39,855 nucleotides of DNA from the NCBI GenBank assembly GCA_016191645.1, contig JACPVQ010000082.1, forward strand, positions 1 through 39,855, written 5' to 3'. Below, piece by piece: positions 1-39,855 of the stretch. Source of the stretch: Candidatus Solibacter usitatus. GTDB taxonomy: Bacteria; Acidobacteriota; Terriglobia; Bryobacterales; Bryobacteraceae. Numbering within the stretch: the stretch's first letter is position 1; the number at the start of each line of letters is the position of its first letter. Below the pieces are notes generated by a model. The model was not told the DNA's origin. It saw only the letters and a program-made list of their open reading frames with translations, and made no database searches. The position numbers were made by a program, and so were the translations under genes.

Positions 1-124
1 GCGACCCGGCAAGTTTCGGAAAAAATAACTCCAGAAACTCCACGAAAAACGTCGTGATCAGTTCCTTGAAGAAACGGTCGTGATCTATGGCAAGCACGAA
101 ACCGCCCGCGGGCGGAGTGTCCAT
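1..124 (-). CDS. Rpn/DUF4351-type PD-(D/E)XK protein, N-terminal fragment cut by window edge
   Basis: An open frame of 41 codons starts at ATG 124-122 and runs off the left edge without a stop. The segment DHDRFFKELITTFFVEFLELFFP resembles the start of Rpn-like recombination-promoting nuclease / DUF4351 proteins, which usually begin with an acidic-aromatic DxxFK motif followed by an FFxEFxELFFP helix. The start is supported by a TACATT hexamer (132-137, preceded by TGG) exactly 7 nt upstream, which would give a leaderless message. The catalytic part lies outside the window, so family assignment rests on the N-terminus only. A second, differently starting member of this superfamily lies at 12574-13152. 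Confidence 0.6.
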   Translation of the reverse strand, partial: MDTPPAGGFVLAIDHDRFFKELITTFFVEFLELFFPKLAGS

Positions 125-131
125 TGCATTC

Positions 132-137
132 AATGTA
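132..137 (-). promoter_or_regulatory. Candidate extended -10 (TACATT) of left-edge gene
   Basis: TACATT with an upstream TGn, followed by 7 nt and then the ATG at 124. The geometry fits transcription starting at or next to the start codon. No good -35 is visible. The rest of 138-407 holds no gene I can support; it contains only T-rich sequence and a duplicated short motif (AAAACGAACCCA, near 320 and 368). Confidence 0.4.
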
Positions 138-407
138 CCATCATGCGGCCCATCCCCTCTACTGCCTGTCCCACAGACACATTCAATTTATTTCTCCTTT
201 AGTTTCAATCCCAATTCATCAATTCCCTCTCATTGCCGCTTGACAGCGATTAACCTGGGAATGACGAGAGACTGCCGCGCGACTTGCCTGGGGGACCGCG
301 CGGCGAAGAAACGGCGCGCGACAAAACGAACCCATAAGTGGTTGAGAAACAACGGAATTCGTCAAAAAAAACGAACCCAGGAATTCCGGCCGGCCAGGAG
401 CTTCGTG

Positions 408-413
408 TATACT
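408..413 (+). promoter_or_regulatory. Candidate -10 (TATACT) of the sulfatase gene
   Basis: TATACT lies 23 nt before the sulfatase ATG (437). A start about 7 nt downstream would give a leader of roughly 17 nt carrying the GAGGA ribosome-binding site at 426-430. No convincing -35 is visible at 16-18 nt spacing. Confidence 0.45.
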
Positions 414-436
414 TTCGATGGAACTGAGGACTGGAA

Positions 437-2041
437 ATGCAGCGAAGAAACTTCTTACGTACCGGATTGGGATCTCTCGCCTCGCCGTTGTTTGGCGCGG
501 CGGCGACACGAAAGCCGAACTTCCTGGTGATCCTCGCCGACGACATGGGTTACTCCGACGCCGGCTGTTACGGCGGCGATGTAGACACTCCGAATCTCGA
601 CATGCTTGCGAAGAACGGGTTGCGATTCACGCAGATGTATTCCACTGCCCGCTGCGGGCCGTCTCGAAGCTGCATTCTCACCGGCCAATACGCGCAGCAG
701 ACGGCGTGCGATGTCATGACCCCCGGAAACGTTCCCTCCTGGACGCGATTCATTCCGGAGCATCTGAAGCCGCTCGGCTACCGCTCCTATCATTCCGGCA
801 AGTGGCATATTCGCTTCCGTCCCATCGCCGGAACCGGCTTCGACCATTCCTACGCGCTCCTGGATCAGGATCGCTTTTTCACGCCGCGCGCCCACCGTTT
901 GGATGATGAGCCGCTGCCCGCCGTGAAGCCTGAGGACAACTTCTACGCCACCATCGCCATCGCCGATTCCTCCGTGAAATGGCTGCAGCGCCACCATTCC
1001 GAGCATCCCGATGATCCGTTTTTTCACTACCTTGCCTTCACGTCACCGCATTTTCCTTTGCATGCCCTGCCAGAGGACATCGACAAATACAAGGACCGTT
1101 TTGCCGAAGGCTGGGATGTAGCGCGCCAGAAACGCTGGCAGCGCATGCGCAAGATGGGGCTGGTGAATTGCTCGTTGGCGAAGCTCGACACGGAGATTTG
1201 GCCGTCCTGGAATCTCGCTTCCGATGATTTGATCCGCAGGATTGGTCCCGGTGAAGTGACGCGAGCAGTGCCGTGGGCCTCTCTGACGCAAGAGCAGAAA
1301 AACTTCCAACGCACGAAGATGGCGATTCATGCGGCGATGATCTCGCGCATGGATCACGAGATCGGCAGAGTCATCGCCCAGTTGAAGGCGATGAACGCGT
1401 TCGACGACACCGTCATCCTCTTCATCTCCGATAACGGCGCGAGCGCGGAGCAACTCATTCGCGCCGATGGTCATGATCCCTCCGCCATACCAGGATCGGC
1501 AAAGTCGCATCTTTGTTTGGGGCCAGGCTGGTCGAGTTCCTCCAACGCGCCCTTCCGCCTGCACAAATCCTGGGTGCACGAAGGTGGCATCTCCTCGCCG
1601 TTGATCGCCCATTGGCCCAACGGCATCCAGGCAAAGAATCAGTTGCGGCATAGCCCGTGTCACTTCGTCGATATTCTACCGACGCTCGTCGACCTCGCCG
1701 GCGGCAAGCCCGGGTCCGCCTTGCCGCAAGGCGCGTCGCCGCTGGCGGGCAGGAGTTTCGCTCCGGCATTTCCAAAAGACGTCACGGTGCCCCGCGATTT
1801 TCTCTATTTCCATCACAACAACAATCGCGCTATTCGAGTGGGCGATTCGAAGCTTGTCGCCATTGGCAAAGGCGGTCCGTGGGAGTTGTACGACCTCAAA
1901 ACAGACCGCTGCGAACAGAAGAACCTGTTGGAGAAGCAGCCCGCCAAGGCCGGCGATTTGGCGGCCCTGTGGCAAAAAGTGGAAGACGGTTTTGTGAAAA
2001 CACGCGAGGCGTCCGAACCGAGCGGGAAAGTGCGCATGTAG
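437..2041 (+). CDS. Tat-exported arylsulfatase-family hydrolase
   Basis: The 534-residue product is a formylglycine-dependent sulfatase that hydrolyses sulfate esters. It starts with a short twin-arginine type signal (RRNFLRTG, then a hydrophobic stretch to about residue 23). The metal-binding Asp pair (ADD, residues 35-36) sits in the first strand. The C-x-P-S-R signature with the Cys converted to formylglycine is at residue 73 (CGPSR). A second metal-binding SDNGAS motif occurs near residue 331. Length is normal for secreted type I sulfatases. GAGGA at 426-430 supports the ATG at 437. It is followed after 9 nt by a ceramidase-like gene on the same strand, probably one transcript. The substrate is not visible from sequence; a dedicated maturase is not in the window. 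Confidence 0.93.
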   Translation: MQRRNFLRTGLGSLASPLFGAAATRKPNFLVILADDMGYSDAGCYGGDVDTPNLDMLAKNGLRFTQMYSTARCGPSRSCILTGQYAQQTACDVMTPGNVPSWTRFIPEHLKPLGYRSYHSGKWHIRFRPIAGTGFDHSYALLDQDRFFTPRAHRLDDEPLPAVKPEDNFYATIAIADSSVKWLQRHHSEHPDDPFFHYLAFTSPHFPLHALPEDIDKYKDRFAEGWDVARQKRWQRMRKMGLVNCSLAKLDTEIWPSWNLASDDLIRRIGPGEVTRAVPWASLTQEQKNFQRTKMAIHAAMISRMDHEIGRVIAQLKAMNAFDDTVILFISDNGASAEQLIRADGHDPSAIPGSAKSHLCLGPGWSSSSNAPFRLHKSWVHEGGISSPLIAHWPNGIQAKNQLRHSPCHFVDILPTLVDLAGGKPGSALPQGASPLAGRSFAPAFPKDVTVPRDFLYFHHNNNRAIRVGDSKLVAIGKGGPWELYDLKTDRCEQKNLLEKQPAKAGDLAALWQKVEDGFVKTREASEPSGKVRM

Positions 2042-2050
2042 AGGGTCTTT

Positions 2051-3538
2051 ATGAAGCTTCTTTTTTTCATTCTGTGCGTGGCGCTGCGCGCGGATGTTGT
2101 CGAGCAGGACGCAAAAAACGCCAAACCCAGCGGTTTATTGGCGGGAGTCGCCAGAGCTGACATCTCACCGCCCGTTGGCATTCCGCAAATGAATTGGGGC
2201 GCGCAGACGCACGTTGAAGCGGTGGGCATCGATCCTGCCGGAATGAAGGCCACCGCATTGGTCATCGGCAATGGCCGCGAGAAATTCGCCATGGTCGATA
2301 TCGACATTTTGGCCATTCAGAAAATGGACGACATTCCGAAGCGCGCATCGGAGTTGACAGGCATTCCCGCCGCCAACATTCGTTTGGGATCCACGCACAC
2401 GCACGCGGGTCCGCTTCTGACATCCGTGAAGGGTCCCGTGGGCCGCGACCTCAGTTCTCTCGAACCGCGCTTCTGGAACTACTGGTCGGTGATGGCCGAC
2501 AAAATTGTCGGCGCAATCGTGGAAGCCAATTCCCGTTTGGAGCCGGTTCACGTTGGCGCAATGAAAGGAACAGGGTCCATCAATAGCAACCGCCGCCTGC
2601 GCGCTGCCTCTGATCGTGCGCAAGGCGTGGGGGTAAACCCGGACGGTCTGGTTGATCGCGATTTGGCCGTCGTGCGCATCGACAACGCATCGGGAAAGCC
2701 ATTGGCGGTGATCGTCAACTTCGCTTGCCACGGAACGGTGATGGCATGGGAGAACAAAGTGATCTCCCCCGATTGGATGGGCATGCTGCGCGTCACCGTG
2801 GAACAGGCTCTCCCTGGCGCGAAGTGTTTGTTCTTTCAGGGGGCGGCGGGCAATCAGGGCCCGGTGCAAGGTTTCACCGGCGATCTCAATGTTGCTCATA
2901 GGCTGGGATCGATTCTCGGCCATGAGGCTGCTGCCCTGGCATTGCGTACGGAGACCGTGCGCCGCGAACCGAAATTCGAAGGCTTCATGGAATCCACGGC
3001 GTTCATCGCGAAACAGCCGTGGCGGGTATTGGGCCCGCGCGATGGAACGCTGCGCATGTCATCGAGCATGATCGAAGTGCCGCGCAGAAAGTTCACGCAG
3101 AAAGATGTCGCCGAAATGGAGAAGGCCACCGCCGACGCCGCGCGAGCCGTGGAACCTGCCCGCGCCTCCGGCGACCCCATGCGGTTGCATCTTGCCGAAG
3201 CCCGCTGGCGGCGCTTTCGCGATTTGGCCGAACAAAGAAAAGCCCCGCACAATCCCGATCCGGTGAAGGTGCGCATTCAGGCGCTGCGCATTGGCGAAGT
3301 GGCCATCGTGTCCATGCCGGGTGAACCCTTCGCGGAAATCGGCATCGCCGTGAAGAAGGCTTCTCCGTTTCCGGTCACTCTGTTCTGCGGCTATTCCAAT
3401 GGCGATGGCGGCGAGTACATGCCGGTCGCCGATGAATACCAACACGGCGGCTACGAAGTGGATCGCACTCCTTACGATCCCGCCGCGGCCGCGGAAGTCG
3501 TGCGCCGCTTGACGGCCCTGGTCCGATCGCTGCAATAG
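2051..3538 (+). CDS. Neutral/alkaline non-lysosomal ceramidase-like exported protein
   Basis: The 495-residue product has a short hydrophobic N-terminus and then the typical start of the neutral ceramidase N-terminal domain (AGVARADISPPVG, about residues 31-43). Further conserved features are the histidine-rich STHTHAGP motif near residue 117 and NFACHGT near residue 225, which in neutral ceramidases bind the active-site zinc. The protein is shorter than full ceramidases and lacks the C-terminal immunoglobulin-like domain, like many bacterial homologs annotated only by the N-terminal domain. It lies 9 nt after the sulfatase, with GAGGG ahead of the ATG. Cleavage of an N-acyl bond in an extracytoplasmic lipid is the family role; the true substrate here is unknown. 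Confidence 0.85.
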   Translation: MKLLFFILCVALRADVVEQDAKNAKPSGLLAGVARADISPPVGIPQMNWGAQTHVEAVGIDPAGMKATALVIGNGREKFAMVDIDILAIQKMDDIPKRASELTGIPAANIRLGSTHTHAGPLLTSVKGPVGRDLSSLEPRFWNYWSVMADKIVGAIVEANSRLEPVHVGAMKGTGSINSNRRLRAASDRAQGVGVNPDGLVDRDLAVVRIDNASGKPLAVIVNFACHGTVMAWENKVISPDWMGMLRVTVEQALPGAKCLFFQGAAGNQGPVQGFTGDLNVAHRLGSILGHEAAALALRTETVRREPKFEGFMESTAFIAKQPWRVLGPRDGTLRMSSSMIEVPRRKFTQKDVAEMEKATADAARAVEPARASGDPMRLHLAEARWRRFRDLAEQRKAPHNPDPVKVRIQALRIGEVAIVSMPGEPFAEIGIAVKKASPFPVTLFCGYSNGDGGEYMPVADEYQHGGYEVDRTPYDPAAAAEVVRRLTALVRSLQ

Positions 3539-3542
3539 GCGG

Positions 3543-4631
3543 CTATGGTTTGCGATAGTCGGCGTTCACCGCCGTCATCAGCGCCTTGATGTAACCGATA
3601 CTGAAAGCCCAACCCGTTCGCCGGTCCCCAACCATCGACGGCACGTGATCCGCGATCAGGTTGCCGCGGAAGTCCACCTCGCGCAGCGTCTTCATCACCT
3701 TATACATGTCGGTGTACCCGTTATCAACGAAGGTCTCCACAAAATACGGAATGGGCGCGCTCACATTGCGAAAATGGATCTTCCACAGCTTCCCCATCTT
3801 GCCGAATTCGCGGATCGCTCCGAATACATCCTTGCCCGTATACTTGCCGCCTTCCATCCACGTTCCGCAGCACAGGCAAACGCCGATGTTCGGACTGTTG
3901 GCAATCTCCAACGCTTTCATGTAGCCATCGAAATTCCCAAAAATGTTGCGCGGGACTCCTGCTAGTTCGGGCACCGGTGGATCGTCGGGATGAATACCGA
4001 TGCGAATGCCTACTTCCTCCGCAACCGGCACAACCTGCTTGATGAAGTAAGTGTAGTTCTCCCAAAGTTCTTCCTTCGAATACCGCCGCCCATGCGACAG
4101 CGGTCCTTCGAACACCTTGTTCGCCCAATATCCCTTCGCCGTTTCTTGACGAAAGGCGCGCGCCGATGCGCCGCCGCGAGTCGTCTCGCGCTCTGAACTC
4201 CAGATGCCGTTCCCCATGTGCGCGTACGTCGTGTACGTCAACCCCGCTGCGGCAAGGTTGCGCAGGAACTGTTTGTACTCTTCAATCTTCGCGTCGCGCC
4301 CCGGCAGGTTCAGCGTCACCTCAGGCATGTTGTGCACGTTGCTGCTGCCGATGTTCCACACTTTCAGGCCGGCGGCCTCCACCTTCTTCTTCAGCCGGAC
4401 GAAGTTCTCCAACGTCGATTGGTCGCCGCTCGTCGGAATGTTCACCCATTCCACGCCCATCTGCTTGGCGAAAATGAGATCGTCGTCCGGCGCGCCGGTG
4501 GGAATCTGAAGCGATAGCTTCATGCCCGGCGTCAACGGAACCAAGGGCTTCTTCGCGGCCGTCAGGGGCGACGCCGCGGCCGCTGCCAAAGCTAGACGGG
4601 AAAAGTCTCTGCGAGTTGTGGATTCTGACAT
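3543..4631 (-). CDS. Tat-exported mannonate-dehydratase-like (UxuA-type) TIM-barrel protein
   Basis: The product has 362 residues. TRRDFSRLALAAAAAS at the N-terminus is a twin-arginine signal, so it is probably periplasmic, unlike cytoplasmic UxuA. The HPDDPP motif at residues 214-219 is the hallmark of the mannonate dehydratase (UxuA) family; a CLCCGTW stretch and HFRNV downstream also align with UxuA metal and substrate segments. The final part (IADHVPSM) replaces the usual PDHG segment of true UxuA. The cytosolic enzyme removes water from D-mannonate. Because of the export signal and altered C-terminal motif, this may be a paralog with another sugar-acid or a structural role. The start is supported by GAAGAAGG about 8 nt upstream. 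Its stop lies 4 bp from the convergent ceramidase-like gene. Confidence 0.8.
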   Translation of the reverse strand: MSESTTRRDFSRLALAAAAASPLTAAKKPLVPLTPGMKLSLQIPTGAPDDDLIFAKQMGVEWVNIPTSGDQSTLENFVRLKKKVEAAGLKVWNIGSSNVHNMPEVTLNLPGRDAKIEEYKQFLRNLAAAGLTYTTYAHMGNGIWSSERETTRGGASARAFRQETAKGYWANKVFEGPLSHGRRYSKEELWENYTYFIKQVVPVAEEVGIRIGIHPDDPPVPELAGVPRNIFGNFDGYMKALEIANSPNIGVCLCCGTWMEGGKYTGKDVFGAIREFGKMGKLWKIHFRNVSAPIPYFVETFVDNGYTDMYKVMKTLREVDFRGNLIADHVPSMVGDRRTGWAFSIGYIKALMTAVNADYRKP

Positions 4632-4682
4632 AGAGGTACCTTCTTCCGGATCATTATGTCACCACGCAACATCGACGCGCAC

Positions 4683-4688
4683 TATACT
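4683..4688 (+). promoter_or_regulatory. Candidate -10 (TATACT) placed for a leaderless start at 4696
   Basis: TATACT is followed by exactly 7 nt and then the ATG of the beta-propeller gene at 4696. No ribosome-binding site fits between the two. This is the clearest case of the leaderless arrangement in the window. Confidence 0.5.
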
Positions 4689-4695
4689 TGGCGTT

Positions 4696-5952
4696 ATGCG
4701 GATTGTACTGTTTCTGTCTCTTTCCACGTCGGCGCTTGCGGCGGATTGGCCGGCATGGCGCGGGGCCGGTTCCAATGGCGTTTCCACTGACACCGCCGTT
4801 GCTTTGAATTGGTCGCGGACCGAGAACGTCAAATGGAAAGTCGATCTGCCGGAACCCGGCAACTCCACCCCCATCGTTTGGAAGGACTCCATTCTGATCA
4901 CCCAACCAAAGCAGGCCACAGGAGAGCGGTTGGTAATCTGTCTCGATCGCGAAACGGGCAAACGGAAATGGTCGGCGTCAGTTCCGTATTCCACCGCGGA
5001 GCCAACCCATGCCACTAACCCGTATGCTTCCTCATCGGCCGCCACGGATGGCCAGCGAGTCATTGCGTGGTTCGGCTCGGCCGGCCTGTTTGCATTCGAC
5101 TTTCAAACCGGCAAGCAGATCTGGAAACGCGATCTCGGTATTCAAAAGCACACTTGGGGCTATGCCAGCACGCCGGTGATTCACAAAGACCGCGCGTTTC
5201 TCAACTTCGGTCCCGGAGAGCGGTCGTTCCTGCTCGCATTCGACGTGCGCACAGGAAAGACCCTGTGGCAAGTGGACACGCCCCAAGGCAAGGGAGACAA
5301 ATTCAATCAGTGGTCGCCTGAGGATATGTTCGGCTCCTGGAGTACGCCGCTCATCGTCACCAGCGGCGGGCGGGAAGAGTTGATCGTAACGCATCCGCGC
5401 AAGGTCCTCTCCTACGACCCTGCTACGGGAAAGACGTTATGGTCCGCCGATGGGCTCGGCGATTTGGTCTACCCATCGCCCGTGCTCGCATCCACCAGGC
5501 AGGGGCAGCGCGTCATCATTGCAGCCAGTGGATTTCAAGGGCCGTCGATGGTGGTATCGGCGGACGGCTCGGGCAAAGTGTTATGGCGCTTTGACCGCAG
5601 CAAGCCGCTCATCGGATCCGCCGTTTCCAAGGATGGCTTCCTGTATTGGGCGGACATTCAAGGCGTCGCGCAGTGCATTCAATTGGCAACCGGCGAAGTG
5701 CTGTGGGCGCAGCGCCTCCCCAGAGCGGGTGAGGACAACGGCGTTTGGTCGTCGCCCGTGCTGGTGGGCGATCGCATTTACGTGATGAACAAATCAAGCG
5801 CAACCCTCGTCTTCCGCGCCAACCCCGAACGATTCGAGGAACTGGCCACGAATCCTCTGGGGGAACCTTCCAATTCCTCCGTTGTGATTGCCGGCGGCGA
5901 CGTGTTCCTGCGCACGCATCATGCTTTGTGGTGCATTCGCCGGGCTCCTTGA
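4696..5952 (+). CDS. Exported PQQ-type beta-propeller repeat protein
   Basis: The 418-residue product begins with a cleavable signal (MRIVLFLSLSTSALA followed by ADWPAWRG). WPxxRGxxxxG is the usual first element of the PQQ-like beta-propeller proteins common in Acidobacteriota and Planctomycetes. Repeated TGKxxW motifs (for example ETGKRKW, QTGKQIW, RTGKTLW, ATGKTLW) mark propeller blades. No cytochrome c motif or metal ligands of a real quinoprotein dehydrogenase were seen, so it is more likely a scaffold or binding protein of outer-membrane type. The open frame extends further upstream to 4522, but the signal peptide and the TATACT 7 nt before 4696 decide this start. It is divergent from the mannonate-dehydratase-like gene. 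Confidence 0.85.
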   Translation: MRIVLFLSLSTSALAADWPAWRGAGSNGVSTDTAVALNWSRTENVKWKVDLPEPGNSTPIVWKDSILITQPKQATGERLVICLDRETGKRKWSASVPYSTAEPTHATNPYASSSAATDGQRVIAWFGSAGLFAFDFQTGKQIWKRDLGIQKHTWGYASTPVIHKDRAFLNFGPGERSFLLAFDVRTGKTLWQVDTPQGKGDKFNQWSPEDMFGSWSTPLIVTSGGREELIVTHPRKVLSYDPATGKTLWSADGLGDLVYPSPVLASTRQGQRVIIAASGFQGPSMVVSADGSGKVLWRFDRSKPLIGSAVSKDGFLYWADIQGVAQCIQLATGEVLWAQRLPRAGEDNGVWSSPVLVGDRIYVMNKSSATLVFRANPERFEELATNPLGEPSNSSVVIAGGDVFLRTHHALWCIRRAP

Positions 5953-5999
5953 CCGCTACTTTAGGGAGTGACATTCCTGCCGCTTACCGAATCGATCAG

Positions 6000-6730
6000 A
6001 TACAAACTGCGCGCATAGCTTGCGCGGGCATCGTTATGCGGTAAGAATACTCCAGCGTGTCGCGTACGCTCTTCGCCTTGGCGAGCATGTTCATTTCGAT
6101 GTCTTTCAGCATGTTTGATGCGGTTTGATATTGCTGCCATGCCTGCCGTACGTCGGTCTGAACTCCCAGTTCCATGGCGCGAATCCGCGATTGCCCTTGC
6201 TCGAACTCGCGCTCCGCGCGGGCAATCTCTCCCTGGTTCTTGTTATGCAAGGCCAAAGGAACGGACACAAAGAACCCCATGGAATTCGCACCGCCGGGCG
6301 TTTGCGAGCGCCGGTACTCCGTGCCGATGGTGTAATCAACCGTGCGGTTGGATAGTTGAAGCCGTAGATCCGCTTGGGAGCGCGTTTGGCCTTGCCGCAA
6401 GAGAGTCAAATCGGGCCGCAGCCGGATCGCCTGCTGATTCAATTCGTCTAAGGAATGTGCGGGTGCTTCCTTCCGCATGGAGCGTTCCACCTCAATATCG
6501 TCGCGTGTACTAGTTCCCCCCATCAAGGCATACGAATCTTCGCCTGCTGCACCGCGTTCTGGTAGAGCAGGTCGGCAACCTGCGAGCGAGTCAGTTCGAC
6601 TCCGGCAAGATCGCCGCTTCTCACCCGCACGCCATTGATCTCCACAATCCCCGAAAGGCTCTTCAGGTTCTGCTGCGCCAGCGCCACGTTCTCTTTCGCC
6701 TGCAGCACGTCGAGAAATGCTGGGGATCCG
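6000..6730 (-). pseudogene. Decayed TolC/CzcC-type outer-membrane efflux protein fragment
   Basis: Two minus-strand frames together give the middle of an outer-membrane efflux protein. The first (about 6730-6523) reads FLDVLQAKENVALAQQNL and GDLAGVELTRSQVADLLYQNAVQQAKIR. The second (about 6540-6037) reads LDELNQQAIRLRPDLTLLRQG, FFVSVPLALHNKNQGEIARAE and DVRQAWQQYQTASNMLKDIE. The heptad-like helices and the VPLxLxNxNQGEIARA motif are typical of the CzcC/TolC family. A frameshift lies near 6523-6540. The signal peptide and first helices are missing, and the sequence stops matching right after LEYSYR, where the family normally continues for 50-60 residues. It is a dead internal fragment. From 6731 to 7111 I see no convincing gene, only unrecognised open frame and the leader of the next gene. 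Confidence 0.75.
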
Positions 6731-7111
6731 TGTTGTTGAGGCGCGGAAGATAGCGCGGTTCTGAAACCGAATCCTTTGCTCACTGTGGAAGGCGACCATC
6801 TGGACGCATTGGGAACACGCTTCGGCCCAAACAACAACGGCGGCCCAATGAGATGTCCGTGAGAGTGGATTATCTCCATGAGCTCGGCGGGAAACGCGAG
6901 AACCGCGCGCACTGGCGGATGCGGATCGCAGGGCGTGGTGGTCATCTACGCCGGAGGCGAAGCAGGCGCTTGCGCCGTAAGCCTGGATTTCGCCAGGGTG
7001 TGTCCACAAGGCCTGCAAGAGATTGCCTGAGGCGGGACAGCCTTGGTATCCTGTGAGACGGCCTACCCCACAAAAACCTTTTAGGCTGTCCCTTTGGAGG
7101 ATCTCATTACA

Positions 7112-9380
7112 ATGGATTTGTCCTTCCGTGTAGAAGCACATCTCCGCGGCACAGTAACCAAACTGCTGCTTGCGCTGACCTTGCTGTCACTTCTGCCTCT
7201 CTCCCTGTTCGCTCAACAACATGGCGGCGGAGAAGCGAATCTCATCTTGCCGGACCTGAGCAAGGCGAGCTTTCTCGGCTTTGACGGCCGCACGTTCCTG
7301 ATGATCGGTCTTGTCGTGAGTGCGCTGGGACTCATGTTCGGGCTGGTAATTTACAAACAGCTGCAGAACATGCCCGTGCATTCCTCCATGAGAGAGATCT
7401 CGGAGTTGATTTACGAGACCTGCAAGACCTACCTCACTACGCAGGGCAAGTTCCTGATGATCCTGGAGATCTTCATTGGTGCGATCATCCTGTTCTACTT
7501 CGGCGTGCTGCAGCACATGGAGGCCTTCAAAGTAGCCATCATTCTGTTCTTCAGTCTGGTGGGAATTGCGGGCAGTTACGCCGTGGCGTGGTTCGGAATC
7601 CGCGTCAACACCTTCGCCAACTCGCGCACGGCGTTTGCGAGCCTCCGCGGCAAGCCGTTCCCCTGCTACGACATTCCGCTGCGCGCCGGCATGAGCATCG
7701 GCATGTTGCTCATCTCCGTCGAGTTGATGATCATGCTGATCATTCTGTTATTCATCCCCGGTGACTATGCCGGCTCCTGCTTCATCGGCTTCGCCATCGG
7801 CGAATCGTTGGGTGCGGCGGCGTTGCGCGTGGCCGGCGGTATCTTCACGAAGATCGCCGACATCGGCGCGGACCTGATGAAGATCGTGTTCAAGATCAAA
7901 GAAGACGACGTGCGCAACCCCGGCGTGATCGCCGATTGCACGGGCGACAACGCCGGCGATTCCGTCGGACCGAGCGCCGATGGCTTCGAAACGTATGGCG
8001 TTACCGGCGTTGCCCTGATCAGCTTCATCCTGCTGGCCGTGCGAGACCCGCTGGTTCAGGTGCAGCTTCTCGTGTGGATCTTCACCATGCGCGTCATGAT
8101 GGTGGTCGCTTCCGTTGGCTCCTACCTCATCAATGGGATGCTGGCGAAGGCGAAGTACCAGAATGTTGACAAGATGAACTTCGAAGCTCCTCTGACGACC
8201 CTCGTCTGGCTCACTTCCATCATTTCCGTCGCGCTGACCTATGTTGTGTCCGCCCTATTGATTCCGAATCTCGGCGGTGACGATTCGTTGTGGTGGAAGC
8301 TCTCCACTGTCATCACTTGCGGAACGTTGGCAGGAGCCATCATCCCCGAACTTGTGAAGGTCTTCACCTCCACCGAATCGCGTCACGTGCGCGAAGTGGT
8401 CACGAGTTCCCGCGAAGGCGGCGCGTCGCTGAACATTCTATCCGGGCTTGTTGCCGGCAACTTCAGCGCATATTGGCTCGGCATGAGCATCCTCGCGCTC
8501 ATGACGATCGCCTATCACGTCAGTTCCATGGGAATGGGCAGCCTGATGCTCGCGCCGGCCGTGTTTGCCTTCGGCCTGGTCGCCTTCGGATTCCTCGGCA
8601 TGGGCCCGGTGACCATCGCCGTCGACAGCTACGGCCCGGTAACCGACAACGCGCAATCCGTGTACGAACTGTCCATGATCGAAACGCTGCCGGAGATTGA
8701 GAAGGACCTCAAAAAGAACTTTGGTTTCGACGTAAAGTTCGAGGCGGCGAAACAGCACCTGGAAGAAAACGACGGCGCGGGTAATACGTTCAAGGCCACG
8801 GCAAAGCCGGTGCTGATCGGTACCGCGGTGGTTGGCGCAACGACAATGATCTTCTCCATCATCGTGATGTTGACGGAAGGTCTGAAAACGGAGTTGCTCT
8901 CCAACCTGTCGATACTGCATCCACGCCCAGAAGGGCATGTTCAACATCTTCCTGACGGTGTTCTTCGCGACTCTTGCATTCGCATTCTTTGAACCCTACT
9001 ACTTCATCGGATATCTCATCTCCATCGCGCTGTTCGGTTTGTACCAAGCCATCTTCATGGCCAATGCGGGCGGCGCTTGGGATAACGCGAAGAAGATTGT
9101 GGAGACGGAATTGAAGGCGAAGGGCACCGATCTTCATGCTGCGACGGTCGTCGGCGATACCGTTGGCGATCCGTTCAAAGACACTTCATCGGTGGCGATG
9201 AATCCGATCATCAAATTCACAACTCTGTTCGGATTGCTGGCCGTCGAGTTGGCGGTTTCATTGACCAAGGAACAGGGCGCACATTTCAGCACCATGCTGG
9301 GAGCGGCGTTCCTGGCGGTCTCCGTCTTCTTTGTCTACCGCAGTTTCTACGGAATGAGTATCGGCGCGGCGAAAGAGTAG
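7112..9380 (+). pseudogene. hppA: Membrane-bound proton/sodium-pumping pyrophosphatase, interrupted by an internal deletion with frameshift
   Basis: Family members hydrolyse pyrophosphate in the inner membrane and pump H+ or Na+ outward. The first frame (7112 to about 8920) has a signal-like N-terminus ending LFAQQ, many membrane segments, the DIGADL motif and GDNAGDSVGPSADGFE near residue 280, and YGPVTDN before the loop GNTFKA (557-562). Lys561 sits where potassium-independent pumps carry Lys instead of Ala. The second frame (about 8916-9380) holds the normal C-terminus: AQKGMFNIF, FMANAGGAWDNAKK, and GDTVGDPFKDTSS. The junction LSILH / HAQKGM lacks roughly 60 residues (one membrane helix and a loop) expected in the family and shifts frame. 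GGAGG at 7096-7100 supports ATG 7112. The gene is inactive unless the break is a sequence or assembly error. Confidence 0.85.
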
Positions 9381-9383
9381 GGT

Positions 9384-10355
9384 TTATCCAACCAGCCGCG
9401 CAACATCCTTGGCGAAGTAGGTGAGGATGAAATCCGCGCCTGCGCGGCGGATGGAAGTGAGCGACTCGATGATGGTGCGGTCCAGATCGAGCCAGCCGTT
9501 TCCCGCCGCCGCCATGATCATGCTGAACTCGCCGCTTACTTGATAAGCCCCCAGGGGAAGGTCGAAGCGGTCTCGCGCCATGCGGATGATGTCCAGGTAG
9601 GGGCCCGCCGGCTTGACCATAATCATGTCCGCGCCTTCTTCCACATCGAGGGCGATTTCACGCATCGCCTCGCGTGCATTGGCCGGGTCCATCTGATAGC
9701 TGCGGCGGTCTCCGAATTGGGGCGTCGATTCGGCGGCTTCGCGAAACGGGCCGTAGAAGGCTGAAGCGTACTTGGCGGCGTAGCTCAGGATGGGCGTGTT
9801 GGGAAAGCCGGCATCGTCAAGACCTCTGCGAATCGCCGCGACGCGGCCGTCCATCATGTCGGATGGCGCGACGATGTCGGCACCGGCACGCACATGGGAA
9901 ACCGCGGATCGGGTAAGCCAATCGAGAGTTGTGTCGTTATCCACATCGTTATCGATAACCTTGCCGCAATGCCCGTGGCTGGTGTACTCGCAATTGCACA
10001 CGTCGGTCACAACCAACAACTTCGGCACCGCCCGCTTGATGGCGCGAACCGCTTCCTGGACAATGCCGTGATCGTGATACGCGCCGGAGGCGTCCTCGTC
10101 CTTCGTGGAGGGAATGCCGAACAGGATTATGCCGCCGATCCCCAGCGAGTGAATGAGTTCGCACTCGCGCACGGCCACGTCGATGGACATCTGCGCATTG
10201 CCGGGCATGCTGCCGATTTCGCGCCGGACATCTTCGCCCGTGCAAATAAACAACGGCATGATGCAGTCGCCGGCGTTGAGACCCGTCTCGCGAACCAGGC
10301 TGCGCAATTCCGCCGAAGCGCGAGTGCGCCGCATGCGTTGAATGGGAAACGCCAT
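9384..10355 (-). CDS. hemB: Delta-aminolevulinic acid dehydratase (porphobilinogen synthase)
   Basis: The 323-residue, full-length enzyme condenses two 5-aminolevulinate molecules to porphobilinogen in tetrapyrrole synthesis in the cytoplasm. The zinc site is of the three-Cys type: C120, C122 and C130 in [14 protein letters not shown]. The two active-site lysines are K195 ([17 protein letters not shown]) and K248 ([11 protein letters not shown]), the latter forming the Schiff base. The gene starts 9 nt after the queA stop, with TGAGGA before the ATG, so queA and hemB are probably co-transcribed. It converges on the hppA remnant with only 3 bp between stops and no visible terminator. Confidence 0.97.
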
Positions 10356-10364
10356 TCCTCAACT

Positions 10365-11372
10365 TTACACGATGAGCATGCAATCGCCGTAGGAGTAGAA
10401 GCGGTATCCGGCGGCGACGGCGTGGCGATAGGCATCGAGGATAAGATCCTTGCCGCCGAAGGAACAGACCAGGATCAACAGGCTCGATTGCGGCAGATGG
10501 AAATTGGTGAGCATCGCGCCGGTGCATAGAAACTGGAAACCGGGCGAGATGAAGAGGTCCGTTTCCCCGCAGAGAGCATTCCAGCCGCTGGAGGCGGCGG
10601 TTTCCAGTGTCCGCACGGTGGTGGTCCCAACTGCGACTACACGCGAGGCCGCGCGGATTGCCGCCACGGATTCCGGCGCGATCGTGTACGACTCGCTGTG
10701 CAACCGCACGGCTTCAACTGTTTCGCTCTGCAACGGCTGAAACGTGCCGAGTCCTGTGTGGAGAGTAACGCGGGCGATGGGCACATCGAACGCGGCAAGC
10801 AGTTCCGGTGTGAAATGAAGTCCGGCAGTGGGAGCGGCGACGGAGCCTGGGGAAGCTGCGTAGACGGTTTGGTAGCGCGTCGCATCGTCGGATGTATCAG
10901 GCCGCCGGATGTATGGAGGGAGCGGTGTGTGCCCAACCTCGGAAATAGCTTCATGAAGATCGCCGTCGACGTGAAAGCGCAGAATGCGCTCGCCGTTGGA
11001 TCCGCGCCCGATGATTTCGGCGGACAATCGCGGTGAGAAGAGGATTCGCTCGCCGCTGCGAAGCTTCCGTCCCGGACGGGCGAGCGCAAGCCACGTTAGC
11101 GGATCCGGCCCCGACGGTTTCACCAGCAGCACTTCGATTTGACCGGAGAATCCCTCGCGATGCCCATAGAGACGCGCGGGCAGAACTTTGGAGTCATTGA
11201 GAGCCAAACAGTCGCCGTGTTGGAGAAAATCGCGCAGATCGCGAAACTGGCAGTCTGTGTAGCGCTCCTCTTTCCGCGAGACAACGAGCATGCGAGAAGC
11301 GGAGCGATCCGGCAATGGGTGTTGAGCGATAGAGGATTCCGGCAGGTGAAAGTCGAATTCGGAGACAAGCAC
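10365..11372 (-). CDS. queA: tRNA S-adenosylmethionine ribosyltransferase-isomerase
   Basis: The 335-residue cytoplasmic enzyme transfers and isomerises the ribosyl part of SAM onto preQ1-modified tRNA to give epoxyqueuosine. Conserved stretches include the N-terminal [46 protein letters not shown], and [11 protein letters not shown]; the C-terminal [18 protein letters not shown] is typical. The open frame extends upstream to 11555, but homologs start at (M)[10 protein letters not shown], so GTG at 11372 is chosen. This leaves just 20 bp to the divergent tsaD start. The reading frame ends 9 nt before hemB. Other queuosine genes nearby are the QueD-like pair at 17043-17867 and folE. Confidence 0.95.
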
Positions 11373-11380
11373 TCTGCCGC

Positions 11381-11387
11381 TACAATA
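11381..11387. promoter_or_regulatory. Symmetric -10 region shared by divergent queA and tsaD
   Basis: The sequence GCTACAATAGC reads TACAAT on the plus strand (11381-11386), 6 nt before the tsaD TTG. It reads TATTGT on the minus strand (11387-11382), 9 nt before the queA GTG. With only 20 bp between the two start codons, one near-palindromic -10 appears to serve both directions and both messages would be almost leaderless. No -35 of good quality is visible on either side. Confidence 0.45.
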
Positions 11388-11392
11388 GCAAC

Positions 11393-12460
11393 TTGCGGAT
11401 TCTCGGCATAGAATCGTCGTGCGACGAAACGGCTGCGGCCGTAGTGGAGGATGGCCGCCGAATCCTATCGAGCGTCGTGGCGTCGCAACTGGATGTCCAC
11501 GGCAAGTACGGCGGCGTGGTGCCGGAGCTCGCCTCGCGCGAGCATCTGCGGGCAATCACGTTGGTAACGCGCCAAGCGATGGAACAGGCCGGATGCTCCT
11601 ATAGCGAGTTGCATGCGGTTGCGGCAACGGAAGGGCCGGGGCTGGTCGGGTCTCTTCTAGTGGGATTGACGTACGCCAAAGCCATCTGCTTTTCACGCGG
11701 GCTGCCGTTGATCGGTGTGAACCATATCGAAGGGCATATCCACGCAGTTGCCATGGATGCCGGAAATGATTTGCAGTTTCCAGCTGTTGCATTGGTAGTG
11801 AGCGGCGGCCACACGCACCTCTTCGAAATGCGCGAGGGCTATTTGTACCGGCTATTGGGGAAGACTCGCGATGACGCCGCCGGTGAGGCGTATGACAAAG
11901 TCGCCAAACTGCTGGGATATGAGTACCCCGGCGGACCAGTGTTGGATCGGCTCGCGGACTTTGGCGATCCTCGCGGCGTTCGTTTCTCCAAGGTGAAGAT
12001 GAAGGGCAATCCGCTCGACTTCAGCTTCAGTGGATTGAAGACTGCCGTTCTGCGGTGGGTGGAAGCGCATGCGATGGAAGAGGAGATCACAGCGCGGCGT
12101 GTGCTCCTGCGGGAGACGCCAAGACCCACCATGGAACAATGGATTGCATTGACTCCGAAGTCGACGTTGGACCTGATTGCCTCGTTTCAGGCAACGGTGA
12201 TTGAGGAGTTGCTGAGCCGTGCACAGGCCGCGGCGGAGGAGATCGGTGCGCGATCCATTGCCATTTCCGGCGGCGTTGCCTGCAATAGGGGATTGCGAAC
12301 CGCCGCCCGCAGGTTGTCATGCCCCGCGCTGTTCCCAACTCCTGCGCTCTCCACCGATAATGCTGCGATGATTGCCGCAGCCGCCTATCCGAAACTGCAA
12401 CGCGGCGAATCCTCGCCCATGTCGTTGCGCGCAAAAGCGTCCCTGGCCCTCGCGCCGTAG
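11393..12460 (+). CDS. tsaD: tRNA N6-threonylcarbamoyladenosine transferase subunit TsaD
   Basis: The 355-residue, full-length product carries out the last step of t6A37 synthesis in tRNAs decoding ANN codons, working with TsaB and TsaE (not in this window). The N-terminus [19 protein letters not shown] is diagnostic. The metal-binding HxEGH motif (H111, H115 in NHIEGHIHA), [27 protein letters not shown] and the C-terminal STDNAAM are all present. The start codon is TTG at 11393, since no ATG or GTG precedes the conserved start. TACAAT lies 6 nt upstream and no ribosome-binding site is present, suggesting a leaderless message. It is divergent from queA. Confidence 0.96.
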
Positions 12461-12573
12461 CAGGCTTTCTGAGAAGAAATCGCACAGAGGCCACTCTATA
12501 GCTAGGCCACCTACATGCGATTCGACGCCACGCTTAAGGAACTGATCCAGGCAAGGGTTCCAAGATCATTGAA

Positions 12574-13152
12574 ATGCTGACGGGCCAGCCTGTCGTCGAA
12601 TGGCTGAATATCGAATTGCCGATGGTGACTTCGCTACGCTCCGATCTTCTCGCATTACTTGCGGACGGGAACTACTTTCACACGGAACTGCAGAGCGAGA
12701 ACGAGCGCGACATGCCCGAGAGGCTATTGCTGTACGGACTTCTGTTCAAACGCAGGTTGGGAAAGTTCCCCCAACAAATGGTCTTGTATGTCGGAGAAGC
12801 CCCGATTACAATGCCGACGGTTTGGCAGGAAGGATCGGGCCGTTATGAGATTGTTTGCCGCGACATTCGGGACCTGGACGGAGATGTCCTGATGGCGAGC
12901 CCGGTCCTTGAGAACAAGAACAAACTGTTTGGGGATGTGTTCCGGAATGGAAAAATGGAGGGGTTGGCGGAGGGAAAGGCGGAAGGTGCGGCGGAAGGCA
13001 AGGCTGGTCTCCTGCTGCGGCTTCTGACCAAACGTTTCGGCCCGCTTCCCGTTTGGGTTGAGGAACGTCTGGCATCTGCCACATCGGAATCGCTCGATTT
13101 GCTCAGCGACCGTCTTCTCGATGCAGGCACCATAGACGAGATTTTCCGTTAA
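12574..13152 (+). CDS. Rpn-family PD-(D/E)XK nuclease-like protein with frameshifted 5' end
   Basis: The 192-residue frame contains SLRSDLLALLADG and the catalytic-type HTELQSENE (D ... ExQ pattern of the Rpn/transposase-31-like PD-(D/E)XK group). A G/E/K-rich linker (GLAEGKAEGAAEGKAG) and a helical tail ending DRLLDAGTIDEIF follow. The normal start MRFDATLKELIQ is encoded just upstream from ATG 12515, but in another frame. Loss of one G near 12550 separates it from GKGSKIIEMLTGQP. The upstream peptide ends at TGA 12578-12580, which overlaps the ATG at 12574, so reinitiation could still give a shortened product missing the first helix. The 3' end overlaps the convergent DUF4197 gene by 4 bp. 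Confidence 0.75.
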   Translation: MLTGQPVVEWLNIELPMVTSLRSDLLALLADGNYFHTELQSENERDMPERLLLYGLLFKRRLGKFPQQMVLYVGEAPITMPTVWQEGSGRYEIVCRDIRDLDGDVLMASPVLENKNKLFGDVFRNGKMEGLAEGKAEGAAEGKAGLLLRLLTKRFGPLPVWVEERLASATSESLDLLSDRLLDAGTIDEIFR

Positions 13153-13859
13153 CGGCCGCCAAACACTTCTCTCAGCAGTCCCGTAACTCTCGCGGCAGGG
13201 TCCGTTCTGATCTTCTTCTCCTCCTGCCCAACCATGTAGAAAAGTCCATCCAGCGCCTTGCCCACCACGTAATTGTCCAGCTCCAGTTTCTCCAATCGCA
13301 GCAGCGGCATCTTTTGCACGCGCCCTAGGAATTCGTTGTACGTCTTTGTGACTCCAACCTCCGCCATCGCTTCGGAAACCGGCGGTTTGAATGCCGTTGT
13401 CAGTTTGTCCGTGGTTGTTGATTTGAAGAAGTCCGTTGCGGCTGTATTGCCCCCGGTAAGGATGTTCTTGGCGTCTGTAAATGTCATCTGCTTGATGGCA
13501 TCGACGAAAATGTTCTTCGCCAGCGGCGCTGCCTTCTCAGCGGCTCGATTCATTCCCAACACCAACTGGTCAAGCACTCCACCCATGCCCGCGAATTTGA
13601 GCCCGGTTTCCACTGTCTTGAAGCTTTTCGGCAAAAGGATCTTCACGGCCTCATTTTTGAAGTAGCCGTCGGGCTTCGCAAGGATGCCCACAGCGTTCGT
13701 AATGCCAATGGACAACGCTTCCTTCAATCCGCCGGACGTCTTGTCTCCACTGCCGCCCTTGCCGCCGATGCGGCTGAGAATCCGGTCCAATTGCGCGGCG
13801 GCCGGGATGGGAGCGATTGCGGCCACAAGAAAAGTCCGTCGTCCAGTGGAAGTGATCAT
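13149..13859 (-). CDS. DUF4197 domain exported protein
   Basis: The 236-residue product has a Tat-like N-terminus (TGRRTFLVAAIAPIPAAAQ), then a long stretch matching DUF4197: GLKEALSIGITNAV, GYFKNEAVKILLPKSF, and MTFTDAKNILTGGNTAATDFF, followed by LDGLFYMVGQEEKKIRTDPAARVTGLLREVF at the end. Family members are periplasmic or lipoprotein helical proteins of unknown function. The open frame extends upstream, but M at 13859 starts the signal. GATAAT lies only 6 nt before that ATG, implying a leaderless message. It is divergent from the patatin gene. Confidence 0.85.
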   Translation of the reverse strand: MITSTGRRTFLVAAIAPIPAAAQLDRILSRIGGKGGSGDKTSGGLKEALSIGITNAVGILAKPDGYFKNEAVKILLPKSFKTVETGLKFAGMGGVLDQLVLGMNRAAEKAAPLAKNIFVDAIKQMTFTDAKNILTGGNTAATDFFKSTTTDKLTTAFKPPVSEAMAEVGVTKTYNEFLGRVQKMPLLRLEKLELDNYVVGKALDGLFYMVGQEEKKIRTDPAARVTGLLREVFGGR

Positions 13860-13865
13860 GCATGC

Positions 13866-13871
13866 ATTATC
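13866..13871 (-). promoter_or_regulatory. Candidate -10 (GATAAT), leaderless position before DUF4197 gene
   Basis: GATAAT on the minus strand is followed by 6 nt (GCATGC) and the ATG at 13859. No room exists for a ribosome-binding site after the predicted transcription start. Confidence 0.45.
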
Positions 13872-13901
13872 CCGCAATGGGCCATGCCGGTAAGATGAAT
13901 T

Positions 13902-14684
13902 GTGGTCATGGAAAAGAAGAATGCGTTGGTTCTCTCCGGAGGCGGTTTGTTCGGCGCGTGGCAGGTGGGCGCGTGGAGTGTGCTGCGGCAACATTGCCGG
14001 TTTGACGTAATCATCGGCGCGTCCATCGGGTCGCTGAACGGTTGGGCCATAGCGGGAGGGGCGGATCCTCGCGAGTTGGAAGAGCATTGGATAGAAGCAG
14101 CGTCGCAAGGAAGGATGAGGTTTCGAATTCCGTTGAGACCTCTTGACGGCTTGGTGGAGTTTTCACAGATCGAAGGTTTCATCCGCGGCATTCACGATGC
14201 CTACCGGCCGGAGGTGGAATTTCATGTTGTTCTCACGGAACTCATACGGCTGCGGCCAAGGATGGTGGAAGGCAGTCACGTGCATTGGAAGCATCTTGCA
14301 GCTTCTTGCGCTTTGTTGGGGCTGCTGCCGCAGCAGAGAATCGAAAAGGTACTTTACACCGATGGCGGGTTTCTTGGCGCGCTGCCGCTATGGGCCGCGG
14401 CGCGATGCGGAGCCACCAGCGTGATCGGTCTCAACGTCATGCCTCGCATGCCGTGGCCCGTGCGGGCCGTGTTGAAACCGGTGCGTGCCATCAGAGGCCG
14501 TCCTGTGAAGCCGGAGCAGGAGCGAACCGTTGTACTTGCTCCCAGCCGGTCGCTGGGGAATTGGAAAAACGCTTTTCTGTGGCAGCGGGCCCGCGTTCGC
14601 GAATGGATTGCGCAAGGACGCCGCGATGCGGAAGCCGCTTTGCTCGATGAGAACATTTCCTTGAGGCAATGTTTTGAGGCATAA
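13902..14684 (+). CDS. Patatin-like phospholipase
   Basis: The 260-residue product has the oxyanion-hole motif SGGGLFGAWQVG (residues 12-23), the nucleophile elbow GASIG with Ser41, and the catalytic Asp154 in YTDGGFLGALP. These form the Ser-Asp dyad that hydrolyses acyl chains of lipids. No signal peptide is visible, so a cytoplasmic or membrane-associated location is likely. The start is either GTG 13902 or ATG 13908; TAAGAT at 13891-13896 is 5 nt before the GTG. The stop TAA is followed 13 nt later by a small unknown gene on the same strand. Confidence 0.9.
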   Translation: MVMEKKNALVLSGGGLFGAWQVGAWSVLRQHCRFDVIIGASIGSLNGWAIAGGADPRELEEHWIEAASQGRMRFRIPLRPLDGLVEFSQIEGFIRGIHDAYRPEVEFHVVLTELIRLRPRMVEGSHVHWKHLAASCALLGLLPQQRIEKVLYTDGGFLGALPLWAAARCGATSVIGLNVMPRMPWPVRAVLKPVRAIRGRPVKPEQERTVVLAPSRSLGNWKNAFLWQRARVREWIAQGRRDAEAALLDENISLRQCFEA

Positions 14685-14697
14685 TAGGCATTCACGC

Positions 14698-15021
14698 ATG
14701 CCTTCCTACAAGATCTTCCGGATGAAAGAAAACGAGCGGCAACGCTTTCGCTGGGCTCCGCACTCCTCGGGCGCGACCATGGTCAAGCCCAGGGATTTCG
14801 ACGAGTGCGAAACGGTGGAAGCCGCCACTTTGTACACGGCGTGGAACCAACTGAAGAATTCCGATACGCCTTTGCAGGTTGGCGACATCCTTGCCGCACC
14901 GGACGACACGATGCAAATCTTGAAGTACATCGGATTTGAAGAGGCGCGTTGGCTGCTGCCGGAGGCGAAGCCCGTGCCGCTGCCGTTCGAAGAGCCCCAG
15001 GCCGCGGCCGCTTCAGTATAG
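14698..15021 (+). CDS. Small conserved-looking protein of unknown function
   Basis: I do not recognise the family. The 107-residue product is soluble and starts MPSYKIFRMKENERQRFRWAPH. A central segment DFDECETVEAATLYTAWNQLK and VGDILAAPDDTMQILKYIGFEEARW follow, and the end is Pro/Ala rich. It begins 13 nt after the patatin stop and its 3' end overlaps the convergent glcD gene by 9 bp. Codon use and composition match neighbouring genes, supporting a real gene. A role cannot be inferred. Confidence 0.65.
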   Translation: MPSYKIFRMKENERQRFRWAPHSSGATMVKPRDFDECETVEAATLYTAWNQLKNSDTPLQVGDILAAPDDTMQILKYIGFEEARWLLPEAKPVPLPFEEPQAAAASV

Positions 15022-16446
15022 ACTTCCGCCGGCGGTAAGCGGCTGTTGGCGGATCTCCAGACAACCTTTTCCCGTGGGCAGAACTTTGCCCGGGTTCAGC
15101 CTGCATTCCGGATCGAAAAGCGATTTGAAGCGCGCGATCATGTCGAGAGAATCGCCGTCGAACTGCCGCCCCATCAATTCCATCTTCTCCATGCCGACAC
15201 CATGTTCGCCGGTGATGGACCCACCGGAATCGACACAGAATTCCAGAATCTCCTCGCCCGCTTTGGCGGCCTTCTGAAGGTCTCCGGGTTTGCGATGGTC
15301 GAACAGAATAATGGGATGCAGATTCCCATCTCCGGCATGAAAGATATTGCTGATGATCAAGCCGTGCCGGGTGGCGATCTTCTCAATCTCGCGCAGCGTT
15401 GGAGCGACCTTCGTGCGCGGTACAACGCCGTCCTGCACGTAATAGGCGGGGCTGACGCGGCCCACTGCGCCGAACGCGTTCTTGCGGCCCTTCCAGAGCA
15501 GGTCGCGTTCCGCCGCCGATTTGGCGACGCGAAACTCGCGCGCGCGGCAGGAAGTGCAGACTTCCCGGATCTGCGCCAACTGGTCCTCCACAGCTTCGCT
15601 GAGCCCTTCCAATTCGATCAGCAGCACCGCCGCCGCATCCATCGGATATCCGGCGTGCGTGGCTTCCTCAACCATGCGCAGCATCACGCCGTCCAGCATC
15701 TCCACGGCCACCGGCGTAATGCTGCGCGCCGTGATCTCGGCAACTGTATCCGCGCAATCGCCGGCTTCGTTGTAGATAGCCAGACACGTCTTCACCACTT
15801 CAGGTTGGCGCATCAGGCGCACGATGATTTTCGTCACTAAGACCATGGTGCCTTCCGAACCCGTGAGCAGACCGCACAAATCGAAGCCCGGCGAATCCGG
15901 CTCCTTGCAGCCCACGTTCATCACAGATCCATCGGGCAGCACTACTTCCAGCCCAAGAACGTGATTCGTCGTGACCCCATAGGCGAGAGTATGCGGGCCG
16001 CCCGCGTTTTCCGAAACATTCCCGCCGATGGTACATGCCCGCTGGCTGGAAGGATCGGGTGCGTAGAAGTAATTCTGGGCCTGCACCGCCAGCGTGATGT
16101 CGAGATTCACGACGCCGGGCTGGAGCACCGCGCGTTCGTTTTCAAGATCGAGTTCCAAGATGCGATTCATGCGCGCAAACCCGATCATGACACCGCCTTG
16201 CCGTGGAATCGCGCCGCCGCTTAGCCCCGTTCCGGCGCCGCGGCCGACGATGGGGATGCCATGTTCCCGCGTGATCTTCACGATCGCGACAACCTCATCG
16301 GTGGTGCGCGGAAAAACCACCATCTCCGGTCTCGCCTTATCGACGCCGCCGTCGTATTCGTAAAGCGCAAGATCTTCGGGCCGGTGAAGAGAGCCGTGCG
16401 CGCCCGTGACGGCAGCGAGTTTCTGACGAACCGGGTCCGCGATCAC
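15013..16446 (-). CDS. glcD: FAD-linked oxidase, GlcD-type glycolate/D-lactate dehydrogenase subunit
   Basis: The 477-residue product is a full-length FAD-binding type 4 oxidoreductase. The N-terminal half has the FAD-binding P-loop region GRGAGTGLSGGA (about residues 67-78) and TIGGNVSENAGGPHTLAYGVT. The C-terminal half has FHAGDGNLHPIILFD and SITGEHGVGMEKMELM, the latter with the catalytic-region His. It oxidises 2-hydroxyacids such as glycolate or D-lactate; GlcE and GlcF subunits are not present here, so it could be a stand-alone D-lactate or glycolate dehydrogenase. GTG 16446 is preceded by TAGGAG, which overlaps the stop of the thioredoxin-like gene 9 nt upstream, so the two are translated from one transcript. 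Confidence 0.9.
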   Translation of the reverse strand: MIADPVRQKLAAVTGAHGSLHRPEDLALYEYDGGVDKARPEMVVFPRTTDEVVAIVKITREHGIPIVGRGAGTGLSGGAIPRQGGVMIGFARMNRILELDLENERAVLQPGVVNLDITLAVQAQNYFYAPDPSSQRACTIGGNVSENAGGPHTLAYGVTTNHVLGLEVVLPDGSVMNVGCKEPDSPGFDLCGLLTGSEGTMVLVTKIIVRLMRQPEVVKTCLAIYNEAGDCADTVAEITARSITPVAVEMLDGVMLRMVEEATHAGYPMDAAAVLLIELEGLSEAVEDQLAQIREVCTSCRAREFRVAKSAAERDLLWKGRKNAFGAVGRVSPAYYVQDGVVPRTKVAPTLREIEKIATRHGLIISNIFHAGDGNLHPIILFDHRKPGDLQKAAKAGEEILEFCVDSGGSITGEHGVGMEKMELMGRQFDGDSLDMIARFKSLFDPECRLNPGKVLPTGKGCLEIRQQPLTAGGSLY

Positions 16447-16455
16447 GTGGATCTC

Positions 16456-16977
16456 CTAGAGATGCTTCCGGATACGTTCGATCAGTTTTGGATCCAGCCA
16501 GTTCTCGGGCCCGACGAATTTTTCGAGCACTTCGCCCCGGGCGTTGATGACATACGTTTCCGGATACTTGAACGTCCCGTAACTGGAACTGATATTGGCC
16601 TCCGGGTCGCGAGCCGTGAGGAAACCTACCTGCGCCCGGTCGAGGAAGGCCTTGTACGTCTTCTCATTCTTATCGAGACTGACCGCCAACACCACAACGC
16701 CGTTTCCGCGCAGCGCATCCTGAAAAGCATTGAGGGAAGGAAGCTCCTGAATGCACGGCGGGCACCACGTCGCCCAAAAATTGAGGACCAGCAAACGGCC
16801 GCCGAAACTGGTCAGGGAGATCTTCTTGCCGTTATCGGCAACAATCTCAAAGCCCGGGGCGGCGTCGCCTGCGACAACAATGCGTTGTTCCAGCGTTGTG
16901 GCGGTCACGGCGATCAATGCCAGGACCAGAACGCAGATTGCTCCGCGAAGAATCTTGTCGGTTTTGCCAGACTGCAT
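16456..16977 (-). CDS. Membrane-anchored TlpA/ResA-like thiol-disulfide protein
   Basis: The 173-residue product has an N-terminal membrane anchor (about residues 11-28) and then a thioredoxin fold with active site WCPPC (Cys72, Cys75) in VLNFWATWCPPCIQELP. The YPETYVINARG segment contains the conserved cis-Pro of the family. Such proteins reduce disulfides outside the cytoplasm, for example in cytochrome c maturation; the specific partner is unknown. It precedes glcD by 9 nt. TGTAAT on the minus strand lies 8 nt before the ATG. Confidence 0.88.
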   Translation of the reverse strand: MQSGKTDKILRGAICVLVLALIAVTATTLEQRIVVAGDAAPGFEIVADNGKKISLTSFGGRLLVLNFWATWCPPCIQELPSLNAFQDALRGNGVVVLAVSLDKNEKTYKAFLDRAQVGFLTARDPEANISSSYGTFKYPETYVINARGEVLEKFVGPENWLDPKLIERIRKHL

Positions 16978-16985
16978 AGGTACTC

Positions 16986-16993
16986 ATTACAAT
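16986..16993. promoter_or_regulatory. Symmetric -10 region between thioredoxin-like gene and first PTPS gene
   Basis: ATTACAAT (16986-16993) reads TACAAT on the plus strand, giving a leader of about 43 nt for the gene at 17043. It reads TGTAAT on the minus strand, 8 nt before the ATG at 16977. The same near-palindromic layout occurs between queA and tsaD. Confidence 0.4.
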
Positions 16994-17042
16994 CTTAGAA
17001 GATCCTTTTCGCCTCTGTCCGCATCTAATCTGGAGACCCAGC

Positions 17043-17450
17043 ATGAAAATTACACGCCGCGCCGAGTTTTCCGCCTCGCATTACTGTTCCAGTCCGGCTT
17101 TGAGCGCGGAGCAGAACGCGGCGGTCTATGGCAACGGCGCGAATCCGCATGGCCACGGGCACAACTACGTGCTGGAAGTAACTCTGGACGGGACACCGGA
17201 TCCGGTTACCGGCATGGTGATGGATTTGAAAGTGCTGAAGGAGATCCTGAACGACGAAGTGGTTCATCCCATGGACCACCGCTTTCTCAATCGCGAGGTT
17301 CCTCCCTTCGATCACATTGTCCCGACGCCGGAGAACATCGCGAGAGAGATTTGGCGGCGCTTGTCCGGGAAGCTCAACATGCCCAACGCACGGTTGCACA
17401 GTGTGCGCATTTACGAAACGGAAGATCTTTGGGTGGAGTACGCGGAGTAA
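17043..17450 (+). CDS. 6-pyruvoyl/6-carboxytetrahydropterin synthase paralog lacking the catalytic Cys
   Basis: The 135-residue product shows the PTPS/QueD fold: FSASH (zinc His13), [14 protein letters not shown] (zinc His38 and His40), MDHRFLN (catalytic Asp-His) and a terminal YETEDLWVEY. The spacing is that of eukaryote-type PTPS (G-K-C-N-N-P-x-GHGHNY), but the expected Cys is Gly32 (YGNGANPHGHGHNY). The adjacent paralog keeps it. Without the Cys proton donor, the normal 6-pyruvoyl or 6-carboxy reaction should be impaired or changed. It may have another pterin activity or pair with the neighbour. Only 3 nt separate it from the next gene, so they form one operon. Confidence 0.85.
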   Translation: MKITRRAEFSASHYCSSPALSAEQNAAVYGNGANPHGHGHNYVLEVTLDGTPDPVTGMVMDLKVLKEILNDEVVHPMDHRFLNREVPPFDHIVPTPENIAREIWRRLSGKLNMPNARLHSVRIYETEDLWVEYAE

Positions 17451-17453
17451 TTC

Positions 17454-17867
17454 ATGACCAGACTTGGAAGGCGATACCGGTTTTCCGCGGCGCACCGCCT
17501 GCATAGCCGGCAACTGAGCGCGGAAGAGAATCGCACGCTCTATGGAAAGTGCAACAACCCGTTTGGGCACGGGCACAACTATGTGCTGGAAGTGATTCTT
17601 CGCGGCGAGCCCGACGCGAAGACAGGGTTGCTGGCATCATTGGAACCATTGGATTTATTTGTCCACGAGACAGTGCTGGCGAAAATGGATCACCGTTATT
17701 TGAACGAGGAGGTGGAACCGTTCGACACAGTTCCACCGACGACTGAGAATCTGGCTATTGAGATTCGGTCTCGATTGGAACAGAATGGCGGCGGTTTTTT
17801 TAACAACGGCGTCTATCTGGATGGAGTTCGCATCTGGGAAACCAGACGCAATATGGTGGAGTATTAA
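17454..17867 (+). CDS. queD: 6-carboxy/6-pyruvoyl-tetrahydropterin synthase (QueD/PTPS family)
   Basis: The 137-residue product has all family residues: FSAAH (zinc His14), [18 protein letters not shown] (catalytic Cys33, zinc His39 and His41), MDHRYLN (Asp-His) and [10 protein letters not shown] with the pterin-anchoring Glu. It acts on 7,8-dihydroneopterin triphosphate made by FolE, which is encoded 220 bp downstream. The GKCNNPxGHGHNY pattern resembles tetrahydrobiopterin-type PTPS more than E. coli QueD (CGRLHGHS), so either queuosine or a biopterin-like product is possible. queA is about 6 kb away, which slightly favours queuosine. It is the second gene of a tandem duplication. Confidence 0.88.
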
Positions 17868-17890
17868 TTTGTACTACCATTCTCATTTTG

Positions 17891-18043
17891 CTGTGGGGCA
17901 GATCTCCAGATATGCGAGGCGGTCTCCAGACCGCCTCTGTTGGGAGTAATAACGCCGGGACGGCTGCAACGCAGCCGATGGCCTCTGGCGAGGCCATGCG
18001 GGATCTGGAGATCCCGCTGCAGGTCTGGAGACCTGCCCCACAG
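17891..18043. repeat. 153-bp modular hairpin array bounded by 11-bp perfect inverted repeats
   Basis: The ends are CTGTGGGGCAG (17891-17901) and its exact complement CTGCCCCACAG (18033-18043). Between them lie consecutive perfect stems: 17916-17937 (10 bp, loop CC), 17961-17977 (7 bp, loop AAC), 17978-17997 (8 bp, loop TGGC), 17998-18017 (9 bp, loop GG) and 18019-18036 (8 bp, loop GG). An imperfect one lies at 17899-17916. Three have the core TCTGGAGA or its complement TCTCCAGA at the centre with different but matched arms. A related copy lies at 39788-39855. It is not coding. It sits between the PTPS and folE genes, so it could be transcribed. It resembles a non-autonomous palindromic repeat (REP/BIME- or MITE-like); no transposase or clear target-site duplication is seen. 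Confidence 0.85.
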
Positions 18044-18077
18044 GTGGGGAGATTACAGAGAGTAGTAGTAGTCAGGT

Positions 18078-18083
18078 TAGGAG
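18078..18083 (+). promoter_or_regulatory. Ribosome-binding site deciding the folE start
   Basis: TAGGAG lies 5 nt before ATG 18089, after a short (AGT)4 run. It selects this start over the longer open frame that runs back to 17888 through the hairpin repeat. Confidence 0.6.
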
Positions 18084-18088
18084 TAACC

Positions 18089-18703
18089 ATGAGACGCGCC
18101 AAAGCCGCGGTGAAAGTGATGACGCCCAAACGGGAGGCGGATCCGATTGCGCCCATGATCGACGGGATCCTTCGTGAACTGGGGGAGAACCCGGCGCGGG
18201 AGGGGCTGGCACTGACCCCGGAACGCTCCGGCAAAGCGCTGCGGTTTCTCACCAGCGGCTATCACGTGGAACTGGACCGCATTGTCAACGGCGCACTGTT
18301 CAATGTGGAATACGACGAGATGGTTGTAGTCCGGGACATCGAATTCTACAGTCTCTGTGAGCACCACATGTTGCCGTTCTTCGGCAAAATGCATGTTGCC
18401 TACCTGCCGAACAAACACGTCATTGGGCTGAGCAAGATCCCCCGCATCGTCGACATGTTCGCTCGCCGCTTGCAGGTGCAGGAGCGATTCACGCGTCAAG
18501 TCGCCGAAACGCTGCAAGAAGTCCTGGAGCCGCGCGGAGTGGCCGTAGTTTGTCAGGCGCGCCACTTCTGCATGATGATGCGCGGCGTGGAAAAGCAGCA
18601 TTCCGGCACGATGACCAGCGCCATGCTGGGAGCTTTCCGCACCCAAAAGGAAACGCGCGGCGAGTTCCTTTCCCTGTTATCTCAGCGGCAGAACGATTTC
18701 TGA
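18089..18703 (+). CDS. folE: GTP cyclohydrolase I
   Basis: The 204-residue, zinc-dependent type IA enzyme converts GTP to 7,8-dihydroneopterin triphosphate, the entry to folate, queuosine and biopterin. Zinc ligands are Cys90 and His93 ([12 protein letters not shown]) and Cys161 (HFCMMMRG). [23 protein letters not shown] and the C-terminal [12 protein letters not shown]-like segment are typical. ATG 18089 with TAGGAG upstream is chosen; the frame upstream is translated hairpin repeat. Same strand as the two PTPS genes, so a common pterin pathway is likely, but the 221-bp gap with the repeat may separate or modulate expression. Confidence 0.96.
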
Positions 18704-18719
18704 TGGAATGCCGTATTGA

Positions 18720-18725
18720 TACAAT
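18720..18725 (+). promoter_or_regulatory. Candidate extended -10 (TGA-TACAAT) before 18731/18734
   Basis: TACAAT preceded by TGA lies 5 nt before GTG 18731 and 8 nt before ATG 18734, just after the folE stop. It fits a leaderless message for the next gene. Confidence 0.45.
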
Positions 18726-18733
18726 GATCGGTG

Positions 18734-19081
18734 ATGGCCGATAACCCTCGAAGATTTGAAGCGACCGATCCGTTCGGCCGCAAATGGTTCGTCTCGTTGC
18801 GATGGCTGCAGAACGCCATTTCCATACGACACTGCGACGCAGTCGATGTGAAATGGGAGATGCAAGCCGATGACGGAACCGTTATGGAGAAAGTGATCGC
18901 GTTACCGCACGCCAGTCTTGTGTCCGTAAGCGCAAAACTCGGCCGGGAATTGACGGACCCATGGTGCATCCGCATCGCCGGCAATCACCTGCGCCGCATT
19001 GTCGAAACATGGGAGGACGCCGAGAAAATCATCGTCACTCCCGCGGCGGAACAGATTGAAGCTCACGCTCGCCTGATGTGA
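18734..19081 (+). CDS. Uncharacterised small soluble protein
   Basis: I do not recognise a family. The 115-residue product (116 if GTG 18731 is used) starts MADNPRRFEATDPFGRKWFVSLRWLQNAISIRHCDAVDV. It contains KVIALPHASLVSVSAKLGRELTDPWCIRIAGNHLRRIVETWEDAEK. The first part looks like a small beta-rich domain and the end is helical. It overlaps the start of the DUF1080 gene (ATGTGA around 19076-19081), so translational coupling is likely. The upstream -10-like element suggests its own leaderless transcript. Confidence 0.7.
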   Translation: MADNPRRFEATDPFGRKWFVSLRWLQNAISIRHCDAVDVKWEMQADDGTVMEKVIALPHASLVSVSAKLGRELTDPWCIRIAGNHLRRIVETWEDAEKIIVTPAAEQIEAHARLM

Positions 19082-20223
19082 GCGATCCGCATATGGCAAC
19101 CACGCGCCGAGGTTTCCTGCTTACACCGATTGTGGCGGGATTAGCGCAAAACCCCGATTTGGAGGCCGGCTTCACCTCGTTATTCGACGGCAAGTCTCTG
19201 CGGGGATGGTCCGTGCAGGAAGGGCCGGAAACCGCCTTCTATGTCGATGAAGGGGCCATTGTTGTTCACCCCGGCTCCAACTTCCCTACGTGGCTGCGCT
19301 CGGACCGGCGTTACGAAAACTTCGATTTTCGCGGCGAGTTCTTTCTGAGTGGATGGATGGATTCCGGCGTATTTCTGCATGCTCCCGATCATGGCCGCAA
19401 TGCCTGGGCTGGATTCGAGGTGAAGCTGTTTCATCAGGCGCAGGATGTGCCGGATGCATACGGCAACGGCTCCATCTTTCCGCTGATTGCGCCGAAGGCC
19501 GTTTACGTCAAGAACAAAAAAGAATGGAACACGTTTCGCGTCGTGTTCGACTGGCCGCATTTGCGTGTGTGGATGAACGATACGCTGGTGCAGGATTTGG
19601 ATGTGGAAACGAACGCCGAGCTGCGCTACCGGTTGCGGAGCGGGTATCTCGGCTTCGAATCGCTCTCCTATCCCATCCGGTTTCGCAACTTGCGGATTCG
19701 CGAACTCCCATCCAAGGAGAAGTGGGAATCGTTGTACGAATCCCCCTCGGACGCCGGTTTGTGGTTCGTCTCGGAAGGCAAGCCTGTATTGCAGCCGGTT
19801 GGCGGCGTGATGCGGCTGGAGGGACTCGGACACATTGCCACGAAGAAGCAGTACAAGGATTTCGAACTTCACACCTACATTAGAACGAGTCGTGCTCATA
19901 ACGGCGGAGTTATCTTCCGCAGTTCCGGCGGCGGCACGCGCGCGCAGCGCCATTACGAAATTCAGCTGCACAACGTCGAGGGCGCGCACTTCCCAACGGG
20001 CTCACTGTATCACTACAAGCGCGCGCAATATCCGCGCATTGTCGATGAACAATGGTGGCTGCTGCAACTGGTGGTGCGGGGCGCAAGCGTACTGGGCCGC
20101 ATCAACGGGGAAACCGTGCTGCAGTACGACACGCTGGAAAATGTAGATGCCGGGCACATTGAATTACAGGCCCATCAAACGGGCACATGGGTGGAGTTCA
20201 AACGGCTGAGGATCAAGGGCTAG
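19078..20223 (+). CDS. Exported protein with two DUF1080 (3-keto-disaccharide hydrolase-like) domains
   Basis: The 381-residue product has a Tat-like signal (TTRRGFLLTPIVAGLAQ). The first concanavalin-like DUF1080 domain covers about residues 31-210 (GFTSLFDGKSLRGWSV, then DFDFRGEFFLSGWMDSGVFLHAP). A second, shorter related domain covers about 225-381 (FELHTYIRTSRAHNGGVIFRSSGGG ... HIELQAHQTGTWVEFKRLRI). DUF1080 proteins include 3-keto-glycoside hydrolases. The start is GTG 19078 (4-bp overlap with the upstream gene) or ATG 19093. The 3' end overlaps the convergent membrane-protein gene by 4 bp. The periplasmic sugar substrate is unknown. Confidence 0.85.
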   Translation: MSDPHMATTRRGFLLTPIVAGLAQNPDLEAGFTSLFDGKSLRGWSVQEGPETAFYVDEGAIVVHPGSNFPTWLRSDRRYENFDFRGEFFLSGWMDSGVFLHAPDHGRNAWAGFEVKLFHQAQDVPDAYGNGSIFPLIAPKAVYVKNKKEWNTFRVVFDWPHLRVWMNDTLVQDLDVETNAELRYRLRSGYLGFESLSYPIRFRNLRIRELPSKEKWESLYESPSDAGLWFVSEGKPVLQPVGGVMRLEGLGHIATKKQYKDFELHTYIRTSRAHNGGVIFRSSGGGTRAQRHYEIQLHNVEGAHFPTGSLYHYKRAQYPRIVDEQWWLLQLVVRGASVLGRINGETVLQYDTLENVDAGHIELQAHQTGTWVEFKRLRIKG

Positions 20224-20612
20224 AAAATGCGGCGCTGACGTTCGCCTTTGGTCAGAGTTCCGATGAGCGCAATCAAAGTGCACAAAGCAAACACCAGCGT
20301 CCAGCGAAAATCCGAACTGCCGGAATATTTGTGTCCGGAGAAGAAAACGCCGTTGACGGTGAGACAGAACACAACCGCGGCATATACGGCGAACAACGCT
20401 CTCGTCTTCCCACAGATGGCAAGCAGGGCCGAAAGCACGCCCGCAATGCCAACTCCGAGCAACCAGTAGGCGAGGGCCTTTCCGCTCCAGGGCAGGAAGT
20501 CGATCGTCATGTTGGCGGCGCCATCCAACCATCCAAAGAGTCCGAGCGCCGCGGCGAAGATGGCAATCGGCAGATGTAGCAGGTAGGCGAAAAATCTAAG
20601 AAGAGGACTCAC
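20220..20612 (-). CDS. Small integral membrane protein, four helices
   Basis: The 130-residue product has four hydrophobic segments (about residues 3-27, 45-66, 70-92, 103-122) and a basic C-terminus (KGERQRRIF). The layout is DoxX-like, but I see no diagnostic motif. It starts at GTG 20612 and lies downstream of a terminator that ends the DUF1501 gene on the same strand. It is thus likely a separate unit. Confidence 0.65.
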   Translation of the reverse strand: MSPLLRFFAYLLHLPIAIFAAALGLFGWLDGAANMTIDFLPWSGKALAYWLLGVGIAGVLSALLAICGKTRALFAVYAAVVFCLTVNGVFFSGHKYSGSSDFRWTLVFALCTLIALIGTLTKGERQRRIF

Positions 20613-20648
20613 AAGTTCACCGCAAGGGTTTATTCTACCAGGAAAGAA

Positions 20649-20677
20649 AAACGCCGCGCGGGTGAGGCGCGGCGTTT
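20649..20677 (-). terminator. Rho-independent terminator of the DUF1501 gene
   Basis: A perfect 11-bp stem (AAACGCCGCGC / GCGCGGCGTTT) with a 7-nt loop is followed on the minus strand by TTCTTTCC, making a T-rich tail. It lies 25 bp after the DUF1501 stop at 20702, ending that transcript. Confidence 0.8.
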
Positions 20678-20701
20678 CGTGTTTCAGGCGGAAGACGGCG
20701 T

Positions 20702-22096
20702 TCAGGAATTCCAGAGTTCGTTGATAGGACCGTAGACGTCCTGATCGCCTTTGGGAACGTATTCAAAGCCTCGTCCGAACGGATCGTCGTAGCGGATATT
20801 CGTGTAGTTGATACCGAGGGCCGAATAGATGGTTGCCTCGATATCTTCCATACGCGTCTCGCGCTCGCGGAAGAAGTAATCCTTGATTGCGCCGCCGGTG
20901 GGATCGGTGGCTCCGAGTGCGCGCCCGCCTTTGACGCCCGCGCCGGCGAAAGCGGCGAAGTGCTGGATGTAATGATCGCGGCCCTGTTGAGGAGAGAGCC
21001 GTCCGACGGTACGTCCGAACTCGCCTTGAATCACAACAAGCGTCTCGTTGAAAAGTCCGCTGGATTTGAGGTCGGTGAAGAGAGCGGAAAGTCCATCGTC
21101 CAACTGCGTTGTCTGGCGAGGTAGAACATTTGCCGTATAGATGTTCTGGTGGTTGTCCCAGCCGCCGAAGTTCACCTGGACATAGCGGGTTCCCGAATTG
21201 GCGGCAAGCACTTTGTAAGCGGTCAACAATGCGTTGCCAAAACCCGAGTTTCCGTAGCGCTGCGATTCCGTGGCTGTAAACCGGAACGCCGTGTCCACTT
21301 TGGGGTTGAACATCATGCCCCGGCCTTCCTTGTAGAAGCCGTCGAAGTCCTCAAACTCACCGCTGACGGGCGAGTTCTGGCGGAGAGGGGCGTCCAAGGT
21401 GTTGAGCAACCCGTATTTGTTTTCAAAGCGCGCCGCCCCGTCCGGATTAACCGTGTCCGGAAACCCCGAGGTGGCCGGCACAAACTTGACCGGAGCGTAC
21501 AACGTCTTCATGTAGCCCGCGCCAATCATGTCGTTGGCGTTGAGGCCCATGAAGAAGGGGAACGTATCGGAGGGTCTCCGTTCGGAGAATTTCTCCGCCG
21601 CCGTGATTGTTCCGATATTAGGCGCGATATCTCCCAGAGCCGCCGTGGGAGAACGTCCAATCTGCGCCCATGTCTGGCTCAGGTTGTGCTGCAAAGCCCA
21701 GGCGCGCATGGTGCGCACAATTGCCAGGTCCGGCACATTCTTGGCCAGCTTCGGCATGATGCCGGTGGGCCATAGAATGTCGCCGATCTTTGCTGGATTG
21801 AACGTCGCCGGCGTTACTCCATCCACCATTTTAAAATCGAATGTGTCGGTGTGAGAAGGAGCGCCTGTCAACAGAACAAAGATGACGTTGCGCGCCTTGT
21901 TAATGAGCGTGGGATTGCCGCGCGAAACGACACCGGAATTCGCTCCGAACCCTTTTCCGGCGAGGAAGAAACCGGTGAACCCGGCCCCCATCGCGTTGAA
22001 AAAGGTGCGCCGCGAATAGAACGGGCGCTGGCTCATGTAGGTGTGATGATGCGGGTTTTTCCGCAGAAATTTTTCGAAGTTTTCTTTTCCGATCAT
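20702..22096 (-). CDS. DUF1501 Tat-exported protein (sulfatase-fold-like)
   Basis: The 464-residue product has a twin-arginine signal (SRRTFFNAMGAGFTGFFLAG, about residues 28-47). The DUF1501 core follows: KARNVIFVLLTGAPSHTDTFDFK, then NFGGWDNHQNIY and VVIQGEFGRTVGRLSPQQGRDHY. DUF1501 proteins have an alkaline-phosphatase/sulfatase-like fold without the FGly motif and normally occur next to PSD1 (DUF1549/DUF1553) cytochrome proteins, as here. It lies 12 nt downstream of that gene and ends at a strong terminator. Function is not established; a role in periplasmic turnover of complex polymers is often inferred. Confidence 0.88.
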   Translation of the reverse strand: MIGKENFEKFLRKNPHHHTYMSQRPFYSRRTFFNAMGAGFTGFFLAGKGFGANSGVVSRGNPTLINKARNVIFVLLTGAPSHTDTFDFKMVDGVTPATFNPAKIGDILWPTGIMPKLAKNVPDLAIVRTMRAWALQHNLSQTWAQIGRSPTAALGDIAPNIGTITAAEKFSERRPSDTFPFFMGLNANDMIGAGYMKTLYAPVKFVPATSGFPDTVNPDGAARFENKYGLLNTLDAPLRQNSPVSGEFEDFDGFYKEGRGMMFNPKVDTAFRFTATESQRYGNSGFGNALLTAYKVLAANSGTRYVQVNFGGWDNHQNIYTANVLPRQTTQLDDGLSALFTDLKSSGLFNETLVVIQGEFGRTVGRLSPQQGRDHYIQHFAAFAGAGVKGGRALGATDPTGGAIKDYFFRERETRMEDIEATIYSALGINYTNIRYDDPFGRGFEYVPKGDQDVYGPINELWNS

Positions 22097-22108
22097 GGCC
22101 TGCCTCCG

Positions 22109-24082
22109 TTAGTAGTTGAAGAAGAAATCGACCTTGTTATACAGCGCCCACAACAGATCCTCGGCCTTCTGGGCTCTGGTTCCATTGGCGGAATTGCTGA
22201 GATACGCATACGCCGCGGCCTTTTCCGCATCGGTGGGATAGCGGGACAAAGCGCTGATGTAGAGCGTACTCACCAACTGCTCATCCGTCGTGCCTGTAAT
22301 CGCCCTGGAGGCGAGGCTGGCCGTTGCGCCAGTCCCGGATACGCGGGACTTGCCGACAGTAAAACCATCGTTCATCAGATTGAGCACTTGAAGCGTGGAA
22401 CCTTCGGTGCTGCGTTTTTCATTGTCCCGATTGCCGCGGAAAAAGCTGTCGAACCACGTGTTCATCGCACCGCCGGGCATATTCACGACATCGCGGAATT
22501 GCATTGCGTAATCGTAAACCGTTTGGTTGCCCACGTCACCAATGCGATAGACCGAGGGCACGCCGCTGGCGATTACCAGCGCATCGTGGACTTCCTCGCC
22601 CCACAGACGGCGAACCAGTTTTCGCGCATACATATCTTCCCAAGCAGGATTCCATTGGCCTTCGTAACGGCTGGAGAGCTGGTAAGCCTAGCTGAGGACG
22701 ATCAGACGCATCAACGCCTTGAGGTCGAACTTCTGGTCGATGAAGACTTTCGCCAGATCGTTCAACAGCTTCGGCTGGTTGGGCTGCAAGGTCCAAGGAT
22801 CGGGCGGCGGATTATCGGGATCCAATCGCGCAAGGTCGAACATGTCGGGCGGATCCACCAGCCCTTTGGTCATGAACTCTTTCCAAATGTAATTGACGCC
22901 GGCGCGAGCGAACTGGAGGTCCTTCGTTAGAAAACGCGCCAGAGCCACGCGGTAGTTTTCACCCGGGGCCGGAGTTTCGCCCGTCCAATAGTAATTCGGC
23001 GGCACAGCGCGCATGGTTCCCACAAAGGAACGCGCGGGCCGGTTGCCAGTCGTACTGCCCAATCCGTAGTCCGTACGATACCGGACGTTGTCCAGAATGT
23101 TCCAATAGGCCGTATTGTCGTTGGGAACCGTGGGATTGATGCGCACCGCGTCCATTTGCGTCCGCGAGAAGAACGAAGAAATCTCGTAGCCCTCCAGGCG
23201 CGTAGTGGTCGAACCCCAAAGGTTAATGCTTTCCAAGTGACGCCGGCCGTCATGGCACAAGACACAGTTGACATAGGAAAGTCCCAGGAAGGTCTGAGAA
23301 ACGTCCACTGCCTGCGCATCCCAAATATCCTGTACCGGGCCGCCCGTAACGCGATCCCCAACCAACCAGTTCATCTCGCCGCCGCGGAAACTGTTTTCGC
23401 CGTTGGCGGTGATCAACTCTGTAGCCAGTTTGTCGTAAGACTTGTTCGCTTGCACCGAACTCTTTATATAGTTGTAGAACGCATCGCGGCCCTGGGCATA
23501 GCGATTCACCTGCACATTGCGGATCGTGTTTCGAAGCCGGTCTCCCCAGTACATGGTCCATTTGTCCACAAAGGCCGTAGAAGCCAGAAGAGTGTCGACG
23601 AGCTTGACGCGTTTGTCAGGGCTCAAATCGTTGATGAACGTCTGGGTTTGCACAGCGGTGGGGATGCGGCCAGTCAAGTCCAACGTGACCCGCCGGATGA
23701 ACTCAAAGTCGTTCGACTTCTGGGCGGGTACAACATCGTTGGCTTTCCAGACCGCGAACAAATTCTGGTCGATGATGTTCTGGCTGTTGTAATCGACGCC
23801 CGCCGCGCGCTGCCCGGAAGACGACTTGGGCAACTGTCTGGCGATGTCCATGGTCGCATGGCTGTAGTTGTACTCTCTCAGCCGTTGTCCCGCCAAACCG
23901 GCACGGTTGTAAAAGCTCTGCTTCGGGCCGAGGTAGTCGCACTGGGCGTGCTCCACTGCCAGCTCCGGGCTATTTCCTTCCGTTTGAGGCTCTTGAGCGT
24001 GAATGTATACTCCGGTGAGTGCCGCGATGACACTGCCGGCAAGTACGAACTTGCTGCGTTTGATCATGTTTCTGCCATTCAT
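22109..24082 (-). pseudogene. DUF1549/DUF1553 (PSCyt2-PSD1) protein interrupted by an in-frame amber codon
   Basis: A single frame of 658 codons contains one internal TAG at 22690-22688. The upstream 464 residues have a signal peptide (FVLAGSVIAALTGVYIHAQ), DUF1549 (FIRRVTLDLTGRIPT, then WTMYWGDRLRN) and one c-type haem motif CVLCH (Cys273, Cys276, His277). After LIVLS-TAG the frame continues without shift as AYQLSSRYEG and NPAWEDMYARKLVRRLWGEEVHDAL, the expected DUF1553 end, to 22109. The codon falls where homologs have an ordinary residue, so a single-base nonsense change or sequencing error is likely. Unlike the second PSD1 gene (36773-39700), it lacks the N-terminal PSCyt1 haem domain. 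Confidence 0.85.
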
Positions 24083-24263
24083 GGTTTTTGCCGTTCTATC
24101 CCTCTACCCGTTACGGGGTGTTTTCCCATCTTAACCCTTTTGGGTAGGGTTAGTTGCGCGGTGGAAGACCTGAATTTGGCTAGGGAAACAACCGATAAGG
24201 CACTGAGGGAATTGCCCCCTAACACGAACTTTTGAAACGAGTTGCGGAACAATCGACAGAAAC

Positions 24264-24755
24264 TCAGCTCTTTGCAACAACTTTCGCCGTGACGATCGCT
24301 TCACCGACATGCCTTTGGGTATGTTCGGCGATGTGCACCAGCAACCCCATGACTGTGGTGGGCAGCTGCTTTCGGCCGACGCCGCGAAATTCGCCGAGCG
24401 TCGCCGGGTCCAGAGATTTCGCGGCCGACGCAATGCGGTCCAGGGATTCATTCAATGTGGCTAGAAGCTCATCGCGGGAGACTCCGGGCTCCATCTCCGC
24501 TTTCATCGCCGCCATTTGGGCATCCGAAAGTTGCTGCCCCAACACGTACGTGAATAATCGATCGGAACTGCCGGCAATGTGGCGGATATGGAACCCCACC
24601 GGTCCAAGTTCCATGGGGCGAGCCCACATCTGTTCCGTGCTTAGCCCCTCCGTCCACTTTGCCAGGTCAAGTTTGGCATGCTCAAAGGAGTGAAACAGAG
24701 GCCGCAGCAGCGCATCGACATCGGCATGGGAGCCGGAGATCCAGGGTTCAACCAT
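24264..24755 (-). CDS. DinB-family putative metal-dependent protein
   Basis: The 163-residue helical-bundle protein has the DinB/YfiT-type His ligands: HIRHIAGSSDRLFTYV in the second helix and HIAEHTQRHVGEA in the fourth, a standard metal triad. Members include thiol transferases for bacillithiol or mycothiol and damage-inducible proteins of unknown role. M at 24755 is selected by homology of the N-terminus. Only 15 bp separate it from the divergent SBP start at 24771. From 24083 to 24263 there is a 181-bp intergenic stretch without a recognisable gene. Confidence 0.85.
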   Translation of the reverse strand: MVEPWISGSHADVDALLRPLFHSFEHAKLDLAKWTEGLSTEQMWARPMELGPVGFHIRHIAGSSDRLFTYVLGQQLSDAQMAAMKAEMEPGVSRDELLATLNESLDRIASAAKSLDPATLGEFRGVGRKQLPTTVMGLLVHIAEHTQRHVGEAIVTAKVVAKS

Positions 24756-24770
24756 GCTTGCCAAGGTAGC

Positions 24771-25721
24771 ATGACGCGGAGGGCGGTTCTGCTTGCGGGC
24801 GCTTCCCCGGTCGCATGCAGAGAACAAAAGCGGCCTCTGCGTCTGCTGACCTTTCCGGAATCCTATGGACACCATCTTTCCATCGGTCAGGGATTCTACA
24901 AAGCCGCAGGCATCGACGTTGCGGCGACCTACTTTCAAAGCTTCCCGAAAATGATGGAGGCGCTGCTGGCGGGGGACGGCGATGTTGCGACCGCTTATTA
25001 CGATGCGTTGTTGCCCCTGGCGGCAGCGGGGCGCGACACCGTTGCGTTTCTTGGATTGGCCCGCCGGCCGGGTAGCGTGCTGGCGTCGGCTACGGCACAG
25101 TCCATTGAAGAACTAGCGGGAAAGATTGTCGGCATTCCCGGACCTGGCTCTTCGTCTCACAACATGCTCAATGCGATATTACGCAAACACGGAATCGACA
25201 TCGCCTCGGTGAAGACCGCCGCCATCGGCGTGGCGGCCGGCGCTGTGGCTGCCGTCGAACAGCGCAAAGTCGACGCGGCGATGTTGACCAACCTGGGATA
25301 TGCCACTCTTCACTTGCGCATGCCGAAGGTTCGATTGCTGGCGGACTTGCGAACTCCGGATGGCGCGGCGCGATACCTGGGCAGCGCAGAGTATCCGAGC
25401 CTTTGCCTGGTTGCGCGCGCATCGTGGTTGGATGCGAACGTCAATGACGCCCGCGCCTTTGCCAAGGCATTTTTGCGGGCCAATCAGTGGATGTCCGCGC
25501 ACACTGCCGAACAAATCCGGGAAGCGTTGCCTTCGGAAGCGCGGGCCGCCGACCCTGCTGCCGATAGCGAGGCCATTCGCGGCATGCTGCCGACGCTGAG
25601 CGTGGACGGGAAGGTTTCCGAAGATGGCGCGGCCGCCGTACTCGCCATTACCGCGGCATCCGTGCCGGGACTGGAAAGCCTGCGTGGAAAGACGGCATCG
25701 ACGCTGCGCACGCTACTCTAG
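24771..25721 (+). CDS. Orphan NMT1/THI5-SsuA-like ABC substrate-binding protein, probable lipoprotein
   Basis: The 316-residue product starts MTRRAVLLAGASPVAC, a short signal ending in a possible lipid-modified Cys16. It then follows the NMT1/SsuA type II binding-protein pattern: GQGFYKAAGIDVAATYF, MEALLAGDGDVATAYYDALLPLAAAG, and GKIVGIPGPGSSSHNMLNAILRKHGID. This class delivers sulfonates, thiamine precursors, nitrate or similar small ligands to SsuBC-like partners, none of which are in this window. It is followed after 5 nt by a PLP decarboxylase gene, so the ligand might be linked to amine or amino-acid metabolism (inference). The start is ATG 24771. Confidence 0.82.
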   Translation: MTRRAVLLAGASPVACREQKRPLRLLTFPESYGHHLSIGQGFYKAAGIDVAATYFQSFPKMMEALLAGDGDVATAYYDALLPLAAAGRDTVAFLGLARRPGSVLASATAQSIEELAGKIVGIPGPGSSSHNMLNAILRKHGIDIASVKTAAIGVAAGAVAAVEQRKVDAAMLTNLGYATLHLRMPKVRLLADLRTPDGAARYLGSAEYPSLCLVARASWLDANVNDARAFAKAFLRANQWMSAHTAEQIREALPSEARAADPAADSEAIRGMLPTLSVDGKVSEDGAAAVLAITAASVPGLESLRGKTASTLRTLL

Positions 25722-25726
25722 AAATA

Positions 25727-27067
25727 ATGCGGGAACTGCTGCAATCTGCCGCCGTGCGCGCGGCGCGATACTTGGACGATCTTCAGGAACGCCGCGTAGG
25801 TCCATCTGACGACGCCGTGCGTGCGTTGGACCGCTTCCGCGAGCCGCTGCCGGAAACGGAATCCGATGCGGAATCGGTGCTTCACGTCCTGGATGAACTT
25901 GGATCGCCGGCAACCGTCGCCACCGCCGGCCCTCGTTTTTTCGGATTCGTTATTGGAGGTTCGCTCCCGGCTACCCTGGCCGCGAATGTCCTGGCGAGCG
26001 CGTGGGACCAGCCCGCCGGCCTGTTCGCCGCGTCTCCCGTGGCGGCGGTGCTTGAGGAAGTGTCCCTGGCGTGGTTGATCGAATTGCTTGGACTGCCCGT
26101 TGACTGCGCCGGAGCTTTTGTTACGGGTGCAACCGTGGCGAACTTCACCGCCCTCGCGGCGGCGCGCAATGCCGTCCTCGCGCGCGCGGGATGGGACGTG
26201 GAAGCGAACGGATTGTTCGGCGCGCCGGAAATACAGGTCGTTATCGGCGAGGAGGCGCATCCGTCTCTGATCAAGTCGCTGGGGATGTTGGGACTGGGCC
26301 GCAACCGGGTGACACGAGTTCCCGTGGATGGGCAAGGTTGCATGCGCGCCGGACTGCTGCCGGAGCTATATGGCCCCGCCATCGTTTGCATGCAGGCGGG
26401 CAACGTGAACAGTGGATCTTTCGACCCCGCAGTCGAAATCTGCCGCCGCGCGCATGCCGCCAATGCGTGGGTTCATGTCGATGGCGCTTTTGGTTTATGG
26501 GCGGCCGCAAGCCCGCGCTATGAGCATCTGATGGAGGGCTTCACGGAAGCGGATTCCTGGGCCACCGATGCGCACAAGTGGTTGAACGTGCCTTACGACA
26601 GCGGACTGGCATTCGTGCGCCACGCCGATAATCTACGTTCCGCCATGAGCATCAGCGCGGCGTATTTGCCGCAAGGGGAGCATCGCGAACCATCGCAATT
26701 TGTGCCGGAACTTTCGCGGCGCGCCCGCGGCGTGGAGATCTGGGCGGCGCTGAAATCGCTGGGCCGCGCGGGACTGGCGACGTTGATCGAGCGGAATTGC
26801 GCGCTCGCGCAGCGTTTCGCGGCGGGACTTTCGGCGGCGGGTTTCGAAACTCTCAATGAAGTTGTGTTGAACCAGGTGCTGGTGTCCTTCGGTACGCCGG
26901 AGAGAACGCTGAAGGTCATCGCGGAAATTCAGAAGGACGGCACATGCTGGTGCGGCGGAACGGTCTGGCAAGGCCGCACGGCGATGCGCATCAGCGTGTC
27001 CTCGTGGGCGACCACGGAGTTCGACGTCGACCGCAGCCTGGAAGCAATTCTACGGCTGGCGAAGTAG
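25727..27067 (+). CDS. Group II pyridoxal-phosphate decarboxylase (aromatic amino acid decarboxylase-like)
   Basis: The 446-residue product has the group II fold: FFGFVIGGSLPATLAANVL and WDQPAGLFAASPVAAVLEEVSLAWL near the N-terminus, GAFVTGATVANFTALAAARNA for cofactor binding, and HVDGAFGLWAA. The PLP lysine is K284 in TDAHKWLNVPYDSG. It may decarboxylate an aromatic or related amino acid, or belong to the amine-forming relatives; the exact substrate is not visible. It begins 5 nt after the SBP stop and probably shares its transcript. It converges on the glycosyltransferase gene with an 18-bp overlap of 3' ends. Confidence 0.88.
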   Translation: MRELLQSAAVRAARYLDDLQERRVGPSDDAVRALDRFREPLPETESDAESVLHVLDELGSPATVATAGPRFFGFVIGGSLPATLAANVLASAWDQPAGLFAASPVAAVLEEVSLAWLIELLGLPVDCAGAFVTGATVANFTALAAARNAVLARAGWDVEANGLFGAPEIQVVIGEEAHPSLIKSLGMLGLGRNRVTRVPVDGQGCMRAGLLPELYGPAIVCMQAGNVNSGSFDPAVEICRRAHAANAWVHVDGAFGLWAAASPRYEHLMEGFTEADSWATDAHKWLNVPYDSGLAFVRHADNLRSAMSISAAYLPQGEHREPSQFVPELSRRARGVEIWAALKSLGRAGLATLIERNCALAQRFAAGLSAAGFETLNEVVLNQVLVSFGTPERTLKVIAEIQKDGTCWCGGTVWQGRTAMRISVSSWATTEFDVDRSLEAILRLAK

Positions 27068-29758
27068 TTTTCTGTACAACTCCGCTTGCCGCGCTCCGAT
27101 AGCCCGCCAATCAAAATCACGCTCCACGGTGCGCCTGGCTTGATCTTCCAGTGCGCCACGGCGTTCGGGGTGTTCCATCAATTCGCGAATTGCAGCCGCG
27201 AACTGCTCACCTGTTTGCGCCACCAGCACGTCGCGGCCGTTTTCAAGATCCAGGCCGTTGATTCCGGCGGGCGTGGTCACAATGGCTTTGCGCATGGCCA
27301 TCGCTTCCATGATCTTGATGTTGGTTCCCGCGCTGGCGACCAATGGAGCAATCACGACCGCGGCGCGTTCGTATGCCGGACGCACATCGGAAACAAATCC
27401 CTCCACTTCGATGCGGGGGTTGCCGAGATCGAGGCGTACCGTGTCCTGGCAGCGTTGCAAATAGTATTCGTGCCGCGAGCCGGCAATGATATGCAACACG
27501 GGTTGCAGCGAATCGATCAGCGGCCAGCATTCGCGTAGAAAGAAATCGAGCGCCAAAACATTGGGAAGATGCGCGAAGGAGCCGATGAACAACAGCCGCC
27601 GCGCCTCCGGGCCGCGGCCGGACGCCTGAAACCGCGCCAGATCGACGCCGTTGGCAAGCAGCACCGCCTTCTCGTTTCCCACTTCACGGCGATCCTTCTC
27701 CGACATCACGGCAACGGCATCCACTTCGCGCCATGCGGCCTTCTCATAGGACAGCCAGCGGCCGTAGTGCCGCCGCGTCTCCCAGTCTTCCCCTTGATCG
27801 AGAAGCTGCCGCTGCAAGTCGTAGGTGATGTCGTGTTCCACGAGCACCGTGCGCGCGGGCTTGCATTGAGCGGCGTATTGCGCCATCCATGTGAACTCAA
27901 GCTGAGCGACGCCCGGCTGCCACTTGCGCACGGTCTGAATAATGGCCGCTTCCATGGCGGCGGATTGAAACTCTTCCACTACATCCGGTCTGCCGCGATC
28001 GGGAAACAGATGCGTTCCGTGCCGCCTCACCAGGACGATTTCGCAAGCGAGTTCCAGAAGCTCCGCGGGCGGCGTTTGCAAATCATCGACAAAAGCCACC
28101 AGCACCTGATCGAACTCGTCCGCCGCGCAGCGCATCAGATTGTAGATACGTACCGCCCCGCCGTGCGACAACGGAAACGGCAGATAGGGGCTGACTACCA
28201 TCACACGCGGCTTGCCGCTTGCCGCGCGTCCCGGAAATACGGCGCACGCGCCGCTGCCCACAGCGAGAATCCATTCTTCAGGCCACAGGGGTTTTGGGCC
28301 GGGTTGCAGTAAACGCGCGGCCTTCCACGCGAACGCCAGAGCGTCTTCGGCCCAGGCGACGGTAGCGGCCTGCTTCACCGCGAGCAGATTCAAGCGGCGA
28401 ATGGCGGCGGACCACAAGCCGGCGAAGGCACCGGGCGTGGCAACATGGCGCGCGAGGAATCGGAGGAAATTGTAATCGACAAAGCTCTGCAACAACTCCG
28501 GCTTGTAGTAGCGTGTGGTCGTGCTGCGATGGAAATGCGTCACCCTTGCACCATCCACGTAGACCGTGGGCCAATTGCGCTGCCAACCACGCCACCCGAT
28601 GTCGAGATCCTCCACGTAGGCAGGTGCGAGCGATTCGTCGAATCCGCCAATCTGCCGCAGCTTCGCCGCGTCGTAAAGGGAGCATCCTCCGCTGCCGTAC
28701 AACACCCAGGAATAATTCTCGCCGGGGATGGGATCGATACAGCGGACGGGAAAATCGGCAAGCGCGCGGCCATCGCGTTCGCTCCACCAGACGGCCTTGC
28801 CCGTCTCCTGGCGGCGCATTCCTTCGGGGAAGAAAATCTGCGCAGTGGCGCAGAAAAGCTCCGGCACTTCGGCGAAGGCTCGCCGCAGAGCGTCCAGGAA
28901 GCCGGGTTCGACAATCATGTCGTTGTTCAAAAGACAGACGTGCGAATACGCCGCCGCGCGGATGCCGCGATTCACGGCAGTTGCGAAGGACAACGCCGCC
29001 GGCGATTCTTCAACGCGTACGCGCGGATAGTGAGATCGCAATTCGGCCGCGGTGCCGTCATCGGAACCGTTATCGACGACAATCACTTCCCCGTTCTCCG
29101 GAAGTTGCGGCAGCAAGCCCGGCAGAAGCCGCATCACCAACTCTTTGCCATTTCGCGACGGAATGACTACGCTGATCCCTTCCGGCGGCTGATCCGCGCG
29201 CGCATCCTGACGCGGAGAACTAAGAACACGCGCCATCCGCGCCAACCATCCGGCCGCCACAGCTGCCCAATACATCAGCGGCCGCCGCAACGCTCGTGGA
29301 TTCCCCAATCGCCAGACCCAGGTGTACAGCGTTCCACCCGGATGCGTCTGAAAGTCGAAATTCTCCTTCCAACGCCAGAAAAAATGTCCTGCGATGGTCT
29401 TCACGCATCGCGGCCGCAGCATGAAGTTGTCGAGCGCCGTATTGAAGGCGAGAAACCCAATTGGTGCCAGGACGAAGGCTAGCCATCGCATTTCCGGATA
29501 GGCGGATTTCGGTTCCAGCACCACCGCCGAGAGCTTCACCCTGGAACCGCGCAAAGCCGCGCGAATGCGCGCCAAGTTCTCGCCGAAGCTGCGATTCGGC
29601 TTGTAGGGAATCCATCGCCCGGTTGGTGGTGGAAACTCCGACACCACCCACAGAGGCAATTCGGAGAAGATCTCCCCCATCCTGCGCAGGTAGGCTTCTA
29701 CTTGCTGCTCCTGGCAGGAGACGAACGCGACCTTGATCAGAGGATCGGACACGGCCAA
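27050..29758 (-). CDS. Two-domain glycosyltransferase (GT2 followed by GT4)
   Basis: The 902-residue product fuses two enzymes. After a poorly conserved N-terminal part (1-190), residues 195-415 form a GT2 domain: SVVIPSRNG, VIVVDNGSDDGT, LLNNDM (residues 276-281, metal-binding NND in place of DxD) and EDLDIGWRGWQ. Residues 517-900 form a GT4 domain of GT-B fold: VMVVSPYLPFPLSHGGAVRIYNL, ANGVDL, SAGTNIKIMEAMAMRKAIV (nucleotide-sugar binding). Such fusions build polysaccharide or glycan chains, each domain adding one sugar. The TTG at 29758 lies 1 nt after the upstream gene's stop, so they are translated together. Confidence 0.88.
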   Translation of the reverse strand: MAVSDPLIKVAFVSCQEQQVEAYLRRMGEIFSELPLWVVSEFPPPTGRWIPYKPNRSFGENLARIRAALRGSRVKLSAVVLEPKSAYPEMRWLAFVLAPIGFLAFNTALDNFMLRPRCVKTIAGHFFWRWKENFDFQTHPGGTLYTWVWRLGNPRALRRPLMYWAAVAAGWLARMARVLSSPRQDARADQPPEGISVVIPSRNGKELVMRLLPGLLPQLPENGEVIVVDNGSDDGTAAELRSHYPRVRVEESPAALSFATAVNRGIRAAAYSHVCLLNNDMIVEPGFLDALRRAFAEVPELFCATAQIFFPEGMRRQETGKAVWWSERDGRALADFPVRCIDPIPGENYSWVLYGSGGCSLYDAAKLRQIGGFDESLAPAYVEDLDIGWRGWQRNWPTVYVDGARVTHFHRSTTTRYYKPELLQSFVDYNFLRFLARHVATPGAFAGLWSAAIRRLNLLAVKQAATVAWAEDALAFAWKAARLLQPGPKPLWPEEWILAVGSGACAVFPGRAASGKPRVMVVSPYLPFPLSHGGAVRIYNLMRCAADEFDQVLVAFVDDLQTPPAELLELACEIVLVRRHGTHLFPDRGRPDVVEEFQSAAMEAAIIQTVRKWQPGVAQLEFTWMAQYAAQCKPARTVLVEHDITYDLQRQLLDQGEDWETRRHYGRWLSYEKAAWREVDAVAVMSEKDRREVGNEKAVLLANGVDLARFQASGRGPEARRLLFIGSFAHLPNVLALDFFLRECWPLIDSLQPVLHIIAGSRHEYYLQRCQDTVRLDLGNPRIEVEGFVSDVRPAYERAAVVIAPLVASAGTNIKIMEAMAMRKAIVTTPAGINGLDLENGRDVLVAQTGEQFAAAIRELMEHPERRGALEDQARRTVERDFDWRAIGARQAELYRKLLRQP

Positions 29759-29759
29759 C

Positions 29760-30893
29760 TTATATTAAGTCTCCCACGGAGGCCCGGAAATGACCGTTTT
29801 TGTAGTCGTCCCACAGCGCCAGCGCTTGCGCGCAGAAGGCCGTGGAAACCGGATTGGCATAAGGAGTGAGTTCACCATCACGGATGCCGAAAGAGAATCC
29901 ACCGTTGAGCCGTGCTTCCGTCGAATTGTATTGAAACGCGGGAATCGCTCGGGCCTCTTCCTCCGCCTCCGGTTCCTGTAAAGCCACCGCGCCGCTGTGA
30001 GCGGCAAATAAGCGTACGCGCAGCAGTTGCGCATAAACGTCGGAACGCGCAAACGTGGGAGCAATCTCACGCAGATACCGTGCGGTCTTCTCGATCCCGT
30101 TTTTCAAAACGGATGTGCACATTTCCCGGTCCGCCACCGGCAGCAGCGCCTCCAAAAAATAGCAGTATGCGTGAAGACGGTCCATGATGCGCGGACGCTC
30201 CGCCGTACCGGGCAGAAATGCGTCGTCGTTCGAAATCGCGCGCTGCAGAGCCGTTTCGTACCACGATGAAAACACCTGGTCGCCCGTAAGCGCGGCAAGA
30301 TCAAGCCAGCACAGGGCAGGCTTCAACTGGTAGCAGCCTGGATTATTCGACCACGAGCCGCCAAAGGGCGTCGCCTCAAGCGAAGGCAATTGCAGGATCG
30401 GCATCAGCTGGCCATCGCGTTCGAAATGACGCCACATCGACCGGCCGCATGCGGCGGCCCCGTCCAGGTATTCGCTTTTGCCAGTCTGCCGGTAGAGCTG
30501 TAATAGCCCCCTCGCGATGATCCCGCAATCGAAAAAGAAGGCGCGATTCTCTGCGGGCGTTTCCGTCGTCGGCCATTCGAAAGGGTAGATGCCGAATTGG
30601 CTATCCCATGCCCGGAGGAGAAACTGCCCTGACCGGATGGCCGCCTGCAAGTGCCGCTCCTCGCCGCTGCGCCTGAAAAAATCGCAATAGGCGCCCACGG
30701 CGTACCCAGTAATCTCCGTGGAAATGCGGCTGTTTCGACCCAAGTCGATGCGGTAATGACGAGCCACCCCGCTACTATCTTCCTGAATTCCCGAATGGAG
30801 GTACCATCCCCACGCTCGCCTTAGTACTTGTTGGATGTTCACACTATTCGTTGAAGTAAGAACGGTTTTGTGCACAGGTGGTCCAAAGAACAA
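29760..30893 (-). CDS. Unrecognised alpha/alpha-barrel-like protein linked to the glycosyltransferase
   Basis: I do not recognise a named family. The 377-residue product lacks a signal peptide and is rich in repeated helix pairs: TGYAVGAYCDFFRRSG, AIRSGQFLLRAWDSQFGIYPF, ARGLLQLYRQTG, and DRLHAYCYFLEALLPVAD. This resembles the six-hairpin (alpha/alpha) toroid fold of glycan-active enzymes such as N-acylglucosamine 2-epimerases or unsaturated uronyl hydrolases. It is directly upstream of and 1 nt from the GT2-GT4 gene, suggesting a joint role in glycan assembly. Start TTG 30893 is uncertain; GTG 30842 (MNIQQVLRRAWGW) is an alternative. TAGGAT lies 6 nt upstream of the TTG and could be a -10 or an AGGA ribosome-binding site. 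Confidence 0.7.
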   Translation of the reverse strand: MFFGPPVHKTVLTSTNSVNIQQVLRRAWGWYLHSGIQEDSSGVARHYRIDLGRNSRISTEITGYAVGAYCDFFRRSGEERHLQAAIRSGQFLLRAWDSQFGIYPFEWPTTETPAENRAFFFDCGIIARGLLQLYRQTGKSEYLDGAAACGRSMWRHFERDGQLMPILQLPSLEATPFGGSWSNNPGCYQLKPALCWLDLAALTGDQVFSSWYETALQRAISNDDAFLPGTAERPRIMDRLHAYCYFLEALLPVADREMCTSVLKNGIEKTARYLREIAPTFARSDVYAQLLRVRLFAAHSGAVALQEPEAEEEARAIPAFQYNSTEARLNGGFSFGIRDGELTPYANPVSTAFCAQALALWDDYKNGHFRASVGDLI

Positions 30894-31017
30894 TTCTTCA
30901 TCCTAACAGAACGTTTCAACCCGGCAGTACTTTCTTGGGGCCGTACTAGACCGAGTTCGCCATTGTTCCTACCCTTCCCAATCCTTACAGTGGGTTAGAA
31001 GGAAACTGACCCTGACA

Positions 31018-31320
31018 ATGATTGGCACGTTGACACAATACGGCTACCTGCAATTGCTCGATCTTCTGACTACAACCGCATTCTTGGTGCAGGGTGTACA
31101 GGAAGGCAATCCTGTAGTTCGTATGGCGCTAAACACATTTCCGAGCCCGCTGGGGGGGCTTGTGGTGGTGAAGGTGCTGGCGCTGATTCTAGGAATCTAC
31201 TGCTGGCGGTTGCAAAAAGGCAGCCTGCTTCGCCGGGTCAACATCTTCTTCGCGGCACTCATTGCCTGGAATCTAGTGGCGTTGATTTCCCACTCCGTTT
31301 TGCCCAACGGCATTGGGTGA
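31018..31320 (+). CDS. DUF5658 small membrane protein
   Basis: The 100-residue product matches the DUF5658 pattern: LLDLLTTTAFLVQGVQEGNPVVR, where the Asp and the EGNP segment are conserved, followed by two hydrophobic helices (about residues 48-63 and 75-92). Function is unknown. It lies alone after a 124-bp gap (30894-31017) that shows no other gene. Its 3' end overlaps by 48 bp the convergent Cys-rich gene. Confidence 0.7.
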   Translation: MIGTLTQYGYLQLLDLLTTTAFLVQGVQEGNPVVRMALNTFPSPLGGLVVVKVLALILGIYCWRLQKGSLLRRVNIFFAALIAWNLVALISHSVLPNGIG

Positions 31321-31473
31321 CCGGCCGCGATAATGATCGCAATCGCAACAATCGCTGCAACGCAAACACTTCGCGCATAGATGATTCGGACAGGCGTCCT
31401 TGGTGCAATAGACGCATATAGAGGTCGACTGTTCAGCGCAAATGCTGCACTCGTACACGTAAGGCTGATTCAC
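31273..31473 (-). CDS. 66-residue cysteine-rich probable zinc-binding protein
   Basis: The product contains eleven cysteines plus histidines arranged CSIC, CVYC, CPNHLCAKC, CSDCCDCDH, a pattern of two or three C-x2-C/H zinc knuckles like a B-box or treble clef. The GTG start (31473-31471) overlaps the TGA stop of the upstream gene (31472-31470) in the sequence GTGA, so translation is coupled. The 48-bp overlap with the convergent DUF5658 gene is unusual. Family is not recognised; binding of nucleic acid or a protein partner is possible. Confidence 0.6.
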   Translation of the reverse strand: MNQPYVYECSICAEQSTSICVYCTKDACPNHLCAKCLRCSDCCDCDHYRGRSPNAVGQNGVGNQRH

Positions 31474-32033
31474 TTTTTTCCCTTCGCCTCCGGTTTGACG
31501 GGTGAGGACCGATTCAGAATCACCTGGCACCGTTGCGCTTCTTTCTCCGCCACCGCGTATTCCTGTTCCTTTGTGACGGAGAGGTCCATCACATATTGTC
31601 GTAGCCGCGTTGCCGCCTCGGAATTGCGGGAAAGCAATTCGCCGAGTTCGCGAGAGTGCTCTTCCTCCTGGAACCGCGCCGCGCCTTCGGCCAAGGTGGC
31701 GATGTGTTGTTCCAAGGTTTGCAGACGGAAGTAGGCGTCCAAGGCCAACGATAGTCTCTCCGGGTCGGCGGAAAGCCTCTGGCTCACGGTGCGCAAATAA
31801 CCGGCCTGTGTCTGAACGGTTTGCCGCTGCTGGACATAAGTTTCCGGAGCGCCCTGATTCACCCACTCGCCCACGTTCAACTGGTCCGTCAGATGGGACA
31901 GACGCTGTGCCTGGTCCACCAGTTGCGCCAAGGTGGCCCGCATGTCCCACGCCGATGCAACGCCGGCAGCGGGTTGAGCCAGACACGGCGAATCTGCGCC
32001 TAGGAAAACGGCAAGAACTGCTAGCGGCAACAT
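31470..32033 (-). CDS. Exported coiled-coil protein of unknown function
   Basis: The 187-residue product begins with a signal peptide (LPLAVLAVFLGADSPCLAQ). The rest is long amphipathic helix: LAQLVDQAQRLSHLTDQLNVGEWV, then RLSLALDAYFRLQTLEQHIATLAEGAARFQEEEH and LLSRNSEAATRLRQYVMDL. It ends in a Lys-rich tail. No recognised domain. A TAGACT-like -10 lies 9 nt before ATG 32033. It is followed by the Cys-rich protein with a 4-bp overlap (same operon), and is divergent from the ABC transporter genes. Confidence 0.7.
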   Translation of the reverse strand: MLPLAVLAVFLGADSPCLAQPAAGVASAWDMRATLAQLVDQAQRLSHLTDQLNVGEWVNQGAPETYVQQRQTVQTQAGYLRTVSQRLSADPERLSLALDAYFRLQTLEQHIATLAEGAARFQEEEHSRELGELLSRNSEAATRLRQYVMDLSVTKEQEYAVAEKEAQRCQVILNRSSPVKPEAKGKK

Positions 32034-32103
32034 GCTAACGACAGTCTAGCAATCTCGCCAAGGGTGCGAATCGACGCAAATCCGTTACACTATCCCTTTC
32101 GCA

Positions 32104-33621
32104 ATGCTTCTTGAACTTCGCGGCATCCAGAAACGGTTCGGCGGTGTTACGGCGCTGAAAGACGGCAACCTTACAGTCGACGCCGGCGAGGTGCATCTTC
32201 TGCTGGGAGAGAACGGCGCGGGCAAGTCGACGCTGATGAAAATCGTCGCGGGGCTGTACCGGCCGGATGGCGGCGAGATGTTGTGGAAGGGTGCGAAGGC
32301 CAGTTTTACCAGCCCCGCGGCCGCTTCGGCGGCGGGCATCGCGATGGTCCATCAGGAGTCGCTGTTGGCTCCGCATCTCACCGTCGCGGAGAACATTTTT
32401 CTGGGCCGCGAAGAACGGCTTCCGCTCGGCTGGGTAAACCGGCGCTGGATCCAGACCGCGGCGAAACTGCTTATCGAAGCGCATCATTTTCCATTACAAG
32501 CCGATTGGCGCGTCGAACGTTTGAGTCCGGCCGGAAAGCAGCTGGTGGAAATCTGCCGGGCGATTCAACATGGATCGAGCCTGCTCATTTTCGATGAGCC
32601 CACCAGTTCGCTCTCGGAAGCGGAAACGAAGGAAGTGTTCCGCATCGTGCGCGCGCTGCGCAATCGAAACATGGGGGTCATCTACATCACCCACCGGCTG
32701 GAGGAGCTGCGCGCCGTTGGAGATCGCGTGACCATTCTTCGCGACGGCGAAACCGTGCACACCAGCGCGCTGAAGGAGATTCCCACGGAGAAGATCATTC
32801 AACATATGGTGGGCCGCCCCATCGGCTCGCTCTATTCGCGACAGCCACAAACTCCGGGCGAGGAGTTGCTGCGCGTGGAAGGCGTTACGCGCAAGCCGCT
32901 GCTCAACAACGTCAGCCTTTCGGTGCGCGCCGGCGAGATTGTAGGGCTTGCGGGACTTGTCGGCGCGGGCCGCACGGAATTGTGCCGGGCCATCTTCGGG
33001 CTGGATGCATTGGATAGCGGCAGCGTTCACCTGGCGGGCAAAGCGGTGCGCGTTTCATCGCCGCGTGAGGCGGTGTCCAACGGACTCGCTCTGATTCCTG
33101 AAGACCGCCAGAAAACGGGGCTCGCCACGGCGCTTCCGATTGGCCACAACCTCACGGCGGCGGATCTGGCCAAGGTAAGCCGCATGGGTTTCTTCCTGGA
33201 TCACGCGGCCGAAAAACAACTCGCCGGCGAATACATTCAACGGCTGCGCATCCGCTGCGATTCCCACCGCCAACTTGCCGGGCGGCTCAGCGGCGGCAAT
33301 CAGCAGAAAGTCGTCATTGCGAAATGGTTGGTACGCGGCGCGCGCGTCTTTCTGTTCGATGAACCGACGCGCGGCATCGACGTGGGAGCGAAGGTCGAGG
33401 TTTATGAAGTGATGGACGAGCTGGCACGCTCCGGCGCGGCGATTCTCATGGTGAGTTCGGAATTGCCGGAATTGTTGCAGGTCGCCGACCGCATCCTGGT
33501 GATGCGGCGCGGCACGCTCACCGGAGAACTGCCCGGACGTACGACGCAGGAAGAAATCATGAGGCTGGCGACGTTGCACGACGGCGGAACCTTGATTGGC
33601 GAGCAGGTGAGAGAACAATGA
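32104..33621 (+). CDS. Sugar ABC transporter ATPase with two nucleotide-binding domains (RbsA-type)
   Basis: The 505-residue product has an N-terminal ATPase domain with Walker A GENGAGKST (residues 35-43), a degenerate signature (LSPAGKQLVEI), and Walker B LLIFDEPTSSLSEAE. The C-terminal domain has the typical altered Walker A GLVGAGRTEL, signature LSGGNQQKVVIAKWL and Walker B VFLFDEPTRGID. This is the layout of ribose, xylose or galactoside importers (CUT2). It overlaps the permease by 4 bp (ATGA). No substrate-binding protein gene is next to it. Confidence 0.93.
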   Translation: MLLELRGIQKRFGGVTALKDGNLTVDAGEVHLLLGENGAGKSTLMKIVAGLYRPDGGEMLWKGAKASFTSPAAASAAGIAMVHQESLLAPHLTVAENIFLGREERLPLGWVNRRWIQTAAKLLIEAHHFPLQADWRVERLSPAGKQLVEICRAIQHGSSLLIFDEPTSSLSEAETKEVFRIVRALRNRNMGVIYITHRLEELRAVGDRVTILRDGETVHTSALKEIPTEKIIQHMVGRPIGSLYSRQPQTPGEELLRVEGVTRKPLLNNVSLSVRAGEIVGLAGLVGAGRTELCRAIFGLDALDSGSVHLAGKAVRVSSPREAVSNGLALIPEDRQKTGLATALPIGHNLTAADLAKVSRMGFFLDHAAEKQLAGEYIQRLRIRCDSHRQLAGRLSGGNQQKVVIAKWLVRGARVFLFDEPTRGIDVGAKVEVYEVMDELARSGAAILMVSSELPELLQVADRILVMRRGTLTGELPGRTTQEEIMRLATLHDGGTLIGEQVREQ

Positions 33622-34547
33622 TTCAAAAACTGCTGCCGTTTCTCACGTTGATCGCGTTGTTTGTGGGCCTGTCCATCGCGTCGCCCGATCATTTTCTGAC
33701 ACAGACCAACCTCTCCAGCGTCGTACGCCAGACGGCGGTGATCAACTTGATGGCCCTCGGCATGACGCTGGTCATCATCAGCGGCGGCATCGATCTGAGC
33801 GTGGGCGCAATCCTCGCCATGGGCGGATTGATGGGCACGAAGATGATGGAGAAAGGTTATCCTATCGGGCTCGGCGTTTTCATCGGCATTCTCACCGGGT
33901 GTTTCTGCGGGTTGGTCAACGGCTTTCTCACCACGCGATTGAAGATCAATCCGTTTATCGTCACGCTGGGAACGCTCGGCATCATTCGTGGAACGACGCT
34001 GATCATCTCCAACGGACTTCCGGTACATGAGATTCCCCAGGCTTTCTCATTTCTCGGCGAAGGCAATTTTCTCGGCGTGCCGTTTGTACTGTGGGTCCTG
34101 GTGTCATGCGCGGTGGCCGTGCACATTGTTCTTGAGCACACACGCTTGGGACGCTACGCGTTTTCCATCGGCAGCAATCCGGATGCGGCGTACTACGCGG
34201 GTATTCCCGTGGCTTTTCACACCACAGCCGTGTACGCCATCTGCGGCGCGCTTACCGGGCTGGGAGGAATGATCGAAGCATCGCGATTGATGACCGGCCA
34301 ACCGACCGCCGGCCAAGGATATGAGTTGCAGGCGATCGCCGCGGTCGTCATTGGCGGAGGCAGCCTGCGCGGCGGCGAAGGCAGCGTCGTCGGCACGCTT
34401 ATTGGCGCGTTCATTATGGGCCTGCTCGCCAACGGCAGCGATCTGTTGGGAATCAGCCCGTATTTGCAACAGGCGATTATCGGCGCCGTGATTATTCTTG
34501 CGGTTTCGGTGGATGAACTGCGCAAGCGAAAGACGTCGCGGACTTGA
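33618..34547 (+). CDS. Sugar ABC transporter permease (RbsC-type, BPD_transp_2)
   Basis: The 309-residue, highly hydrophobic product has about 8-10 membrane helices. The ISGGIDLSVGAILAMGG and EHTRLGRYAFSIGSNPDAAYYAGIPV segments are characteristic of RbsC-like permeases, the latter forming the ATPase-coupling loop. It would form the channel of a CUT2-class monosaccharide importer. It overlaps the ATPase gene by 4 bp. The neighbouring genes give no clue to the sugar, and no periplasmic binding protein follows. Confidence 0.92.
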   Translation: MIQKLLPFLTLIALFVGLSIASPDHFLTQTNLSSVVRQTAVINLMALGMTLVIISGGIDLSVGAILAMGGLMGTKMMEKGYPIGLGVFIGILTGCFCGLVNGFLTTRLKINPFIVTLGTLGIIRGTTLIISNGLPVHEIPQAFSFLGEGNFLGVPFVLWVLVSCAVAVHIVLEHTRLGRYAFSIGSNPDAAYYAGIPVAFHTTAVYAICGALTGLGGMIEASRLMTGQPTAGQGYELQAIAAVVIGGGSLRGGEGSVVGTLIGAFIMGLLANGSDLLGISPYLQQAIIGAVIILAVSVDELRKRKTSRT

Positions 34548-34600
34548 GAACGGGCGGTGCACGCTTGATCGCCAGTTGCGCTACGCGGGAGTACTCTTTT

Positions 34601-35038
34601 TCAGGGTGAGGATATCTTGCCGGAAAATCCTGACGGCGACAATCTCCGAAAGTCCCGCAAATTGAACGTGTAAACCCGGTCGCACCCGGCCTTTTGAGCA
34701 GCGTGTAAGTGAAGGACATCAAACATCACTCCGCCGATCAAACCCTGGTTTATGCAATTGCGAATCACAGCCTTGTAATCCTCCGCCTCAAGTGCGACAA
34801 GAGTGAAATACGGCAGGATGTTGTCCTCAAGAAAACAACCAGCTTCAGAGGGGTGAACTCGCGGGGTAAATGGAGCGCGTGTAAGGACGGAATAATACTC
34901 AGCTATCCCGTGAGTGCTGACGAACCCCTGCAATGCTTTCCCTTTCACGGCCTTCACCAGTTCAAACGCGGGGGGATGGTGTTGGTGCTTTTGGACAGAG
35001 GCAGCGACCAGAACGTTCGTGTCGAAATAAGCCTTCAC
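34601..35038 (-). CDS. PIN-domain toxin (VapC-like)
   Basis: The 145-residue product starts MKAYFDTNVLVAAS with the first catalytic Asp6. Glu47 (HGIAEYYSVL), Asp107 (GVMFDVLHLHAA) and Asp129 (TFNLRDFRRL) complete the acidic site of PIN ribonucleases. It overlaps the upstream antitoxin gene by 4 bp (35035-35038), the standard arrangement of a type II toxin-antitoxin operon. Confidence 0.85.
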   Translation of the reverse strand: MKAYFDTNVLVAASVQKHQHHPPAFELVKAVKGKALQGFVSTHGIAEYYSVLTRAPFTPRVHPSEAGCFLEDNILPYFTLVALEAEDYKAVIRNCINQGLIGGVMFDVLHLHAAQKAGCDRVYTFNLRDFRRLSPSGFSGKISSP

Positions 35039-35307
35039 TGGCCAGTCAACTTGTGGAGACGCTCCTCGCGATCATCGTGGATTGCCTGCACAATATCGAA
35101 TCCAGGTGGCAGCTTTCCCGTATGCACCCAAAGACCCTGCTTCTTAATCATGGAAGGACCCTTTTCCGCGGGTTTCAAAATCACTCCATCCGGGGTTTCC
35201 AGCACTTGCACGTTGCTACCTTCGCGCAGGCCCAGCCGGTCACGTACGGGTTTTGGCAGAATGACCCGCCCGGCTTTGTCCATTTTCAGCGTCATACCAT
35301 TCAACAT
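35035..35307 (-). CDS. AbrB/MazE-type antitoxin
   Basis: The swapped-hairpin AbrB motif LKMDKAGRVILPKPVRDRLGLREGSNVQVLETPDGVILKPA occupies the N-terminal half; the C-terminal part (WVHTGKLPPGFDIVQAIHDDREERLHKL) is the toxin-binding type tail. Such proteins repress their own operon and neutralise the PIN toxin. ATG 35307 is used; ATG 35295 (MTLKMDKAGR) is equally possible, and a longer frame starts at 35352 but adds non-homologous residues. It lies 54 bp after the DUF1501 stop. Confidence 0.83.
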   Translation of the reverse strand: MLNGMTLKMDKAGRVILPKPVRDRLGLREGSNVQVLETPDGVILKPAEKGPSMIKKQGLWVHTGKLPPGFDIVQAIHDDREERLHKLTGQ

Positions 35308-35361
35308 GGCACATGCCGGCAAATATGGCAATGCTTGAGGTCGAGCCCTCATTTCTAAACC

Positions 35362-36768
35362 TCAGGCAATCAACTTTTGCACCACCGTGCCGTGCACGTC
35401 GGTGAGCCGGAAATCGCGGCCTTGTGATTTGTAGGTCAGCTTCGTGTGGTCGATACCCAGCAGATGAAGGATGGTCGCGTGGAGATCGTGCACTTGCACC
35501 GGATCTTCCACAATGTTGTACCCGACATCGTCTGTGCGGCCTACGGTCACGCCCGGCCGGAAACCGCCGCCCGCGGCCCACATGGTGAACGCGCGCGGGT
35601 GATGATCGCGGCCCAGGAATTTCGACCCGCTGCGCGCTTCGTTCATCGGAGTGCGGCCGAATTCGCCGCCCCACACGACGATGGTGGAATCGAGCAGGCC
35701 GCGGCGTTTCAAATCAGTCACCAGGGCGGCGGCCGCGCGATCGGTTTCGCGGCACAGAAAGTTGAGCTTGTTGACGATGTCCTCATCGCTCGAGGCCCCA
35801 TGCGTATCCCACCCGCGGTGATACAACTGGACCATTCTGACACCGCGCTCGACCATTCTGCGCGCCAGCAGGCAATTGTTCGCAAACGAGTTTTTCCCCG
35901 GCTCGGTGCCGTACAGTTCGTGAATCTCCTTCGGCTCACCGGCGATGTCCACCAAGTCCGGAACGCTGGTCTGCATCTTGTAGGCAAGTTCGTAGGCCGA
36001 GATGCGCGAGGCAATTTCCGGATCGGACACTTCCGCCATGTGCGCGCGATTCAGTTCACTTGCCAAGTCCAGGGAACGGCGTCGCGTTTCGCGCGCCATG
36101 CCATCGGGATTGGAAAGAAACAATACCGGATCGCCGAACCGCCGGAACTCCACTCCCTGGTAGGAAGACGGAAGGAATCCGCTGCTCCAGCACGACTTGC
36201 CGCCGTCGGGCGCGTTCTTGCCGGATAGCAGCACCACAAAGCCCGGCAGGTCTTTGTTCTCGCTGCCCAGCCCATAGGTCAACCACGATCCCATCGACGG
36301 CCGCGAAGGCACTTGATGGCCCGTGTTCATGAAGATCTGCGCGGGCGCATGATTGAACTGCGTCGTGTTCATCGACTTGATGATGGCCACATCGTCAATG
36401 ATCGAACCCAGATGCGGGAGCAGGTTCGACAACTCCGCGCCGCTTTTTCCGTGCCGCGAAAACCGGTGCGGCGATCCAAGCAGATTCGGCACGCCTTTGA
36501 TAAACGCGAAGCGCTCGCCTCTGATTAACTCCTCAGGACAAGGTTTGCCGTCATACTCGTTCAGTTTCGGTTTATGGTCGAACATGTCGAGTTGCGAAGG
36601 CGCGCCCGCCATGAAAAGGAAGATCACGTTTTTCGCTTTTGCTTTGTGATGCAATCCCGCTTGAGCGAAGAGACGCTCGTTGGTCAATCCGGCCAAAGCA
36701 AGCTGCCCGATGCCGAATCCCGCCGTTTGCCCGAAGAAGTGCCGCCGCGTGATGGCCTTGAGTTTCAT
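35362..36768 (-). CDS. DUF1501 Tat-exported protein, second copy
   Basis: The 468-residue product has a twin-arginine signal ([23 protein letters not shown]). DUF1501 follows: [22 protein letters not shown], then [44 protein letters not shown], and the C-terminal [25 protein letters not shown]. This belongs to the longer, canonical form of DUF1501, unlike the more divergent copy at 20702-22096. AAGGAG in the end of the upstream PSD1 gene serves as ribosome-binding site; only 4 nt separate the two genes. Confidence 0.92.
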
Positions 36769-36772
36769 GACA

Positions 36773-39700
36773 TCACTCCTTGGTCAGCGCCTCGTCCAGG
36801 TTCAGCAAAACGTTTGCCAGCATAACCCACGATGCCTGCTCCGGAGAACCGCCAATGCGTTCGGCCTCGCTGGTGCGCGAAGTGAAATACGCCTGTTCCT
36901 TCCGCAGCCAGGTCAACATGCCATCCAACTCGGCGGGGGCCGGACGGCGCGACGTAGTCAAACGGAATCCGGTTTCCATTCGCTGCCGTTCCGTGACTCC
37001 GCCTTCGGTGAGAATGCGCTTCGCAAGTGCCCGCGCGGTTTCAAAGAAGGCCGCATCGTTCAAGGTGTTGAGAGCCTGCAACGGCGTATTGGTGCGAATG
37101 CGCTTCACGGTGCAGGATTCGCGGCTGGTGGCATCAAAATTCACCATCGAAGGGTAGAGCGCTGAGCGCCGCACAAACGTGTAGATTCCGCGACGGTACT
37201 TGTCTTCTCCCGTGCTCTCCATCCACTGATCGTCGTTATAGGGAATGTCCCAAACGCCGGGAGGCTGCGGAGGAAAGACGCTCGGCCCGCCGATCTTGCG
37301 CGATAGAAGACCGCTTGCCGCAAGCGACGCATCGCGAATCATCTCGGCTTCCATGCGAAAACGCGGACCGCGCGAAACAAGACGGTTGTTTGGATCGGCC
37401 TGCAACAATTCCGGCGTTACGCGCGATGTCTGCCTGTACGCCGCCGAGGTGACAATCAGCCGGTGCATCGCCTTCATATCCCAATTACGCGCCATGAATT
37501 CCGTTGCCAGCCAATCCAGCAGTTCGGGATTCACGGGGCGTTCGCCTTGCGTTCCGAAATCTTCCGAGGTTTCGACGATTCCTCGTCCGAAGTACTGTTC
37601 CCAAATGCGATTCATGGCCACGCGCGCAGTCAGTGGATTTTCTTTGCTTACCAGCCACCGCGCCAGACCGAGGCGATTCGGCATGGCGTTCTCGGGCAAT
37701 GGATTCAACGCCGCCGGCACATTCGCAAAAACTTTCTCGGCCTTCGCGGCAAACCCGCCGCGCGTTCGAATGAAATCGAAGGGCCGCTCGAAGCTGTTTC
37801 CTTCGCTCATCACCAACGCGGACATCACTCCCAGCCGGTCGAGTTCATTCCGCAACTGCCGCAGCTCCTTGCGGGCTCCGTCCAGTGACGGCGCGATGGA
37901 ACGATAGAATTCCGCCAAGTCGCGCTCGTCCTTGCCGCTGCGAGTGGATGCCATCAACACAGGCCGCAATTTCGCGCGCACTTTGACTACCAGCGAAGGA
38001 TCCGCCGCGCCCGTTGAAGAGAGACGGAATTGGCCCATCGCTTGGCCGGTGAAATCCGAGTTTTGTTCGATGGTGACGCGCAACGACGCCTTCGTGTCGA
38101 GATTCACGGGTGAGGCGAACACGAGCACCAGTTGCCGCGGCAGGCGCGTATCGTCGCGCGAGGCATCGACACTCCACAATTGCCCTTTCTTGCTGTCGCC
38201 GGAACGTCCATCGTCGATGAGGACGCGTTTGAATGCGAGCGGCTCGCTCTTTTCACCGCGCAGCAATTCCACATTGATAGAGCTGATCAGGAAGTTGCCA
38301 TAGATGTCCCGGCCCGGCCCACCGCGCGGCAGGCCTTGGTGCGGCAAGGTCTCGATACGCAATCCCGTGAGCCGTTCCGTCGGCACATCCGCCTGGACGA
38401 TGTAAGTCTCGCGCCGCGGATTGTCGCCGCTAGCCAGAATCGTTCCGCCTTCACCCGCCCCCAGAGTTGCCCCGTGAAGCGCCTTCACCGAAGAAGGCGT
38501 CATCGTGCGCCAATCGCCGAATGCGGAGGCAATCTGCGCTTCCCATGCCTTCTGCGCGGCCTGTAATTCCGGCGTCGATGTCTTGAGCCGCTTATCCAAC
38601 TCCTGGATTTTCGTATTCAATGACTGCCGCGCCTTCTCTTGCTCGGGAGTCGCCAGATCGAGTTGCGCTTCGCGGAATTTCGTGGAAGTATCGCCGTACT
38701 CCTGAACTTCCTTTCGCGTGGGGCTGAAAAAAGCCATCAGAGAATAGAAATCCTTCTGCGTGAACGGATCGTACTTGTGGTTGTGGCATTGCGCGCAACC
38801 AAGCGATGAGCCCAGCCAGACGGTGGCGGTTGTGGCGACGCGATCCACCAGCACTTCGAAGTGAGCCTCTTCCTTATCTACGCCGCCCTCTTCGTTGAAC
38901 ATCGTGTTGCGATGAAACCCCGTGGCGATTTTCTGATCGGTGGTCGCATTCGGCAGCATGTCACCGGCGATCTGTTCCATAGTGAATTGATCGAACGGGA
39001 GATTCCGGTTGAGCGCGTCAATCACCCAATCGCGATATTTCCACATTGTGCGGCGGCGATCCTTCTCGTAACCGTTGGTATCGGCATAGCGCGCCAAATC
39101 GAGCCACGGACGCGCCCAACGCTCGCCATAATGTTTCGACGCCAGCAGGCGGTCGACCAGCCGCTGGTACGCTTCGGGGCTAGTGTCGGCGAGGAATTCG
39201 TCCACCTCCTTCAGCGAAGGCGGAAGGCCGATGAGATCGAGGCTCACGCGGCGAATGAGAGTTTCCTTCGAGGCTTCGGGAGAAAACTTGAGGCCCTGAC
39301 GCTCCAGCCTTGCAAGCAGGAAACGATCGATGGCGTTTCCAGATGAAGAGGCGGGAGGCGCCGGTTTCGTGTAAGCCCAATGAGGGGCGGACGATTTTCG
39401 CAGGCCCGCCGCGCCGCTGTCGATCCATTTACGGAGGACGGCGATTTTCTCCGCAGGCAGCGGCGTCAGACCTAACGGCATGCGAACGGCGCGATCTTCG
39501 GAAGTGATCCGCGCCATCATCGTGACGCCGGACACGCCGCTTTTCTTCAACTCCGCGAGGCTGTCCATGCGGAGCTTCCCGGATGCCACCTTCGCGTTAT
39601 GGCAAGGAACGCAGGAAGCGTTCAGAATATCCCAGGCCTGTTGCTGCCCAAAGACAATCATGGCCGCACAGACGAAGCCCACAGCCAGTCTCGTATACAT
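36773..39700 (-). CDS. PSCyt1-PSCyt2(DUF1549)-PSD1(DUF1553) exported cytochrome-like protein
   Basis: The 975-residue product has a signal peptide ([16 protein letters not shown]), then the planctomycete-type cytochrome domain with haem motif CVPCH (Cys30, Cys33, His34). DUF1549 follows ([21 protein letters not shown], then [20 protein letters not shown]), with a second CAQCH motif at about residues 302-306 ([12 protein letters not shown]). A central jelly-roll-like insert and the C-terminal DUF1553 ([23 protein letters not shown], then [39 protein letters not shown]) complete the family order. The start is ATG 39700, with GATAAT 7 nt upstream, rather than the longer open frame to 39829. It forms an operon with the DUF1501 gene. 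Confidence 0.93.
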
Positions 39701-39707
39701 CGCTACG

Positions 39708-39713
39708 ATTATC
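39708..39713 (-). promoter_or_regulatory. Candidate extended -10 (TGC-GATAAT), leaderless position before PSD1 gene
   Basis: GATAAT preceded by TGC lies exactly 7 nt before ATG 39700. It is the same arrangement as at 132-137 and 4683-4688. A 7-bp hairpin (39725-39742) sits in the -35 region. Confidence 0.5.
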
Positions 39714-39724
39714 GCAGACGTGGC

Positions 39725-39742
39725 GCAGGCACTTTTGCCTGC
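39725..39742. repeat. Perfect 7-bp hairpin near the PSD1 promoter
   Basis: GCAGGCA, loop CTTT, TGCCTGC form a perfect hairpin at 39725-39742. It lies 45 bp before the second hairpin-array copy and may belong to the same repeat cluster. It is 12 bp upstream of the candidate -10 of the PSD1 gene. Confidence 0.5.
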
Positions 39743-39787
39743 CGCGTCGCGACTCTTCGACGCTTGGCGGGTCCAGGTGAGTCTGGA

Positions 39788-39855
39788 TTTGGTGTGGGGC
39801 AGATCTCCAGATCCCGCATGGCCTCGCAAGAGGCCATCGGCTGCTTTGCAGCCGC
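39788..39855. repeat. Second, rearranged copy of the hairpin array, cut by the right window edge
   Basis: The end TGTGGGGCAG followed by ATCTCCAGAT (39793-39812) matches 17892-17911 exactly, with 24 of 25 bases identical when the preceding TTTG and one base are included. Then follow, as reverse complement of 17961-18002, the stems ATGGCCTC/GAGGCCAT (39818-39837, loop GCAA) and CGGCTGC/GCAGCCG (39838-39854, loop TTT). Stems are identical to those of the first copy while both loops differ. One hairpin unit of the first copy is missing. The element continues beyond the window. Confidence 0.8.

Follow-up and report, generated by a model that had tools for sequence, protein, structure and literature searches.

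What is the dense array of hairpins that lies between two pterin genes of Candidatus Solibacter usitatus, and what keeps its stems matched? We analysed a window of 39,855 nt, which is contig C75 of a host genome assembly of 4.47 Mb in 267 contigs with a completeness of 79%. The array is flanked upstream by a gene of the PTPS family (6-pyruvoyl tetrahydropterin synthase; 17454..17867, + strand) and downstream by folE (GTP cyclohydrolase I; 18089..18703, + strand), in agreement with a preliminary description, made from the sequence alone, that had placed it between two same-strand pterin genes. The hairpin array at 17893-18041 is real and far above chance, and we consider it very likely that the stretch is a non-autonomous REPIN-like mobile element, mobilised by a RAYT, whose ends are tandem hairpin doublets.

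The whole element, GTGGGG...CCCCAC, spans 17893..18041 on the + strand (149 bp in the window copy), half 1 being its left part and half 2 its right. On the left, a foot recognised by its sequence, GTGGG (17893..17897, +), a REP-type GT[AG]G tag identical at most family ends, is followed by outer hairpin A (GCAGATCT-CC-AGATaTGC; 17898..17915, +), inner hairpin B (GAGGCGGTCT-CC-AGACCGCCTC, 10 bp, loop 2; 17916..17937, +) and an interior spacer (17938..17960, +), the start of which is weakly similar to the leader ahead of the RAYT start codon in a gene-bearing copy on contig C62. Then come two internal hairpins, D (CGGCTGC-aac-GCAGCCG, 7 bp, loop 3; 17961..17977, +) and C (ATGGCCTC-tggc-GAGGCCAT, 8 bp, loop 4; 17978..17997, +), whose C62 counterparts lie 3' of the RAYT gene, that of D just 3' of the stop codon. 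The right end consists of inner hairpin B' (GCGGGATCT-GG-AGATCCCGC, 9 bp, loop 2; 17998..18017, +), outer hairpin A' (GCAGGTCT-GG-AGACCTGC, 8 bp, loop 2; 18019..18036, +) and the inverted foot CCCAC (18037..18041, - strand), assigned from its sequence and the family end pattern.

Hairpins B, D, C, B' and A' are the five perfect stems that had been listed within 17891-18043, and all are present at these positions; the list had overlooked a sixth, the left outer hairpin (GCAGATCTCCAGATATGC), which has one mismatch in the window copy and is perfect in most of 101 ends. The stems are indeed consecutive, but a gap is lacking only between the second, third and fourth, with the fifth beginning 1 nt later. 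The core attributed to three units is found in four hairpins, as TCTCCAGA/TCTGGAGA, and the hairpins at 17961-17977 and 17978-17997 are modules distinct from the core-bearing ones, with other loops. As for the 11-bp inverted terminal repeats, CTGTGGGGCAG and its complement do bound the stretch, but the outermost CT/AG belongs to the flank.

The DNA fold of the window element has a z of −10.28, with none of 200 shuffles folding equally well, and in the minimum-energy fold the two outer ends are paired with each other. Across the window, TCTGGAGA occurs 7 times against 0.82 expected. Elsewhere, at 20649-20677, a perfect stem of 11 bp closes a 7-nt loop; this hairpin is not related to the element and is possibly a terminator.

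We found that the element belongs to a distinct repeat family, and not to a pair of copies. A strand-specific end pattern (≤3 mismatches) is present at 211 + 215 = 426 places in the host genome, with 0/0 for the reversed-pattern control; since the assembly is incomplete, 426 ends is a lower bound. When the host genome was compared with itself by BLAST, 40 of 305 first-look candidates were scored, and all 40 were near full-length at 86-100% identity. Adjacent perfect-hairpin doublets numbered 52 in a genome sample of 323,086 bp, made up of bases from the starts of contigs C1-C20, versus 0, 0 and 0 in three first-order Markov nulls. Together with the BLAST loci and some additional stretches, this sample yielded 50 calls of two-ended copies, or 47 once three nested alternatives were dropped; of these, 23 are 153 bp long, which is the commonest length in a range of 116-173 bp. 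The borders GTGGGG...CCCCAC hold family-wide, with an outer inverted repeat of 23 bp, and the GTGGG foot stands before the outer hairpin, with GTGG separated from the stem by 1 nt. The family amounts to about two hundred copies of a small DNA element that is probably mobile.

Four modules describe these copies: A, the outer hairpin (GCAGRTCT-CC-AGAYCTGC with foot GTGGG); B, the inner hairpin (core RTCTCCAGAY, arms variable); C (ATGGCCTC-n4-GAGGCCAT); and D (CGGCTGC-n3-GCAGCCG). Half 1 is A+B and half 2 is A+B+C+D, and most of the complete copies have their core-bearing hairpins arranged as CC, CC, spacer, GG, GG. With two tandem hairpins at each end and further internal hairpins, the element does go beyond a simple REP dimer, as had been proposed. 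Of 107 non-redundant ends, 101 have a second hairpin core after the first, 97 of them in register, and 6 have no readable inner core. Modules have also been duplicated, with a 39-bp A+B unit present twice on C147 and three tandem hairpins on C32. Fusion by loss between two cores is seen in 3/107 ends (C32, C7 and the second window copy). The latter (39794..39855, +) ends at the contig end and consists of an A/B hybrid, then modules C and D; in the hybrid, a left outer arm is joined to a right inner arm at the core, so that outer and inner hairpins are fused.

The ends were picked by foot and outer hairpin alone and the inner hairpin was read afterwards, so inner-arm pairing played no part in finding them. 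Across the 97 ends in register, Watson-Crick pairing at the six inner positions beyond the core reaches 97.4%, compared with a mean of 60.0% and a maximum of 69.4% in 2000 shuffles of whole 3' arms, which upholds the earlier view that the stems co-vary. Inner stems are perfect in 86/97 ends, as 11 arm types, and imperfect over 6 bp in the other 11. Because the copies are related, arm types are the more cautious count than copies; with 27 distinct arm pairs counted once each, 92.6% of positions are paired against a shuffle maximum of 74.7%. In 44 elements, inner pairing within the own hairpin reaches 512/528 cells (97.0%), whereas pairing across the two ends of the same elements reaches 175/528 (33.1%), and the terminal-repeat view thus fails inside the outer hairpin, where the two ends do not match. 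At the R:Y position of the outer stem, own pairs are kept in 92/94 cases, and the two ends differ in state in 19/47 elements. High self-pairing with low cross-end pairing makes the single hairpin the pairing unit; on the low cross-end value we also rejected end-to-end pairing as the kept structure, even though the minimum-energy fold prefers it. We propose that the outer stems are almost fixed in sequence, and that the inner stems need just to pair.

Self-pairing of each hairpin would be produced either by recognition through a single-strand-binding protein or by template-switch copying. In the latter case palindromes are remade by intrastrand template switching (fold-back copying), and the arms are an unselected mutational product. 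This accounts for the self-pairing and for inner arms that vary but match, and E. coli offers a documented case of template switching associated with quasipalindromes (PMC7202029). It leaves the dispersal, the feet and the RAYT unexplained, however, and the three A/B hybrids (C32, C7 and window 39794) retain outer arms that are unmatched. We regard fold-back copying as a rather unlikely origin of the perfect palindromes, although it is compatible with a RAYT-mobilised element.

Next, we examined the orthologous locus, a comparison that had been suggested in the preliminary description. PTPS directly neighbours folE, with no element between them, in 9/11 congeneric genomes, where the spacer between the matched parts measures 10-47 nt versus 224 nt in the host, and the element was not found in these nine spacers. 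In the remaining two congeners, folE stands at a contig start in one and there is no match in the other, so that neither is informative. As the congeners are 74-77% identical in folE DNA, the empty site is not base-exact. The element sequence has matches in 3/61 genomes searched, with the host's own counted. Exact end-sequence copies are present, among the matches listed, in the MAG Terriglobia bacterium isolate SRVP_5, whose elements (L033-L036) have hairpins with different cores within one unit; in place of a full RAYT partner, that genome gave one weak match at 35% identity. The 17 plasmid matches among the matches listed cover just the folE part of the query.

These distributions bear on the possibility that the hairpins are kept for a role in RNA or transcription, acting between genes as a multi-stem stabiliser of mRNA, a terminator or an attenuator, with spread being secondary. 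The position of the window copy between two same-strand pterin genes and its strong RNA fold (z = −9.9) would fit such a role, and REPs elsewhere have been discussed in terms of post-transcriptional control (PMC3733652). Against it stand the few genomes with matches, the absence from the site in nine of eleven congeners, the lack of any Rfam match in the window and a transposase gene within the same ends, and we judge it very improbable.

That gene favours the RAYT-mobilised element. The host genome has two Y1_Tnp matches, one of which, RAYT1 (C62:72-650, 192 aa, GTG start), is enclosed as A-B-RAYT-D-C-B'-A', and is thus a RAYT/Y1 gene with linked copies of the kind that the preliminary description had proposed to look for. 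The RAYT1 element (L031:19-735, 717 bp) has the outer 23-bp inverted repeat around the gene. Y1_Tnp is the sole Pfam domain matched by RAYT1, and HxH and Tyr166 are invariant in an alignment of 18 RAYTs. RAYT1 passes the NCBIfam model REP_Tyr_transpos (83.1 bits, cut-off 80), whereas it fails the IS200/IS605 model NF033573 (30.1 bits, cut-off 55). The Y1 family in common, and a best solved-structure match by sequence to transposase 2xm3 (E 7e-4), which we take to be ISDra2 TnpA, could point to a derivative of an IS200/IS605-type single-strand insertion sequence, but the model scores and the inverted, GTGG-footed ends of the element, those of IS200/IS605 not being known as inverted, make such an origin hardly credible.

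With RAYT1 enclosed by the family's own hairpins, the 153-bp copies have the appearance of derivatives from which the gene was deleted. The mini-elements could be oriented in 38/47 cases, and in these the right interior aligns to the 3' interior of the RAYT1 element, around and 3' of the stop codon, with a mean score of 22.4 compared with 8.1 for shuffles (maximum 11; 4/38 at or below it). The alignment of the left interior is weaker, at 7.9 versus 4.3, and 9/38 do not exceed the shuffle maximum of 6. The assembly yielded a single intact copy of RAYT1, so that movement of the gene-bearing unit is no more than a possibility. Decayed RAYT pieces are present at C66:14475-14794 (L165), near a TCTCCAGA element. 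A second gene, RAYT2 (C167), has a mini-element with a different core, CTTCAG, directly upstream; its CTTCAG-core family has 14 ends, with two-hairpin ends also in the places read (C43, C143 and C171). Overall, the RAYT-linked mini-element family is real and well supported, and its mobility in trans is likely.

The flanks were inspected for traces of insertion. A T precedes the unit in 36/49 calls and an A follows it in 35/50 (calls including nested alternatives), and no target-site duplication of 2-9 bp exceeds shuffles in 46 copies. On this ground we rejected a MITE moved by a DDE transposase through terminal inverted repeats, which the 23-bp outer inverted repeats, the main size class and the look of internal deletion would suit; with a Y1/HUH RAYT as the enclosed gene and ends unlike each other inside the outer hairpin, that reading is extremely improbable.

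Other repeats adjoin the family. R2, a 66-bp tandem repeat starting with TGTACTACTA (L155:305-563 on C150; L156:218-452 on C147), is present at 115 places in the host genome, compared with 1 for the control, and often stops at the element: 20 of 29 listed matches on C1-C103 are within 7 nt of a known end, and at a further 4 another unit is next. A possible degenerate R2 start (TACTACCATTCTC; 17872..17884, +) flanks the window element, with a possible degenerate inverted R2 start as its partner (GAGAGTAGTAGTA; 18058..18070, - strand). R1, TTTGGACATTTCCCGAGTTTGT, lies directly at one end of eight copies (L003, L009, L011, L015, L018, L022, L028 and L030), and R3, with GATTCGTGGGCCC, is next to several other ends.

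Beyond the host, RAYT1 has a match in 203/299 genomes of the class searched. An automatic scan of 52 RAYT places (50 loci) detected adjacent pairs of hairpins on the upstream side of 19, the downstream side of 16 and both sides of 13. A tree was built of 53 RAYTs, 19 of which we labelled as two-hairpin by hand from the hairpin scan; 17 of these cluster in a single group of 22 (support 93/91, unstarred). The far half of the tree, 24 RAYTs set off by a weak split (72/94), contains none. Three scan-flagged loci were excluded by eye, their hairpins overlapping or standing 2 nt apart (L057, L066 and L116, the first two with GT[AG]G-like feet); including them gives 21/29 in the near half and 1/24 in the far half, versus 19 and 0. 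RAYT2 (L093), being outside the scan, was entered as single, and L053, L056 and L070 are imperfect doublets by reading. A single exact clade for two-hairpin ends was rejected, the label requiring 7 changes on the tree, compared with a shuffled mean of 15.6-15.8.

An end pattern with the core GTTGnnAAC (≤1 mismatch) is found at 162, 5 and 32 places in three other genomes, with controls at 0. At 24 fetched loci, a perfect adjacent inner hairpin is present in 28/33 end readings; one of the exceptions has a mismatch, and the remaining four all read the same double-foot hairpin. The inner arms vary among these ends as well (GGCGGG, AGCGGG, GCGCGA and GGCCGA). Two-hairpin ends with other cores thus accompany related RAYTs elsewhere in the class. 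Genome G182 contains GTGGGGCAGGTTGTAAACCTGCCCCAC, as expected from a central deletion between two outer hairpins; it resembles the 'double foot' REPs described in PMC6006769, yet it is a single hairpin and not a 153-bp unit.

The closest known systems are REPINs and GTAG-tagged REPs with their RAYTs, with which the host element has in common a high-copy inverted pair of tagged palindromes, a linked RAYT and a GT[AG]G foot (PMC3116915, PMC8266576). Compensatory changes are reported for REPIN spacers, and some RAYTs are reported to recognise the foot and loop of perfect palindromes (PMC3116915, PMC8266576). In contrast to E. coli REPs, which are described as requiring a stem bulge (PMC3116915, PMC8266576), the hairpins of the host element are perfect. 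For one RAYT, a GTGG foot led to cutting at CC and still at CA, less efficiently than the native foot, and a GTGG foot can accordingly serve as a guide (PMC8266576). REPINs as described usually have one hairpin per end, whereas the host element has two in tandem, with a common core and different stems; this second hairpin (101/107 ends) marks a REPIN-like variant, not a canonical REPIN. The host element further differs from REPINs in keeping 3' hairpins and in having a RAYT inside the unit.

RAYT-like genes between long inverted repeats are also known, as TIRtrons or TIRYTs, with one transposase group in Acidobacteria (PMC3733652), and RAYT1 between 23-bp terminal inverted repeats is similar. 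The same 2013 study mentioned 'double palindromic TIRs' beside RAYT-like genes, and also ends in which a degenerate REP is joined to another stem-loop (PMC3733652). The GGGGWSAS of some TIRs is unmatched, since the host ends read GGGGCAGR with C at position 5, and the TIRtron sections of PMC3733652, which we compared by description, make no mention of a common core whose arms vary freely but match. Of 26 TIRYTs, 20 belong to RAYT subclass 2.1, with an extra C-terminal domain, and 4 to arcs a and b of subclass 2.2, whose arcs a-c have GTGG feet (PMC6006769). RAYT1, with 192 aa and Y1_Tnp alone in Pfam, is without this extra domain, and its element is therefore not filed as a subclass 2.1 TIRtron; the GTGG foot is common to the host element and arcs a-c of subclass 2.2. 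Titles and abstract beginnings of the open papers searched describe no shared-core tandem hairpin ends, although the double-palindromic TIRs of PMC3733652 may be such. Double-palindromic repeats by RAYT-like genes are thus already known from that source, and the host family is a variant with unusual two-hairpin ends.

The likely parent of the window element is the 717-bp C62 copy, GTGGG-A-B-[RAYT1 gene]-D-C-B'-A'-CCCAC, from which the 153-bp copies would derive by loss of the gene with retention of both ends and the 3' hairpins. The RAYT would bind folded single-stranded DNA, recognise the foot and the conserved hairpin tip and cut at the foot, and the unit would move via single-stranded DNA, without target-site duplication. 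The two like hairpins at each end would presumably load two transposase protomers. We infer both that RAYT1 mobilises the gene-less copies in trans and where it cuts. A broader reading is possible, though we hold it only tentatively and think it somewhat doubtful: that in this clade the RAYT is not domesticated but sits inside a complete transposon, with tandem recognition hairpins, perhaps one per protomer, about 200 gene-deleted copies, and cores swapped between lineages as specificity modules, as the mixed-core elements of SRVP_5 would suggest.

The spread of REP-type elements is described as poorly understood (PMC8266576). Here, one genome holds an intact transposase-bearing copy, about two hundred copies that look like deletion derivatives, and a natural set of compensated stems, in which the fixed sequence (foot, outer stem and tip) is separable from the part that only pairs (the inner stem), making the recognition rule, and whether RAYT units move whole, directly testable in the host family.
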